A DNA stretch of 53,010 bases from assembly GCA_903922605.1 (NCBI GenBank), contig CAIXUG010000041.1:1-53010 (forward strand). Direction: 5' to 3'. Below are positions 1 to 53,010 of the stretch, one piece after another. The translations under genes and the position numbers were made by a program. A model generated the notes under the pieces. The model worked only from the letters and a program-made list of their open reading frames with translations. It made no database searches and had not been told where the DNA came from. Position 1 is the stretch's first letter; each line of letters begins with the position of its first letter. Source of the stretch: an uncultured Verrucomicrobiota bacterium (GTDB taxonomy: Bacteria; Verrucomicrobiota; Verrucomicrobiia; Limisphaerales; UBA9464).

Positions 1-10
1 CAACGAATCG

Positions 11-61
11 GTCCATCCCCGGTTCCGGTCGGGCTCCGCCCTCCCTCCACCGGGGATGGAC
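11..61. repeat. 12-bp perfect inverted repeat
   Basis: The arms GTCCATCCCCGG (11-22) and CCGGGGATGGAC (50-61) are perfect reverse complements separated by 27 bases. No gene overlaps it. It precedes a gene remnant and could be a terminator, a transposon end or a recombination scar; the sequence does not decide which. Confidence 0.6.
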
Positions 62-123
62 AATTTGCAGTAAACCAACAACCATTAACCAACGCCTAAA
101 GCTCTCATATCACATGGAGCAGT

Positions 124-318
124 TTGGGAGGTCCGGTCAGGTCCATCGCCAACGAGGTGATCCAGCACCTTGCCAGTCTGGTCGGGGCCGAGGTGAAGGT
201 TACGGTGGAAATCCAAGCGCGGGTGCCTGCTGGTGTGCCTGAAAGCGTGGTGCGGACCGTGAGCGAGAACTGCCGGACCCTGAAATTCACCAGCCACGGA
301 TTTGAGCGGGAGCAATAG
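124..318 (+). pseudogene. C-terminal remnant of a DUF499-like large ATPase
   Basis: The frame reads 64 residues ending ...VVRTVSENCRTLKF..SHGFE, which I recognise as the conserved extreme C-terminus of DUF499-type ATP-binding proteins of over 900 residues. Those proteins accompany phage-defence and restriction-like loci. Upstream the frame is closed by a TAA at 97-99 and no ATPase motif precedes it, so only the tail remains. A TTG with a nearby GGAG could allow translation of the fragment, but I see no reason for function. It ends just before a strong hairpin, so the original terminator may have survived. The family assignment is from memory of the motif and is moderately sure. Confidence 0.5.
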
Positions 319-321
319 AAA

Positions 322-346
322 AGCCCGACACGTAACGTGTCGGGCT
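322..346. terminator. Strong hairpin between convergent genes
   Basis: AGCCCGACACG and CGTGTCGGGCT form a perfect 11-bp stem with a TAA loop. It lies between the end of the DUF499 remnant (+) and the end of the SymE-like gene (-). No long T tract follows on either strand, so it may be a weak bidirectional terminator or an mRNA 3' stabiliser. Confidence 0.6.
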
Positions 347-443
347 GTGTTCGGCGAAAGAAATAACCGAGTTCCGTAAGGGAATAAGGAGGACGGCGGT
401 TATGTGGAGCGGTCACCGGTTGATGACCACGTCAATCCAAGGG

Positions 444-794
444 TTACGTCGGTACCGAGGGCGCTGGTGGCGACGGGTTCTCCGGCGGCACGGTCGGGGC
501 GCGCAGTTCCAGGATGCCGGGAGCCACGCAGGTGACTTGGACGCGCTGGCCGGGCGTAAACCCCGCACGCTCCAGCCAGCGGCCCATGAGGCGAATCCTC
601 GGTTTGGTAAGGCCTTTCCAGAAGTCGCCGACAGTCTCGATCTGCAACCGGCGAACCGGTCGGGTCGGGAGCGGCGTGGGACAGTCGCGCAGGGCGATGA
701 CCTTGTATTCCTTGGGCTGCGCCTTTTCCTTTTGGGGAGGGCGCGCTGCGCCGGGAAGGCGAACCTCGTCCTTGAACAAATCCGGTTGTTGCAT
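444..794 (-). CDS. SymE-like (AbrB-fold) toxin-family protein
   Basis: A 116-aa protein starting MQQPDLF. The C-terminal half carries the SymE signature: P-x-IRL-x-GRWLE-AGF-x-PGQ-x-V-x-V, then GILELR. SymE of E. coli is an SOS-induced AbrB-fold protein linked to RNA cleavage or nucleoid effects. Whether this homologue is toxic is unknown. The open frame extends further upstream, but the ATG at 794 is preceded by a good GAGGAGAG ribosome-binding site and the domain begins after it, so I chose that start. About 90 bases separate it from the upstream methyltransferase, and the two may be cotranscribed. The C-terminal ~15 residues are Pro/Ser rich. Confidence 0.7.
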   Translation of the reverse strand: MQQPDLFKDEVRLPGAARPPQKEKAQPKEYKVIALRDCPTPLPTRPVRRLQIETVGDFWKGLTKPRIRLMGRWLERAGFTPGQRVQVTCVAPGILELRAPTVPPENPSPPAPSVPT

Positions 795-885
795 GATGAC
801 TCTCCTCGGGGATCGTGCGGCCTGGTGTAAACAGGTGCTGCCGGAGATGACTCTCGCTGGCAGCGGCACGGTCCCTCTTTTGGTT

Positions 886-1566
886 TCAACGCGGGGTTGA
901 AGAAAGGGGAGAATGCGAACCGGAGGGTTCAAGCCGCCGTTGGGCGGCGCGGAAGTAGCCGGCATCCTTCTCAATGAGGATGAACCGGCGACCCGAGTCC
1001 CGCGCGGCGAGACCGGTGCTGCCCGACCCTGCGAAGGGGTCGAGGATGATTTCACCGGGATCGCTGTAGGACTCGATCAAGGGCACCAGCGCCGTGAGCG
1101 GCTTCTGCGTGGGATGCAGCTTGTTGCCGGAGTAATCGAAGTTGATGACATCCGGCGGCGGCCGAGAGGGCTGGGCGGGCCGCCCCTTGGCGAGTAGATA
1201 GGCCTGTTCGTGGCACATCCGCGTGTGGCCCTGGCGCGAGGCGTAGGGCTTGATGAACACGAAGTGCCCGACGGGGAACAGGCCCAGTTCCTTCCAGACG
1301 GCGAGGAACTTCTCGACCTTGCCCCAGCCATAGAACGACACAAGGTAACGGTCGGGCCGGAGCACGCGATAGATCTCCGCAAACGCCGGGTAGAGCCAGC
1401 GCGGGTTGTCGTCGTTGGCGACCTTGCGCCCGTCGCTGTCCTGATAATGGACGAGGTAGGGCGGATCGGTGACCACGAGGTCAATGCACTGGTCGGGCAG
1501 CCGGCGCAGCACATGGATGCAGTCACCCTGGGTGACCTTGTTCAGGAAGGGTTGGAGGGGATTCAT
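886..1566 (-). CDS. DNA methyltransferase, beta class (N4-cytosine/N6-adenine)
   Basis: A 226-aa S-adenosylmethionine-dependent DNA methyltransferase. The catalytic motif DPPY is at residues 34-37, and the SAM-binding motif DPFAGSGST comes near residue 183, followed by a short IEKD segment. This IV-before-I order defines the beta class. HPTQKP before motif I is also typical. No cognate restriction enzyme gene is adjacent, so it is probably an orphan modification or anti-restriction enzyme carried by the element. Its ATG overlaps the stop of the upstream TOPRIM-like gene (ATGA, 1563-1566), and GGAGGAAC lies just upstream. The two are translationally coupled. Confidence 0.9.
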   Translation of the reverse strand: MNPLQPFLNKVTQGDCIHVLRRLPDQCIDLVVTDPPYLVHYQDSDGRKVANDDNPRWLYPAFAEIYRVLRPDRYLVSFYGWGKVEKFLAVWKELGLFPVGHFVFIKPYASRQGHTRMCHEQAYLLAKGRPAQPSRPPPDVINFDYSGNKLHPTQKPLTALVPLIESYSDPGEIILDPFAGSGSTGLAARDSGRRFILIEKDAGYFRAAQRRLEPSGSHSPLSSTPR

Positions 1567-2219
1567 AGTTCCTCCATGATCTCTTCCCTTGTCAGGGACT
1601 GGACGGTGCGTCCGTCGGTGAGGAACTCCGGCGCACGCACGAAGGCGTAGGAGGACAACCGGTTCACCGTGCGTTCGCGCCCTTCACGGCCCGTCTCCGT
1701 CGCGTCATAGAGCACGACGAACTGCCGGGTGGGGAAGTGATGCAGCAGACGGCGCAACTGGAGCGAACGCAGTTCCGTCCCCAGCAGGGCGACGACGCAT
1801 TCGCAGCCGCGTTGGCGAAGGTGGAACAGGTCAAAGAATCCCGGCACGAGCAGCACCGGAAAGGTGCCGCCGACCTGGAGGACACGGTGGAGGTTGAACA
1901 GCTCGTCGTGGATGGGGCCGTGGAAGCGATACTTGGAACGCTCGCGCGGCAACGGGTCGCCCGGCCAGCGGCCGGCGTAGCCGACCAGATCACCGGCGGC
2001 GTTATGCACCGGAATGAGGATACGACTTTTCAGGCAGGCTTCGCTGCGGCTGAAGCCGAGGCCGAAATCGGCAATGGTCTCGGGCGTAAGGCCGCGTGTT
2101 TTCAGATAGGGATGATGGGCATCCACTTCGACGGTGCAGCCCAAGGGCGGCGTCATCGGCGGATAGGCCAGTTCCACCGGCTGATGGAAGGCGGGTTGGG
2201 GCGGATGTTTGCGGGGCAT
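1563..2219 (-). CDS. TOPRIM-domain primase-like protein, degenerate active site (copy 1)
   Basis: A 218-aa protein with the TOPRIM-N and TOPRIM region of DnaG-type primases (HPYLKTRGLTPETIADFGLG, then RILIPVHN). It has no zinc finger. The TOPRIM glutamate position reads VPGFFD instead of VEGFFD, and the metal-binding DxD reads YDATETGR, so two acidic residues present in the nearby full primase are missing. Catalysis is therefore unlikely; a structural or regulatory role is inferred. The start chosen is the ATG at 2219 (MPRKHPP), the first Met after a non-coding leader. Its last 21 residues nearly match those of copy 2, showing tandem duplication. Confidence 0.75.
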   Translation of the reverse strand: MPRKHPPQPAFHQPVELAYPPMTPPLGCTVEVDAHHPYLKTRGLTPETIADFGLGFSRSEACLKSRILIPVHNAAGDLVGYAGRWPGDPLPRERSKYRFHGPIHDELFNLHRVLQVGGTFPVLLVPGFFDLFHLRQRGCECVVALLGTELRSLQLRRLLHHFPTRQFVVLYDATETGREGRERTVNRLSSYAFVRAPEFLTDGRTVQSLTREEIMEEL

Positions 2220-2262
2220 GGGGGAGTTGCTTTCAAGGAACGGTTTGGTTGAGGAACTAAAG

Positions 2263-2282
2263 GGCGTTCCACACGGAATGCC
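2263..2282 (-). promoter_or_regulatory. Leader hairpin of TOPRIM-like copy 1
   Basis: The transcript would fold GGCAUUCC-GUGU-GGAACGCC just after the promoter. The homologous leader of copy 2 keeps the GUGU loop and the stem although two stem base pairs have changed on both sides, which is compensatory change. Both leaders continue with TTAGTTCCTC. Confidence 0.6.
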
Positions 2283-2293
2283 TCCAGTGAACC

Positions 2294-2302
2294 ATGTTAC
2301 CA
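2294..2302 (-). promoter_or_regulatory. Extended -10 promoter for TOPRIM-like copy 1
   Basis: On the minus strand the sequence is TGG-TAACAT, an extended -10 element. It lies about 75 bases before the start codon at 2219 and directly upstream of the leader hairpin. Confidence 0.5.
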
Positions 2303-2339
2303 CGGCGCTCCCCGAACCCGGCTGTGGACAAATGAAAAA

Positions 2340-2364
2340 CGCCTCCCCGGAAAACGGGGAGGCG
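2340..2364 (-). terminator. Rho-independent terminator after TOPRIM-like copy 2
   Basis: A perfect 10-bp stem CGCCTCCCCG/CGGGGAGGCG with a 5-base loop is followed on the minus strand by TTTTTC. It sits about 50 bases past the stop at 2411. A near-identical copy with its flanks occurs at 3184-3208. Confidence 0.85.
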
Positions 2365-2410
2365 GTGGTGTCAACCTTCGGCGGCGGAAGGCCGGCAGGC
2401 GGGAAGCCGT

Positions 2411-3064
2411 TTACAGCTCTTCCATGATCTCTTCCCGTGTCAGCGATTGGACGGTGCGCCCGTCGGACAGGAACTCCGGCGCTTTCACCGGCGAATAGCA
2501 TCCGAGCCGCAGGGCCAGCTCCATCCGCAGCTTTCGCCCCTGCTCCGTCTCGTCACAGACGACGGTGAACGGATGACCGGGAAAGTGATAGGTGAGCCGG
2601 CGCAGTTGCACGTCGTTGATGCCCTCGCCGATCAGCGACACCACCGATTCGACAGCGTTCCGGCGCAGGTGCAGGTAGTCCATCGGATCGGTGACGATTG
2701 TGAGCGGGAGATCGGAACGGAACACGATGGCCCCAAAGAGGTTCAAGACCTCGGCCTCGGCGCTGCCGGCATACTGATACTTGACGCAATTCCTGGGCAC
2801 GGGATCGCCGGTCCAGCGGCCGATATAACCGGTGAGGTTCCCCAGCACATTGTGCACCGGGATGACCAGCCGGCCCTCGAGCCGGTCGGTGCCGACGCCG
2901 AGTTCGAGTTTGTTGACGAACCGCTCGGAATAGCCACTCAAGGCGAGATAGGGATGTTGCCGGTTGAGGTTGATCCGCCAATCCAGCTCGACGGTGTCGG
3001 GTGGGGCCGGCAGATGGCTGGAAGCGCGGAACGCGCGGGGACGACGATGGATGACTCTGGCCAT
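2411..3064 (-). CDS. TOPRIM-domain primase-like protein, degenerate active site (copy 2)
   Basis: A 217-aa paralogue of the gene at 1563-2219 with the same TOPRIM-N/TOPRIM layout (HPYLALSGYSERFVNKLELG, then RLVIPVHN) and the same C-terminal ending FLSDGRTVQSLTREEIMEEL. The TOPRIM motifs read VTDPMD where VEGFFD is expected and CDETEQGR where DxD is expected, so both catalytic positions are altered. No zinc finger precedes it. It has its own promoter, leader hairpin and terminator, and that whole unit resembles the copy 1 unit, so gene plus control region was duplicated. The two differ in most internal residues, so the duplication is old. Function is unknown. Confidence 0.75.
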   Translation of the reverse strand: MARVIHRRPRAFRASSHLPAPPDTVELDWRINLNRQHPYLALSGYSERFVNKLELGVGTDRLEGRLVIPVHNVLGNLTGYIGRWTGDPVPRNCVKYQYAGSAEAEVLNLFGAIVFRSDLPLTIVTDPMDYLHLRRNAVESVVSLIGEGINDVQLRRLTYHFPGHPFTVVCDETEQGRKLRMELALRLGCYSPVKAPEFLSDGRTVQSLTREEIMEEL

Positions 3065-3106
3065 AGGGGAACTCCATTCAGGGAACGAACTTGGGAGGAA
3101 CTAAGG

Positions 3107-3126
3107 GGCAGGCCACACGGCCCGCC
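3107..3126 (-). promoter_or_regulatory. Leader hairpin of TOPRIM-like copy 2
   Basis: The predicted RNA is GGCGGGCC-GUGU-GGCCUGCC, at the position equivalent to the hairpin of copy 1 (2263-2282). The loop is conserved while the stem bases covary, which supports selection on RNA structure. Confidence 0.6.
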
Positions 3127-3137
3127 TCCAATCCTCC

Positions 3138-3146
3138 ATCCTACCA
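3138..3146 (-). promoter_or_regulatory. Extended -10 promoter for TOPRIM-like copy 2
   Basis: The minus strand reads TGG-TAGGAT, then GGAGGATTGGAGGC into the leader hairpin, parallel to the promoter of copy 1. It lies about 75 bases before the ATG at 3064. Confidence 0.5.
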
Positions 3147-3183
3147 CGGCCACGCCGCCGGCCGGCTGTGGACAAATGAAAAA

Positions 3184-3208
3184 CGCCTCCCCGGAAAACG
3201 GAGAGGCG
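3184..3208 (-). terminator. Rho-independent terminator of the primase operon
   Basis: This is the same hairpin as at 2340-2364 with one stem mismatch, followed on the minus strand by a T run. It lies about 30 bases past the stop of the 81-aa gene that ends the primase operon. The flanking GCTGTGGACAAATGAAAAAC is shared by both copies. Confidence 0.8.
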
Positions 3209-3236
3209 GTGGTGTCAACCCACGGCGAGCCGAAGG

Positions 3237-3482
3237 TTATTTTTGTGCTGAAGGCCGTTTGATATGCGGCCAATAGACGATGTAGTCCTTGCCCATGTGG
3301 TCGTGCGACGAGTCGCGCAGTCCGCGCGCCGCCGCTTCCTCGATGGCCGCCTGCGGGTCGGCGCAGACGATGCCGAGACAGGTCGCCCCGAACATCCACC
3401 GGCCGCTGTAGTCCTCGTGGAGCGTTCCGCCGAGGGCGACGGCGACTTCCTCGATGATCCGAATCTGTTCGGACAGGCTCAT
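3237..3482 (-). CDS. Small hypothetical protein, third gene of primase operon
   Basis: An 81-aa soluble protein starting MSLSEQIRIIEEVAVALGG and containing GRWMFGATCLGIVCADP and an acidic helix AAIEEAAARGL. I do not recognise a family. Its ATG overlaps the stop of the 95-aa gene by four bases (ATGA, 3479-3482), so it is translated as part of the primase operon. It is followed at about 30 bases by the terminator at 3184-3208. A role in element replication is only suggested by context. Confidence 0.7.
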   Translation of the reverse strand: MSLSEQIRIIEEVAVALGGTLHEDYSGRWMFGATCLGIVCADPQAAIEEAAARGLRDSSHDHMGKDYIVYWPHIKRPSAQK

Positions 3483-3766
3483 GGGTGGCCTCCCGCTGTC
3501 TGCAAGGTCACGAAAGTGACCCGTGGTTTGAACGTGGTCTCGACCACGAGTTCCTGGTGATTGCCGAGGGAGAACCGTGACGTGTAGTTGCCCGTGATTG
3601 CCGAGAGCAGTCCGAGCACGCCGTCCGCCTCCCGGTTCGTGACCGGTCGTCCCGCATGGCAGGCGTGCTCCATCAGCGCTTCGATGATGTGCCAGGGAAG
3701 CACGTTCTGGTAGAGACCGCGTTCCAACTTCACCTTGCCGAACGGATAGCCGTGATAGGGACTCAT
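3479..3766 (-). CDS. Small hypothetical protein, second gene of primase operon
   Basis: A 95-aa protein beginning MSPYHGYPFGKVKLERGLY, with a central helical stretch (HIIEALMEHACHAGRP) and a beta-rich C-terminus. I do not recognise it. It overlaps the primase stop by ATGA (3763-3766) and the next gene by ATGA (3479-3482), so the three genes are translationally coupled. It may be a primase partner, by position only. Confidence 0.7.
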   Translation of the reverse strand: MSPYHGYPFGKVKLERGLYQNVLPWHIIEALMEHACHAGRPVTNREADGVLGLLSAITGNYTSRFSLGNHQELVVETTFKPRVTFVTLQTAGGHP

Positions 3767-4806
3767 GCGACACCTCCCAGCACGGCCTGCAATTGCTCGG
3801 CGGTGAGATGTTCGGGTTGTTGGCCTTCCTGCCCGAAGGCGTGGATGCCGACATAGGTGAACCGCGCGATCCGCGCGGCGAGGTCGCCACGGGCGGCCCG
3901 ACCGGCGTTATCCTCATCCAACATCACCAAGACTTGGCTGCGCCAATCAGTGTGCCGGCGGAGCAATTCCTCCTGGGCCGTTGACAGGGAGCTGCCCATA
4001 AGGGCAACCACCTTACGATGACCGAGTTGATGCAGCTTCATCGCGTCGAAGAAACCCTCGACGATGACCCACGGAAGCTCGGGCGATTCCCGCTTCGCGC
4101 GGTCGAGATTGAACAGCTCCAGCGATTTTCGGAATCCCGGCGGGAGCTTGTATTTGGGCGTGCCTTCCGGCGGGTCGCCGACATGGCGTCCGGCATAGGC
4201 GACGATCTGGCCGTCGCTATTGTGAATGGGGATGGCGATGTGTCCGGCCAGCATGCCCTTCATGCAGAAGCCGACCCCGAAACTGGCGACGGTTTCGGGC
4301 GTGAGACCGCGTTCCAAGAGGTAGGGGTGATCGCCGTGGAGTTTATCCAGCCGGAAATTCAACGGCGGATTCGGCGCGTTGCCTTCCGGCTTCGCTGCCA
4401 TCGTGGGTGCCGCTTTGACGTCAGGCTTAGCTTTCGGCGCGGGTTCGTTAGAAGCGTTTTCAGGCGCTGCCCCCGCTGTGCCTTCGGCATAGACCCGTTC
4501 CGGGTCCAACTGAAACCACTCGATAGCCTTCTGCGCCGCGCCGTAGGCGCTCACGTCCTCCATGCGCGCGATGAAGTCGAGGACGTTGCCGCCGTGTTTG
4601 CATTCGCTGAAACAGTTCCAGAGGTTCTTGCTGACGCTTACCCGGAACTGCGTGGGGTTGGTGCCCTTGTGAATCGGGCAGCAGCCGCTGAGGCTGTCGC
4701 CGCTGCGCTTCATCGGGTCGAGGAGACCGTAGTGTTTGAGGACCGCTTCCATCGTGACGGACTCCCGGATCGCCCGGAAGTCCACGAGTCTGTTCTTCTT
4801 GGACAT
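3763..4806 (-). CDS. DnaG-like primase with CHC2 zinc finger and TOPRIM domain
   Basis: A 347-aa protein. The N-terminus has a CHC2-type zinc finger with ligands C43, H46, C65 and C69, followed by GGNVLDF. An Ala/Pro-rich linker (about residues 105-150) leads to a TOPRIM-N segment (HPYLLERGLTPETVASFGVG) and a TOPRIM domain with VEGFFD and the metal-binding LDEDNAG. It lacks the C-terminal helicase-binding domain of chromosomal DnaG, as is usual for plasmid and ICE primases that prime the transferred or replicated strand. The start is the ATG at 4806 after AAGGAAT; an upstream in-frame GTG at 4857 has no ribosome-binding site. It heads a three-gene operon with ATGA overlaps. Confidence 0.9.
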   Translation of the reverse strand: MSKKNRLVDFRAIRESVTMEAVLKHYGLLDPMKRSGDSLSGCCPIHKGTNPTQFRVSVSKNLWNCFSECKHGGNVLDFIARMEDVSAYGAAQKAIEWFQLDPERVYAEGTAGAAPENASNEPAPKAKPDVKAAPTMAAKPEGNAPNPPLNFRLDKLHGDHPYLLERGLTPETVASFGVGFCMKGMLAGHIAIPIHNSDGQIVAYAGRHVGDPPEGTPKYKLPPGFRKSLELFNLDRAKRESPELPWVIVEGFFDAMKLHQLGHRKVVALMGSSLSTAQEELLRRHTDWRSQVLVMLDEDNAGRAARGDLAARIARFTYVGIHAFGQEGQQPEHLTAEQLQAVLGGVA

Positions 4807-4869
4807 GATATTCCTTGGATTGTGATGTGCTCGGGTGGTTTCCAAAATGGCAGCCACCTCTAACCTCGC

Positions 4870-4878
4870 ATCCTACCA
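4870..4878 (-). promoter_or_regulatory. Extended -10 promoter of the primase operon
   Basis: The minus strand reads TGG-TAGGAT about 64 bases before the primase ATG and immediately downstream of the terminator of the previous gene. The leader can pair GGTGG with CCACC around an inner CC/GG pair. Confidence 0.5.
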
Positions 4879-4891
4879 TGAACGCAAAACA

Positions 4892-4911
4892 CCCCGCCAG
4901 TTGCGGCGGGG
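4892..4911 (-). terminator. Terminator of the replication-relaxation gene
   Basis: The minus strand reads CCCCGCC-GCAACT-GGCGGGG followed by TGTTTTG, just past the stop codon at 4937. Confidence 0.7.
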
Positions 4912-4936
4912 CGGGAACACGAATTGGCCGGAATGG

Positions 4937-5878
4937 CTAGGGCCGGTGCGTCGTGAAGGAATCCAGCAGCGTCTCGTTCGCACCCATCTTCGCGGATGCC
5001 CAAGGCAAGGCCAAGGGGTTGTCATGCACGCGAAAGGCTTCCGCGTCTGTGAACAGGAACAAGCCCTGGCCGCGTTCCAATTGTCGGCAGGCTTCGACCA
5101 GAGTCTGCACCCGCTCAGGCGTGCTGGTGACGGTGAGCACGCGGAAGCGGTGGAAGCCCAGACGCGAACGGTGCAGGTTCTGCGTCCACGTCGCCTCGTA
5201 GGCCAGGAGCTTCCGGTAGAATGAGGATTGCGACAGGTTTTGGCGTTGCACCGGCATGGTGGCCCGGTCGGCTTCAAGGAAGTAGAAGGCCCGCTTGGTT
5301 TCCGCACCGGTGAACTCCAAGCCGAACACCCGGTCGGGGATGACCCCGAACTTCAGCCGGCTGCTGACATTCACACTCCACCGGAATGGCTCACGCTGCC
5401 GGCGGGCGGCCTCGGGCAACGGCAGTTCGTCGTCGGTGAGCAGTCGCACGTTGCCCTGCCGGCGGCAGGCGAGTTCCAACGCCACCATGATGTCGGCGAT
5501 CAGCAGCGCGTGTTCCAAAAACACCCGCTTGGTGTCCCGGTTCTTCGCGCTCCAATCCAACCGGTGAAAGGGCAGTGCCAGCTCCCGCTTCAGCAGTGCA
5601 GCGCCCTTGTTTCCGAGTCCGTAGGTAATGGCACGCGAGCCGCCCTGGTAAAAGTAATCAATCTGCGCGCGGGGCCGTTCCAGGTAGCCGTGGTGGTAGA
5701 GCAATTGGAGCCGTCGCAGGATGTGCTGCCGGCTGCCACCGACCAACGCGATCAGATGGGACGAGCGAAGGAAGCGGTGCCGATGCACCTGCCTGAGAAG
5801 CTCCCGGTCGCGTTCGGTCAACTCCATGCGCGCGACACCGGGAACACGTTGGAAACGGGGAAGACGGAATTGCTCCAT
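4937..5878 (-). CDS. Replication-relaxation family protein
   Basis: A 313-aa protein of the Replic_Relax family. It shows the typical N-terminal winged helix LTERDRELL..V.RHRFLRSSHL, the RRLQLLYHHGYLERP segment, GNKGAALL and the FLEHALLIADI segment. Members occur on conjugative plasmids and ICEs next to TraD-like ATPases and are thought to act in replication or relaxation of element DNA, although the biochemistry is poorly known. The start ATG lies six bases after a TGG-TAGAAT promoter element, so the mRNA is predicted to be leaderless. A terminator follows at 4892-4911, so it is probably monocistronic. Confidence 0.85.
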   Translation of the reverse strand: MEQFRLPRFQRVPGVARMELTERDRELLRQVHRHRFLRSSHLIALVGGSRQHILRRLQLLYHHGYLERPRAQIDYFYQGGSRAITYGLGNKGAALLKRELALPFHRLDWSAKNRDTKRVFLEHALLIADIMVALELACRRQGNVRLLTDDELPLPEAARRQREPFRWSVNVSSRLKFGVIPDRVFGLEFTGAETKRAFYFLEADRATMPVQRQNLSQSSFYRKLLAYEATWTQNLHRSRLGFHRFRVLTVTSTPERVQTLVEACRQLERGQGLFLFTDAEAFRVHDNPLALPWASAKMGANETLLDSFTTHRP

Positions 5879-5884
5879 CTCCTC

Positions 5885-5893
5885 ATTCTACCA
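5885..5893 (-). promoter_or_regulatory. Extended -10 promoter giving a leaderless transcript
   Basis: The minus strand reads TGG-TAGAAT-GAGGAG-ATG. A start site about seven bases past the -10 falls on the ATG of the replication-relaxation gene. Confidence 0.55.
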
Positions 5894-5903
5894 TGAGGAC
5901 GGG

Positions 5904-6212
5904 CTACTTGGGCTTGGCCTTGGATTTCTTCGGCGTCTCCGCCGCCTGCTTGATCAGGTCGCCCAAGTCCACCTCCAACGCGGCGGCCATCCGCAGGGCG
6001 ACTTCCAGCGAAGGGTTGCGCAAGCCGCGCTCGACGTAACCGACCATCTGCTGCGAGACACCGGCGCGCTGTTCCACCGCATACTTCGACAGTCCGCGCC
6101 GCTCACGCTCCTCGCGGAGCAGCCGGATGATGCGGACGCACAGGGCACGATGGGGGTCGCCGGAGGGCACCCCAAACTTTTGCGCGAAGAGGGAGTTGAC
6201 ATCGTATGTCAC
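5904..6212 (-). CDS. XRE-family transcriptional regulator
   Basis: A 102-aa protein with a helix-turn-helix of the Cro/CI type at about residues 26-85 (LLREERERRGLSKYAVEQRAG.SQQMVGYVERG.RNPSLEVALRMAAAL) and a Lys-rich tail. The start is taken as GTG at 6212 because it is the last start before the domain and sits six bases from a TACGTA box. The gene diverges from the 79-aa gene at 6231, and the 18-base space between the two start codons is a likely autoregulatory site. The frame is open further upstream, but that stretch is antisense to the neighbouring gene. Confidence 0.8.
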   Translation of the reverse strand: MTYDVNSLFAQKFGVPSGDPHRALCVRIIRLLREERERRGLSKYAVEQRAGVSQQMVGYVERGLRNPSLEVALRMAAALEVDLGDLIKQAAETPKKSKAKPK

Positions 6213-6218
6213 TGTAGT

Positions 6219-6224
6219 TACGTA
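6219..6224. promoter_or_regulatory. Palindromic TACGTA box shared by two divergent start codons
   Basis: TACGTA is its own reverse complement. It is exactly six bases from the GTG of the XRE gene on one side and six bases from the ATG of the 79-aa gene on the other. This matches the -10-to-start spacing of the leaderless promoters elsewhere in the element, so it may be a shared -10 or the XRE operator. Confidence 0.4.
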
Positions 6225-6230
6225 GCACAC

Positions 6231-6470
6231 ATGTTTACGAAACGCCTCGGTCCCGACCCGCACGCGAACGGCGCACAGTCCGCCGGCTGCTCCGGCTGCC
6301 CCGATATCTGGGAACTCGCGAACGGCGACTTCGCCGTCATCGGCGCGGACATCACCGCGTTCGCCGGAGAACTCCCGCCGTCCGCCGGCTGCGGTCCTGA
6401 TGAACGCATGGTCCGGGTGCCCCGCCGGACCCTCCTGCTCGCCAAGCGCGACATCCCCGACCCGCCGTAA
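6231..6470 (+). CDS. Small conserved hypothetical protein (CPDIWEL...GPDERMVRVPR type)
   Basis: A 79-aa protein with the conserved core CPDIWELANGDFAVIG, D-IT, a GCGPDERMVRVPRRTLL block and a final AKRDIPDPP. I have seen this pattern in short uncharacterised proteins encoded beside XRE regulators in varied bacteria, but no function is known to me. The ATG at 6231 diverges from the XRE gene with only 18 bases between the start codons, so the pair is probably a regulator plus its target, perhaps toxin-antitoxin-like. A GC-rich hairpin follows the stop at 6472-6497. Confidence 0.65.
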   Translation: MFTKRLGPDPHANGAQSAGCSGCPDIWELANGDFAVIGADITAFAGELPPSAGCGPDERMVRVPRRTLLLAKRDIPDPP

Positions 6471-6471
6471 T

Positions 6472-6497
6472 CCCCAGCGGCCTCCGGCCGCTTGGGG
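6472..6497 (+). terminator. GC-rich hairpin after the 79-aa gene
   Basis: CCCC-A-GCGGCC, loop TCC, GGCCGC-TT-GGGG. It lacks a T tract. It lies directly after the stop at 6470 and before the next promoter. Confidence 0.45.
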
Positions 6498-6505
6498 GAA
6501 AGGCG

Positions 6506-6514
6506 TGGTATGAT
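6506..6514 (+). promoter_or_regulatory. Extended -10 promoter of the 148-aa gene
   Basis: TGG-TATGAT is followed by GGGAGGCA and then ATG at 6523, so the leader would be about two bases long. GGGAGG lies where a ribosome-binding site would be, but it would be largely upstream of the predicted transcription start. Confidence 0.5.
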
Positions 6515-6522
6515 GGGAGGCA

Positions 6523-6969
6523 ATGCAAGCATGGCCCTGGCTGGGACAACACTGGTTTGAACTGCTCAACGCGGTCGGCGTCGTGGGCGGTTTGCTGTTC
6601 ACCGCCGTCTCGCTCCGCTCGGAGACCGAGACCCGCCGGGTGGGCAATCTGCTCACCATCACGAGCAACCACCGGGAGGTGTGGACGGAGCTTTACCGCC
6701 GGCCTGAGCTGGCCCGCGTGCTCGACGCGTCCGCCGATCTGCGGAAGCAACCGGTCAGCCGTGAGGAGACGATCTTCGTCAACCTCGTCGTGCTGCACGT
6801 CAGCAGCGTCTATGAGGCGATGAAGAACGGCCTCGTCATCAAACAGGAGGGGCTGCGCCGCGACGTGGGGCAGTTCCTTTCGCTGCCGATTCCAAGGGCC
6901 GTGTGGGAAAAGGCGAAGGCGCTCCAGAACGACGACTTCGTCGCCTACGTCGAAGCGTGTCGAAAATAG
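6523..6969 (+). CDS. Hypothetical protein with one N-terminal membrane segment
   Basis: A 148-aa protein. A hydrophobic helix at about residues 11-28 (LLNAVGVVGGLLFTAVSL) anchors a soluble helical domain containing TITSNHREVWTELYRRPEL and the hydrophobic NLVVLHVSSVYEAM. The layout resembles DUF6082-like membrane proteins, but the match is from pattern only. It has its own promoter and a strong terminator at 6988-7010, so it is monocistronic. No catalytic motif is visible. Confidence 0.65.
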   Translation: MQAWPWLGQHWFELLNAVGVVGGLLFTAVSLRSETETRRVGNLLTITSNHREVWTELYRRPELARVLDASADLRKQPVSREETIFVNLVVLHVSSVYEAMKNGLVIKQEGLRRDVGQFLSLPIPRAVWEKAKALQNDDFVAYVEACRK

Positions 6970-6987
6970 AAATGATACCGGAATGAA

Positions 6988-7010
6988 GGGGCGCTTGAGC
7001 GCCCCTTTTT
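6988..7010 (+). terminator. Rho-independent terminator
   Basis: GGGGCGC-TTGA-GCGCCCC is followed by TTTTTC on the plus strand, 18 bases past the stop of the 148-aa gene. It may also stop vapC transcription from the other side, with a weaker T run. Confidence 0.85.
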
Positions 7011-7020
7011 CTTTGCCGGT

Positions 7021-7419
7021 TCATCCTTTGCAGGCGAGCACCCGGAGTCCCTTGACCCGTTTGAATTCACCGGCGTTGGCGGTGACGAGGGTGGCCCCGA
7101 GGCTGCGGGCCTGGGCGGCGATCAGCAGATCCAGCGGGCCTATGGGCGTGCCCACCGCCTCTAGGACGGCGCGGATGTCGGCATAATGCAGCGCCGCCTC
7201 GAGGGTGAAGTCCGCGATCTGGAAGAGGCCGAGAAAGGCTTCAAGCCGCGCGGCATGGTGGGGATGTGTCCGCAGGTTTTTCTTCACCCCGGTCCAAAGC
7301 TCGGCAGCGACGATGACCGGGATGCCTACCAGCGCCGGGTCGGGCAGTTTTCCGAGGCCGGATTGGTTGCGCAGCACCGGGATGCAGGCGCTGGAATCGA
7401 GGAGAAACGCAGGCTTCAC
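7021..7419 (-). CDS. vapC: VapC-family PIN-domain ribonuclease toxin
   Basis: A 132-aa PIN domain: FLLDSSACI gives the first acidic residue, AAELWTGV the conserved glutamate, PLDLLIAAQA the third acidic residue, and LVTANAGEF the C-terminal motif. VapC toxins cleave specific tRNAs or rRNA and are inhibited by VapB. The GTG at 7419 is the start that begins the domain; the frame is open upstream only because it is antisense or overlaps vapB. It follows vapB by 13 bases. The pair probably stabilises the element. Confidence 0.85.
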   Translation of the reverse strand: MKPAFLLDSSACIPVLRNQSGLGKLPDPALVGIPVIVAAELWTGVKKNLRTHPHHAARLEAFLGLFQIADFTLEAALHYADIRAVLEAVGTPIGPLDLLIAAQARSLGATLVTANAGEFKRVKGLRVLACKG

Positions 7420-7432
7420 GAGGCGAAGGCGG

Positions 7433-7687
7433 TCAAAATTCGGGGATGGCGCGTTCGTGGGCCTTCGGCCGGGGCGGCGGTTGGGGAAAGTCCCCCGCCG
7501 CCGGAAACTTTTCCGCGAGGTGGCGCGCGATCTCGGCGAAGGACCGGAACTTCGGCACGGGCATGGGCGTGAGCACGACCTCGGCCCCGTGCCTTTCAAT
7601 CAGCACCTCCGTGCCTTCGAAGCGGAAGGCCCTGGGCAGGCGGACCGCCTGGCTGCCGCCGTGCCGGAAGATTTTCGCAGTTGTCAT
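7433..7687 (-). CDS. vapB: VapB-type AbrB/MazE-fold antitoxin
   Basis: An 84-aa protein with the swapped-hairpin AbrB DNA-binding domain ([23 protein letters not shown]) and a C-terminal segment ([12 protein letters not shown]) that would wrap the toxin. It precedes vapC in the same direction. The start ATG lies at the edge of a repeat that looks like its operator (7686-7706). Confidence 0.85.
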
Positions 7688-7706
7688 AGCTACTGTCTGT
7701 AGCTAC
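7686..7706 (-). promoter_or_regulatory. Probable VapBC operator
   Basis: The minus strand carries GTAGCTAC-AGACA-GTAGCTAT: two copies of GTAGCTA, one itself palindromic, touching the vapB start codon. TTGACG lies about 10 bases upstream as a candidate -35. Dyad operators at this position are typical of vapBC autoregulation. Confidence 0.55.
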
Positions 7707-7787
7707 GTCCCGCGAACGTCAAGCGGCAAGAGTCCCGCTCGGTTCCTCCCGCAGCTTCGGTCACGGATCGCCGCCGGGCGCGTGCCC

Positions 7788-9080
7788 TCAGCCGTCGAAT
7801 CCGTCTCGAGGGGCCGCGAGCCACCGGTTCAACTTCGTCTCCACCTCATTCCGTGGCGCTGCGAACCGCTCTCGTGACCGCGCAATAAGTTTGTCCCTCC
7901 TACCATTACGATTCTCCAACGGGGCCAGACTGCGCGCCCGGAAGGGCTGCCGGTTGGTGCCGTTTTCGAGGAGCTTCACGACCAACTCGAAGCGGTCGAG
8001 ATCCACCAACTGCTGCTCGACGAACTCGCGGCCGAACTCGTCGCGCAACACCTCGGCGTCGGTGTGACCGACGCGGAACGAAATAAGCGTCCCCACGTTG
8101 CCGAACACTGCCTGCCGCACCGGCAGGGACAACTGGTCGATGTATTGATGGGACAAGGCCAGACACAGCCGATACTTTCGGGCCTCGGCGAGAATGGAGG
8201 CGAAGGCATCCGTGCCGAAGTTCTGAAACTCGTCGATGAACAGGTAGAAATCCCGTCGCTCCTCCTCGGGCACGTTGGCCCGCGCCATCGCCGCCAGTTG
8301 AAACTGTGTCACCAACAACGAGCCGAGCAGGTTCGCCTTGTCGTGACCGAGATTTCCTTTGGAGAGGTTCGCGATGAACACCCTCCCTGTGTCCATGACG
8401 AAGGGGATGCTGACCTTCGTCCGCACCTGCCCGAGGATGTTCCGAATCACCGGACTCTGGAGGAACTGCCCGAGCTTGTTCTGGATCGGCGCAATGGCCT
8501 CGCGCTGGAAGCGCGGGTCGTAGCTCGCGTATTCGTTCGCCCAGAAGTCCCGGATGAACGGGTCTTTGATCTGGCGCACGACCCACGCGCGGTAGTCCGC
8601 GTCCGTCAGCAGCCGGTTCACGCCGAGCAGGGTCGTGTTCGGACAGTCGAGCAACGCCGCGATGGCGTTGTAGAGGATGTATTCGAGCCGTGGCCCCCAC
8701 GAGTCGCGCCAGATGCCCTTGAAGGCACCGACGATGCCGGAGGCGACCAGATGCCGTTCGTCCGGCGGGACATTCGCCAGAAGGTTCAGGCCGATGGGGA
8801 ATTCGAGGTCGCCCGGATTGAAATAGACCAGATGGTCCGCCCGGTGCGGCGGGAGGTGCTGCAACAGTTCCTCGGCCAGGTCGCCGTGCGGATCAATGAG
8901 TCCGACGCCGTGACCGGCGGCGAGATGTTGCACGATCAGGTTGCGGAGCAACGTGGTCTTGCCCGAACCGGTCTTGCCGATCAGGTAGAGATGCTGGCGG
9001 GCATCGGCAGCCGAAAGGCCGAAGGGAAGCGAATCTCCCCAATGGTCATGCACTCCGATGTGGATGGGCTGGTCGTTCAT
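7788..9080 (-). CDS. TraD/VirD4-like type IV coupling ATPase
   Basis: A 430-aa P-loop ATPase. Walker A is GKTGSGKTT at residues 35-43, followed by IDPHGDLAEELL, and Walker B is YLFIDEFQNF. The ALSHQYIDQL segment is the usual sensor region. The type IV coupling family pumps DNA in conjugation. It lacks an N-terminal transmembrane domain, so it is a soluble variant. It shares long blocks with the larger ATPase at 23576-26620. The ATG at 9080 begins the conserved domain; the frame upstream is non-coding leader. A leader of about 170 bases holds a 10-bp hairpin. Confidence 0.85.
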   Translation of the reverse strand: MNDQPIHIGVHDHWGDSLPFGLSAADARQHLYLIGKTGSGKTTLLRNLIVQHLAAGHGVGLIDPHGDLAEELLQHLPPHRADHLVYFNPGDLEFPIGLNLLANVPPDERHLVASGIVGAFKGIWRDSWGPRLEYILYNAIAALLDCPNTTLLGVNRLLTDADYRAWVVRQIKDPFIRDFWANEYASYDPRFQREAIAPIQNKLGQFLQSPVIRNILGQVRTKVSIPFVMDTGRVFIANLSKGNLGHDKANLLGSLLVTQFQLAAMARANVPEEERRDFYLFIDEFQNFGTDAFASILAEARKYRLCLALSHQYIDQLSLPVRQAVFGNVGTLISFRVGHTDAEVLRDEFGREFVEQQLVDLDRFELVVKLLENGTNRQPFRARSLAPLENRNGRRDKLIARSRERFAAPRNEVETKLNRWLAAPRDGFDG

Positions 9081-9111
9081 GGTGCCAAGACCAGCCGCCA
9101 CTCCAGCCGGG

Positions 9112-9144
9112 CCGGAGCTTCCCGGTGTCGGGGTGAAGCTCCGG
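9112..9144 (-). promoter_or_regulatory. Hairpin in the leader of the coupling ATPase
   Basis: CCGGAGCTTC and GAAGCTCCGG form a perfect 10-bp stem with a 13-base loop, about 30 bases before the ATG at 9080. It could attenuate translation or transcription. Confidence 0.5.
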
Positions 9145-9258
9145 TCTGGTCGGCGGCGGGGAATGCCCGCACGCAAGCGCCGGCAAACGTGTCGGGGACG
9201 AGCCGGCGAGGTAATGGCGACTGGGTTCGGAACCAGAATGGTTGCGGGAACGCAATTC

Positions 9259-9267
9259 ATGATACCA
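9259..9267 (-). promoter_or_regulatory. Extended -10 promoter of the coupling ATPase
   Basis: The minus strand reads TGG-TATCAT, matching the promoter pattern seen across the element. It lies about 180 bases before the start codon. Confidence 0.45.
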
Positions 9268-9270
9268 CGG

Positions 9271-9679
9271 CGCGGCCTACGCCGCGTTCCGCCCAGGCCG
9301 CTGCGCGGCGGCGCTTTTGTCCACCTGCAACCCACCCGATAGGGAAGTCGTTCCGCGAAAGCGAAGTCGTCCCTCCGCGTCTCCACGCGAACGGTCGCGG
9401 TAGCGAGGTCGTCGGTGGCGCGGTAGCGCCTGCTCCTGAAACCCGTCCCCCAACGTGTCGTCGCTAAGGGACGATAGTCCCGAGGCGGCCGACTTCGCGG
9501 TTTTTGGTGGCCGGTTGACGGTAGGAAACCTGGACACCCGATAGCCGGAGGAAAAAGCGCGAAGTCGGGCGCTAGCCGACGACACGTTGGGGAACCGGTC
9601 GTGGGCTGGTTAAGCCGTCCCGTGGGAAAATGATGGGCGTCAGCCCCTACATACCATGTATGTCGCCCGTATTGTCGGG
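9271..9679. other. Hairpin-dense non-coding region (candidate oriT or structured RNA)
   Basis: The gap between the divergent ATPase and hicB genes holds a run of perfect hairpins: 9271-9286 (CGCGGC stem), 9297-9309, 9395-9406 and 9417-9430 (both with GGTA loops), 9468-9481 (GGGAC-GATA-GTCCC), 9635-9646, 9649-9663 (ACATAC-CAT-GTATGT) and 9666-9679. A 16-bp perfect inverted repeat (9448-9463 and 9577-9592) encloses a nested 11-bp one (9489-9499 and 9558-9568). No convincing gene is present. The density exceeds what promoters need. I cannot tell whether DNA or RNA structure is selected. Confidence 0.6.
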
Positions 9680-9734
9680 GGTTTGATAAAGGACACGGCC
9701 ATGCTCCGCCCGTTTGCCGAACGTCGGTGAAGCA

Positions 9735-9743
9735 TGGTAAGAT
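9735..9743 (+). promoter_or_regulatory. Extended -10 promoter giving a leaderless hicB transcript
   Basis: TGG-TAAGAT is followed by GGAGCG and the ATG at 9750. A possible -35, TTGCCG, lies 18 bases upstream of the -10. Confidence 0.6.
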
Positions 9744-9749
9744 GGAGCG

Positions 9750-9998
9750 ATGGAAATCACCCACTACATGGTCAAGATCCGGCCGGCGGCCGAAGGCGGC
9801 TATTGGGCGGAAGTCCCGGCGTTGCCGGGCTGCTTTTCAAAAGGCGATAGCCTCGAAGAGGTGACCGCCTACGTGCGCGAGGCCATCGAATGCCATCTGG
9901 CCGGCCTGTTGCAGTCCGGACAACCGTGGCCGGTGGAGAAGCCGTCCCGCAAGGCTTTCGCCTTTCCCGTCTCGGTGCGCGCACCGAGCGCCGCCTAG
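9750..9998 (+). CDS. HicB-like antitoxin-family protein, orphan
   Basis: An 82-aa protein with the HicB fold: MVKIRPAAEGGYWAEVPALPGCFSKGDSLEEV, then a helix REAIECHLAGLLQSG. No HicA lies beside it; the next gene is another HicB with its own promoter. It may be a surviving antitoxin whose toxin was lost, or a partner of the HicA at 10286. The start ATG is six bases past the -10 element. Confidence 0.75.
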   Translation: MEITHYMVKIRPAAEGGYWAEVPALPGCFSKGDSLEEVTAYVREAIECHLAGLLQSGQPWPVEKPSRKAFAFPVSVRAPSAA

Positions 9999-10003
9999 CT
10001 CCT

Positions 10004-10033
10004 TTGACGGAACGGCCGTCCTTATGGTAGGAT
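10004..10033 (+). promoter_or_regulatory. Sigma-70-like promoter of hicBA
   Basis: TTGACG (10004-10009), an 18-base spacer ending in TGG, and TAGGAT (10028-10033). The ATG at 10041 follows after seven bases, so the transcript is predicted to be leaderless. This is the best -35/-10 pair in the element. Confidence 0.7.
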
Positions 10034-10040
10034 GGAGTTT

Positions 10041-10289
10041 ATGAAACCCATCACTTACACCGTCGAACTCGAACCGCTCCCACAGGGCGGCTTTGCGGTG
10101 CGCGTGCCGGCGTTGCCGGGGTGTGTGACGTGGGGCACGGGTCTTGAAAATGCCGTGGCGATGGCGCAGGAGGCCATCGAGGCATGGATTGAGACCTTGC
10201 AGGAACTCGGCGAACCGATCCCGGTAGAGCGTCAGCATCGCCAGCCGGTAAAGCTCGGTGTTCAGGTGCGACGGCCGATGCTGGCTTGA
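10041..10289 (+). CDS. hicB: HicB antitoxin
   Basis: An 82-aa HicB-fold protein (TYTVELEPLPQGGFAVRVPALPGCVTWG, then a helix AMAQEAIEAWIETLQELG). An ATG nine bases upstream overlaps the -10 element, so the ATG at 10041 is preferred. The stop overlaps the TTG start of hicA. HicB neutralises HicA and usually represses the operon. Confidence 0.85.
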   Translation: MKPITYTVELEPLPQGGFAVRVPALPGCVTWGTGLENAVAMAQEAIEAWIETLQELGEPIPVERQHRQPVKLGVQVRRPMLA

Positions 10290-10510
10290 CCCGCCTGCCG
10301 GCGGTGCGGCCCGCCGACCTGGTGGCCGCGCTGAAACGGGCCGGCTTTGTCGAGAAACGCCAGAAGGGCAGTCATCTCGTCCTGTGGCACGAAGCCAAGC
10401 GTCGGACGACTATCGTGGCCCTGCATGGCCGTGATCTGCCGGCTCCAACCCTCAAGGAAATCCTCAAGCAGGCCGGCGTAAGCCAAAGCGAGTTCCGCGA
10501 ACTGCTCTGA
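10286..10510 (+). CDS. hicA: HicA mRNA interferase toxin
   Basis: A 74-aa double-stranded-RNA-binding-like fold typical of HicA/YcfA: LVAALKRAGFVEKRQKGSHLVLWH contains the catalytic histidine in GSH, followed by PAPTLKEILKQAGVS. It starts at a TTG within GCTTGA, overlapping the hicB stop, so its translation depends on hicB. Antitoxin-first order is a known variant. It is followed by a terminator. Confidence 0.85.
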   Translation: MTRLPAVRPADLVAALKRAGFVEKRQKGSHLVLWHEAKRRTTIVALHGRDLPAPTLKEILKQAGVSQSEFRELL

Positions 10511-10518
10511 AACTCAAG

Positions 10519-10554
10519 AATCCCGCACGCACTCCGTGACGGGATTTTCATTTT
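10519..10554 (+). terminator. Terminator of hicBA
   Basis: AATCCCG pairs with CGGGATT, with an inner CACG/CGTG pair, then TTTTCATTTT. It begins eight bases after the hicA stop. Confidence 0.8.
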
Positions 10555-10587
10555 GGCGGGGAACGGCTCAACCAAGCCCTATTAACA

Positions 10588-10614
10588 ACGTCGCACAATA
10601 TCTGTTTGCGACGT
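10588..10614. repeat. 8-bp inverted repeat at the edge of the putative origin
   Basis: ACGTCGCA (10588-10595) and TGCGACGT (10607-10614) flank 11 AT-rich bases. It lies at the left edge of a gene-free stretch that precedes the iterons. Confidence 0.5.
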
Positions 10615-10803
10615 AATGACCGCGTTGGTGAATTTGATCGGTGGTGCGATGCGTTCATTCACAGGTCTGACTCAGGCCCATAAAGTCGGGACTCTTGACA
10701 CAACTGCATCCGTGTGGTGTTTCGCAATTTATGACCTTTTCAAGCTTTGGCGGTTCCGGGGATGGGTTTCACCACTGACCCGAAACTCGTCACCGCTCGT
10801 GGG

Positions 10804-10967
10804 TTATCCCCAGGTCGGTTCCTTTTTTTGAAGAAAATGCTCCCATGCTGGTTATTTTTCTTCTTCGTATTCTTATATAGAGTGAAGTAAGCCAGCTTAC
10901 TTCAAGTGGTTGGTGGGCTTACTTCTTGAGGTAAGCCAGTTTACTTCTGGTCGTGCGCTGGGGATAA
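10804..10967. other. Candidate replication origin: DnaA-like boxes, AT-rich stretch and iterons
   Basis: TTATCCCCA (10804-10812) and its complement TGGGGATAA (10959-10967) each differ by one base from the DnaA box TTATNCACA. Between them lie an AT-rich segment (about 10820-10885) and the iterons at 10884-10947. The initiator-like gene overlaps the right half. The gap between hicA and that gene (10511-10918) contains no convincing CDS. Confidence 0.5.
10884..10947. repeat. Two 20-bp palindromic iterons plus a half copy
   Basis: GAAGTAAGCCAGCTTACTTC (10884-10903) is a 9-bp inverted repeat around CA. A copy with two substitutions occurs at 10928-10947, with start points 44 bases apart, and a half site GCTTACTTC lies at 10917-10925. 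The second copy lies inside the 3' end of the neighbouring initiator-like gene. Such arrays are typical binding sites for plasmid replication initiators. Confidence 0.65.
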
Positions 10968-11314
10968 CTTTGAATCTTGGGCGGCACTTGGAAATGGATG
11001 GTGTAGAGGTTCGTCTTCCCCTGCCCCCGGCGCTGGATGGTGACCAGACCGGCCGCTTCCAGTTCGCCGATCAGTTGCGTCACGCGCACACGGGTCAGGC
11101 CCATGTCCTCGGCCAGCCGTTCCTGGCCGGGAAAGCACGAGTCGTTGTGCCACGCATAGGACAGGAACATGGCGTAGGTGATCTTGGCTCCCACGGACAG
11201 CGAACTGTCTTTGAGAATGAAGTTGGGCACCTGCGTAAAGCCGCCCTGCGCCACCGGGTCGGTGGTCGCCAGCTCAATGTTCTTCTCCTTGATGAGTTCG
11301 TTGATGGGTTGCAT
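10919..11314 (-). CDS. Winged-helix replication-initiator-like protein
   Basis: A 131-aa protein of the HTH_36/RepA-N-like type: GGFTQVPNFIL, SVGAKITYAMFLSYAW, CFPGQERLAEDMG, VTQLIGELEAAGLV and RRGQGKTNLYTIHF. Such proteins begin plasmid and ICE initiators but are also found as stand-alone regulators. Iterons and DnaA-like boxes lie at its 3' end, which favours an initiator role; this is inference. I start at the ATG at 11314 because the upstream GTG lies inside the -10 element. Predicted leader: about five bases. Confidence 0.7.
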   Translation of the reverse strand: MQPINELIKEKNIELATTDPVAQGGFTQVPNFILKDSSLSVGAKITYAMFLSYAWHNDSCFPGQERLAEDMGLTRVRVTQLIGELEAAGLVTIQRRGQGKTNLYTIHFQVPPKIQSYPQRTTRSKLAYLKK

Positions 11315-11325
11315 GGGTGTTTTGT

Positions 11326-11334
11326 ATCTTACCA
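11326..11334 (-). promoter_or_regulatory. Extended -10 promoter of the initiator-like gene
   Basis: The minus strand reads TGG-TAAGAT, 11 bases before the ATG at 11314. Confidence 0.5.
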
Positions 11335-11357
11335 CGCTTGCGTCATTGGGATGACGG

Positions 11358-11657
11358 TCAACGGCGTGGGCGCTTGGTCAGTTTCGCCAGCTTGCCCGTG
11401 GGCTTGATGATCCGCTCTTGATTCGGATTTACCTTCACGGTGACGAAGCCCTTTTCGCGCACGGCGGCGATGCACGCCCTCACCTGTCGTTCCGCCACCC
11501 CGAGGAAGCCGATGATCTCTCGGTTAGAGGCGCGGTAGCCCTCTGCCGGATCGGCATTGCCGATTTCGGCCAGCAACGCCTTCTCGCGGAGCGATAGCCC
11601 CGGTGCGAGCCAGAGCCTGTGCGGAATGCGGATGTCGTCGGGTTGGTGTTGGTTCAT
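11358..11657 (-). CDS. Small winged-helix DNA-binding protein
   Basis: A 99-aa protein with a winged-helix pattern: LSLREKALLAEIGN, then NREIIGFLGVAERQVRACIAAVREKGFVTVKV. Its basic C-terminal tail (KLAKLTKRPRR) would contact DNA. It lies upstream of the initiator-like gene in the same direction and may be a replication or copy-control regulator. The ATG at 11657 is six bases from a TGA-TAGACT element, so the transcript should be leaderless. Confidence 0.65.
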   Translation of the reverse strand: MNQHQPDDIRIPHRLWLAPGLSLREKALLAEIGNADPAEGYRASNREIIGFLGVAERQVRACIAAVREKGFVTVKVNPNQERIIKPTGKLAKLTKRPRR

Positions 11658-11663
11658 GGCACC

Positions 11664-11672
11664 AGTCTATCA
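11664..11672 (-). promoter_or_regulatory. Extended -10 promoter, leaderless
   Basis: The minus strand reads TGA-TAGACT-GGTGCC-ATG, with the start codon at 11657. Confidence 0.45.
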
Positions 11673-11722
11673 TGAAACGGCTTTTTTCCGCCATGTCACC
11701 CCCTGTGCATAACCTCCGCCCC

Positions 11723-11752
11723 TTCCGCCTTTCCGCATTCGTGTGGTAGAAT
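11723..11752 (+). promoter_or_regulatory. Promoter of the MerR-like gene with TTCCGC boxes
   Basis: TGG-TAGAAT has its -10 at 11747-11752. Two TTCCGC motifs lie at 11723 and 11731, where the -35 would be. The same motif forms the array inside the gene it controls, so autoregulation is plausible. Confidence 0.45.
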
Positions 11753-11815
11753 TGGATGCAGGAATAACGGCACGGAAACTCTTCCTCCCGGTGACTCCCC
11801 CAACATCAAACCTTC

Positions 11816-12523
11816 ATGCCCGAATCAGAATTACAACCCAAACCCGAATTTGCGCCGTCGGCGTCCGACTTCGGCATGGTGCGGAAGGATGCGGAACCAT
11901 TCCGCACGATTCCGAATGGTTCGGAAAGCTTCGGCAACGTTCCGCAAGCTTCGGAAGCTTTCCGCACGCCGCCTTCGGTTCGGCGGGAGAACTGCACCCT
12001 GACGGTGCGCGAGGTGGCCCGGATGTTTGAAGCCGCCGGGGTTGCCCGCTCGGAGCGCAGCATCACCAACTGGTGCCAGCCAAACCGGCAAGGCATCGCG
12101 CGGTTGGAAGCCTACTACGATCCCAACGAACGCCGTTACTTCATCACACCAAAGTCCGTCGAGGCCATCATCGCCGAGGAGAAGGCCAAGGCCGCCAAGG
12201 CCAATGCGGAACCGTCAACGCATGGTGCCGAAGAGTTCCGCACGTCGGCGCAGAATGGCTCGGAACAGTTCCGCGCCGCTCCAAACTCTGCGGAATCGAC
12301 GCGACCAAAATCATCGGGGATGGAACTCGAAGGGGAACTGGCCGAACTGAAGAAGGAAAACTTCGACCTCAAGCTGACCAACCGGGGGAAGGACTACTTC
12401 ATCGAACAGATGCAGACCGAACGCGAACGCCTGCTCCAACAGCTCGTCGAAACCAGCCGCACCGTCGGCCAGTTAGAAACGAAGCTGCTCGGACTTAACA
12501 AACCTTCTACAGAGGCGGGATAA
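11816..12523 (+). CDS. MerR-like HTH protein with repeats and a coiled-coil tail
   Basis: A 235-aa protein in three parts. Residues 1-55 contain a decayed 10-aa repeat (AEPFRTIPNG, SESFGNVPQA, SEAFRTPPSV). Residues 58-115 form a MerR-like DNA-binding domain (TLTVREVARMFEAAG, SERSITNWC, RRYFITPKSVEAIIAEE). A second set of EEFRT/EQFRA repeats precedes a Leu/Glu-rich coiled coil (about residues 165-225). Such domain order suits a DNA-clustering or partition protein, but I do not recognise the family. The repeats come from a 10-bp DNA array described separately. It has its own promoter and terminator. Confidence 0.6.
   Translation: MPESELQPKPEFAPSASDFGMVRKDAEPFRTIPNGSESFGNVPQASEAFRTPPSVRRENCTLTVREVARMFEAAGVARSERSITNWCQPNRQGIARLEAYYDPNERRYFITPKSVEAIIAEEKAKAAKANAEPSTHGAEEFRTSAQNGSEQFRAAPNSAESTRPKSSGMELEGELAELKKENFDLKLTNRGKDYFIEQMQTERERLLQQLVETSRTVGQLETKLLGLNKPSTEAG
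11881..11970. repeat. Nine 10-bp-phased TTCCGCA/TTCGGAA boxes
   Basis: Starting at 11881, each successive 10-base block carries a 7-mer of the form TNCSGMA or its complement (for example GCGGAA, TCCGCA, TCCGAA, TCGGAA). The spacing equals one DNA helical turn, so all boxes face the same side. The array lies inside a CDS, where a 10-bp period is not needed for coding. Confidence 0.65.
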
Positions 12524-12554
12524 ATAGAGTGATGACATATTGAGGCAATAAACC

Positions 12555-12588
12555 GGCGCGTCCCTTCGTATGGAACGCGCCTTTTTTT
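12555..12588 (+). terminator. Terminator of the MerR-like gene
   Basis: GGCGCGT pairs with ACGCGCC (with an inner CC/GG pair), followed by seven T. It lies about 30 bases after the stop at 12523. Confidence 0.85.
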
Positions 12589-12680
12589 CCGACCTCATTC
12601 ATTGAGCTTCAATTGACAGATATGGCCGTTGAAGACCGTGACAGTGTCGCAGCGATTCTCGGTGTGCTCGGCCGCGTCTG

Positions 12681-13592
12681 TTACTTCCAAGCCGATCCGT
12701 CGTTCAGCCTGCTGACGGATTTGAGGTGACGCGTGCTCTTCCCGACAAACTCCGTCACAGTTTCCAAGTCCGCCGCCACCGCCCGCCGGTCAAAGGCGTT
12801 CAGCTCGGCGCTCACGTTCAGCCACGTCACAAATCCTTCCACGTCACACCCGTGCAAGCCGCCCAGACGCGTTAGGGCTTCCTCAACCTGAGCACGCTTG
12901 ACCCACCCAAATTCCAAACGGACGACTTCGGGCAACCGTCCATGAAACCATCCTGCCGGCATGGTGGCGACGCTGCGGGACGTATGTAGCGCAAACCACA
13001 GCAGGCGCACCAAGGCGGCCCGGAGATAGACGGCTCCCGCCCCCAGCGGCCCGTGCCGTTCCCAGCCTTCGACGGGTTCGGCGTGGATTGCGAGTTCCAA
13101 CGCTCCCTCCGCCACCCGCCACGCCAGGGACTTCGGCGGTGCCGGCCAGACACCCGCGCGGTTAAACCGAGGGCGCAAGGTCAGCAGCAATTCGCGCTCG
13201 CGCGCCAGTGCGGCGGCCTCGTCGGGACATGCTTGCCATTCGATGCGAACGGCGCGGCTCAGTAGCCGTAGGTGGCGGCGGGGCAGCCGTTCGGGATTGG
13301 CCACGCGATAATGGTTCAGCCGTTGCCGCAGGTTCTTCGCCTTGCCGACGTAGAGCACGGTGTCGCCCGCGTCGCGCAGCAGATACACGCCCGGATGCGT
13401 GGGCAGCGCGCGGAAGAACCCGCGCCCGAGCCGTTCGACCAGCGGCCGGGCGTCGGGCAGGAGACGGAGTTGCGCGCCGGACACCCGCGCATCTGACCGC
13501 AAAGGCTGGGACAACGCCAGTCGCCCCTCCGGTCGGACACCGGATGTCCCTGTGAACAACGCAAGGTTGACGCGCGAACCGAAATTACTCAT
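12681..13592 (-). CDS. GIY-YIG nuclease-domain protein (Cho/UvrC-N-like)
   Basis: A 303-aa protein. Residues about 61-145 form the GIY-YIG domain as in the UvrC N-terminus and the SOS-induced nuclease Cho: THPGVYLLRDAGDTVLYVGKAKNLRQRL, an arginine in the following helix, and a metal-binding glutamate in ARERELLL before LRPRFN. The C-terminal 150 residues are not recognised. Cho cuts the 3' side of bulky lesions during nucleotide excision repair, so a damage role fits. The gene diverges from the LexA-like gene, and its start codon lies inside the 16-bp palindrome at 13585-13600, so it is probably repressed by LexA. Confidence 0.8.
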   Translation of the reverse strand: MSNFGSRVNLALFTGTSGVRPEGRLALSQPLRSDARVSGAQLRLLPDARPLVERLGRGFFRALPTHPGVYLLRDAGDTVLYVGKAKNLRQRLNHYRVANPERLPRRHLRLLSRAVRIEWQACPDEAAALARERELLLTLRPRFNRAGVWPAPPKSLAWRVAEGALELAIHAEPVEGWERHGPLGAGAVYLRAALVRLLWFALHTSRSVATMPAGWFHGRLPEVVRLEFGWVKRAQVEEALTRLGGLHGCDVEGFVTWLNVSAELNAFDRRAVAADLETVTEFVGKSTRHLKSVSRLNDGSAWK

Positions 13593-13600
13593 CTGAGTAA
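13585..13600. promoter_or_regulatory. Perfect 16-bp palindrome, probable operator of the LexA-like repressor
   Basis: TTACTCA-TC-TGAGTAA lies between the divergent nuclease and repressor genes and covers the nuclease start codon. It ends three bases before the repressor ATG. I found no second copy in the window. It is not the E. coli or Bacillus SOS box. Confidence 0.65.
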
Positions 13601-13603
13601 GCC

Positions 13604-14218
13604 ATGAACGAATCTCCCGAGACGCGCGAGCGGGTGCTGGGCTACGTCACCCGGACGGTGGTGGCCGGTCGGCCCAGCCCGAGCCTGCGCGAGATCGCCC
13701 GCCACTGCGGCTTCGCGAGTTCGCGCGCGGCCGGCTGGCACGTCGAGACGCTGGTGCGCCAGGGCGTGCTGGCCCGCGACCCCGGCAAGGCGCGCTCCCT
13801 GCGGCCGGTGACGGCGACGCCCCGTCATCGCACGGCGGAGATTCCCATCTTCGGCAGCATTCCCGCCGGGTTCGGGGAGGAGCGGGAAGCCGAGGCGGAG
13901 GGCTGCATCGCCGTGGACCTCGACGAGCTGCAACTGAAGCCCACCGCGCGCACGTTCGCCCTGCGGGTGCGGGGCGATTCGATGATCGGCAAAGGCATCC
14001 TCGACGGCGACCTGGTGCTGTTGGAGCACGGCGCGGAGGCGCGACATGGACAGGTGGTGGCGGCGCTGATTGACGGTAAGAGCACGCTGAAAACCTATGT
14101 CGTGAAAAACCGGAAGGCATTTCTCCGCGCCGAGAACGCGAAGTATCCCGACCTGATCCCCGCCGAGGAACTCATGGTGCAGGGCGTGTTCCGCGCGCTG
14201 ATTCGGAAAGCGAAATGA
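13604..14218 (+). CDS. LexA-like self-cleaving repressor (S24 peptidase)
   Basis: A 204-aa protein with a LexA-type N-terminal winged helix (ERVLGYVTRTVVAGRPSPSLREIARHCGF, about residues 9-37) and a S24 peptidase domain. The cleavage bond is probably A88-G89 in SIPAGF. The catalytic serine is S126 in RGDSM and the lysine K163 in TLKTY. RecA filaments normally trigger self-cleavage. It is followed by the polymerase fusion after four bases, so the repressor and polymerase form one operon that it controls itself. It is probably the element's own LexA rather than the host's. Confidence 0.85.
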   Translation: MNESPETRERVLGYVTRTVVAGRPSPSLREIARHCGFASSRAAGWHVETLVRQGVLARDPGKARSLRPVTATPRHRTAEIPIFGSIPAGFGEEREAEAEGCIAVDLDELQLKPTARTFALRVRGDSMIGKGILDGDLVLLEHGAEARHGQVVAALIDGKSTLKTYVVKNRKAFLRAENAKYPDLIPAEELMVQGVFRALIRKAK

Positions 14219-14222
14219 CCCC

Positions 14223-17200
14223 GTGGCCCGCGCCATCGTCCATCTCGACGCCGACGCGTTTTACGCGTCGGTGGAACAGTCGGCGAATGCCGGCCTGCGG
14301 GGGAAGCCCGTCGCCGTGGGCGGCGAGAAGCGCGGCATCATCGCCAGCGCCAGCTACGAGGCGCGGAAGTTCGGCGTGTTCACGCCCATGCCGACCGTGC
14401 AGGCCCGCCGGCTATGCCCGCGCCTGATTGTTCTCCCCGGTGATTTCGAGCGTTACGAACAGTTCAGCCGGTGGATGTTCAGCTACGCGCAGGACTTCAC
14501 GCCGGACGTGGAAATTGCCTCCGTGGACGAGGGCTACTTCGACCTTTCCGCCACGCCGAAGCCGCCCCGCGAGGTCGCCACCATCGTCCGTGACGCCATC
14601 CGTCAGAGTCTCAAAATCAGCGTCAGCGAAGGCCTCGCCAGCAACAAGCTGGTGAGCCAGATTGCGGCCAAGCTCCACAAGCCCGCCGCGTTCGCCGAGG
14701 TGGCCGTGGGCGCCGAGTTGGATTTCCTCGCACCGCTTCCCAACAAATGGTTGCCCGGTGTGGGGCCGAAGACCGCCGCGCGTCTCGATGCCGCCGGGCT
14801 GGCAACCGTCGCCCATATCGCCGGCACGCCCGTTGATATGCTCGAATTGCTCGTGGGCAACCAAGCCCTCGCGCTGCGTCAGTTTGCGCGGGGCATTGAT
14901 GAACGGCCCGTGGTGCCCCTCCGGGAAGCGGCCAAGTCGTTTGGTGAACAGCAGACCTTTGCCGCCGACGTGACGGACGAAGGTTTTGCGGAAGCCACTT
15001 TGCGCCGCATGGCGGACAACCTCTTCGCCCGTGTGCGGGCCGAAGGCCGCACCGTCCGCACCCTGACGGTCAAGGTGCGTTACAACGACTTCGCCGAGGA
15101 CCAGTGCGGCGAAAGCCTGCGGGAACCGACGGCCCTCGAAACCGACGTGTATGGCCGGCTGGGGATCATGCTCCGGCAGGCGTGGCGGCGGCGCGTCAGC
15201 CTTCGCCTCGTATCGCTGAAGCTGTCCAACGTCCACGACGGCCGGTTCAGCGTGGAACTGCCCCTGGAGGCCAATGCGCGCAGGCAGGGGGCCAACGAGC
15301 GGCTGGCCCGCGTCGTGGACGATCTTCGCAAGGCGCGGGGCCATTCGATCATCCTGCGCGGCCACGACTTCACGTTGCGAAGCGCACCCGCTGCCAGCCC
15401 GACCGCCGCGCCCGTCGCGGCTCCGCCGCTCAAGCTCGTGGTGCGGGTGACACCGAAGCGCACCGCCTTCGTGCCGTTGCGCGTCCACAGCCACTACACG
15501 TTTCTCGACTCGACCCTCTCGCCGACGGCCATCGTCGAACTCGCGGTGAAGCACGGGCTGCCCGCCGTCGCGTTGACGGACAGCGGCAACCTGCATGGGG
15601 CCGCCGAGTTCGCACAGGCCGCGCGGCAGGCGGGTATCAAACCGATCTTGGGCGCGGAGCTTTCCGTGGGCGGTCACACGTTGCTGGCCTATGCCGCCAC
15701 GGCACGGGGCTACGCCAACCTCTGCCGCGTGCTGTCCCGTCCGAACAACCGAGAGACGGGCGACGAGGCGTCGGTGGCGAACCGGCAACGCGCGCCGTTT
15801 CGGCGGAGCGACCTGGAAGGCTGGACCGAAGGGCTGCTGGCCGTATCCGACGATCCCGCGCTCGCGGACCTGTTCCCCGGCCGCTTCTATCAGGCCGCCG
15901 CCAAAGTCCCCGGCAGGTTCCCGGCGGTGCTCTGTCCGCCTGTGCGCTACGGCACGCCCGACGACCGTCTGAAGTTCGACGTGGTGCAAAGCATCCGCAC
16001 CCGCACCCTGCTCCGGCAGGCACACGCCGGGAAGCAGGACGGGCCGTTCCATTTTCGTTCCCCGGCCGAAGTCGCGCCGTGGTTCGCGCGCCATCCCGAT
16101 TGGGCCGCGCACAGTCTGGAACTCGCCGAGCGGTGCGCCTTTGAGTTCCCGTTCGGCCCGCCGCAGTTCCCGGACTTCGTGACGCCCGACGGGGCCGCGC
16201 CCCGCGACTTCCTCCGCCGGCTGGTGCTGACCGGATTACGGAAACGCTATGGCACGCGCGCCCCGCAGTATGCGGCCCAGGTGGACGAGGAACTGCGGAT
16301 CATCGCCGAGGTGGGTTACGAAGCCTACTTCCTCGTGGTGTGGGAGATCCTCCAGGACTGCCGTGCGCACGGCATTGACTGGATCACGCGCGGCTCCGCC
16401 GCCGACTCGATGGTCTGCTACTGCCTCCGCATCAGCGACGTGTGTCCGATCCGCTTTGATCTCTACTTCAAGCGGTTCCTGAACCGCGAGCGTATGGCGC
16501 TCCAAAAGCTCCCGGACATAGACATTGATTTCCCGCACGACCGGAAGGACGACGTGGTGGACCTGATCTTCGCGCGCTACGGCCGCGAGCGGTGCGCCAT
16601 CGTGGGCGGGTTCTCCACGTATCAGGCCCGCGCCGCATTCGCGGACATCGCGAAAGTGCTGGGCGTGTCGGAAGGCCAGGTGCGGCGGTTCACCGAACAC
16701 TTTCCGTGGACGAGTTCCGGCAACCTGGTGGAGCACCTGCGGGGGGACGCCGAATGCCGTGAACTCCCGTTGGACGAGGAGCCGTTCCAGACGGCGTTGG
16801 CACTGGCGGCGTTCCTCGACGGCGTGCCGCGCAATCCCAAGATGCACCCGTGCGGGGTCGTGCTCTCACGACAGCCGATGCACGAACTGACGCCGACGTT
16901 CCTCTCCGCCAAGGGCTATCCGACCACGCATCTCGACATGGACGCCGTGGAATTGGTCGGCCTCGTGAAGCTCGACGTGCTCGCGCAAGGCGGGCTGGCC
17001 GTGTTGCGGGACGCCAAGGAATCATTGATCCGACGCGGTGTGAGCGTGGACTTCGGCGCGTTGGAGCCGTGGGCCGATCCGTCCGTGTGGGCCATGATCG
17101 CCGGGGGTGGCGCGCGGGCGGTCCATCACATCGAAAGCCCGGCCATGACCTCGCTCTGCCAGATGACGAACGTGCGGGAGATTGACGGCGTCATCGGCAT

Positions 17201-18470
17201 TGTCGCCGTCATCCGGCCGGGGGCGGCCAACGAAAACAAGAAGCGCAGTTTTACCCGGCGCTATCAGGGTTTGGAGCCGGTCACGTATCCGCACCCGTCC
17301 TTGGAAGCGTGCCTGCGAAGCACCTACGGACTCGTCACGTTCGAGGAACATATCCTGCAAATCAGCGAAGCGTTCGCCGGGCTGCCGGGCGGGCGTGCCG
17401 ACGTGCTGCGCCGCGCCTTGAACAAGGGGAAGACCGCCGTCATTGCGGAGCTAAGGGAGGAGTTTTTTGCGTGTGCCTTGGCGCGGGGACACCCCCCGGA
17501 GAAGGCGGCCGAAGTGTGGGAGTTGGTGGCGGGCTTCGCCGGGTATGCCTTCAACAAGGCGCATTCCACCGCCTACGGGGTCGAGGCGTATTGGGGCGCT
17601 TGGATGAAACATTATTATCCCGCCGAATTTCTCGCGGGCGTGCTCACCAACGGAAAGGGCTTTTACTCGCCGCTCGTTTACGTGCTCGAATGCCTTCGGC
17701 TCGGCTTGAAGCTATTGCCTCCGAGCGTGAATGCGCCCGGCCCGAAGTTTGGCGTGGAAGCCGGGGCCATTCGTGTGCCGGTGACGCACCTGAAAGGGCT
17801 GACCGACCGCACCGCCAAGACATTGCTGGCGGAACGGCGGCGGGCACCCTTTACGTCGCTCGCGGACTTCGCCCGTCGCGTCACCCCTCTGCCCGAAGAA
17901 ATGGAAGCCATAATCCGGGCGGGGGCGTTGGACGGGTTCGGCCGCCCGCGCACCGAACAGTTTTGGGAGGCGCAGTTGCTTGCCCGCACCTTCGGCGATA
18001 GGCACGCCCACGGCCAAGGTTGGTTGCTGCCGCCGCCCGGTCTGGACCGGCTCCCCGAAGTCGCCTTGCGCGAACCGACCCGCCGTGAACGGCTCGAATG
18101 GGAAAGCGACCTGTTCGGGTTCACCATCTCCGGTCATCCGTTGGAACTGTTCCCGGACGTGGCCTGGCAGAGCTACTGTCCTGTGGCGCGTCTCCATGAG
18201 TTCGTGGGGCAGACTGTGGTGACGTGCGGGCTGGTGGTGGAGGCGCGCGTGCATCATCAGGCGACCGGTGAGCCGATGAAGTTTATGACCGTCGCCGACC
18301 GCAGCGGCATCGTGGAGACGGAGCTGTTCGCGGCCAGCTACCGCAGTCACGCGCTGGCGACGATCCGGTATCCGGTGTTGGAGGTTGAGGGACGGGTCGA
18401 GCCGTTCGAGAACGGAAACGGTCACACGCTGCGCGTTATGCGCGCGGGGAAGCCCCGCACGGTCGCGTGA
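14223..18470 (+). CDS. Fusion of DNA polymerase IV (Y family) with DnaE-type polymerase III alpha (C family)
   Basis: One 1,415-aa frame. Residues 1-380 are a full DinB polymerase: HLDADAFYASVE (D9, likely steric gate Y14), SVDEGYFDLS (D102, E103), helix-hairpin-helix (LPGVGPKTAARL) and little finger. An Ala/Pro linker (about 385-412) leads to a DnaE polymerase: PHP domain from RVHSHYTFLDS (R420), GSAADSM, catalytic PDIDIDF (D767, D769), KLDVLAQGG (D918), FNKAHSTAYG, helix-hairpin-helix and an OB fold. The C-family part has about 1,000 residues, like error-prone DnaE2. All active-site acids of both enzymes are present. ImuB of the mutasome is a dead Y-family protein; here the Y-family part looks active. 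Translation starts at GTG, four bases after the LexA-like stop. Confidence 0.9.
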   Translation: MARAIVHLDADAFYASVEQSANAGLRGKPVAVGGEKRGIIASASYEARKFGVFTPMPTVQARRLCPRLIVLPGDFERYEQFSRWMFSYAQDFTPDVEIASVDEGYFDLSATPKPPREVATIVRDAIRQSLKISVSEGLASNKLVSQIAAKLHKPAAFAEVAVGAELDFLAPLPNKWLPGVGPKTAARLDAAGLATVAHIAGTPVDMLELLVGNQALALRQFARGIDERPVVPLREAAKSFGEQQTFAADVTDEGFAEATLRRMADNLFARVRAEGRTVRTLTVKVRYNDFAEDQCGESLREPTALETDVYGRLGIMLRQAWRRRVSLRLVSLKLSNVHDGRFSVELPLEANARRQGANERLARVVDDLRKARGHSIILRGHDFTLRSAPAASPTAAPVAAPPLKLVVRVTPKRTAFVPLRVHSHYTFLDSTLSPTAIVELAVKHGLPAVALTDSGNLHGAAEFAQAARQAGIKPILGAELSVGGHTLLAYAATARGYANLCRVLSRPNNRETGDEASVANRQRAPFRRSDLEGWTEGLLAVSDDPALADLFPGRFYQAAAKVPGRFPAVLCPPVRYGTPDDRLKFDVVQSIRTRTLLRQAHAGKQDGPFHFRSPAEVAPWFARHPDWAAHSLELAERCAFEFPFGPPQFPDFVTPDGAAPRDFLRRLVLTGLRKRYGTRAPQYAAQVDEELRIIAEVGYEAYFLVVWEILQDCRAHGIDWITRGSAADSMVCYCLRISDVCPIRFDLYFKRFLNRERMALQKLPDIDIDFPHDRKDDVVDLIFARYGRERCAIVGGFSTYQARAAFADIAKVLGVSEGQVRRFTEHFPWTSSGNLVEHLRGDAECRELPLDEEPFQTALALAAFLDGVPRNPKMHPCGVVLSRQPMHELTPTFLSAKGYPTTHLDMDAVELVGLVKLDVLAQGGLAVLRDAKESLIRRGVSVDFGALEPWADPSVWAMIAGGGARAVHHIESPAMTSLCQMTNVREIDGVIGIVAVIRPGAANENKKRSFTRRYQGLEPVTYPHPSLEACLRSTYGLVTFEEHILQISEAFAGLPGGRADVLRRALNKGKTAVIAELREEFFACALARGHPPEKAAEVWELVAGFAGYAFNKAHSTAYGVEAYWGAWMKHYYPAEFLAGVLTNGKGFYSPLVYVLECLRLGLKLLPPSVNAPGPKFGVEAGAIRVPVTHLKGLTDRTAKTLLAERRRAPFTSLADFARRVTPLPEEMEAIIRAGALDGFGRPRTEQFWEAQLLARTFGDRHAHGQGWLLPPPGLDRLPEVALREPTRRERLEWESDLFGFTISGHPLELFPDVAWQSYCPVARLHEFVGQTVVTCGLVVEARVHHQATGEPMKFMTVADRSGIVETELFAASYRSHALATIRYPVLEVEGRVEPFENGNGHTLRVMRAGKPRTVA

Positions 18471-18471
18471 A

Positions 18472-19164
18472 TTACACGCCGCCGAGGTCGGCCTGTTCCA
18501 AGACCGGGGCGACGCACTCGGGCGAATCGTTGCGGGCGGAGTTGACGACCTGACTGACGCGGTGACGTTCCAACGCCTCGTCCGCGAGCGGCACGCACAG
18601 AGCCGCGAGCTGCTCCGGTGTCGTGGCCTCGTCCAACCACCGGGTGGCTCCGTCCGCACTGAGGACTACCGGCATCCGGTCGTGAATCGGGGAGGCGGTG
18701 GCGTTTGGCGTGGTCGTCAGAATCGTGAACGTCTGTTCGTGGACGGCGGGGTTTTCGGCGGGTTGCCAGGATTCCCAAAGCCCGGCGAACAGCAGCGGTT
18801 CGCCGTCACGGCGCACAAACCACCACGGCAGCTTTTGTTTGCCCGACGGTTGCCACTCGAAGAAGCCGTCGGCCGGCACCAGGCAGCGGCGGCGTTTGAA
18901 GGCGGAACGGAAGGCGGGTTTGATGGCGACGGTTTCCGAGCGGGCGTTGATGCACGACGCGGCCAGCTTGGTGTCCTTGGCCCACGAGGGAATCAGCCCC
19001 CAGCGCAGTTCGTCCACCACGGGCAATCCGTCCCGCAACCGGATCACCGGGGCCAGTTGCATCGGCGCGACATTGTAGCGCGGCCGGGGCACCAGCAGGG
19101 TCAGTTCGGTTTGGCCGACCCGTATCCGCTTCGGCGGCTTGGCGAGGCTGTAACGTCCGCACAT
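18472..19164 (-). CDS. SRAP-domain abasic-site-processing protein (YedK/HMCES family)
   Basis: A 230-aa SRAP protein. It keeps the catalytic C2 (MCGRY), which crosslinks to abasic sites in single-stranded DNA once the initiator Met is removed. RYNVAP, NARSET, ADGFFEW and HDRMPVVL supply the active-site Asn, Glu and His. The family protects stalled forks from mutagenic bypass. It converges on the polymerase fusion with only one base between stop codons, which fits a shared damage-response module. It is preceded by a hypothetical gene 40 bases upstream in the same direction and may be cotranscribed with it. I see no ribosome-binding site before the ATG. Confidence 0.92.
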   Translation of the reverse strand: MCGRYSLAKPPKRIRVGQTELTLLVPRPRYNVAPMQLAPVIRLRDGLPVVDELRWGLIPSWAKDTKLAASCINARSETVAIKPAFRSAFKRRRCLVPADGFFEWQPSGKQKLPWWFVRRDGEPLLFAGLWESWQPAENPAVHEQTFTILTTTPNATASPIHDRMPVVLSADGATRWLDEATTPEQLAALCVPLADEALERHRVSQVVNSARNDSPECVAPVLEQADLGGV

Positions 19165-19204
19165 GGGGGGAAGGATGGCACACGAGCCACGGACGGGGAA
19201 GCGG

Positions 19205-19642
19205 CTACACCGGGAGTGCCGGAGGCTGGCTGCGGCAGTTCCCCTCAGGCGGCTGATCCAACCAGTTGAGCAAGTCTTGGACGGTGGGGTGGTCCGGATC
19301 GCCGCTCGGGAAAGTCACCGGCGCTTGATACTCATGCTCGGACAACACAGGTGTCTGCCCTTCGGATTCCTCAGCGGGATTCGGCAGGAGTTCCAGCACG
19401 GCGTAAAAGCGTTGCCCCTCAAGGTGCCAGGTCGTGGGGTCTTCCGGGTGCCAATTGAAATAGGCTTCGACGTATGGGCCGCTTTTGTTGGGCACGAAAA
19501 AGGTGAGCGTGCCGTCGTCGCCGACCCGGCGGAGGACCAGCTCCAAAGGCCAGCGGGTGAGCCGCGCGCGGAGTTCGGGCGGCAGCCCGACCCGGTCCAT
19601 CTGCTCTGGCGTTGCCAGCGGATACTGTCGGGCTTCGGCCAT
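19205..19642 (-). CDS. Hypothetical protein upstream of the SRAP gene
   Basis: A 145-aa soluble protein starting MAEARQYPLATPEQMDRVGL. It contains GDDGTLTFFVPNKSGPYVEAYFNWHPEDPTTWH and a Pro-rich C-terminus. I do not recognise a family. The ATG at 19642 is preceded by AATAATACTAG, a plausible -10, about 22 bases away, and that start leaves the AT-rich promoter non-coding. It is followed by the SRAP gene after 40 bases. Confidence 0.6.
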   Translation of the reverse strand: MAEARQYPLATPEQMDRVGLPPELRARLTRWPLELVLRRVGDDGTLTFFVPNKSGPYVEAYFNWHPEDPTTWHLEGQRFYAVLELLPNPAEESEGQTPVLSEHEYQAPVTFPSGDPDHPTVQDLLNWLDQPPEGNCRSQPPALPV

Positions 19643-19737
19643 GCCGAGAGGTTGGGCGCGGCTAGTATTATTTTCCAGCCGACATTTGCTTGGTTGCGTT
19701 GCTCGGTTAAACCCGGAGGCAATAAACGGAACGCCAT

Positions 19738-20121
19738 TCACGTTTTGAAGAGAGTGGTGAGGGTGGCGTCGTCGAGAATCGTCAGCTTCCACGTATTGCC
19801 GCCTAATTCTACACAGCGCGACACCGCCGCTTCAGCCTCAGTCCGTCGCCCCAGCAGAGTGAACGCCCAAGCCAGTTCAAACCAGCCGGCCGGATGCTGT
19901 GGGGCAACCGTGGTTGCGTGCTGTGCGAGATACAAAACCGGCTCCGGTTGCTGCGCGGCCCGATAGATACGGCAACGGAGGAACAGCACGGCGGGGTGGT
20001 TACGATAGGCGAAACCGACTTCCTCGATTGCCTCTGCCGCCTCGTGGTTATTGCCCAACTCAAGCCAGCCCTCGGCGGCACGGAGCGCGGCGGTATCCGC
20101 CGATGGCAGTTCACCGTTCAC
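19738..20121 (-). CDS. TPR-repeat protein
   Basis: A 127-aa protein with about three tetratricopeptide-like helical pairs (AAEGWLELGNNHEAAEAIEE, FLRCRIYRAAQQPEPVLYLA, GWFELAWAFTLLGRRTEAEA), ending in WKLTILDDATLTTLF. TPRs mediate protein contacts. Its GTG start overlaps the stop of the nuclease gene by GTGA (20118-20121), so the two are coupled and the proteins may interact. A remnant with a similar ending is at 20867-20956. Confidence 0.75.
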   Translation of the reverse strand: MNGELPSADTAALRAAEGWLELGNNHEAAEAIEEVGFAYRNHPAVLFLRCRIYRAAQQPEPVLYLAQHATTVAPQHPAGWFELAWAFTLLGRRTEAEAAVSRCVELGGNTWKLTILDDATLTTLFKT

Positions 20122-20651
20122 CGACCCGCGTAGGGTTCGCTGTGGGCCAAGTGGGCTTGCCAGTTGTCGGCATACTTCGCCGCCAGTTCGGGGTTGTGAA
20201 TGACCAACAGATTCTCGGCGTTGTTCTTTTCGGCGGCCGTCGTGAAATTGAAACTGCCGGTCAAGAGGGTAGCGCCGTCAATGACCATGACTTTGTTGTG
20301 TGCTATGGCGTGACGCGCATCAATGAAGGTGGCGATCTCCGCATGAGCCACGAAATCGGCGGACGAGTAGCGTTCGGTGCGTTGGCTCCGGTCGAGAATA
20401 ACTTGAACCTTCACGCCCCGCTTGTGTGCGTCCACGAGCGCCTTCGCGATGGGTGCGGACGTGAACGAGTAGGCTTGAACCAAGACCGTGTTGCGCGCCT
20501 TGTCCAGTTCACGAACGACGGCTTCGGTGCATCCGCCTTTGGGCGAAAAATAAACCTCCGTGTCGGTGGTGGTGGCAGTGCGGCGTGGTTCCTTGGCCTG
20601 AGCGGCGAACAGGCTCAGGCACAGGGCGAGGGTAAAAAGGGCGTGGCGCAT
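20118..20651 (-). CDS. Secreted phospholipase-D-family nuclease (Nuc-like)
   Basis: A 177-aa protein with a signal peptide (residues 1-19, LFTLALCLSLFAAQA) and one HKD motif H118-x-K120-x4-D125 in HNKVMVID, followed by TGSFNFT. This is the layout of the Nuc endonuclease of plasmid pKM101, a periplasmic dimeric DNase. Enzymes of this type often travel on conjugative elements. It is the first gene of a pair with the TPR gene. A secreted DNase on an element could modulate DNA uptake, which is inference. Confidence 0.88.
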   Translation of the reverse strand: MRHALFTLALCLSLFAAQAKEPRRTATTTDTEVYFSPKGGCTEAVVRELDKARNTVLVQAYSFTSAPIAKALVDAHKRGVKVQVILDRSQRTERYSSADFVAHAEIATFIDARHAIAHNKVMVIDGATLLTGSFNFTTAAEKNNAENLLVIHNPELAAKYADNWQAHLAHSEPYAGR

Positions 20652-20866
20652 ACAGGCCGGATGATTGGTGTTGCCTCAGTTCACGCAAGACACAGTTCGC
20701 CTGCCAGCCTTCAGCCGAAGCTAAGCCGCCGATGGAACATGCGGCCCCCGCAACTAAGTCCGCCGCTTATGAGATGAAGACCCGCTCCCCAAGGAGCTTC
20801 ACTTTTCTGATCCGCGCTGGCATGTGTTTGGACCACACGCGCGGGAATTGGTTCGGTTGAATCGTG

Positions 20867-20956
20867 GGCACGAGAACCACGAACCACTTGGTTAGGATCG
20901 TCGAGAACCGTCAGATTCCACGGCTTGGCGAATGTGCCGGCAATAGTCGTTGAATG
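20867..20956 (-). pseudogene. Remnant of a TPR-protein C-terminus
   Basis: On the minus strand one frame reads KPWNLTVLDDPNQVV, close to the WKLTILDDAT ending of the TPR gene at 19738, and the DNA is alike over about 30 bases. No TPR repeats precede it. The rest of the gene-free stretch 20652-21073 shows no other gene, repeat or clear terminator. Confidence 0.4.
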
Positions 20957-21073
20957 GTTTGCTTCGTTACTGTGATACGCTCAATTGCCCTTGCCGGTCT
21001 GTTGGGACGTGAATTCAGCGGGTGACAGTTCAGACAAAGGCGGATTATTCTCCCTTTGAAATCTGATCCCCAC

Positions 21074-22786
21074 ATGGCGGCAACCAACCTCACCGGTCCG
21101 CGTCGGCCCACCTTTGTCCGGGCGTTCCTGCCGTTCTGGACCGCCGTCTCGCTGGGCGCGCTCATCCTGTCGGCGGACTATCACCGCCGCCATGCGCCGC
21201 TCACCGTATTGCAGGTAAAGGTTACCATCGACGGCGAAGCGCCCGAGGAAGGATTTGCCATCACGGCCAACGGCCAAGCCCACCGGCTGGTAGAACCTAT
21301 CAGCCTGGGATCAAAAACGATTCAAATCACCGCGCCCGATACGGAACCGGCCGAGCGTAAGCGCTTCGTCTGGTATGGGCCGAACGACCTCGGACTCGTT
21401 GATCTCAAGCGCATGCATGGCGGCCTCAAGCTGACTGTCGAACCGCCGCCCGACACCGTCGAGGTGCATGGTGGCCACGCGAACCGCACGAACACCACCG
21501 GCGACTTCATGGACCTGCCGGCCGGAGCCTACGAGGCCATCTTCCGTTTCGGCGGCTTGGAAGACCGAACCCGCCTGCGGGTCGTCGGGAACCAAGTCAC
21601 ACCCTATCGCCGAATTGCGCCCATCGGTTCGCTGGAACTCTCGGCCGAACCGGCGGAGGGTGATTTTGAACTGCAGTCCAAGATGACCGTCGGCGGCTGG
21701 ACGGGCACATTCCCCGGCAGCCTGCCGCGCCTCACGGCCGGCAATTATCATCTGATCGCCCGCCGTGGTGACTATCGGCGCGAATATGACCTGAGCGTCC
21801 GGCCCAACGAGACCAACCGGATGACGGTCAAGTTCGTCTATGGCGTGGTGGAACTCGCCAGTGAGCCGGCCAACGCCGAGGTCTGGCTCGGCGGCAGCCG
21901 CCTGGGAACGACGCCCCTGAAGCTGCCCTCGGTCGTGCCGGCGCAATACCGCTTTGAGTTGCACAAGGAGGGCTTTGATGTGCGGGCGGTGGAATTGACG
22001 GTGGAAGGCGAAGCCACGGCCAAGGCTGCCGTGACCCTGGTCAACACCCGCTACCGGGAGTCACTGGAGGCGGCGCGGCGTGACCGGCAGGAGGGGCGCT
22101 TCACCGCCGCCCTGCAGAATTTGGAAGCGGCGTTGCACGAACAGCCGGACGATCCGGTCGCGCGGCAACTGCTTCCGGCGACGCGCGCGGCGGCCCTGCG
22201 GGAGCAGGCGGTGGTGCGCGCGAGGGCGGGGGACTTTGATCAGGCGCTGCCACTGCTGGCCGAGTCCCGCAAACTGGTCCCGGAGCAGCCGGGACTGGCC
22301 GCCCTTGAAGCCGAGATTCGGCAGGCCAAAATCAAGCACGATACCGAGGCGACGGCGCAGCGGATCGTCGCGCACCATCAGGAAGCGGAAGCCGCCTTTC
22401 GGCGGTCGTTACGTGACGAACCGAACACGGAGGTTTTCCCGACCGAGATCTGGCATACCTCGAAGTCGGCCGTCGAGGTGCGGCGAGCCTGTGAAAAGGT
22501 GGGTCACGAGGACGCGGCCTGGCGGGTCAATTCCGTGGTGCCGGACACCGAGGCCGCCTTCACCTGCAAGCTGGGGAACCTGATCCCGTTGATCGGCTGG
22601 GGAATCTACGCCCGGATCGGAGTGTCCGGCTTGGAAGCCGGCGATACCGAGATCCGGATCATGCAGTTTGGCTATATGCCCAGCACCCAGGGCGCAATCC
22701 CGGACCCGGATGCGAAGCGTATGCGCGGCCGGATGCATGACTTCCGCCAAAAGCTTTCCGCCCAACTGGGGGACGATCTGAAGTGA
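21074..22786 (+). CDS. PEGA-domain, single-TM protein
   Basis: A 570-aa protein. An N-terminal transmembrane helix (about residues 14-32, FLPFWTAVSLGALILSA) is followed by a beta-rich region with PEGA repeats (VVELASEPANAEVWLGG..LGTTPLKLP...RFELHKEGF), then TPR-like helices (AALQNLEAALHEQPDDPVAR, ALPLLAESRKLVPEQP) and a C-terminal domain (IPLIGWGIYARIGVSG). PEGA domains are often extracytoplasmic. An upstream in-frame TTG is less likely than the ATG at 21074. It heads the operon with the two-TM protein and the large coupling ATPase, so it may form part of a transfer or surface apparatus. Confidence 0.75.
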   Translation: MAATNLTGPRRPTFVRAFLPFWTAVSLGALILSADYHRRHAPLTVLQVKVTIDGEAPEEGFAITANGQAHRLVEPISLGSKTIQITAPDTEPAERKRFVWYGPNDLGLVDLKRMHGGLKLTVEPPPDTVEVHGGHANRTNTTGDFMDLPAGAYEAIFRFGGLEDRTRLRVVGNQVTPYRRIAPIGSLELSAEPAEGDFELQSKMTVGGWTGTFPGSLPRLTAGNYHLIARRGDYRREYDLSVRPNETNRMTVKFVYGVVELASEPANAEVWLGGSRLGTTPLKLPSVVPAQYRFELHKEGFDVRAVELTVEGEATAKAAVTLVNTRYRESLEAARRDRQEGRFTAALQNLEAALHEQPDDPVARQLLPATRAAALREQAVVRARAGDFDQALPLLAESRKLVPEQPGLAALEAEIRQAKIKHDTEATAQRIVAHHQEAEAAFRRSLRDEPNTEVFPTEIWHTSKSAVEVRRACEKVGHEDAAWRVNSVVPDTEAAFTCKLGNLIPLIGWGIYARIGVSGLEAGDTEIRIMQFGYMPSTQGAIPDPDAKRMRGRMHDFRQKLSAQLGDDLK

Positions 22787-22799
22787 ACCGCACCTCCGC

Positions 22800-23579
22800 A
22801 TGAAAGCCACCGACTCCGCCGTTCCGACCGTGGCGGGCAAACCCGTCCTGTCCCCGCTGGACCCCGGCTTCTGGAACGACGCCGGCAATGCCTGGGACTG
22901 GGTGCGCTTCGTCTGGCGGGGACCGGACCCGGTGGTCGAGCTGAACCTGAGCAACGTCTATCGAGAGCAACGCTTCTCGTCGCAAACGATTTATCAGAGC
23001 ATCATCACGGCGGTGGAGCGGCTGAAGCTGCCGGGCACGAAGTGCGAACCGCAGGTGATTCACGAGGGCGGCCGGTTCTCGCCGTTCCGGGTCTATCTCC
23101 AAATCCGCCGCGAGTTCAGCGAGTTCCTCGTCTGCGCCGCCCCCGTCGGCGAATCCTTCTTCCTGACCGTCCGGCGCATCGACCGCTTTCCGCATGTGAA
23201 ATGGTTTCACTACCTGTTGGCGGCGGGGTTCGTCGGCCTGTTGGCCTGCGCCTGTGTGGTGGCGGAAGGCATCCTCCCCGGCCTCGTCCTATTCTGCATC
23301 CTGCTCTCGCTTGCTTGGTCGGTCATGCGCTACGCCGCGTGTGCGACCGGTGCGTGGCTCCGGGAGCATTTGCACGAGGTGCCGATCCTCGGGCCGCTGT
23401 ATCTGCGGTGGTTCCGACCCGACACCTACTTCCGTCAGGACTTGCACGCGGCGTTCCTTTCCTTGGTGGATGGTGTCATCAAAGAAGTCGTCGAGGGTCT
23501 GCAACAGACCCAGGCCATCCGGCCGGCCACCGAGCAGCAGGGCGGCCCCCTCGTGCCCAACCTTCACGAGCAGGGATGA
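22800..23579 (+). CDS. Two-TM hypothetical protein of the coupling operon
   Basis: A 259-aa protein with a soluble N-terminal domain (YREQRFSSQTIYQSIITAVE, SEFLVCAAPVGESFFLTVRR), two adjacent transmembrane segments at about residues 135-170, and a C-terminal helical part (HAAFLSLVDGVIKEVVEGL). I do not recognise a family. It starts 13 bases after the PEGA gene, and its TGA overlaps the ATG of the large ATPase (ATGA, 23576-23579). It may be the membrane anchor of that ATPase, which has no membrane segment of its own. Confidence 0.7.
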   Translation: MKATDSAVPTVAGKPVLSPLDPGFWNDAGNAWDWVRFVWRGPDPVVELNLSNVYREQRFSSQTIYQSIITAVERLKLPGTKCEPQVIHEGGRFSPFRVYLQIRREFSEFLVCAAPVGESFFLTVRRIDRFPHVKWFHYLLAAGFVGLLACACVVAEGILPGLVLFCILLSLAWSVMRYAACATGAWLREHLHEVPILGPLYLRWFRPDTYFRQDLHAAFLSLVDGVIKEVVEGLQQTQAIRPATEQQGGPLVPNLHEQG

Positions 23580-26500
23580 TCGGACACCAGATCGCCCAGG
23601 CGCTGACGGAGCAGTTCTACCGCTGGGAACTGCGGGGCCGGGGCTGGCTGGTCTGGCCGGAACCGGTTCGGTTGGAACCGCCGTTCCGTCCGTTTGAAGG
23701 CCACTATCTTCCGCGCCAACTGGTCGAGGACGACGGCCAGATCGAAAGTCTCGGCAGCAAGTTCGCCAAGGGTCTCGGCCGAATCTTCGGAAGTTCCGCA
23801 CCACCCGTGCTCGAACCGCCGCCCGAGCTGGAGGAACCGGACGCCGACCCGACCGAAGCGCAGGCTGACCTTGTCGAACTGCAGATCGCCCTGCCGCCCG
23901 ACTACCAGCCGCAGGCGTCGGTCTTTGAGCAGTTCCTGTTCAGCATCGGCCACGCGCGCCACCCGGTCGCCTTCGAGGTGATCGGCATGGCGAAGGAACT
24001 AGTGGTGCAAATCACAGCGGGAGCCAGTGACGCGGAAGCGGTGCGGAATCAGCTCAAGGCGTTCTTTCCCGAAGCCGTCATCACCCCGGCAGACCAGTTT
24101 CTGCTGGAGCTGATGGCGGCCGACGACGGCGGCGGGGTGGGCCTCATGGACTTCGGTCTGGAGCGGGAGTTCATGGTGCCGATCAATAACCTCAAGGCCA
24201 TCGCCACCGATCCGCTGGTGAGCCTCTGCGGTGCCCTGGACCGCCTGGCGGAAGGCGAAGCCTGCGTGTTCCAGGTGCTGCTCGAACCGGCCCGCAGTCC
24301 GTGGGCCACGTCCATGATCCGGGCGGTGTCGCTGGGCGACGGGAAACCCTTCTTCGCGAATGACACCGAACTGGTGGGATTGACCCGGCTTAAGGTGGCG
24401 CGGCCGCTGTATGCCACCGTCGTCCGCACGGCGGCGGTGGCCGCCACCCCGGAACGGGTGCTGGCCCTGCTGAAGGCCGTCGCCGGTTCCTTGCGACCGC
24501 TCGCCAACGTGCAGGGCAACCAGCTCGTGCCGCTGACCAACGAGGACTACGACCTGGAGGACCACCTCGCAGACCTGTTGGCGCGGACGAGCCGGCGAAC
24601 CGGGATGCTGCTGAACTCGGACGAGGTGATCGCGCTGGCGCACCTGCCGACGGCGGCGGTGCGGGCGAAGCGTCTGCGCCGGGCGGTGCTCCGCACCCGC
24701 GCGGCCCCCGACGAACTGACGAAGGCCGACGGCATCCTGATCGGGGAGAACGAGCACGAGGGTGTGGTGTCGGACATTTACCTGCCGCTGGCGCAGCGGC
24801 TGGACCATTGCCATATCCTGGGCGGCTCCGGCTCGGGCAAGTCCACGCAGCTCGCCCTGATGGCGGTGCAGGACATGCAACAGGGCCACGGGCTGGCCGT
24901 CATCGATCCGCATGGCGATCTGATCGAGACCCTGCTGCCGCATGTCCCCCCTGAGCGCCTCGACGATGTCATCCTCTTCGATCCGACCGATCAGGAATTT
25001 GCCATCGCCTTCAACCCCCTGGCCGCCGGCTCGTCCCGCGAAAAGGAACTCCTGGCGTCGGACTTCATCGCCGTCATGCGGCAGCACACCTCGGGCTGGG
25101 GCGACCAGATGTCCTCGCTGCTGGGGAACGCGGTGCTGGCCTTGCTCCACCATCCGCGCGGCGGCACGCTGCCGGAACTGCGGCGGTTCCTCGCCGACCC
25201 GAGCTTTCGCACGGAGTTCCTGAAATCGGTCACGCACCCGGAGGTGGCTTACTTCTGGGAGAGCGAGGCGCAGTTCGCGAACAAGGCGGCCGTCGGCTCC
25301 ATCCTGACGCGGCTCGACGCGCTGCTGCGCTACGAGTCGGTGCTCCACATCCTCGGGCAGCGGGCCAACAAGCTCGACTTCGCGGACATCATGGACTCGG
25401 GCAAGATCTTCCTCGCCCGATTGGCGAAGGGGTTGATCGGTTCGGCCAACGCCTACCTGCTGGGCGGGTTGCTGGTGTCGCGGTTCTATCAGACCGCCAT
25501 CGCCCGGCAGAGCCGGCGGCGCGAGGACCGCCGGCCGTTCCTGCTGATGATGGACGAGGCTGGGGAGTTGCTGACGCCGACGGTGGCGGAGATCCTGACG
25601 GGCACGCGGAAGTATGGCCTCGGGCTGACCCTCGCTCACCAGTCGCTGCGGCAGCTCGCTGGCGACGACGAGGTGTTCGGGGCCGTCACCGGCAGTTGCG
25701 GCACGAAGATCAGCTTTCAGGTCGGGAGCGATGACGCGCGCAAGCTGGCCGAGGAGTTCGGCGGGTTCACGGCGGCGGACCTCATGGGCCTGCCCAAGTT
25801 GCACGCCCTGGCGCGGGTCGGTTCACGCGACCGGGCGTTCAACCTGAAGACCCGGTTCCTGCCGTCCGCACCACGATCTCAGGAGGAAGCCTACGCCGAT
25901 CTGCTCGGGCGGACCCGCCAACGCTACGGCACGCCGCGCGCCGAGATCGCCACGGAGTTGGCGGCACTGCGGCAGTTCCTGCCTAAGCGCAAGGCGGCGG
26001 ACCCCTTTGCCGAACTGTCCGCCAAACAAAAGCGGGAGCGGAAGCAACGCGAAGAACCGGCGGAGGCGGTGGTGGAATCCGATTCCGAGGACGCGGCGGC
26101 GGAGGCGCAGGAGGTGGTCAAGGGTGAGGCGATCAAGAACACCCTCATCCAGGCGGCGGGCGGCTGGGGCTTCTCCCACCGGACGGAACAGACGGTCCCG
26201 GACGGTGGCGGCCGGATTGACCTGGTGCTGACGCGGGGGGAACTGGTCCTCGCCTGCGAAATATCGGCCACCACGTCCGCCCGGCACGAGGTCGCCAATC
26301 TCCAAAAGCGTCTCCGCGTCGGCTGCCCCCTGATCTACCACCTGTGCGACCATGTCAAACGTCGGGGCCAGATCGAGGCGTTGCTGGACGGGCTGCTGAG
26401 CGCCGGGGACCGGACCAAGGTCCACTGCCTCTCCACCGGCCAGTTCCTGGCGCACCTGGGCGAACTGGCCGCCGCTAACCGCACTCCCGATCCCGCTCCT

Positions 26501-26620
26501 GGGGATAAAACCGAGCTGGCTCTGACGCAGTCCCTGACTCCGGTCGAGATGCAGGCCGAAGCCCAACGAATGCTGGCCGCGCTGGCGGCGAAGCTTCGGC
26601 GAAAACCACCGTCCAAGTAA
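23576..26620 (+). CDS. Large TraD/VirD4-like coupling ATPase with nuclease-like C-terminus
   Basis: A 1,014-aa protein. An N-terminal region of about 400 residues (DYQPQASVFEQFLFSIGHAR...) precedes a TraD/VirD4 motor domain with Walker A GGSGSGKST (from about residue 416), VIDPHGDLIETLL, and Walker B FLLMMDEAGELL (about 655), then ALARVGSRDRAF. A charged linker (about 815-850) leads to a C-terminal domain with GGRIDLVL (about 878) and ACEIS (about 892), reminiscent of a PD-(D/E)XK nuclease core. It is paralogous to the 430-aa ATPase at 7788-9080 in the motor. It is the last gene of the element before the tRNA. Confidence 0.85.
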   Translation: MIGHQIAQALTEQFYRWELRGRGWLVWPEPVRLEPPFRPFEGHYLPRQLVEDDGQIESLGSKFAKGLGRIFGSSAPPVLEPPPELEEPDADPTEAQADLVELQIALPPDYQPQASVFEQFLFSIGHARHPVAFEVIGMAKELVVQITAGASDAEAVRNQLKAFFPEAVITPADQFLLELMAADDGGGVGLMDFGLEREFMVPINNLKAIATDPLVSLCGALDRLAEGEACVFQVLLEPARSPWATSMIRAVSLGDGKPFFANDTELVGLTRLKVARPLYATVVRTAAVAATPERVLALLKAVAGSLRPLANVQGNQLVPLTNEDYDLEDHLADLLARTSRRTGMLLNSDEVIALAHLPTAAVRAKRLRRAVLRTRAAPDELTKADGILIGENEHEGVVSDIYLPLAQRLDHCHILGGSGSGKSTQLALMAVQDMQQGHGLAVIDPHGDLIETLLPHVPPERLDDVILFDPTDQEFAIAFNPLAAGSSREKELLASDFIAVMRQHTSGWGDQMSSLLGNAVLALLHHPRGGTLPELRRFLADPSFRTEFLKSVTHPEVAYFWESEAQFANKAAVGSILTRLDALLRYESVLHILGQRANKLDFADIMDSGKIFLARLAKGLIGSANAYLLGGLLVSRFYQTAIARQSRRREDRRPFLLMMDEAGELLTPTVAEILTGTRKYGLGLTLAHQSLRQLAGDDEVFGAVTGSCGTKISFQVGSDDARKLAEEFGGFTAADLMGLPKLHALARVGSRDRAFNLKTRFLPSAPRSQEEAYADLLGRTRQRYGTPRAEIATELAALRQFLPKRKAADPFAELSAKQKRERKQREEPAEAVVESDSEDAAAEAQEVVKGEAIKNTLIQAAGGWGFSHRTEQTVPDGGGRIDLVLTRGELVLACEISATTSARHEVANLQKRLRVGCPLIYHLCDHVKRRGQIEALLDGLLSAGDRTKVHCLSTGQFLAHLGELAAANRTPDPAPGDKTELALTQSLTPVEMQAEAQRMLAALAAKLRRKPPSK

Positions 26621-26795
26621 ACGTTGCGCGCGTGGGTGGTTGTTACCGGGTGAACTCAAATCCGCACACCGGCGCGGTTTGCCGCGCCTACGCGATCAAT
26701 TCTCAATGAGGGTGTTGGCACTTTTGTTGTTACCTCGGTGCTCGAACCCCGGTTTTCACCTCGAAATACCCTTGAAACATTGGTGATTGTGAAGT

Positions 26796-26869
26796 TGGAG
26801 CGGGTGAAGGGAATCGAACCCTCGTTTCAGGCTTGGGAAGCCCACGTTCTACCATTGAACCACACCCGC
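26796..26869 (-). tRNA. tRNA-Gly (anticodon CCC)
   Basis: A 74-base cloverleaf read on the minus strand. The acceptor stem is GCGGGTG/CACCCGC, the D arm GTTC..GAAC, the anticodon loop TTCCCAA, and the T arm GAGGG-TTCGATT-CCCTT. The discriminator is T, and CCA is encoded. The anticodon CCC reads GGG. The 3' end faces the mobile element. The rest of the gene-free stretch 26621-27140 holds no gene on the element side, and purine-rich word repeats on the chromosome side. Confidence 0.97.
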
Positions 26870-26924
26870 CGCCAGCTGACGGGGTTTTCGTAGCCGGTTG
26901 AGCAGGGGAATGCAAGGAGGAGTG

Positions 26925-27000
26925 GGAATCGCGGAGCGGGGAACGCGGAGCGCGGAGCAATCAGCAAAGGAGACAGGAGACGGGAGTCAGGAGAAGAACT
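26925..27000. repeat. Purine-rich short-word repeats (GCGGAGC, GGAGACAGGAG)
   Basis: GCGGAGCGGGGA, GCGGAGCGC and GGAGACAGGAGACGGGAG follow one another. The same words recur at about 28015-28060 (inside a gene), 33750-33800, 40090-40140, 40320-40380, 45920-45975 (inside chrA) and 46905-46955, in either orientation. Confidence 0.6.
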
Positions 27001-27140
27001 GCGAAGGGCGCACAACAAAGACGCGAGGTCACGATGGAAGAGAGCAGGGCAATGATCGGGCATCGGTCGTCAGGAATCGGTGGAAGGCGGTGAAGCGGGG
27101 TTGAATTCCGGCGCGTTGGGGCTGTCCACTGGGTGCCGCC

Positions 27141-28565
27141 ATGACCATGAATCGATTTCTTGCCGCTCTGTTTGCCGTCGGCTTCCTGACGCTCGCCTCG
27201 GGCTGGGCCGCAGAGTCGGGGGCTTCAGGCCCCGCTCCGGCTTATCCGCCGGTGCCGGCGTGGACTCCGGAGCCGGCGCAGCGGGAACATTTTCGCCGGG
27301 CGCTCACGTTGCTGGCGACCAGCACGCCGGAGCGGCGGCATACGGTGCGGGTGCTGTTTTACGGGCAGTCGATCACGGAACAGGCGTGGTGGAAGACGGT
27401 CGCCGACTATCTGCGCACGACGTATCCCAATGCGGATCTGGTCATCGAGAACCGCGCCATTGGCGAGCATGCGTCGCAGTTGCTCGTGAAGACGGCCGAG
27501 GCGGACCTGTATCCGTTTCAGCCGGACCTGCTGATCTTCCACGTGTATGGCTCACACATCGAGTACGAGAACATCATCCGCCGTGTGCGCGAGCGCACCT
27601 GCGCGGACATACTGCTGCAGACGGATCATCTGACGCGTGACGACCAGTTCGCCGAGGAGACTGATCCGGCCAAGCTCTCGCCGAAGCAGTGGGATGCGTG
27701 GATGAACCATTCGTTTCTCCCCGGCACGGCCGCGAAGTACGGGGCCTGCCAGGCGGACATCCATGAGCAGTGGAAGCGCTACCTGTAGGCGAACCAGCTC
27801 AAACCGGCGGCCCTGCTGAAGGATGGCGTGCATCTCAACGCCCATGGCGAATGGCTCATGGCGGAGCTGCTGAAACCGTATCTCGCACCGCTGCCGGCGA
27901 AGGGGGGCTACGATCCGTACAATGACGGGCGCGTCCGGACGGTCACTCCTGCTGCGGGTCAGCCGGTCCGCGTCGAGTTTACGGGGACGCGGGTGGATGT
28001 GGTCCTGCAGAAGCGCGGAGCGGGGAGCGGGGAGCGCGGAGTGGAGACGGTTTCGGTGCGGATTGACGGTCAGAAGCCAAGCAAGCTGCCGGCCCTCTAT
28101 GGCTTTCCGCGGGTCAGCGCCTTTCCGCAGAGCGGCTGGCCCATCTTGCTGAAGGTCGGTTCGCAGGCGCCGCTTGCCGCGGAGGATTGGACGCTGCGGC
28201 TGGCGAATATTTCGGCCGACGGCAAGAGCGCTCGCTTCACGCTGCACGGCTCGATCACCGGCGACGACGGCGAAGGGGTGAGCACGAACCGCTTCGTGTC
28301 GAAGTCGGGCCGGATCGTGTTGGAGCCGGAGGATTGGAATCTCGCGTATTGCTACGCGGTCTTCAAACGTGCGGTGCCGGCCGGATACGAGGTGAAATGG
28401 CAGGCGGTCTTGCACGGGCAGGACAGCGTCATTCCGGTGACCGGACCGGCCGGCGTGGAGAACGCCGTGACCGTCGCGCAGGGGTTGCCGCCAGGGAAAC
28501 ATGTGCTGGAACTTTCGGGGCCGGTGGCGGCGGTGCGGAGTTACTATCCAAGCGCCGAGCGGTGA
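27141..28565 (+). pseudogene. SGNH/GDSL hydrolase interrupted by an in-frame TAG
   Basis: One frame of 475 codons is broken by TAG at 27786-27788. Part one (215 aa) has a signal peptide, the nucleophile motif LFYGQSIT, block II (ENRAIGEHAS) and FHVYGSH. Part two continues in the same frame directly with the catalytic DGVHLNAHG (Asp and His of the triad), then a beta domain. The SGNH family deacylates carbohydrates or lipids. With the stop read, the enzyme lacks its Asp/His. A purine-rich word repeat at 28015-28060 adds about 11 residues (RGAGSGERGVE) in frame. It could be a recent nonsense mutation, a sequence error or amber readthrough. Confidence 0.75.
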
Positions 28566-28613
28566 ACGGAAAGGCGGTGAGCCAGTAAGCAGTGAGTGAG
28601 AAAGTGAGTTGCG

Positions 28614-29828
28614 TCAGGGAGTCAGCGGTGCCACTCGGACGCGCCAGAAGCGCTGGGATACACTGGCGCTCACGTTGGTGAAGGTCTGCGTTAACGCGGA
28701 AGCCACATTGGTCTGCTCGGCCGTCCAAGCGGGCGTGGCCGTCCCGTTCAGGTCGGGCAGGGATTCCAGCACGTAGGTGCGGTTGCTCAGGCTGGTAGTG
28801 GTCAGATCGGCGGTGCTGCTGGTGAGCGGCATCAGGCGGAGCAGGGGGCGGGCGGAGACATTCAGCGTCACTGGGCCGCTGGTTGCGCTGCCGGCGGCGC
28901 TGTTCACCGTGACGGCGTAGCTGCCGGCATCCGCCAGAGCGACAGCGGGGAAGGCCAGCGTGGCGTTGGTGGCCGGAGGGAGGGGCTGCGAGCCCTGGCT
29001 CCATTGGTAGGCAAACGGGCCGCTGCCCGTGACTTGGGCCGTGAAGCTGGCCGCCTCGCCATCGTATAAGTCCAAGGAGCCAGGCGAGACCGTGACGGTC
29101 GGGGCGGTCGCCTTGACCGTGAGCGTGACCGGCGTGCTGAGCACCGTGTTCGCGCTGTTCGACAGGCGCACCTTGTAGGTGCCGGCATCGGTCGGTTTGG
29201 CCGCGGCGATGGTGTAGGTGGCATTCGTCGCGACGGCCTGGGGAAGCTCAATGTCATTCTTCAGCCAGCGGTATTTGAGGTTGGTGCCGGTTGAGGTGAC
29301 GCTGAAGGTCACACTGGCGCCGGCGTCCACGGTCTGGCTGGTCGGCGGCACGGTGATGACCGGGGCCTGATCCGTGATGCTCACCGGAAACGTGGTCTCG
29401 AAGCTGTGCCCGCCCAGATTGGCCTTTTCAAAGCCGGTGACGCTCACAGTGAACACTCCGGTATTCGTGGGGGTCCCGGTAACGACGCCCTGCAGGCTGC
29501 CCTTTAGCCCTGGTGGCAGACTCGCGAACTTGTAGGAAACCGCCGCACCGTAATCGCCACTCTCGATCAGCGTCCGGCTGCCGGCCAAGGCCAAGCTGTT
29601 CGTCCCTTGAACGGTGGTCACCGTGTTCGCGCCCTGGGTGATGGTCAGTCCCGTGGCGGCGGAGACGGTGTGGAAAGCCCCACTCACCGCCGCCGCTCCG
29701 GCGAGCCAGCGCAGTACCGCGACCACGGGGCTCAGGACCGCGCCGGCATCGGCCAGCGCCAGGCGCACCAACGGGCTGAGCTGCAGGAGCGCCGACAGGG
29801 TCAGGGCAGATAGGCGCAGGCGCTTCAT
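28614..29828 (-). CDS. Exported Ig-like-repeat protein
   Basis: A 404-aa protein with an N-terminal hydrophobic leader (about residues 5-50), then a putative-Ig/cadherin-like segment (LPPGLKGSLQGVVTGTPT), and two immunoglobulin-like repeats (ITVPPTSQTVDAGASVTFSV..., VTVSPGSLDLYDGEAASFTA..., each ending DAGTYKV or DAGSYAV). The C-terminus resembles the fibronectin-like ending seen in Verrucomicrobial secreted proteins (FWRVRVAP). It is probably an extracellular adhesin or a fragment of one; no catalytic domain is present. It converges on the SGNH gene. Confidence 0.75.
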   Translation of the reverse strand: MKRLRLSALTLSALLQLSPLVRLALADAGAVLSPVVAVLRWLAGAAAVSGAFHTVSAATGLTITQGANTVTTVQGTNSLALAGSRTLIESGDYGAAVSYKFASLPPGLKGSLQGVVTGTPTNTGVFTVSVTGFEKANLGGHSFETTFPVSITDQAPVITVPPTSQTVDAGASVTFSVTSTGTNLKYRWLKNDIELPQAVATNATYTIAAAKPTDAGTYKVRLSNSANTVLSTPVTLTVKATAPTVTVSPGSLDLYDGEAASFTAQVTGSGPFAYQWSQGSQPLPPATNATLAFPAVALADAGSYAVTVNSAAGSATSGPVTLNVSARPLLRLMPLTSSTADLTTTSLSNRTYVLESLPDLNGTATPAWTAEQTNVASALTQTFTNVSASVSQRFWRVRVAPLTP

Positions 29829-29878
29829 ACGGGCGGGAACAGCAGTTCCCGCGCCTGCACCGTAGCGGAAACGCTCGG

Positions 29879-30376
29879 CTACTTCAAAAGCGCTTCCACC
29901 TGCGCCAAGTACTCCTTCTTGGTGTCATCGCCGGCGTAGCCGTCGTGGATCACGCGGATCACGCCCTGACGGTCCAGGATATAGGTGACGGGCACGCCCG
30001 AGAGGTCGATCCGCTTCTGCAGCTTTTCTTCCGCATCGCGCACCACCGCAAACGGCACGGGTGTCTTCTTCAGGAAGGTGTCCATGGCGGCCTTTTCCTC
30101 ATCCACGCTCACCGCGATGATGACCAGACCCTTGTCCGCAAACTTCTCGTGCAGCTCCTTGAAGGCGGGCAGCGATTTCACGCACGGTCCGCACCAGGAA
30201 GCCCAAAAATCCACGATCACCACCTTGCCCTTGGTGTCCGGCACCTTGCCCTCGAGGGAGAAGCCGTCGAGCGCAGGAAATGGGCTGCCCACTTTGGGCG
30301 CGTCGGCCGCAAAGGCCGGGGCACAGGCCAGCGCCAGGGCCAGCGCACCGCACAGCTTACGAAGTTGCATGCTCAT
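29879..30376 (-). CDS. TlpA/ResA-like thiol-disulfide oxidoreductase
   Basis: A 165-aa protein with a signal peptide (ALALALACAPAFA), then a thioredoxin fold with WCGPC (FWASWCGPCVKSLPAF) and the cis-Pro segment GVPVTYI. TlpA proteins reduce periplasmic disulfides, for example in cytochrome c maturation. It overlaps the ApbE gene by 20 bases (30357-30376), so the two are cotranscribed. ATG at 30376 or 30370 could start it; both give the same mature protein. Confidence 0.9.
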   Translation of the reverse strand: MSMQLRKLCGALALALACAPAFAADAPKVGSPFPALDGFSLEGKVPDTKGKVVIVDFWASWCGPCVKSLPAFKELHEKFADKGLVIIAVSVDEEKAAMDTFLKKTPVPFAVVRDAEEKLQKRIDLSGVPVTYILDRQGVIRVIHDGYAGDDTKKEYLAQVEALLK

Positions 30377-31439
30377 GGAATCTCCGGCTCACGATTGTTT
30401 TCTGATCCATCACGACCGCGCCCGCCACACCCATCGTCCCGTCGAGCAGCTTCATGCCCTCATCCGGCCCCAGCACAAACACCGAGGTGCTCAGCATCCC
30501 GGCCTGCGTGCAGGAGGGGGCCAGCACGCTCACCGCGCGGACGCCATTGTCCACCGGACGGCCCGTCCGCACGTCCACGATGTGACCGATGCGCACCCCG
30601 TTGAGTTCAAACTTTCGCACGTAGTCGCCCGAGGTCGCCACGGCCGCCTCGCGCACGGCCAGGCCGGTCCAGGGCTTGCCGGGCTGCCGGGGGTCATCCA
30701 GCCCGATGTGCCAGGCGGCGCGTCCATCCGGCGGCAGGCCGAAGACCCGCACATCCGCGCCGAAATCCACCAGCGCGCTGGTGCAGCCCTGCAGCTGCGC
30801 GAGCTGGGCAACTTGGTCCACGGCGAATTCCTTGCCCATGCCGCCAAGGTCGAGGCTCATGCCCGCCTTGGGTAGCAGGATCTTTCCCGGGGCGCGCTTC
30901 ACCTGGCGCCAGCCCACGAGCGCCTGGGCGGCGGCGATCTCCGCGTCGGAGGGCAGGGCGGTGCGCGGCTGCTTCCAGTCCCAGAGCTTCAATAACGGCA
31001 GCGCCGTGGGATCAAAAATGCCGCGCGTGAGGAAGTTCAGCTCATGGCAGAGCGCAAAGATGCGGTCCGCCTCGGCATCGAGCACGGTCCAGTCCTTGCC
31101 CGCCGCGGCGTTGATGCGGCAGATCAGCGAATCGGGCCAGTAGCGCGAATACTTCGCCTCGAAATTGGCCACCCACGTCAGCGCGGAAGCGGCAAACCCC
31201 GAGGCGTACTGCGGGGGCGCGACGAAGGAGATGCGGCACTGCGTGCCCAGGGCCTGAAAGGTCAGCTCGTGGGCGCCGTTGCGGAATTCGGTCCGCGCGG
31301 ACTTCTGGATGCGGGCCATCATGGCCGCCGCGTTGAAGTCGTCGAGCAGCCGCACGGGGACGGGCTGGACCGGCGCGGCCGACGGTCCGCTCGGACGCGG
31401 CGGCTCACCCATGATCAGGTGGGCGGGTCGGACTAGCAT
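30357..31439 (-). CDS. apbE: FAD:protein FMN transferase (ApbE family)
   Basis: A 360-aa protein of the ApbE family. It has TFQALGTQCRISF, then SLICRINAAAG, a DPTALPLLKLWDW block, the MSLDLGGMGKEFAVD block that binds FAD, and GRPVDNGVRAVSVLAPSCTQAGMLST with the Mg-binding region. ApbE attaches FMN to threonines of Nqr, Rnf and related proteins in the periplasm. No clear signal peptide is present; the N-terminal 30 residues are uncertain, and ATG at 31412 is an alternative start. It forms an operon with the TlpA-like gene. Confidence 0.88.
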   Translation of the reverse strand: MLVRPAHLIMGEPPRPSGPSAAPVQPVPVRLLDDFNAAAMMARIQKSARTEFRNGAHELTFQALGTQCRISFVAPPQYASGFAASALTWVANFEAKYSRYWPDSLICRINAAAGKDWTVLDAEADRIFALCHELNFLTRGIFDPTALPLLKLWDWKQPRTALPSDAEIAAAQALVGWRQVKRAPGKILLPKAGMSLDLGGMGKEFAVDQVAQLAQLQGCTSALVDFGADVRVFGLPPDGRAAWHIGLDDPRQPGKPWTGLAVREAAVATSGDYVRKFELNGVRIGHIVDVRTGRPVDNGVRAVSVLAPSCTQAGMLSTSVFVLGPDEGMKLLDGTMGVAGAVVMDQKTIVSRRFHEHATS

Positions 31440-31547
31440 GGGAGGAGGGATTGGGTGAGTGGGTCAGGCCGCGTTGCTGAGGCGACCTCCCAAGGGTTGT
31501 GGTATAATTGTGGCGCCATCCTGAACCCCCTTTGGAGGCTGGTTACT

Positions 31548-31711
31548 CCCTTCCCCCTCACCCTAACCCTCTCCCTTGGGGAGAGGGGAAAGCGGGGTGG
31601 CCTTGAGGGTTTTCTGGCCGCGCATCCGGCCAATCCCGCGTCTGCTTTTGCCGAAAGGCGGGCGATCATTCTCCCTCTCCCTGAGGGAGAGGGCCGGGGT
31701 GAGGGGGAAGG
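31548..31711. repeat. MITE-like 165-bp repeat, copy 1
   Basis: Ends CTTCCCCCTCACC and GGTGAGGGGGAAG are inverted repeats, with CCCTCTCCC/GGGAGAGGG inside. Copies occur at 42960-43121, 50211-50372 (inverted) and 51917-52079. It fills most of the gene-free gap 31440-31808, which otherwise shows only an isolated TGG-TATAAT at about 31505. Confidence 0.8.
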
Positions 31712-31808
31712 CCACCCGCTTCCCTCCCGCACACCCCTTCGCAAGGCGATTTCCAAACGGTGAATCATGTTTTCGGCCACAGAATTTCTACGACAGCTCG
31801 GGTGGGGA

Positions 31809-32720
31809 TCAGCGCTTCCCCTTGTCATCGAGGTTCTGTTGCAGGTCCTCGTTGGAGACCATGGACTCGACCCCATCGGCCGGCACTTCGGCCTTCGCAA
31901 TCCAGAGCAGCGCATTCAACACCAGCTTCCGCTGGCTGTCGTTGCCCCAGTTCTTGTGCGTGTGGCCGCCGGTGAAGCCGAAGCCGCGACCGCCGTCGGG
32001 CCGCTCAAAGGTCCACATCAGCGTCTCCTCCCGGCCGCTGGCCGCGACGATGTGCGGATACGGGCCGGCGGGATACACATAGGGGCCCTTGCGCACCTCG
32101 TCGCTCGGCGTGGCCACCAGGATCGGCGTGACCTTCGCCTTGGCGGCGGGATCCTCCACCCAGCGCATGTTGAAATACCATTCGTCGCGGTTGCTGAAGG
32201 GTTTCACGCCGCGCGTGACGGGATGCTCGGGGAACTTCGCGTAGTTCGGCGACCACATGGGGTTCACCGAAAAGGCGTTCTCATAATAGCCGCCGATCCA
32301 GCGGTGCATGGCCGCGCCGGGATCGCCTGCCGGCACCTCGACGCCGTAGTGCGCAAAGCCGAGGCCGACGCCCTTCGCCGCGAGGCCGTCGAGGAGCTTG
32401 AGGTGGTCGCGCTGGATCGCCGGATGGCCGCCACCGCCGTCGGCGTAGATCAGCACGGCGGCGGCGCCGTCGAAGACCGAGTTGTCATCCACTGTGAGGG
32501 TGCCGACGACCTTGGAGGGCCAGCCGTTGGAATAGACCTCGACGCTCACGCCCGGCGTGCCGGCGAGACACTTCTGCAGCAGCAGACTGCCCGAGCGAAA
32601 CTCGTGCATGCCCGGCGGATGGCTCGGCTTGCCCGCGATGATGATGATGCGCTTGTCCGCGGCGGACGCGGACAGGAGGGACAGACACAGGAGCGCGAAG
32701 AGACGGAAGACGCTTTTCAT
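31809..32720 (-). CDS. ThuA-domain protein, exported
   Basis: A 303-aa protein with a signal peptide (RLFALLCLSLLSASA) and a ThuA class-I-glutamine-amidotransferase-like fold: RIIIIAGKPSHPPGMHEFRSG, AAVLIYADGGGGHP, FAHYGVEVPAGDP, and GFGFTGGHTHKNW. ThuA proteins in Verrucomicrobia and Planctomycetes are secreted and linked to trehalose or other sugar use, and many lack the catalytic Cys; none is visible here at the usual place. Function is inferred from the family only. Confidence 0.88.
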   Translation of the reverse strand: MKSVFRLFALLCLSLLSASAADKRIIIIAGKPSHPPGMHEFRSGSLLLQKCLAGTPGVSVEVYSNGWPSKVVGTLTVDDNSVFDGAAAVLIYADGGGGHPAIQRDHLKLLDGLAAKGVGLGFAHYGVEVPAGDPGAAMHRWIGGYYENAFSVNPMWSPNYAKFPEHPVTRGVKPFSNRDEWYFNMRWVEDPAAKAKVTPILVATPSDEVRKGPYVYPAGPYPHIVAASGREETLMWTFERPDGGRGFGFTGGHTHKNWGNDSQRKLVLNALLWIAKAEVPADGVESMVSNEDLQQNLDDKGKR

Positions 32721-32854
32721 GGCAGATGCAGGGGCAAGGTTTCCATCCGCGCGTGTCCGCGCAAGGGCAATCCCGGGGCGGCAAAAGGCTCGCCGCCAGC
32801 GCCCCGGTGGCCTTAGTTTGCCTCCCGCTCAACCTCAGATTACTTCCGTAAGGC

Positions 32855-33346
32855 ATGAAAAGACTCCTCGCTGCCCTGCTCCTCACCGGCTCCCTGGCCC
32901 TGCTGGCCGCCACGCCCGGATGGCATGAGGACTTCACGCGGGCCCAGGGTTTCGCCCGCAAGACGCACAAGCCCATGCTGCTGAATTTCACCGGCTCGGA
33001 CTGGTGCGTCTGGTGCAAGCGCATGAAGGCCGAAACGCTCGGCCAGAAGGCTTTCATTGCGTACGCCACGACCAACCTGCTGCTCGTCGAGGTGGATTTT
33101 CCAAATTCCACGCCGCAGACCAAGGAGCAGCATGATGCCAACGACGCGCTCAAAGAGCGCTACAACGTGAATGGCTATCCCACCTTTGTGCTGGTGGATG
33201 CCGAGGGCAACGAGCTGGGGCGCCAGGTGGGCTATCTGGAAGGCGGCGTGCCCGCCTTCACCAAGAAGCTGAGCGAATGGCGCGCCAAGCTGCCGGCCAA
33301 CGCTGCCCCCGCCGCGGCCGCACCGGCCGCTTCGACTACCCAGTGA
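32855..33346 (+). CDS. Exported thioredoxin-family protein
   Basis: A 163-aa protein with a signal peptide (LLAALLLTGSLALLAA), then a thioredoxin-7-type fold: KPMLLNFTGSDWCVWCKRM with the CxxC pair, and YNVNGYPTFVLVD with the cis-Pro. The tail is an Ala/Pro stretch. It probably acts as a periplasmic thiol reductase or isomerase. Its TGA overlaps the GTG of the cytidine deaminase (33343-33346), so the two genes are coupled although the roles are unrelated. Confidence 0.88.
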   Translation: MKRLLAALLLTGSLALLAATPGWHEDFTRAQGFARKTHKPMLLNFTGSDWCVWCKRMKAETLGQKAFIAYATTNLLLVEVDFPNSTPQTKEQHDANDALKERYNVNGYPTFVLVDAEGNELGRQVGYLEGGVPAFTKKLSEWRAKLPANAAPAAAAPAASTTQ

Positions 33347-33741
33347 ACGATTCCGAGCGCGAACAGCTCGCCGCCGCCGCATGTACCGCCGCCGAGGGCG
33401 CGTATGCGCCCTACTCGAAGTTCCGGGTCGGCGCCGCGGTGCTCACCGATGATGGTCAGGTCTTCCCCGGCTGCAACGTGGAGAATGCCAGCTATGGCCT
33501 CTGCCTCTGCGCCGAGCGCAACGCCCTGTCCACGGCCATCGCCGCCGGCGCGCGGAAGTTCCAGGCGGTCGCCGTCGCCTGCATCGACGCCAACGCCTCG
33601 CTCGGGCTCAATGGCCGGATGCCCTGCGGCGCCTGCCGCCAATGGCTCCTCGAACTCGCCCCGGATGCCGAGCTGATCGTGGCCGGGGATACGCGCGTGT
33701 TCACCGTGCGCGAGCTGCTGCCGCACGGGTTCGAGCTGTGA
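33343..33741 (+). CDS. cdd: Cytidine deaminase
   Basis: A 132-aa protein with the zinc motif CAERNAL (catalytic Glu) and the ligands PCGACRQW. CNVENASYG is the substrate loop. This is the tetrameric CDA type of the pyrimidine salvage pathway, converting cytidine or deoxycytidine to uridine. The start is GTG at 33343, within the stop of the preceding gene; no other start lies in the conserved length. The frame upstream overlaps the thioredoxin gene. Confidence 0.92.
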   Translation: MNDSEREQLAAAACTAAEGAYAPYSKFRVGAAVLTDDGQVFPGCNVENASYGLCLCAERNALSTAIAAGARKFQAVAVACIDANASLGLNGRMPCGACRQWLLELAPDAELIVAGDTRVFTVRELLPHGFEL

Positions 33742-33872
33742 CGGGGCGGAGGAGACAGGAGCGGCCTTGCGGCCGGGAGTCAGGAGTCGGGAGTGCGAAG
33801 CCAAGGTGAGAGCGTATTCTCCGGCAGCCTATTTTTCTACCCTGCACGCGGCCAAGCCACTGCCTTGCAAAT

Positions 33873-34117
33873 CCTTGCCTTGACCTCATCCCACTAGCAC
33901 CGGGGCTTCAGCCCGGTGTCCGGTCCGCCCCTTTGGCTCTGCCGTTTCAACGGCTTGCCGGGAGACCATCGTCGCCGGAAAAACGGTTGAAACCGTTGCG
34001 CTTCGTGGCCGCTTCCCCACCCGGCTGAAGCCGGGTGCCAGCGAGATTTCAATGGCACGGTGCCCGTCTGATGGGAGGAAAAGGTAAGCGACGGAAGCGC
34101 TCTTTCGGGACCGACTT
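33873..34117. repeat. 235-bp repeat, copy A (inverted relative to copy B)
   Basis: It carries CACCGGGGCTTCAGCCCGGTG and CACCCGGCTGAAGCCGGGTG hairpins joined by a stretch with CCGTTTCAACGG. Nearly the same sequence in reverse is at 37258-37491. It fills the gap 33742-34423 together with purine words at 33750-33800 and the terminator below. Confidence 0.75.
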
Positions 34118-34240
34118 CGCTTCGTCCCGGTTGCCGGCCCCCACACCTGCCGTCCAATGAGTGTCGTGTTTTTGAAAACGCTCGAAAGCCAATTTTATCA
34201 GTGCCGATCAGTGTGGATCAGCGGTTAAACACAAAATAAA

Positions 34241-34266
34241 AACGGGACCCTTGTGAGGATCCCGTT
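34241..34266 (-). terminator. Rho-independent terminator of the DUF1080 gene
   Basis: The minus strand reads ACGGGATCC...GGGTCCCGT and then TTTTTATTTT. It lies about 160 bases after the stop at 34424. Confidence 0.75.
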
Positions 34267-34314
34267 CGCTAAAAGTTCAGCCGTACTGTCGAAGCCTTTG
34301 GCTCACCACGGCAT

Positions 34315-34400
34315 CTTAATCTTAATCATACTCTTAATCTTAATCCCCGCCGTTTGCCGCGGGCAGATGCAAGAAAAAGATTATGATTATGATTATGATT
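34315..34400. repeat. CTTAATC / GATTATG word repeats, self-complementary
   Basis: CTTAATCTTAATC occurs twice at 34315-34345 and GATTATGATTATG three times at 34379-34400, so the two blocks can pair. It lies between the DUF1080 gene and its terminator. Confidence 0.55.
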
Positions 34401-34423
34401 AAGAACGGGCCGCTCAGGGCCGC

Positions 34424-35194
34424 TCAGGGCAGCTTCTTGAGCATCATGTCCTTGAACTGGACCTGCATGGGCGGGCCGGCGTGGACCTGCAGTGCCAGGA
34501 TGCCGGTCTTGGCCGCCTTGGCGGACTGCTCGTCCACGACCTCGATGGTCATGCGGCCGTTGATGAAGTGCATCAGGTGGTTGCCGTCGGCGATGATGAG
34601 GTAGTCGTTCCACTCGCCCGCATGGATGTTGGCCTGCAGCTCCGCCGAGGGGGCGAGGTCGCCCATCTTGTAGATCTTGGTCGCGCCGTTCTCCTCGGTG
34701 ATGCGGGTGCGCGTGCCGCGCTCGGCCAGGATGCCTCGACCGCGCTCCTCATAGAGGATGCCGCTGTAGGTCGTGCCCGCCTCGAAGTCGGCCTGGTAGC
34801 CGCCCACCACGAAGGCGGCGGGGTCCACGATCTTGCTGCGGTACTGCACGCCGGAGTTGGCGAAACCGACGTTGTTGAGCGGCAGGATCTTGTATTTGAA
34901 GCGCAGTTCGAAGTTGTCCACCGTGCCGTTGGTCCACACGAGGAAGGTGTTCTGCTTCATCGGATTCGCCTTCTCGGTGTAGCCGGTGATCGTGCCGTCC
35001 TTGACCATCCAGTGGTCGCTCAGGCCCGCCCAGCCGGCGAGCGTCTTGCCGTCGAACAGGCTGACCGAGGCGGCCGCCTTGGCGGTCTTGCCGGGCATGG
35101 TGCAGCTGCCGGAGCAGCAGCTCGAGCAGCCGGTCTGGAGGACCGCCGCCGCGCCGAGGGCCAGGGTGGTCAGGAACAGGGAGACTTTGTTCAT
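34424..35194 (-). CDS. DUF1080 (3-keto-disaccharide hydrolase-like) lipoprotein
   Basis: A 256-aa protein. A lipoprotein signal with lipobox LQTGC (C at about residue 23) leads to a DUF1080 beta-sandwich: LFDGKTLAGWAG, DGTITGY, GTVDNFELRFKYKI, NSGVQYRS and HFINGRMTIEVVD. DUF1080 proteins are abundant in Verrucomicrobia and Planctomycetes; studied members hydrolyse 3-keto-disaccharides. It lies 33 bases after the epimerase gene in the same direction, so they form a sugar-use operon. The AT-rich region around 35200 (TATATTATATAAAG) may give an internal promoter. Confidence 0.88.
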   Translation of the reverse strand: MNKVSLFLTTLALGAAAVLQTGCSSCCSGSCTMPGKTAKAAASVSLFDGKTLAGWAGLSDHWMVKDGTITGYTEKANPMKQNTFLVWTNGTVDNFELRFKYKILPLNNVGFANSGVQYRSKIVDPAAFVVGGYQADFEAGTTYSGILYEERGRGILAERGTRTRITEENGATKIYKMGDLAPSAELQANIHAGEWNDYLIIADGNHLMHFINGRMTIEVVDEQSAKAAKTGILALQVHAGPPMQVQFKDMMLKKLP

Positions 35195-35227
35195 GTTATA
35201 TTATATAAAGTGATATGCTTTCTTATA

Positions 35228-36076
35228 TCAGGCGCCGAAGAGCTTCTTCAGGTTCTTGACGCCCTTGACCGCGATCTCCTCCTGGGTGGGCTCGATGCGC
35301 CGCCAGATGGCCGCCGCGCGGGCGATGACCTTGACGTCGGTGGTGAAGGACTCGATCACGACGTCGCCGTCGTATTTCACGGCCTTGAGGGCGGCCACGA
35401 TCTCGGCCCAGTTCAGCGAGTCGCCGCCGGGGGTGCCGCGGTCGGTGCCGCAGGCGTGGAAGTGCGCGAGGAGCTTGCCGGCCTTCCTGATGGATTTGCC
35501 CTGGTTCTTCTCCTCGATGTTCATGTGGAACGTGTCGAGGTGGAGCTTGAGCGCGGGCGAACCGACATCGGCGATGAGCCTGAGGCCCTGCTCGCAGGTG
35601 TTCAGGAAATCGGTCTCGAAGCGGTTGAGCGGCTCGACGCAGATGGTGATGCCCTTCTTCTCCGCGTACTTGGCGATGACCTTGAGGTTCTTCACCACCA
35701 GCGCCCATTCCTTCTTCTGCTGGGACGGCTCCACGGCATCGGCCTTGCCGACGACGCTGTAAACCGGGCCGATGACGCGGGAATGCCCGAGCACGACGGC
35801 CTGGTCGATGAGGGCCCTGATGTAGTCGGAACCGGTCTTCTGCTCTTCGGGCGTCCCGCGCAGGTCGCGACCGGGGCCCATGCAGGCGCAGATGCTGCCG
35901 ATGGCGAGGCCCGCCTTGTCGGCGGCGGCCTTCACGGCCGCGGGATCAATGTGGCTGGGATCCTCGACGGGAATCTCGACGGACTGGAAACCCCACTTTT
36001 TGAACTGCGGGAAGAGTTTCACGCTTTCAGTGGTGAAAGGCGAAACGAAGAGGAAGGTGTTGATGCCAAATCTCAT
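35228..36076 (-). CDS. Sugar-phosphate isomerase/epimerase (xylose-isomerase-like TIM barrel)
   Basis: A 282-aa AP-endonuclease-2/xylose-isomerase-like barrel, close to D-tagatose-3-epimerase-type enzymes. The metal-binding residues lie in ICVEPLNRFETDF (Glu), LKLHLDTFHMN (Asp, His), HFHACGTDRG (His) and DGDVVIESF (Glu). It interconverts ketoses or keto-sugars. It is next to the DUF1080 lipoprotein, which may deliver 3-keto-sugars. No signal peptide is visible, so it is cytoplasmic. Confidence 0.9.
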   Translation of the reverse strand: MRFGINTFLFVSPFTTESVKLFPQFKKWGFQSVEIPVEDPSHIDPAAVKAAADKAGLAIGSICACMGPGRDLRGTPEEQKTGSDYIRALIDQAVVLGHSRVIGPVYSVVGKADAVEPSQQKKEWALVVKNLKVIAKYAEKKGITICVEPLNRFETDFLNTCEQGLRLIADVGSPALKLHLDTFHMNIEEKNQGKSIRKAGKLLAHFHACGTDRGTPGGDSLNWAEIVAALKAVKYDGDVVIESFTTDVKVIARAAAIWRRIEPTQEEIAVKGVKNLKKLFGA

Positions 36077-36145
36077 GGTAGAACGGTAGGGGACGCTAAA
36101 ATCCGGGCGGTACGGGGAGAAGCTATTTCTGCAATGACAGCCGGC

Positions 36146-36955
36146 TCACGGCACATTTTCCGAACCATAAACGATGACTTGCATCCGCTTCAGGTCAGCC
36201 GTGCTGTCGCCGACCTTGGTAACGGTAGGCGTATCGAGCCCCTGATCCGTGAAGAGTGTCTTCCAGTGGTAGGCTTCGGCGTGACCATCCGCGAAGGAAA
36301 AGGCCGCCGACTTACCGTGGCGCGCGGTGGGGGAATTCTGCCAGTCCTTGCTGGGTGAGGATTGGACGGCAAAAAAGCCGTCGTCCACCGTATCCTTGCT
36401 CTCATCCACGAAGGTCAGGCAGCCGGATGGGGAAGGCGTGTTGATGTCGCCGAACTTAAGGAAAATGGGGTACTTTTTGGCATCACCAAAGACACCTTGC
36501 TGGGCTGAATCACCGCCCGTGCGTCCGTTCATGGAGTAGGTCCGAACGATGCCCTTCGGAATTTTCGACTTCTGCGCCTTAAGATCACTGGGCAGTTCAT
36601 TGGCGGCCGGATCACGGTAAATGCTGACGGAGCCGTTGTAGGGGAAAAGCTTCCCATTGCGGATAAACAGCTCGTTTGTTGCGTTAGGCAAAGTGACCAC
36701 ATCTCCACCGATCCACGCATTAGTGGTGTTGAGAGTATTTGGCACCAACCGGTCGTTGTAATCGCCAAAGTACATGGTCCAGGCGAGGGCCAGCTGCTTC
36801 ATGTTGCTGACGCAGGTGATGGCCTGAGCCTTCTGCTTCGACTTGGCGAGCGCCGGCAGGAGCATTCCCGCAAGGATGGCGATGATCGCGATGACGACCA
36901 GCAGCTCGATGAGCGTGAAGCCCGCAGAGGTTCGCCGAAGGGTGATTTTTTTCAT
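36146..36955 (-). CDS. Type II secretion/pseudopilin-like protein with prepilin N-terminus
   Basis: A 269-aa protein with the prepilin signature [20 protein letters not shown] (cleavage expected before F, in SAG-F), then a large C-terminal domain with a [19 protein letters not shown] segment and a closing [17 protein letters not shown] motif. Verrucomicrobia carry dozens of these proteins with variable C-termini; their role is unclear. The start is taken as the ATG at 36955 (MKKITL), the usual beginning of such leaders. The gap to the right (36956-37679) contains two repeats and no gene. Confidence 0.85.
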
Positions 36956-37257
36956 TCTAGGTGCGACTTTTTGTGGGACCACGTCCGTTGTAGCGCGGCA
37001 AACGGGCCTTTCCAGCCAAATCTACACACGCGGAGCACAAACTTCTAGCTAAGATCATCACTCCCAAGGCATTCCAACCGGGGATGATCCGACACTTTTT
37101 GCCTGCACGCGCACAACCGGGGATCCCGACTATAAAATACGAAAACCAGCGGACGATCATTCACGGTTTGTTTCACCGCCGCCGGGTTGTGTATGGCGTT
37201 TTCAACAATATTTTGCTCGTTCAGCGGGAGGTCAGGAAAGAGGTGACCGAGAGGATG

Positions 37258-37491
37258 CCAAGTCGCTTCCGAAAGAGCCCCCCGTCGCCACCCATCAGCG
37301 CGGCACAGTGCCGTTGAAATCTCGCTAGCACCCGGCTTCAGCCGGGTGGGAAGGCGGCCATGAAGCGCAGCGGTTTCAACCGCTTTTCTGATGGTGGTGG
37401 CTTCCGTAAGCCGTTGAAACGGCTGAGTCAAAGACGCAGACAGGACACCGGGCTGAAGCCCCGGTGCTAGTGGAATGAGGCCAAGGCAAGG
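37258..37491. repeat. 235-bp repeat, copy B (inverted relative to copy A)
   Basis: Near-complementary to 33873-34117: both contain GCTTCAGCCGGGTG, the Arg-like CGTTTCAACCG stretch and GGTGCTAGTGG or its reverse. The pair encloses the DUF1080, epimerase and pseudopilin genes. Confidence 0.75.
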
Positions 37492-37598
37492 CAGCGCAAG
37501 GAAAGTGGGGCGGCCGAACGGAGGGTGGAAAGCTTGCCGCCATCCTCGCTCGGTCATAAATAAATCTAGCCCAGATATTTGTGAGAAATCATTAGATG

Positions 37599-37667
37599 AA
37601 TTTGGAAAGCAGGAAAACAGGAAACGGCAAAGACAGATCCCTTTCCTGCTTTCCTGTTTTCCAAATT
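37599..37667. repeat. AATTTGGAAA...TTTCCAAATT inverted repeat
   Basis: The left and right arms, each about 26 bases, differ at two positions when aligned as reverse complements (AATTTGGAAAGCAGGAAA against TTTCCTGTTTTCCAAATT). A shorter copy is at 42846-42898. It sits directly after the mnmG stop and could end its transcript. Confidence 0.65.
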
Positions 37668-37679
37668 AAATCCGCTCCT

Positions 37680-39614
37680 TCACCCCGCGCAGCTTCCGCA
37701 ATCGTCTTCTGCCGGCTCCGCGCGCTGCCGCTTGAGCCAGACGAGCAACAGGCTCAGGTCGGCCGGGGTCACGCCGGAGATACGGCCGGCTTGGCCGATC
37801 GTCTGCGGGCGGATCTTCTCCAGCTTCTGCCGGGCTTCCGTGCGCAGACTGCCGATGCTGGCGTAATCGAAATCGGCCGGGATGGTCCGCTCTTCTAAGT
37901 CGTTGAACTTGTCCAGCTCGCGGTTCTGTCGGGCGACGTAGCCGGCATATTTGATCGTGATTTCGACCTGTTCGGTGACTTGGGGCGACAACTGCAGATC
38001 TCGGTTTGGCAGGTCTTGGTAGCGCACTTCCGGGCGTCGGAGCAACTGGGCCATGGTCTCCGTGCCTTCCCTAACCTGTTCCAACCGTATCAGTTCCCGC
38101 GCGATGGCGTCACGCTTGGCCTCGAACCGACGATAGTTCCGCTCCGGCAGCAGACCCAGTTCGTAGCCCAACTGGCTCAGCCGCTGATCGGCATTGTCCT
38201 GGCGCAAGACGAGCCGATACTCGGCGCGCGAGGTAAACATTCGGTAAGGCTCCTGCGTGCCCTTGGTGACAAGGTCATCAATCAGCACACCGATGTACGC
38301 CTGGTCGCGGCGCAACACGACGGGTTCTTTGCCCTGGACCCGACGTGCGGCATTGATGCCGGCCAGCAATCCCTGCGCGCCGGCTTCCTCGTAACCTGAG
38401 GTGCCGTTGATCTGTCCCGCGAGAAACAGGTTCCGGCACCCTTTGGTCTCCAGGCTCGGTTGCAACTGGGTCGGATGGCTGAAATCGTATTCGACCGCGT
38501 AGGCCGGCCGCATGATCTCCGCCTGCTCGCAACCCACGATGCTGCGGACCATTTCGACTTGCACCTCGAAGGGCAGGCAGGTGGAGAAGCCGTTGACGTA
38601 GATTTCGTCGGTGGCGATCCCTTCCGGTTCGAGGAAAATCTGGTGCCGCTCCTTGTCCGCGAAGCGCACAAACTTGTCCTCGATGCTCGGGCAGTAGCGG
38701 GGACCAATCCCCTCGATGACCCCGGAGTACATGGGCGACTTGTGGAGGTTCGCCAAAATCAGCTCCCGTGTCCGGTCAGTCGTATGGGTAAGATAACAGG
38801 GGAGCTGTCCGCCGGTATGCGCCAAGATCGAGCCGGGGGGATACTTCGGTGCCGGATCGGTCGCAACCTTGGTCCGCAATTGTTCCACGTGGAACAATTG
38901 GTCGTTCCAGAGATCCTCCTGCCAGTAGGTGAACCATGGCACCGGCTCATCCCCGGGTTGCAGCTCGCACTTGGTAAAGTCGATGGACTGCCGGACGAGC
39001 CGGGGCGGGGTGCCGGTCTTGAGGCGACCCAACTCCAAGCCCACCTCCTTGAGCGACGCCGACAAACCGGTCGCGGCCGCCTCACCGGCCCGACCGCCGG
39101 ATTGCTGGTTGGCCCCGACGTGCATAAGGCCCCGCAGAAAAGTGCCGGTAGTAATAATGACGGTCCGGGCGTGGAACTGGACTTCCAGGCTGGTCTCCAC
39201 CCCATACACCTCGCCGTCCCGGTGCAATAGCCGGGTGGTCTGACCCTGCTTGCAATCGAGATTAGCCTGTCGCTCGCAGATCCATTTCAGGCGAAATTGG
39301 TACGCCTTCTTGTCACACTGCGCCCGGGGGGCCCAGACGGCCGGACCCTTCTTGGTGTTGAGCATCCGGAACTGGAGCCCGGACATATCTGTAGCCTTAC
39401 CCATCTCGCCGCCGAGCGCGTCGATTTCCCGGACCAGATGGCCCTTGGCCAATCCGCCAATCGCCGGGTTGCACGACATCTGCCCGATGGTGTCGAGATT
39501 GATCGTCAGCAGCAGGGTCTTGCACCCCATGCGCGCGGCAGCCAAGGCGGCCTCGACGCCGGCATGGCCGGCACCGACCACAATGACATCGTACCGCTTG
39601 GGATAGACAAACAT
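37680..39614 (-). CDS. mnmG: tRNA uridine-5-carboxymethylaminomethyl modification enzyme MnmG
   Basis: A 644-aa protein. It has the FAD-binding N-terminus VIVVGAGHAGVEAALAAARMG, the conserved MSCNPAIGGLAKGHLVREIDALGG block, the IEGIGPRYCPSIEDK block, SGYEEAGAQGLLAGINA, and the C-terminal TPADLSLLLVWLK. MnmG with MnmE modifies the wobble uridine of several tRNAs. It is normally near the chromosome origin. One parS-like palindrome lies in its coding sequence (38881-38896) and one just upstream (39642-39657). It follows the membrane protein at 39666 in the same direction. Confidence 0.96.
   Translation of the reverse strand: MFVYPKRYDVIVVGAGHAGVEAALAAARMGCKTLLLTINLDTIGQMSCNPAIGGLAKGHLVREIDALGGEMGKATDMSGLQFRMLNTKKGPAVWAPRAQCDKKAYQFRLKWICERQANLDCKQGQTTRLLHRDGEVYGVETSLEVQFHARTVIITTGTFLRGLMHVGANQQSGGRAGEAAATGLSASLKEVGLELGRLKTGTPPRLVRQSIDFTKCELQPGDEPVPWFTYWQEDLWNDQLFHVEQLRTKVATDPAPKYPPGSILAHTGGQLPCYLTHTTDRTRELILANLHKSPMYSGVIEGIGPRYCPSIEDKFVRFADKERHQIFLEPEGIATDEIYVNGFSTCLPFEVQVEMVRSIVGCEQAEIMRPAYAVEYDFSHPTQLQPSLETKGCRNLFLAGQINGTSGYEEAGAQGLLAGINAARRVQGKEPVVLRRDQAYIGVLIDDLVTKGTQEPYRMFTSRAEYRLVLRQDNADQRLSQLGYELGLLPERNYRRFEAKRDAIARELIRLEQVREGTETMAQLLRRPEVRYQDLPNRDLQLSPQVTEQVEITIKYAGYVARQNRELDKFNDLEERTIPADFDYASIGSLRTEARQKLEKIRPQTIGQAGRISGVTPADLSLLLVWLKRQRAEPAEDDCGSCAG
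38881..38896. promoter_or_regulatory. parS-like site inside mnmG
   Basis: TGTTCCACGTGGAACA is a perfect match to the bacterial parS palindrome TGTTNCACGTGNAACA. With its flanks it is a 24-bp perfect palindrome (38877-38900) identical to the one at 39638-39661. ParB would nucleate here and spread. Confidence 0.85.
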
Positions 39615-39641
39615 GGGAATCAGGTGACCAGAGGAGGCAAT

Positions 39642-39657
39642 TGTTCCACGTGGAACA
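39642..39657. promoter_or_regulatory. parS-like site upstream of mnmG
   Basis: TGTTCCACGTGGAACA, again within an identical 24-bp perfect palindrome (39638-39661). It lies 761 bases from the first copy and just before the mnmG start and the end of the adjacent gene. Confidence 0.85.
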
Positions 39658-39665
39658 ATTGTATT

Positions 39666-40028
39666 CTACTTTGATGGCCCCGGTGAGCTTATGGCCAAAA
39701 CACCCAGAACGCAGCCGATCAGCAGCAACACTACTCCCACTACCAATGCCGCTCCCGTGTGCGCCATGGGGGACGCGGTAATCAGCCAGGCACCAATAGC
39801 TAGTAGTAAAAAATCCACCGTCAGCAGCACACCTCGGTTGATAAATGATTTATTATCAACAGTTTGGATTGCAACAGCTGGAGTCGCAATGGGTTTGAGG
39901 GGCGACTTCCCGTCCACGGTTTGCCCGTGATCCTTGAATCGATCGGGTACGGACAAGGTACGGACCGGTTGCTGGGCAGACTCTGCCAGCAACGCGCCCA
40001 AACCTTTGCCCAAACCGGTGGATGCCAC
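39666..40028 (-). CDS. Two-TM membrane protein with a ParB-type N-terminal peptide
   Basis: A 120-aa protein. Residues 1-15 read MASTGLGKGLGALLA, which matches the N-terminal peptide of chromosomal ParB (GLGKGLGALL), the part that stimulates ParA ATPase. After a polar stretch (about 20-70), two transmembrane helices follow (about 76-93 and 100-119). No ParB CTPase or DNA-binding domain is present. It starts at GTG 40028. It lies beside mnmG and two parS-like sites, where parA/parB usually reside. It may be a membrane-anchored ParA partner or a degenerate ParB descendant; the membrane part shows no decay. The gap to the right (40029-40420) holds only repeats. Confidence 0.65.
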   Translation of the reverse strand: MASTGLGKGLGALLAESAQQPVRTLSVPDRFKDHGQTVDGKSPLKPIATPAVAIQTVDNKSFINRGVLLTVDFLLLAIGAWLITASPMAHTGAALVVGVVLLLIGCVLGVLAISSPGPSK

Positions 40029-40206
40029 GCCGTGAGTTTCGTTCCAAAGCGGCCTTAGCTCAAAGAAAATCGGCGGCCCAGACCAAAGGAGACGGAAGTC
40101 AGAAGTCAGGAGATGAAAGCTGGGAGATAGGAGTCGAGCCTACAGCAGACATCGAACGGCCAACGGCGAACTGTCGCCGAAGGGAGCCTCAAGGGCAAAA
40201 TCGCTT

Positions 40207-40282
40207 GGTGGGGCGAGCGTCCCCGCGAGCCGAGGCGGCCTTGGTCTAGGGCGGCCCGGCTCGCGGGGACGCTCGCCCCACC
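40207..40282. repeat. 26-bp perfect inverted repeat (hairpin family)
   Basis: GGTGGGGCGAGCGTCC... (40207-40232) pairs perfectly with 40257-40282. A related hairpin with one mismatch is at 46722-46797. Purine word repeats flank it at 40090-40140 and 40320-40380. Confidence 0.8.
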
Positions 40283-40420
40283 GGGCACCGGGTAGTCGCT
40301 CCCTTCCGGCGGATCCTGCCCAACTCCCATCTGCTATCTTCCATCTCCTAGCTCCCGACTCCCGTCTCCTGTCTCCTTGCTTCAAACGTCGCCGTAGCGT
40401 TAATTCCATGCCTGCAATCT

Positions 40421-41554
40421 ATGGATGTCACACGCACCGCCTTCGGCACCTGGAATGGTGGCCGGTTCATGCACTTCGGTCAGCCGCTGGAAGACAGTCA
40501 CTGGGTGAAGACCGCCCAGTTGGCCTATCAAAGCGGCATTCGCACCTTCATTACGGCCGACGTTTACGGTAACGGAGCGGCTGATTCCCTGCTGGGAAGC
40601 GCATTGGCCGGTCTACCGCGCGATTCCTACTGCCTCGTTGGGGCGGTCGGGCATGACTTCTATTCGGGCAAGCGCGACGGCTCGAAAGGCTTCCCGCGCT
40701 TCACCAATCCCGACCTGCGGGCGCCAGGCGATTACGCCAGTTATCTCCGCATGGCGACGGAGAAATCGCTGGAACGCTGCGGGGCCAGCAAGTTCGACCT
40801 GCTGCTGCTGCACAATCCCGATTCCCTCGGCTACTCCAGCGACCGCGTGTGGTCGGCCATGCAGAAGCTCGTGGATGCCGGCCTGACCGACCGTCTCGGC
40901 GTGGCTCCGGGGCCGGCCAATGGCTTCACGCTCGACCTGATCCAGTGTTTCGAGCGCTTCGGTGCGCTGATCGACTGGGCGATGATCATCCTGAACCCGC
41001 TGGAGCCGTGGCCCGGCTCGCTCGCGCTGCCGGCGGCGGTGAAGCACGACATCAAGCTCATGACGCGTGTGGTAGATTACGGCGGTCTCTTCCACGACGA
41101 TGTGAAGCCCGGCCACCAGTTCGGCTATGGCGATCACCGCACCTTCCGCCCGGCCGGCTGGGTCGAGGCGGGCAACACCAAGCTCGACCAGCTCCGCAGC
41201 GTGGCCGAACGCCACGGACTCACCCTGCTCCAGCTCGCGTGCGCGTGGAACCTCAGCCAGCCGGCGGTTCACAGCGTCATCCCGACGCTGATCCAGGAGG
41301 TTGGCGAACACGCCAAGCCCATCGAGCAGAAGGTCATGGAACTCGCGAACGTGCCCGACGTGAAGCTGACGCCCGAGGAAATCGCGTTCATCGCCCAGGT
41401 CGGCGCCAACAAGGGCTGCATGCACCTCAAGGGCGCCAACTCCGCCCATACCACGCCGCCTGTCGCCGACCAGTGGAGCCTCACGCCGGATCTGGAAGAG
41501 GTGGGCCGCCGTTGGGGCATCGACCCGGTCGGCGACCTCGCCCATACGCACTGA
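40421..41554 (+). CDS. Aldo/keto reductase family protein
   Basis: A 377-aa AKR-fold protein. It has FITADVYGNGAADSLLGSAL (catalytic Asp and Tyr region), DLLLLHNPDSLGYSS, a LGVAPGPANGF segment and HGLTLLQLACAWNLSQPAVHSVIPT near the C-terminus. Substrate is not evident; the family reduces aldehydes and ketones with NADPH. It begins at an ATG after a purine-word repeat; no ribosome-binding site is clear. Confidence 0.88.
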   Translation: MDVTRTAFGTWNGGRFMHFGQPLEDSHWVKTAQLAYQSGIRTFITADVYGNGAADSLLGSALAGLPRDSYCLVGAVGHDFYSGKRDGSKGFPRFTNPDLRAPGDYASYLRMATEKSLERCGASKFDLLLLHNPDSLGYSSDRVWSAMQKLVDAGLTDRLGVAPGPANGFTLDLIQCFERFGALIDWAMIILNPLEPWPGSLALPAAVKHDIKLMTRVVDYGGLFHDDVKPGHQFGYGDHRTFRPAGWVEAGNTKLDQLRSVAERHGLTLLQLACAWNLSQPAVHSVIPTLIQEVGEHAKPIEQKVMELANVPDVKLTPEEIAFIAQVGANKGCMHLKGANSAHTTPPVADQWSLTPDLEEVGRRWGIDPVGDLAHTH

Positions 41555-41629
41555 GAGCGGGTCCCGGATCCCGGGTCCGAGGTCCCGAGTCTCGGCACTC
41601 GCAACTCATAACTCGTAACTACCTTCCCA

Positions 41630-42142
41630 TTGAGTGCTGCGGAAATTACGGGCTTCGTGCTCGCCCTGCTGGTGATGCTCGTGGGGCTCGTCGGCGCGGT
41701 GCTGCCGGGTTTGCCGGGGCCGCCCTTGATTTTCATGGCGGCCTTGGGACACCGGCTCTACTTCGGCGAACGCGGCGCGGCCTGGTGGGTCATCATCGTG
41801 CTCGGGCTGATTGGCGCGCTGTCGCTGCTGCTTGATTTTCTGGCGACGACTTACGGTGCGAAGCGGCTCGGCGCGACCTGGCGCGGCATGGTCGGCGCGG
41901 GCATCGGCGCGATCGTGGGCCTGTTTATCTTTCCTCCTTGGGGACTGATATTGGGCCCGCTGCTCTGCGCCGCCCTCGCGGAAATGCTGGGTGGCCGCCC
42001 GTGGAAAGAAGCGGGCAAAGCCGGCGTGGGCGCGGCGTTCGGAGTGCTTGCGGGCACTGCCGGCAAGGTCGCCTGCTGCCTCGCGATGATCGGGCTGTTC
42101 GTGCTGCAACTGCTTTACCACGTGCTGCAAACGGGGAACTGA
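41630..42142 (+). CDS. DUF456 membrane protein
   Basis: A 170-aa membrane protein with about five hydrophobic segments, the signature GAVLPGLPGPPLIFMA, and glycine-rich repeats GMVGAGIGAIVGLFIFPPWGLILGP. DUF456 proteins are small inner-membrane proteins of unknown function. It begins at a TTG at 41630 (upstream word repeats contain no other start). It lies between the aldo/keto reductase and ndk. Confidence 0.85.
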   Translation: MSAAEITGFVLALLVMLVGLVGAVLPGLPGPPLIFMAALGHRLYFGERGAAWWVIIVLGLIGALSLLLDFLATTYGAKRLGATWRGMVGAGIGAIVGLFIFPPWGLILGPLLCAALAEMLGGRPWKEAGKAGVGAAFGVLAGTAGKVACCLAMIGLFVLQLLYHVLQTGN

Positions 42143-42350
42143 AATCATTTTTGTAGGACGGTGCGTCCCGCCCGTCTTCCAATTTCTCCCCTCGTTGAAG
42201 CCTTCTGCGTCCGAATTTCTCCATCGCAGGATCGCTTTTGAAAAAAGAAAATCAGGGGACGGGTCAGCGGCACCGTCCTACGACACAGCCAAGGCTGCGG
42301 GGAACTGAGGCTTTACCTTCCGGCGCGTTCTGGCAGGCTGTTCCGTCCAG

Positions 42351-42767
42351 ATGGAACGTACATTGATTCTCTGCAAGCCTGACTGCGTCGCCCGCAACCT
42401 GATCGGCACCGTGCTCGACCGCTTCGAGCGCGCCGGCCTCAAGGTCTCCGCCGCCAAGATGATCCGGCTCACGCCCGCCCTGCTCAGGGAGCACTACGCG
42501 CACCTCGCGGACCGCCCGTTTTTCCCGGAAATCGTGACCTTCATGCAGTCCCAGCCCGTGCTGGCCGTCATCCTCACCGGCGACAACGCCGTGCTGAAAG
42601 TGCGCGAGCTGCTCGGGCCGACCGACTCGCGCAAGGCCCCGAAGGGAACCCTCCGCGGCGACTTCGGCACCGGCAGCATGGAGAACATCGCCCACGCCTC
42701 GGACTCGGTGGAAAACGCCGAGCTGGAAGTGAAGCGCTTCTTCCGCGCCGACGAGATCCCCGCCTAG
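42351..42767 (+). CDS. ndk: Nucleoside diphosphate kinase
   Basis: A 138-aa enzyme with the ndk motifs: TLILCKPDCVARNLIG, then KMIRLTPALLREHYAHL, and the active-site histidine in ENIAHASDS. It transfers phosphate from ATP to nucleoside diphosphates. It is followed by a textbook UUCG terminator (42795-42825). Confidence 0.95.
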   Translation: MERTLILCKPDCVARNLIGTVLDRFERAGLKVSAAKMIRLTPALLREHYAHLADRPFFPEIVTFMQSQPVLAVILTGDNAVLKVRELLGPTDSRKAPKGTLRGDFGTGSMENIAHASDSVENAELEVKRFFRADEIPA

Positions 42768-42794
42768 AACAAGTGTAAACTTACAAACGAAAAG

Positions 42795-42825
42795 GGCGCG
42801 GCTTCGGCCGCGCCTTTTCTTTTTG
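42795..42825 (+). terminator. UUCG-loop terminator of ndk
   Basis: GGCGCGGC-TTCG-GCCGCGCC with a perfect 8-bp stem and a TTTTCTTTTT tail. Confidence 0.93.
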
Positions 42826-42845
42826 TTGGGAGAGGCAGAGAGGTC

Positions 42846-42898
42846 AATTTGGAAAGCAGGAAAGGAACTGTCTTCTCCGCTTTCCTGTTTTCCAAATT
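42846..42898. repeat. AATTTGGAAA inverted repeat, short copy
   Basis: AATTTGGAAAGCAGGAAA... and CTTTCCTGTTTTCCAAATT match the arms of the repeat at 37599-37667. Confidence 0.6.
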
Positions 42899-42959
42899 CA
42901 AACTCCCCCTTTTCGGCGTGGACCGCAGCCGTTACGCGCCGGTTGTTGGGTCGTCCGCG

Positions 42960-43121
42960 CCCTTCCCCCTCACCCTGACCCTCTCCCTTGGGGAGAGGGG
43001 AAAGCCAACGACGTTTACAGTTGTTGAGAGCACTTCCGGCCAACCCCGCACCGGTCTTTCGCGAAAAGGCGGACGACGATTCTCCCTCTCCCTGAGGGAG
43101 AGGGACGGGGTGAGGGGGAAG
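42960..43121. repeat. MITE-like 165-bp repeat, copy 2
   Basis: Same ends and inner CCCTCTCCC/GGGAGAGGG hairpins as 31548-31711. It fills the gap between ndk and the SurA-like gene. Confidence 0.8.
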
Positions 43122-43200
43122 GCAACTTGCGGCTCTTCGTGATATCCCTCACAGGGCGATCCACATCACTTACGGCCTGCTGCTCCTCGCCCTTCGCCGC

Positions 43201-44190
43201 TCAGAAGTAGCGGATGAACGACTTCTTCCGCAGCCGGCCGATCCACTGCTTGCGGAGCCGGTCGCGCTCCATGCCCTTGAGGGTGGCCTCGACGTCGTCG
43301 CGCACTTCGGTGAGCGGGCGGACGCGGGCCGTTTCGCGGCCTTCCACCTTGAGCAGGAACACAGCGCCGTCGGTGTCGATCACCGGGCTGATATCCCCGT
43401 CCTTGGCCTTGAAGGCGAAATCGCGCAGCTCCTTCCGCAGGTCGCTGTCCTTGTTCTCCACCCAGCCCTGATCGCCGCGCAAGCCGCCCTTGAAGCGCCG
43501 CGCGTCGTCGGAATATTCGTCTGAAAGCTTGCCGAAATCATCGCCGGCCACGGCCTTGGCACGGGCCTCGTCGGCAATGCGCTTGGGCTCGCCGGCGGCA
43601 TGGCGGCTCTTGTCGATCAGGATCATCCGGACCTTGGCGCGGTCGCCGATGCGGTACTTCTCCTGGTTGTCGGCGTAGAACTTCTCGATCTTCTTGGGCG
43701 AGATGACGAGGTTCTGGTTGATGTTCTTGATCGTCATCTGCGCGACGATGAAGGCGTCGCGCTCGTCCTTGCGGAAGCTCTCGTAGGTCTGGTTGCGCAG
43801 GTGCAGCGTCTTGGTGAGCGTGAGGCGGTCGCCGAACTCCTCCTTCACGCGGGCGGCTACGACGTCGTCGATGATCGACTCGGGCAGGTTGTAGCCGGCG
43901 GTCTTGAACTCGTTCAGCACGAGGTTCCGGTCGATGAGCTGCTCCAGCCCGTCGTGCATGATGCCCTGGCGGTGCTCCTCGAATTCCGTGGCCTGGCCCC
44001 GCGCCGCGTACTGGCGATAGGCGGCCTCCACGGCGCGCTTGGTGTACTGGTCCACGTCATCAAAGGTGATGACGGCGTCGTTCACCACCGCGGCCACGCC
44101 GTTGAGCAGCTGCGGCGCCGCGCGGCCCGGCAGCGCTCCCGCGAGCGACACCACGGCCAGCAGCGAAAGGACGAGACGTTTGCCATTCAT
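43201..44190 (-). CDS. SurA-like periplasmic chaperone/peptidyl-prolyl isomerase
   Basis: A 329-aa exported protein. A signal peptide (LVLSLLAVVSLAGALPGRAA) is followed by a SurA-N-like helical domain (LNGVAAVVNDAVITFDDVDQY) and one parvulin-type rotamase domain (RMILIDKS, DEYSDDARRFKGGLRGDQGW, KDGDISPVIDTDGAVFLLKVE). SurA chaperones deliver outer-membrane proteins to the Bam complex. The ATG at 44190 begins the signal peptide; the frame extends 12 codons further without a signal. Confidence 0.85.
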   Translation of the reverse strand: MNGKRLVLSLLAVVSLAGALPGRAAPQLLNGVAAVVNDAVITFDDVDQYTKRAVEAAYRQYAARGQATEFEEHRQGIMHDGLEQLIDRNLVLNEFKTAGYNLPESIIDDVVAARVKEEFGDRLTLTKTLHLRNQTYESFRKDERDAFIVAQMTIKNINQNLVISPKKIEKFYADNQEKYRIGDRAKVRMILIDKSRHAAGEPKRIADEARAKAVAGDDFGKLSDEYSDDARRFKGGLRGDQGWVENKDSDLRKELRDFAFKAKDGDISPVIDTDGAVFLLKVEGRETARVRPLTEVRDDVEATLKGMERDRLRKQWIGRLRKKSFIRYF

Positions 44191-44222
44191 GCCCCGCGAC
44201 GTTAGCGCCCGGGGCAATCCGT

Positions 44223-44310
44223 TCAAGGTTCAAGGTGCAGGCTGGGCGGCGTGATTGAACGTTGAACGTTGAACGTTGAACGTTCAACGTTCAACTCCTG
44301 CCGACGTTCG
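44223..44310. repeat. GAACGTT word repeats, self-complementary
   Basis: GTTGAACGTTGAACGTTGAA and GTTCAACGTTCAA follow one another, so the block can fold on itself. CAGACCCC words follow at 44330-44410. Confidence 0.6.
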
Positions 44311-44414
44311 CCGTTGGCAGACGCCTGCGAACGGAACCACGCCGCAAACATCAGACACCCGCCGGAGCGCATCACCCAGACCCCAAAACCCAGACCCCAG
44401 ACCCGCGCGTCATT

Positions 44415-45317
44415 TTGACCGTCACCGCCCCCAGCCTTGTCCTCCTGATCCCCGCCTATAATGAGGAGAAGCGCCTCGGTCCCGTCCTGGACCGTTACGC
44501 GGAGTATTTCCACCGCCACTACCCAGGCCTGTTCCGCATCGTCGTCATCCTGAACGGCTGCCGCGACAACACCATCGGCATCGTGCGGGCGGCGGAGCGG
44601 CGTTACCTGTGCATTTCGCACCTGGAATTTGCCGCGCCCATCGGCAAGGGCGGCGCCCTCATCGAGGGCCTTCGCCTCGCCCCGCTGGCGGATTTCATCG
44701 GCTATGTGGACGCGGATGGCGCGACGCCGCCCGAGGCGTTCCACGACCTGGCGAAACGCGCCATCGCGGGCGAGGGCGACTGTGTCATTGCCAGTCGCTG
44801 GCTCCCGGGCGCGACGGTCGCCCACGCCCAGCCGGAAAAGCGCCGCCGGGCCAGCCGGCTCTTCCACCTGTTCGTCGAGGGCTTCTTCTGGATGGGCATC
44901 CGCGACACGCAGTGCGGCGCGAAGATCATGCGCCGGCGCGTCATCGAGTCCATCCACAGCAGGCTGCGCCTGGCGGACCTCGCCTTCGACGTGAACCTGC
45001 TCTTCGCGGCGAAGCGGGCGGGCTTCACCATCGCCGAAGTGCCCACCGTGTGGAACGACCAGTCCGGCTCGCACGTCGTCTTCAACTTCCGCACGTCGCT
45101 GAACATGCTGCTCTCGCTCGTACGGCTGCGGCTGCTCTACTCGCCATTCTACGCGTGGCTGCGGCCCCTGCGACCGCTGGAAACCTGGCTCTACCGCACG
45201 CTGAACGCCCCGCCGCCCCTCTCGGCCGAGCAGGCGGAAGCCGAGGGTCTGCGTCAGACGCCTCCGCCAGACGCAAAGGAAGAAGACCCGCACCAACCGC
45301 CCCCGCCAGCCGCATGA
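44415..45317 (+). CDS. Family-2 glycosyltransferase (DPM1/DPG synthase-like)
   Basis: A 300-aa GT-A enzyme with VLLIPAYNEEKRLGPVL, then GKGGALIEGL, the metal-binding YVDADGATPPE (DxD) and CVIASRWLPGA. QCGAKIMRR is typical of dolichyl-phosphate-type transferases. It probably makes a polyprenyl-phosphate sugar in the cytoplasm. No C-terminal membrane helices are visible; the tail is Pro/Glu rich. The TTG start at 44415 is the only one before the conserved N-terminus. Its TGA overlaps the ATG of chrA. Confidence 0.87.
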   Translation: MTVTAPSLVLLIPAYNEEKRLGPVLDRYAEYFHRHYPGLFRIVVILNGCRDNTIGIVRAAERRYLCISHLEFAAPIGKGGALIEGLRLAPLADFIGYVDADGATPPEAFHDLAKRAIAGEGDCVIASRWLPGATVAHAQPEKRRRASRLFHLFVEGFFWMGIRDTQCGAKIMRRRVIESIHSRLRLADLAFDVNLLFAAKRAGFTIAEVPTVWNDQSGSHVVFNFRTSLNMLLSLVRLRLLYSPFYAWLRPLRPLETWLYRTLNAPPPLSAEQAEAEGLRQTPPPDAKEEDPHQPPPPAA

Positions 45318-46624
45318 GGGGTCCGGCCCAGGATGCGCCACCGGTCCAGCCTCCCTTTGGCGAGGCCGCGCGGTTCTGGCTGAAGCTTGGGTTCATCTCC
45401 TTCGGCGGTCCCGCCGGCCAGATCGCGATCATGCACGAGGAGCTGGTCGAGCGCCGCCGCTGGGTGGACGACGCGCGGTTCCAGCACGCGCTGAATTTTT
45501 GCGTGCTGCTCCCCGGTCCCGAGGCGCAGCAGCTCGCCACGTATCTTGGCTGGCTCTTTCACGGCTGGCGCGGCGGCGTGCTGGCCGGAACGCTGTTCTT
45601 CCTGCCGGCGGCGGTGCTGCTCTGGCTGCTGAGCTGGCTCTACGTCACCCACGGCCAGATCGCCTGGGTTGCCGCCGTGTTCTACGGCTTGAAGCCCGCG
45701 GTCGTCGCCCTGGTGGCCACCGCCATGCTACGCCTCGGAAAAAAGTCGCTGAACACGCCCCTGCGTTGGGCAATTGCCGCCGCCGCCCTGGCCCTCGTGG
45801 CCCTGGCCAAAGCGCCCTTCCCCCTGGTCGTCTTCGGAGCCGGCCTGACCGGCTGGCTCGCCACGAAATTCAGTCCTGCTACTCCTCCTTCCCCTGCCTT
45901 CATTGCCCTCACCGCTTGCTCAATTCCGCTCCTGACTCCTGTCTCCCGTCTCCTGTCTCCTTTGCTGCTGACTCCTCTGCTCTGGCTCGCGATCTGGTGG
46001 GTGCCCCTGCTCGCGCTCGGCACGGTGCTGGGCTGGGACCACGCCGTCAGCCGTGAGGGATTGTTCTTCAGTCAGGCCTCCATGGTCACCTTTGGCGGGG
46101 CCTACGCGGTGCTGCCCTATGTGCAGGCGCAGGCCGTGGGGCATTTTGACTGGCTCACCTCCGCGCAATTTCTCGATGGCCTCGCGCTCGGCGAAACCAC
46201 ACCCGGCCCGCTCGTGATCGTGCTGCAATGGGTCGGCTTCCTCGGCGGCTGGCACCAACCGGGCCGGCTGTCGCCGCTCACGGCGGCCACGTTGGGCGCG
46301 GCGGCAACCACTTGGGCGACTTTTGCCCCCAGCTTCCTGTGGATCTTCACCGGCGCGCCCTTAATTGAGCGGCTGCGGCATCGCTCCAATCTCACGGCCA
46401 TGCTCGGCGCGGTGACGGCGGCGGTGGTGGGTGTCATCACCACGCTGGCGGTGCAACTGGCCCTCCATGTCGCCCGGCCCGAAGGCACTGGGCTGGATTG
46501 GTTTGCCTGCCTGCTGACGGTCACGGCCTTCCTCGCGCTCACGCGCACCAAGCTGCGGCCGATACCCGCGATCCTCCTCTGCGGCGTGGTCGGAGCCGGA
46601 TGGCAGCTCTTCGTGGTGGGGTAA
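45314..46624 (+). CDS. chrA: Chromate transporter family protein (ChrA, two-domain)
   Basis: A 436-aa membrane protein with two homologous halves. The first has LGFISFGGPAGQIAIMHEELVERRRWV, NFCVLLPGPEAQQLATYLGW; the second has MVTFGGAYAVLPYVQAQAV and GLALGETTPGPLVIVLQWVGF. ChrA exports chromate in exchange for protons. The linker between halves (about residues 197-226) contains a short-word repeat (TCCTGACTCCTGTCTCCCG, 45920-45975) translated in frame. It overlaps the glycosyltransferase gene by ATGA (45314-45317). Confidence 0.9.
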   Translation: MRGPAQDAPPVQPPFGEAARFWLKLGFISFGGPAGQIAIMHEELVERRRWVDDARFQHALNFCVLLPGPEAQQLATYLGWLFHGWRGGVLAGTLFFLPAAVLLWLLSWLYVTHGQIAWVAAVFYGLKPAVVALVATAMLRLGKKSLNTPLRWAIAAAALALVALAKAPFPLVVFGAGLTGWLATKFSPATPPSPAFIALTACSIPLLTPVSRLLSPLLLTPLLWLAIWWVPLLALGTVLGWDHAVSREGLFFSQASMVTFGGAYAVLPYVQAQAVGHFDWLTSAQFLDGLALGETTPGPLVIVLQWVGFLGGWHQPGRLSPLTAATLGAAATTWATFAPSFLWIFTGAPLIERLRHRSNLTAMLGAVTAAVVGVITTLAVQLALHVARPEGTGLDWFACLLTVTAFLALTRTKLRPIPAILLCGVVGAGWQLFVVG

Positions 46625-46721
46625 CGGGTGCATCATTTCATCCTGGTTCGCTCTCCTGGTAAGTTCCGGCGTGGTCCCGATGAGCCCCGCCGGTCCGCAG
46701 ACGAAAGAAAACCCGGGTTCC

Positions 46722-46797
46722 GGTGGGGCGTGCGTCCTCGCGAGCCGCAGCGGCCCGGGCCTGGAGCGGCACGGCTCGCGAGGACGCTCGCCCCACC
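46722..46797. repeat. 26-bp inverted repeat (hairpin family), second copy
   Basis: GGTGGGGCGTGCGTCC... (46722-46747) pairs with 46772-46797 with one mismatch. It is related to 40207-40282. The gap 46625-47053 also has purine words at 46905-46955 and no gene. Confidence 0.75.
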
Positions 46798-47053
46798 ACG
46801 CGCCCGGTGCCAGCGAATGAACCACGGCGTCCGGCTGTGCCCGGCGGTAGTTCTGAGCTGATAGCGCCCTTCTCCGGACGGCCCGCCTCACGCCCGCCGC
46901 CTCTTCCTCCTGACTCCGGACGCAGTCCCTCCTGTCTCCTGTCTCCTCCCGCCTATTGTACATCCGCCACCCGAACTACCCCTTCTGTGGTAGTTTCATG
47001 TTCGGCACGCAAATCGGCTTGTTTCTTGGGGACAACTCCACAACCTTCTTTGC

Positions 47054-48505
47054 GTGCTAGATACCGTGTCGGATTCCGCCGGTGCCGCTCTTTCACCTGT
47101 GACGGCCAAACCTCGTAAGCCTCGTTCGACGACCCCGGCCAGTTCTGCCGGCGGCGCCGCCACCCGCGTCAAAAACTACGTGCTGGACACCAATGTCCTG
47201 CTGCACGACCCGGATGCGCTCCTGAATTTCCAGGACAACTCCGTCCTGCTGCCCATTGAGGTGCTCGAGGAGATCGACAAGTTCAAGCGCGAGACCTCCG
47301 AGCGCGGCCAGAATGCCCGTACCGTCAGCCGCCTGCTCGACCAGCTCCGCAAGCGCGGATCACTCAGCGAGGGCGTTCCTTTGGAGAGCGGCGGCAAGAT
47401 CCGCATCATCTTCGGCCCGCAGCTCGGCCTGAACGGCAGCTCGAACGGCAATGGCCACGGCCACGAGACCGGCGCACCGCAGGGCTCGGTCGACAACCGC
47501 ATCCTCGCCCTCGCCCTCGCCGTGCGGAAGCGCGAGCCCAAGACGCCCACGATCCTCGTCACCAAGGACATCAATCTCCGCCTCAAGGCCGACGTGTATG
47601 GCCTGGCGGCGGAAGATTACGAGACTGACCGGGTCAACCTGAAGGATCTCTACACCGGGATGTTCGAACTCCTGGTGCCCGCAACGAAGCTGGCCGAGTT
47701 CCGCGCCAACGGCGAACTGCTCCTCCCGACGAACGGCCCGAAGCGCGCCCCCAACGAGTATTGCACGCTCGTCAGCGAGGCCGAGACCAAGCGCACCATG
47801 CTCGCCCGCGTGGACATCACCGGCAAAAAGATCGTCCCCCTGCACGACTGCCAGAACATCTGGGGCATCAAGCCGCGCAACAAGGAGCAGCACTTCGCGC
47901 TCGATGCGCTGCTCGACGAGCGCATCAAGCTCGTCACGCTCATGGGCAAGGCTGGCACCGGCAAGACGCTGCTGGCGCTCGCCGCCGGCCTCAAACGCAC
48001 GGTCACCGACCGCGAGTTCCGCCGCCTGGTCGTCGCCCGTCCCACGATCTCGATGGGCAAGGAGCTGGGCTTCCTGCCCGGTTCGCTGGAAGAGAAGCTC
48101 GGGCCCTGGATGCAGCCGATCCACGACGCGCTCGAAATGCTCGGCGACCTGAACATGGGCCGCGAGGGCGGGCGCAGCACCGACCTGCTCCGCACCGGCA
48201 CCATCGTGGTGGAGGCGCTCAGCTACATCCGTGGCCGGAGCATCGCCAACCAGTTCGTGATCGTGGACGAGTCGCAGAACCTCACGCCGCTCGAGGCCAA
48301 GACGATCCTCACCCGCGTCGGCAACGGCGCGAAGATCGTCCTCACCGGCGACCCGTACCAGATCGACAACCCGTACGTGGACTCCGCGTCGAACGGTTTC
48401 ATCTACGTGATCAACCGCTTCCGCGAACAGGGCCTTGCCGCCCACATCGAGCTGTCGCGCGGCGAACGCAGCGAACTCGCCGAAGTCGCCGCGAACATCC
48501 TGTAA
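47054..48505 (+). CDS. PhoH2-type protein (PIN ribonuclease domain plus PhoH helicase)
   Basis: A 483-aa protein. An N-terminal PIN domain ([28 protein letters not shown]) is joined to a PhoH ATPase with Walker [16 protein letters not shown] and Walker [14 protein letters not shown]. PhoH2 proteins unwind and cut RNA. GTG at 47054 or 47066 could start it; residues before the PIN domain are low complexity. A Gly/Asn-rich insertion (SNGNGHGHE) occurs in the PIN domain. Confidence 0.92.
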
Positions 48506-48542
48506 AAAGGGTGCGCGGACGGTCACGTCCGCGTCACCATCG

Positions 48543-48703
48543 TCAAAGCGCTGAAAGCGCGTCTGAGGAATGCCTGGGGTGGAGCGAACGGAGTGAGCGC
48601 AGCCCCAGGAAAAGCACACCTTCAACGGGCTGAGGGCTGAAGGCCCGACCCAGAGGAGACTGCGCTTTCTGGGGCGCGCTTACAGCGCTTGACCTCTTTT
48701 GCC
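48543..48703. repeat. Imperfect inverted-repeat element
   Basis: CAAAGCGCTGAAAGCGCG (about 48543) and CGCGCTTACAGCGCTTG (about 48687) are near-complementary ends of a segment of about 160 bases. The gap 48506-48849 shows no gene; CGTAAATC words precede the next start. Confidence 0.5.
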
Positions 48704-48849
48704 CAGCAACCTAGGGCTTCGCTCGTCAGGCTCGCTATACCCCCGGCAGTAATCGGGCGGGCTTCCAGCCCTGCTGAGAACCTGAAGCCCGGACTGTCCG
48801 GCCGCTTCATCCTCGTAAATCGTAGATCGTCCATCGTAAATCCCCCCCG

Positions 48850-50127
48850 ATGTCCGCACCTGCCGCTGTCCCCCGCCTCCGCCTTCGCGTCACCGCGACG
48901 GCGGAGTCCATCATCCGTGGTGGCCATCCGTGGGTGTATAGCGCCTCCCTCCGCGAACAGAATCGCGATGCGGTCGCGGGCGAGCTCGCCGTGATCTACG
49001 ACCGCCAGGACAAGTTCCTCGCGCTCGGCTTCTTCGATCCCGATTCGCCCATCCGCGTCCGCATCCTGCACGCCGGCAAGCCGGTCACGCTCGACACGGC
49101 GTGGTGGCGCGCCCGGCTGGCGACGTCCTTCGCGAAACGCACGCCCGAGGCCATCGGCCCCGACACCGACGGTTATCGGTTGATCAACGGCGAAAGCGAC
49201 GGCTGGCCCGGGCTCGTGCTTGACCGCTACGCCGGCACGCTCGTGCTTAAGCTCTATTCCGCCGCGTGGCTGCCGCGCCTCGGCGAAATCTCCGCGCTTA
49301 TCCGTGAAGCCCTCTCGCCGGAGCACCTGATCCTGCGCCTGAGCCGCAACATTCAGGATAACGCTCGCGAGGTGGGCCTGGAAGACGGCACCGAAATCAC
49401 CGAAGCAGGCCAGCCGGCCAGTAAGCCAGCCGGCCAGAACCTCTCACTTACTGGCTCTCTGGCTCACTCGCCCACTTCGTCCGTCATCTTCAAGGAGTCT
49501 GGCCTGCGTTTCGAGGCCGAGGTCGTACAAGGACAGAAAACCGGCTTCTTCCTCGACCAGCGCGACAACCGTCGCCTCGTGGAAACTCTCACCCAAGGCG
49601 GGGACGTGCTGAACGCCTTCAGCTTCTCCGGCGGCTTCAGCCTCTACGCGGCGCGCGGCGGGGCGAAGAGCGTCACCGACCTCGACATCTCGCTGCACGC
49701 GCTGGAGTCGGCCAAACGCAACTTCGCGTTGAACCAATCCGTGCCGGGCATTGCCGCCGCGACCCATGAGCAGATCCAGGGCGACGCCTTCCAGTGGCTG
49801 GCCACCGGCCCGGAACGCAGCTTCGACTGCATCGTCCTGGACCCGCCGTCACTGGCGAAGCGTGAAACCGAGCGCGCTCCCGCCATCCAGGCCTATGCCC
49901 GGCTCGCCGCGTCCGGCGTGGGCCGCGTGCGCCCCGGCGGTGTGCTGCTCGCCGCCTCGTGCAGCGCTCACGTGAGCGCCGAGGAATTTTTCGGTGCCGT
50001 GCGCGACGCCGCCCGCCGCAGCGGACGCCGCTTCACCGAACTCCGCACCACCGGCCACGCGCCGGATCATCCCGCCACCTTCCCCGAGGCCAATTATCTG
50101 AAGGCGATCTACCTGCGCTTCGGGTGA
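48850..50127 (+). CDS. RlmI-like 23S rRNA (cytosine-C5) methyltransferase
   Basis: A 425-aa protein of the class I rRNA methyltransferase family. The N-terminal PUA-like domain ([18 protein letters not shown]) leads to a SAM domain with [31 protein letters not shown], and [20 protein letters not shown] closes it. RlmI methylates a 23S rRNA cytosine. A linker at about residues 187-210 ([20 protein letters not shown]) is encoded by CCAGTAAGCCAG-type words at 49400-49480 and looks like an in-frame repeat insertion. Confidence 0.88.
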
Positions 50128-50210
50128 TCGACGGGGCGGGGAGAACGACCAAGGACGGGTGGGACTACAACCGCCCTTGAATTGGGGACGCATTGGGTGG
50201 GCGCACGCTC

Positions 50211-50372
50211 CCTTCCCCCTCACCCCGGCCCTCTCCCTCAGGGAGAGGGAGAACCGTCGTCCGCCTCTCTGCGAATGCTTGCGCGGGACTGGCCGAATGC
50301 ACCTTCCGACAACCTTGGAAGCCGCCCAGCTTTCCCCTCTCCCCGAGGGAGAGGGTCAGGGTGAGGGGGAAG
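50211..50372. repeat. MITE-like 165-bp repeat, copy 3 (inverted)
   Basis: Same ends as 31548-31711 but with the internal part in reverse orientation. It fills most of the gap 50128-50461, which has no gene. Confidence 0.8.
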
Positions 50373-50461
50373 ACAACTTGCGTACATCGAGGCCGCCCAC
50401 CCCGCAAAATGGTGCTCGAACGTTCCTTCCTCCTTGCCGCTACGGAATTGATGCAACCGCT

Positions 50462-51742
50462 CTAACCAGTCACCGGTGCCGCCCGCGCGACCACCGGGGG
50501 TTCCCCGAGTTCGGCCCGGGCCTTGGCGACATCGAAGCCGCCCTCCCATTTCGCGATCACGATGGTGGCAACGGCGTTGCCGACGAGGTTGGTGAGCGCC
50601 CGCGCCTCGGACATGAAGCGGTCCACGCCGAGCAGCAGCGCGAGGCCGGCCACCGGCAGCGTGTGCGTCATGGACAGCGTGGCCGCCAGCGTGATGAACC
50701 CGCCGCCGGTCACCGCCGCCGCGCCCTTCGAGGTGAGCAGCAGCATGCCGAGGATGCTGAGCTGCTGCACGAGCGTCAGCGGTGTGTCCGTGGCCTGCGC
50801 GATGAAGATCGCCGCCATCGTCAGGTAGATGCACGTGCCATCAAGGTTGAACGAATAGCCCGCCGGCACCACGAGGCCGACCACCGGTTTGGCGCAGCCC
50901 AACCGCTCCAACTTGGCCAGCAGGCCGGGCAGGGCCGGCTCCGACGACGAGGTGCCCAGCACCAGCAGAAGTTCCTCGCGCAGGTAGCGCAACAGCGGCC
51001 ACAGCCGCAGGCCGGCCGCCCGCAGGATCGCCCACAGCACGATGAACACGAAGCCGAGGCAGGTGAGGTAAACGCACGCCAGCAGCTTGCCCAGCGACAT
51101 CAGCACCTCCGGACCCAGCTTGGCGACCGTATACGCCATCGCGCCAAAGGCCGCCACCGGCGACAGCTTCATCAGCAGCCCGACGATGCCCATCACGATG
51201 TCAGCGACGCTGTGGGCAAGATCCAGGGCCGGCTTCGCGCGGTCACCCAGCCGGCTGATCACCACGCCGGTCAGCACCGCTAGCAGCAGCACCGGCAGGA
51301 TGTCCCCCGAGGTGAACGCGCCCACAAAGGTGTCGGGAATGATCCCCACCAGGAACTCGACGACCGTGAGGTGCTTCGCCTTTTCGCTGTAGGTGGCCAG
51401 ATCTTTGGTGTCGAGCGTCGCCGGGTTGGCGTGCAGGCCCGCACCCGGCTGCAGGGCGTTCACCACCAGCAGCCCGAGCATGAGTGCGAAGGTGGTGGCG
51501 CCCGCGAAGTAGAGCAGCGACTTCAGCCCCACGCGGCCCACCTTGCCCAGGTCGCGCACGTTGCCGATGCCCACGACGATGGTCGTAAAGATGAGCGGGG
51601 CGATGAGCGCCTTGACGAACTTGATGAAGGCGTCGCCCAGCGGCTTCATCGCGACGCCCCATTCCTTGTCGCAATAACCCAGCAGCGCACCCGCCGCGAT
51701 GGCGAGCAGCACCTGGACGTAAAGGCTGCGGAAAATTCGCAC
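50462..51742 (-). CDS. Dicarboxylate/amino acid:cation symporter (DAACS family)
   Basis: A 426-aa membrane protein with the DAACS layout. [22 protein letters not shown] lies in the first part; the [11 protein letters not shown] hairpin, [23 protein letters not shown] (TM7, substrate and Na site), and [21 protein letters not shown] (hairpin 2) follow. It imports C4-dicarboxylates or glutamate with Na or H ions. It has an ATG at 51742; the gap on its right (51743-52254) holds a MITE copy and no gene. Confidence 0.93.
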
Positions 51743-51916
51743 GATGAGGATTCGGAAAGTCAGGCCCTAGCTCGTGACGGCTCAGCAAGCCGGCGGATTA
51801 GCAACGGGGAGAGGTGACATGGCCGAATCTTCTCACGGGTGGCCAGCGCTGTAAACCGTTGAGACAGGGCGCTGGAGCGGTTCGGGATATTCTGTCGTGC
51901 GTCGTGTCGTGCGCGG

Positions 51917-52079
51917 CCTTCCCCCTCACCCTGACCCTCTCCCTCAGGGCGAGGGGACAGCAGGGCGAGTCAGACGATTTTCTATCGCGCATCCGGCCAA
52001 TCCCGCGCCTGCGTTTTGCCCAGGGACGGACGACGGTTCTCCCTCTCCCCAAGGGAGAGGGCCGGGGTGAGGGGGAAGG
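51917..52079. repeat. MITE-like 165-bp repeat, copy 4
   Basis: Same ends and inner hairpins as 31548-31711; the internal part (CGCGCATCCGGCCAATCCCG) matches copy 1 closely. Confidence 0.8.
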
Positions 52080-52254
52080 CAGCTTTCGTCCATCCGGGAT
52101 CCCTCATTCACTCTCAGGACTTTCGTCGGAAAAACGCGTTCCACAGAAGTGGACCGCCGGCAATGACAGTTGGCCAAAGGAAAGAAGTGGACGCTTTGGC
52201 CACATAAGCCGACCGCACATCGTGCGACCAAGACGCGCATTCTATCCAAGAAAG

Positions 52255-52398
52255 TCAACCTTGGCCGGTGGCAATGCCCTGCCCCACATCTCCACCGGGA
52301 AGAAAGATGAAATGCCGCTCGTGAAAACAGCTGTCCACCCACAGCGCAGCCACCACGAGGGGGAGCAGTGTCAGCAAAAGCGTCAGCTCGTTCTTCAT
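52255..52398 (-). CDS. Small hypothetical protein with one N-terminal TM segment
   Basis: A 47-aa protein starting MKNELTLLLTLLPLVVAALWV, a single hydrophobic segment, then HERHFIFLPGGD. It may be a genuine small membrane protein or an N-terminal remnant. It is followed by a gene-free stretch. No family is recognised. Confidence 0.4.
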   Translation of the reverse strand: MKNELTLLLTLLPLVVAALWVDSCFHERHFIFLPGGDVGQGIATGQG

Positions 52399-52452
52399 GC
52401 GAGATGGGCCGCGTTGTGCTCTAAGAACGGTGGCGGCCATCCGTCATCGAAG

Positions 52453-52866
52453 TCAGGTCTTTTTGCTGCGGAACAAAATGACGGCCCAGAGGGCCAGCCA
52501 GGGCGACAAGAACACCAACACGACCACAGGCAGCAGCAGGCCCATGAGGAGGCCGCCTGAACTCCCCATCCCGCCAACGCATAAGGCCAGAAGCGCAAGC
52601 AGAAGAAACACATGGGCGAGAGACGCCGTAATTTCCAGCGAGTCTCGCTTCCGGCATACGGCGAGACCGACTGCGCTTACCGCGAAATACAGGCAAATTG
52701 GCCACAGAAGCACGGCGTCGCCCGAGGACGCGCGGGAACCGGCGCCAGCACCCATGCCCGCCTGCGCGGCACCGAAACCTTGAAGCGCGCCCAGAACAAA
52801 AGAGACATAAAAGGCGGCGATGCCACCGACCACAAAAGCGAGCGAGGAAAGGATGCGGTTAGTCAT
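52453..52866 (-). CDS. Hypothetical membrane protein
   Basis: A 137-aa protein with four hydrophobic segments (about residues 6-28, 52-72, 80-100 and 105-130) and a short basic end (RSKKT). No family is recognised. It lies 54 bases upstream of the 47-aa gene in the same direction, so the two may be cotranscribed. TATATT-like bases precede its start. Confidence 0.65.
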   Translation of the reverse strand: MTNRILSSLAFVVGGIAAFYVSFVLGALQGFGAAQAGMGAGAGSRASSGDAVLLWPICLYFAVSAVGLAVCRKRDSLEITASLAHVFLLLALLALCVGGMGSSGGLLMGLLLPVVVLVFLSPWLALWAVILFRSKKT

Positions 52867-52902
52867 ATTATACCAATTCTCACAGTTTATCGGAACAATG
52901 GT

Positions 52903-53010
52903 TCAGGGCGTAGCGTTTGCTTGGTCGCGGAGCCAGTGATGGATGAGGGACAGGACGCGTGCGGGCGTCTCCCAGAAGGGGCGCAGGGCCGTGGTCAGGG
53001 TTTCCTCCAG
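52903..53010 (-). CDS. C-terminal end of a gene entering from the right
   Basis: On the minus strand the frame is open to the window end and closes with TGA at 52903-52905, giving 35 residues ending LSLIHHWLRDQANATP. It is too short to identify. It is followed by the membrane protein at 52866 after 36 bases. Confidence 0.5.
   Translation of the reverse strand: MEETLTTALRPFWETPARVLSLIHHWLRDQANATP

Follow-up and report, generated by a model that had tools for sequence, protein, structure and literature searches.

A lexA-linked gene joins a Y-family and a DnaE-type DNA polymerase in one chain in uncultured bacteria, a predicted single-chain mutasome

In an uncultured Verrucomicrobiota bacterium, one gene encodes a Y-family polymerase (PolY) and a DnaE-type polymerase as a single conserved chain. 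As a preliminary description of the locus had claimed, this single-chain protein is real; its gene lies directly behind lexA, and the active-site residues of both halves are intact. We propose, with a probability of roughly 0.6, that the fusion is a LexA-controlled, single-chain version of the predicted PolY-DnaE2-RecA mutasome, in which the Y half would insert and the DnaE half would extend. The fusion, which unites two kinds of error-prone polymerase usually made as separate proteins, occurs in a bacterial group whose members are mostly uncultured. We met no description of a PolY-DnaE single-chain fusion in the literature searched, as had been supposed; versions with separate genes are described.

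Results

The window (the whole stretch of DNA analysed, 53,010 nucleotides) contains the fusion gene and the neighbours listed in Table 1. The frame starts 4 bases after lexA and has no internal stop; frame reading thus bears out the uninterrupted 1,415-codon frame reported earlier. Pfam recognises IMS (residues 8-150, 1.5e-42) and IMS_C (238-338, 2e-17) in the PolY half, and PHP (419-545, 2.3e-22), DNA_pol3_alpha (663-921, 3.8e-68), finger (926-1087, 2.4e-29) and HHH_6 (1161-1245, 3.1e-17) in the DnaE half. Homologue alignments place D9, D102, E103, PDIDIDF and KLD as the preliminary description had them, and three of its further assignments hold in part: the PolY helix-hairpin-helix is weakly recognised (IMS_HHH_1, E 0.0021, under the cut-off); an OB-fold region can be placed by alignment to E. 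coli DnaE up to its residue 1058, with no OB-fold match in Pfam; and the PHP domain is found, with its metal-site histidines degraded. An AlphaFold model of residues 1-1200 from a 12-row alignment (pLDDT 54.9, pTM 0.43) was unusable.

Table 1. Features of the lexA-fusion locus, in window positions.
Feature	Position	Strand	Evidence and remarks
GIY-YIG (UvrC/Cho-like) nuclease	12681..13592	-	divergent neighbour; domain profiles
Candidate LexA operator TTACTCATCTGAGTAA	13585..13600		7+2+7 palindrome immediately upstream of lexA
LexA repressor-protease, 204 aa	13604..14218	+	TIGR00498 133.6 bits (cut-off 110.95); Peptidase_S24, LexA_DNA_bind
PolY::DnaE fusion gene	14223..18470	+	1415 aa, GTG start; 20 distinct full-length rows
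Y-family polymerase half	14223..15272	+	residues 1-350; D9/D102/E103 intact
RecA-NT-like block	15273..15380	+	residues 351-386; conserved; profile match to RecA N-terminus
Variable linker	15381..15470	+	residues 387-416; lengths differ greatly between homologues
DnaE half	15471..18467	+	residues 417-1415; degraded PHP, polymerase core, HhH, without long C-terminal domain
PDIDIDF, catalytic D765 and D767	16512..16532	+	residues 764-770; alignment
KLD, catalytic D918	16968..16976	+	residues 916-918; alignment
QGWLL, clamp-binding-like motif of DnaE half	18015..18029	+	alignment, by eye
SRAP (SOS-associated peptidase)	18472..19164	-	convergent neighbour; PF02586 3.7e-69

The LexA sequence contains what we take to be the A-G cleavage site and the Ser/Lys dyad. 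Among 25 loci compared, lexA adjoins the fusion or PolY in 22, and in 18 of 22 loci a palindrome (7/7 or at least 7/8 outer pairs, a criterion without shuffle control) begins 14-24 bases before lexA. At up to two mismatches, the operator type of the window occurs in one place only in the genome, that of Table 1, and both operator types are found before the two lexA genes. One further two-mismatch site, on contig C52, may be due to chance, since the first pattern, when reversed as a control, also matched once. The flanking genes are not constant across the 25 loci: SRAP has the same place in L011 and L043, in L089 a match of 35% identity lies ahead of lexA, and a GIY-YIG nuclease is encoded in the fetched stretch of six, upstream or downstream.

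The preliminary description had proposed searching for other chains combining DinB and DnaE. Such searches, largely within the window's phylum, found another pair of lexA and fusion gene in this genome (a paralogue on contig C31) and 18 further distinct full-length fusions of 48-86% identity; an open scan of named genomes with six patterns had a reach of close relatives only. In the resulting alignment (28 distinct rows, 20 of them full-length, the window gene and its paralogue included), D9, D102 and E103 are conserved in all 25 rows with letters, D765 and D767 in 23 of 23, and D918 in 22 of 23. In eight hand-chosen pairs, with dS above 1 in some, dN/dS was 0.05-0.12 for the PolY half in six (of the remaining two, one lacked amino-acid changes and the other PolY data), 0.07-0.21 for the DnaE half in all eight, and 0.19-0.74 for the linker in the seven giving a value. 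Purifying selection is strong on both halves and much weaker on the linker.

These data bear on whether one half is only an adaptor, as ImuB is for DnaE2 in the available text of PMC6511836, with PolY docking RecA and DnaE synthesising, or the reverse. The fusion L051 has a gap across the DnaE stretch holding D918, and L054 and L055 are PolY without DnaE, so not every case requires DnaE catalysis. However, the catalytic residues show no other exceptions in either half and selection on both is strong, and we regard a mere adaptor role for either half as unlikely. The variable, fast-evolving linker would also suit a precursor or a dual product, in which proteolysis of the linker or an internal start releases two ordinary polymerases, and the stretch 15370-15560 contains seven GTG or TTG codons in frame. 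Against this, none of these in-frame starts is an ATG, no plain Shine-Dalgarno sequence is visible before them by eye, and the open frame is kept in 20 full-length rows, making separate products improbable.

The DnaE half has the degraded PHP metal site that is a feature of DnaE2 (alignment), and for this reason probably lacks proofreading. After a point that ten DnaE1 rows follow with 95-125 residues, it has only 12, and the C31 copy 54. The genome encodes three DnaE genes, namely one DnaE1 (L009, contig C29) and the two fusions, three IMS genes, namely DinB (contig C72) and the two fusions, and one RecA-family match. A polymerase core with a clamp-like motif would be compatible with gap-filling repair, or with service as a second replicative alpha subunit, instead of lesion bypass, but the genome's own DnaE1, the short C-terminus and degraded PHP of the DnaE half, and the position of the gene behind LexA together make such a role highly improbable. 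That an assembly or sequencing error joined two genes, the refutation named in the preliminary description, would be conceivable in a 90-contig assembly, but is ruled out by the second copy in the genome and the 18 further distinct full-length homologues, with purifying selection on both halves.

The block that ends the PolY half aligns in register with the RecA N-terminus (RecA-NT; hhalign score 23.07, reached in 0 of 200 column shuffles), and it may bind RecA. The likeness appears in profile-profile comparison only: HMMER comparison of the block with its own genome gave no RecA match at E up to 10, and Pfam found neither RecA nor DUF4113 in six segments. Of the 23 rows with letters, 19 have QxWL(L/F/I) in the DnaE half, three have WLL or WLF lacking the Q, and L091 has neither (by eye). 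This is the only clamp-binding-like motif recognisable in the fusion, and the DnaE half may bind the clamp through it. A QINLF-like clamp motif precedes the tail in all four Bacteroidota PolY; inspection by eye showed none at the corresponding place in the fusions. Some two-gene DnaE also carry clamp-like motifs (QAELF in Desulfosarcina, QLTLL in Chryseobacterium), and the motif of the DnaE half is therefore not special to the fusion.

In the DnaE tree, which was built quickly and carries a long-branch warning, the fusion DnaE halves form one clade (support 100), joined next by a solo DnaE of genome G042 (100) and then by the two-gene DnaE of Bacteroidota and Desulfosarcina (98), apart from DnaE2A. 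The single Streptomyces row, of the group called DnaE2B in the available text of PMC12926913, joins DnaE2A. By this tree, the closer relatives of the DnaE half are the separate DnaE of PolY-DnaE operons in Bacteroidota, and ImuB-partnered DnaE2 is more distant. In the PolY tree, the fusion halves do not group with Bacteroidota PolY, the links between groups have poor support and long branches come together, so that a two-gene origin rests on the DnaE tree. Two stand-alone PolYs nest within the fusion clade, which suggests later loss of the DnaE half. The fusion gene probably arose once, from a PolY-DnaE2 gene pair like those of Bacteroidota.

Among the matches listed and counted by eye, one of the 12 genomes with fusion matches showed a long DnaE2A-like match, as did 17 of 27 others (19 of 27 with two partial matches, in G001 and G019, included; Fisher p 0.002, relatedness ignored), and BLAST confirmed seven of the DnaE2A-like matches as DnaE2A. 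The relative G005 has a contig-cut fusion gene as well as a DnaE2A with an ImuB-like neighbour. Mutual exclusion of fusion and DnaE2A is suggestive only. At least 5,000 plasmid records matched, at least 53 of them with one place covering 80% of the query; in all seven of these that were examined, the PolY-type and DnaE genes are separate by annotation or frames. Of 65 phage records that matched parts of a 300-aa junction stretch, none covered 80% of it, and viral contigs gave a single weak DnaE-like match (25% identity to residues 664-1199).

Discussion

In the ImuA-ImuB-DnaE2 system, with which the fusion was originally compared, the components are separate proteins, and ImuB is inactive and carries an ImuB-C domain. 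Both systems are LexA-linked and combine a Y-family protein with a DnaE2-type polymerase with degraded PHP. In contrast to the inactive Y-family subunit of that system, the PolY half of the fusion has intact catalytic residues, as the preliminary description had noted, and in the DnaE tree the DnaE2A rows form a distinct clade with the fusion DnaE halves outside. By the same tree, the nearest described counterpart is instead the Bacteroidetes two-gene module of an apparently active PolY and a DnaE2, which appears in the available texts of PMC6511836 and PMC12926913. These also give, for the predicted DnaE2B-PolY-RecA module of Bacteroidetes, a RecA-NT motif after the PolY core; its control by a non-canonical LexA is described in the available text of PMC8565304.

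The fusion resembles this module in its apparently active Y-family polymerase, its DnaE2-type polymerase, its SOS-type control and, by hhalign but not by HMMER, a RecA-NT-like block after the PolY core. The module consists of two genes and two proteins, whereas the fusion is one chain from one frame; its QINLF-like clamp motif is on PolY, and the clamp-like motif of the fusion is in the DnaE half only; and its LexA is non-canonical, that of the fusion of the TIGR00498 type. Three of the four Bacteroidota plasmids examined have PolY and DnaE genes that overlap or nearly touch (overlaps of 1 base in Emticicia and 4 in Adhaeribacter, 13 bases apart in Chryseobacterium). Plasmid Do28_1 of Desulfosarcina ovata, with a lexA-DUF72-PolY-DnaE operon, likewise has LexA, PolY and DnaE in one gene row and, by eye, a RecA-NT-like tail on PolY, but its PolY (376 aa) and DnaE (1033 aa) are separate genes and DUF72 lies between lexA and PolY. 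DNA polymerase IV (DinB) and DnaE1 represent the fold families of the two halves, but are stand-alone proteins.

For the single-chain mutasome that we favour, we propose the following sequence of events: (i) LexA probably acts as the repressor of both its own promoter and the fusion gene; (ii) RecA filaments on damaged DNA would provoke LexA self-cleavage and switch the gene on; (iii) the PolY half, with its catalytic residues intact, most likely inserts opposite the lesion; (iv) the tethered DnaE half would take over the primer end and extend it at the clamp, amounting to an intramolecular polymerase switch. More tentatively, LexA and one two-polymerase chain might form a self-contained SOS unit, in which insertion and extension would pass between tethered active sites, with RecA docking at the junction and only the DnaE half holding the clamp, and each of the two LexA proteins may serve its own copy only.

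The available text of PMC12926913 proposes 11 modules based on PolY and DnaE2 and states that only two are characterised. Circumstantially, the existence of a natural fusion that has been conserved argues strongly that apparently active Y-family and C-family polymerases work together. It fixes the two at a ratio of 1:1 and offers a single protein for probing polymerase switching, RecA activation and clamp use with single-site mutants.

The fusion gene and its domains

The frame at 14223-18470 (+) starts with GTG and is open throughout, as the preliminary description of an uninterrupted 1,415-codon frame had it. Pfam places the domains of a Y-family polymerase (PolY) and of a DnaE polymerase along it (table below). 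The product scores above the cut-off of TIGR00594, the NCBIfam DnaE superfamily model, and below those of the NCBIfam Pol IV model and error-prone DnaE2 model NF004225. By sequence, the closest solved structures are Pol III alpha of E. coli and Thermus and, for the PolY half, DNA polymerase IV. The OB fold described earlier is retained as a region placed by E. coli alignment only, since Pfam reported no OB domain.

Features of the fusion protein and the candidate operator ahead of lexA (residues of the fusion, or window positions)
Feature	Position	Sequence	Basis
IMS	residues 8-150		Pfam
IMS_C	residues 238-338		Pfam
PHP	residues 419-545		Pfam
DNA_pol3_alpha	residues 663-921		Pfam
DnaE finger	residues 926-1087		Pfam
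HHH_6	residues 1161-1245		Pfam
Candidate LexA operator	13585-13600	TTACTCATCTGAGTAA	palindrome before lexA

The Y-family catalytic residues D9, D102 and E103, earlier noted in the window gene, occur in every one of the 25 rows that have letters at these sites. In the DnaE half, D765 and D767 occur in 23/23 rows and D918 in 22/23, the exception being locus L051; the PHP histidines differ between rows. The DnaE half of L051 (L051:8625-8731) is without about residues 860-972, third catalytic Asp included, through real loss or assembly error. Nei-Gojobori dN/dS for eight pairs of our choosing is 0.05-0.12 in the PolY half for six of the eight (one further pair has no amino-acid change and one no data), 0.07-0.21 in the DnaE half (eight pairs) and 0.19-0.74 in the linker (seven pairs), the values of some pairs being rough because dS exceeds 1 there.

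Residues 351-386, between the PolY half and the linker, are conserved across fusions (consensus RRLAxxVDxLRxxxGxxVxxRGHDFxL), and the linker that follows differs greatly in length between homologues. A profile built from 15 rows of the block matched 20 RecA N-termini in register by hhalign, with a probability of 67% (score 23.07; single-comparison E 5e-5); column shuffling gave a mean of 8.1 and a maximum of 15.6, with 0/200 reaching 23.07. HMMER found no RecA match for the block in the own-genome search or with Pfam. The accessible part of PMC6511836 reports a similarly weak direct RecA match (HHsearch probability <68%) and a stronger RecA link through DUF4113 than by direct comparison.

A clamp-binding-like motif, QxWL(L/F/I), lies at residues 1265-1269 in 19/23 rows; three have a Q-less WLL or WLF, and L091 has nothing resembling it at this place. 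All four Bacteroidota PolYs from two-gene systems carry a QINLF-like motif ahead of the tail, whereas none was seen there in the fusions. Since the two-gene DnaE proteins of Desulfosarcina and Chryseobacterium also have a clamp-like motif, as the fusion DnaE half does, these sequences make loss in the PolY half likelier than gain in the DnaE half.

Occurrence and ancestry

The preliminary description had proposed a search for other single chains with DinB and DnaE; 19 other full-length fusions were found (counting a paralogue on contig C31 of the same genome), 48-86% identical to the window gene. They belong to a combined set of 28 rows, 20 of them full-length with the window gene and C31 paralogue counted, after removal of three between-collection duplicates. 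Matches above 50% identity occur in 12 of 39 genomes (own counted, short G008 fragments set aside). Nine have a frame across both halves (G000, G002, G004, G011, G030, G032, G033, G034, G037); in G027 a contig end truncates the gene with the junction still spanned, and contig-cut G005 (385-1415) and G036 (466-1413) show the DnaE side only. The short G008 frames (G008:C21:1928-2487) match the end portion of the DnaE half alone and are perhaps a decaying fusion. G004 has its full fusion on C60 and partial matches at C27:134-1459 and C13:45953-46960 (74% and 80% identity), so more copies may exist there.

A wider sample of the phylum, 387 genomes counting the own one, was searched at an E limit of 1e-100 and gave fusions in G225, G377 and the own genome, and also in G332, where the gene is split over two contigs and one of these covers the junction. 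G042 encodes a DnaE at 43% identity, with no PolY match within the 9 kb read. A scan of named genomes with six patterns, whose reach is confined to close relatives, yielded 16 loci. Of these, 11 are full-length fusions, three are contig-cut (L043, L052, L053) and two are stand-alone PolYs after lexA (L054:1576-2796, L055:5962-7182). The latter are 68-69% identical to the PolY half and keep the RecA-NT-like block, with no DnaE match in the available stretch, which is short for L054. These loci are labelled Verrucomicrobia, Limisphaerales or Kiritimatiellia, save two MAGs: the label Klebsiella pneumoniae (L045) is probably wrong, and Akkermansia muciniphila (L049), itself a verrucomicrobium, is perhaps a mislabel too.

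In a quick DnaE tree (LG+G4, 48 rows; flagged by the program for long branches that meet), 23 fusion-family rows, three or more contig-cut, form a single clade (SH-aLRT 100), separate from replicative DnaE1 and from ImuB-partnered DnaE2A plus Streptomyces. The clade's nearest neighbour is G042 (100), followed by the two-gene DnaE proteins of four Bacteroidota and one Desulfosarcina (98). The PolY tree likewise has one clade (100/100), of 23 rows labelled fused, including contig-cut L053, whose fusion was not seen, and the two stand-alone rows; its links to other PolY groups are poorly resolved. The stand-alone pair nests next to fused L093 (100/98), which suggests that it arose by DnaE loss.

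Gene neighbourhood and probable LexA control

The fusion starts 4 bases after lexA, whose product scores above the TIGR00498 cut-off. By Pfam, a GIY-YIG nuclease gene diverges from lexA and an SRAP gene converges on the fusion; the candidate operator contains the first ATG of the GIY-YIG frame (13592), which may mean that the nuclease gene really starts further in. Two genes with ATPase domains like those of the TrwB/HerA conjugation coupling proteins, possible marks of a mobile element, flank the cassette (7788-9764, -; 23042-26620, +). PF07733 and PF00817 each match three genes in the own genome, a 95.8% complete assembly of 5.3 Mb in 90 contigs; in both sets one gene is the window fusion and another the C31 fusion, which is likewise preceded by a LexA. 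The two fusion-linked LexA genes account for all S24 peptidase matches in this genome, and PF00154 (RecA) matches there once.

Among 25 loci compared, lexA adjoins the fusion or PolY in 22, and none was found beside the gene in L090, L052 and contig-cut L043. A palindrome (7/7 or at least 7/8 outer pairs), often resembling TACTGTnCATnTGnACAGTA, starts 14-24 bases ahead of lexA in 18/22 upstream regions, a raw count without shuffle control for which some lexA starts were extrapolated; palindromes of equal grade also lie further upstream in many. Exact dyads of at least 5 bases are common to up to five loci against a maximum of two in 30 base shuffles, kin loci sharing them by descent. A genome-wide search located each of the two operator types ahead of the lexA it belongs to; the one extra hit, with two mismatches, is a site of the C31 type on C52.

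Relation to described systems

The accessible part of PMC12926913 classes DnaE2 as A, B and X in 11 module types, among them a predicted Bacteroidetes module of DnaE2B with active PolY and RecA; its main text lacks the word 'fusion', and both uses of 'fused' are unrelated to PolY with DnaE. PMC6511836, as far as accessible, describes the Bacteroidetes PolY and DnaE2 as separate genes, in contrast to the single chain in the window. The accessible parts of PMC3919608, PMC3765255 and PMC8565304 describe no PolY-DnaE fusion, and we found no paper on one by titles and abstract openings, with supplements, bioRxiv and most subscription papers outside this scope. The mechanism of the protein is one that we infer. 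The fusion of two polymerases is real and conserved, with its active-site residues intact and linked to LexA, and is apparently of single origin.
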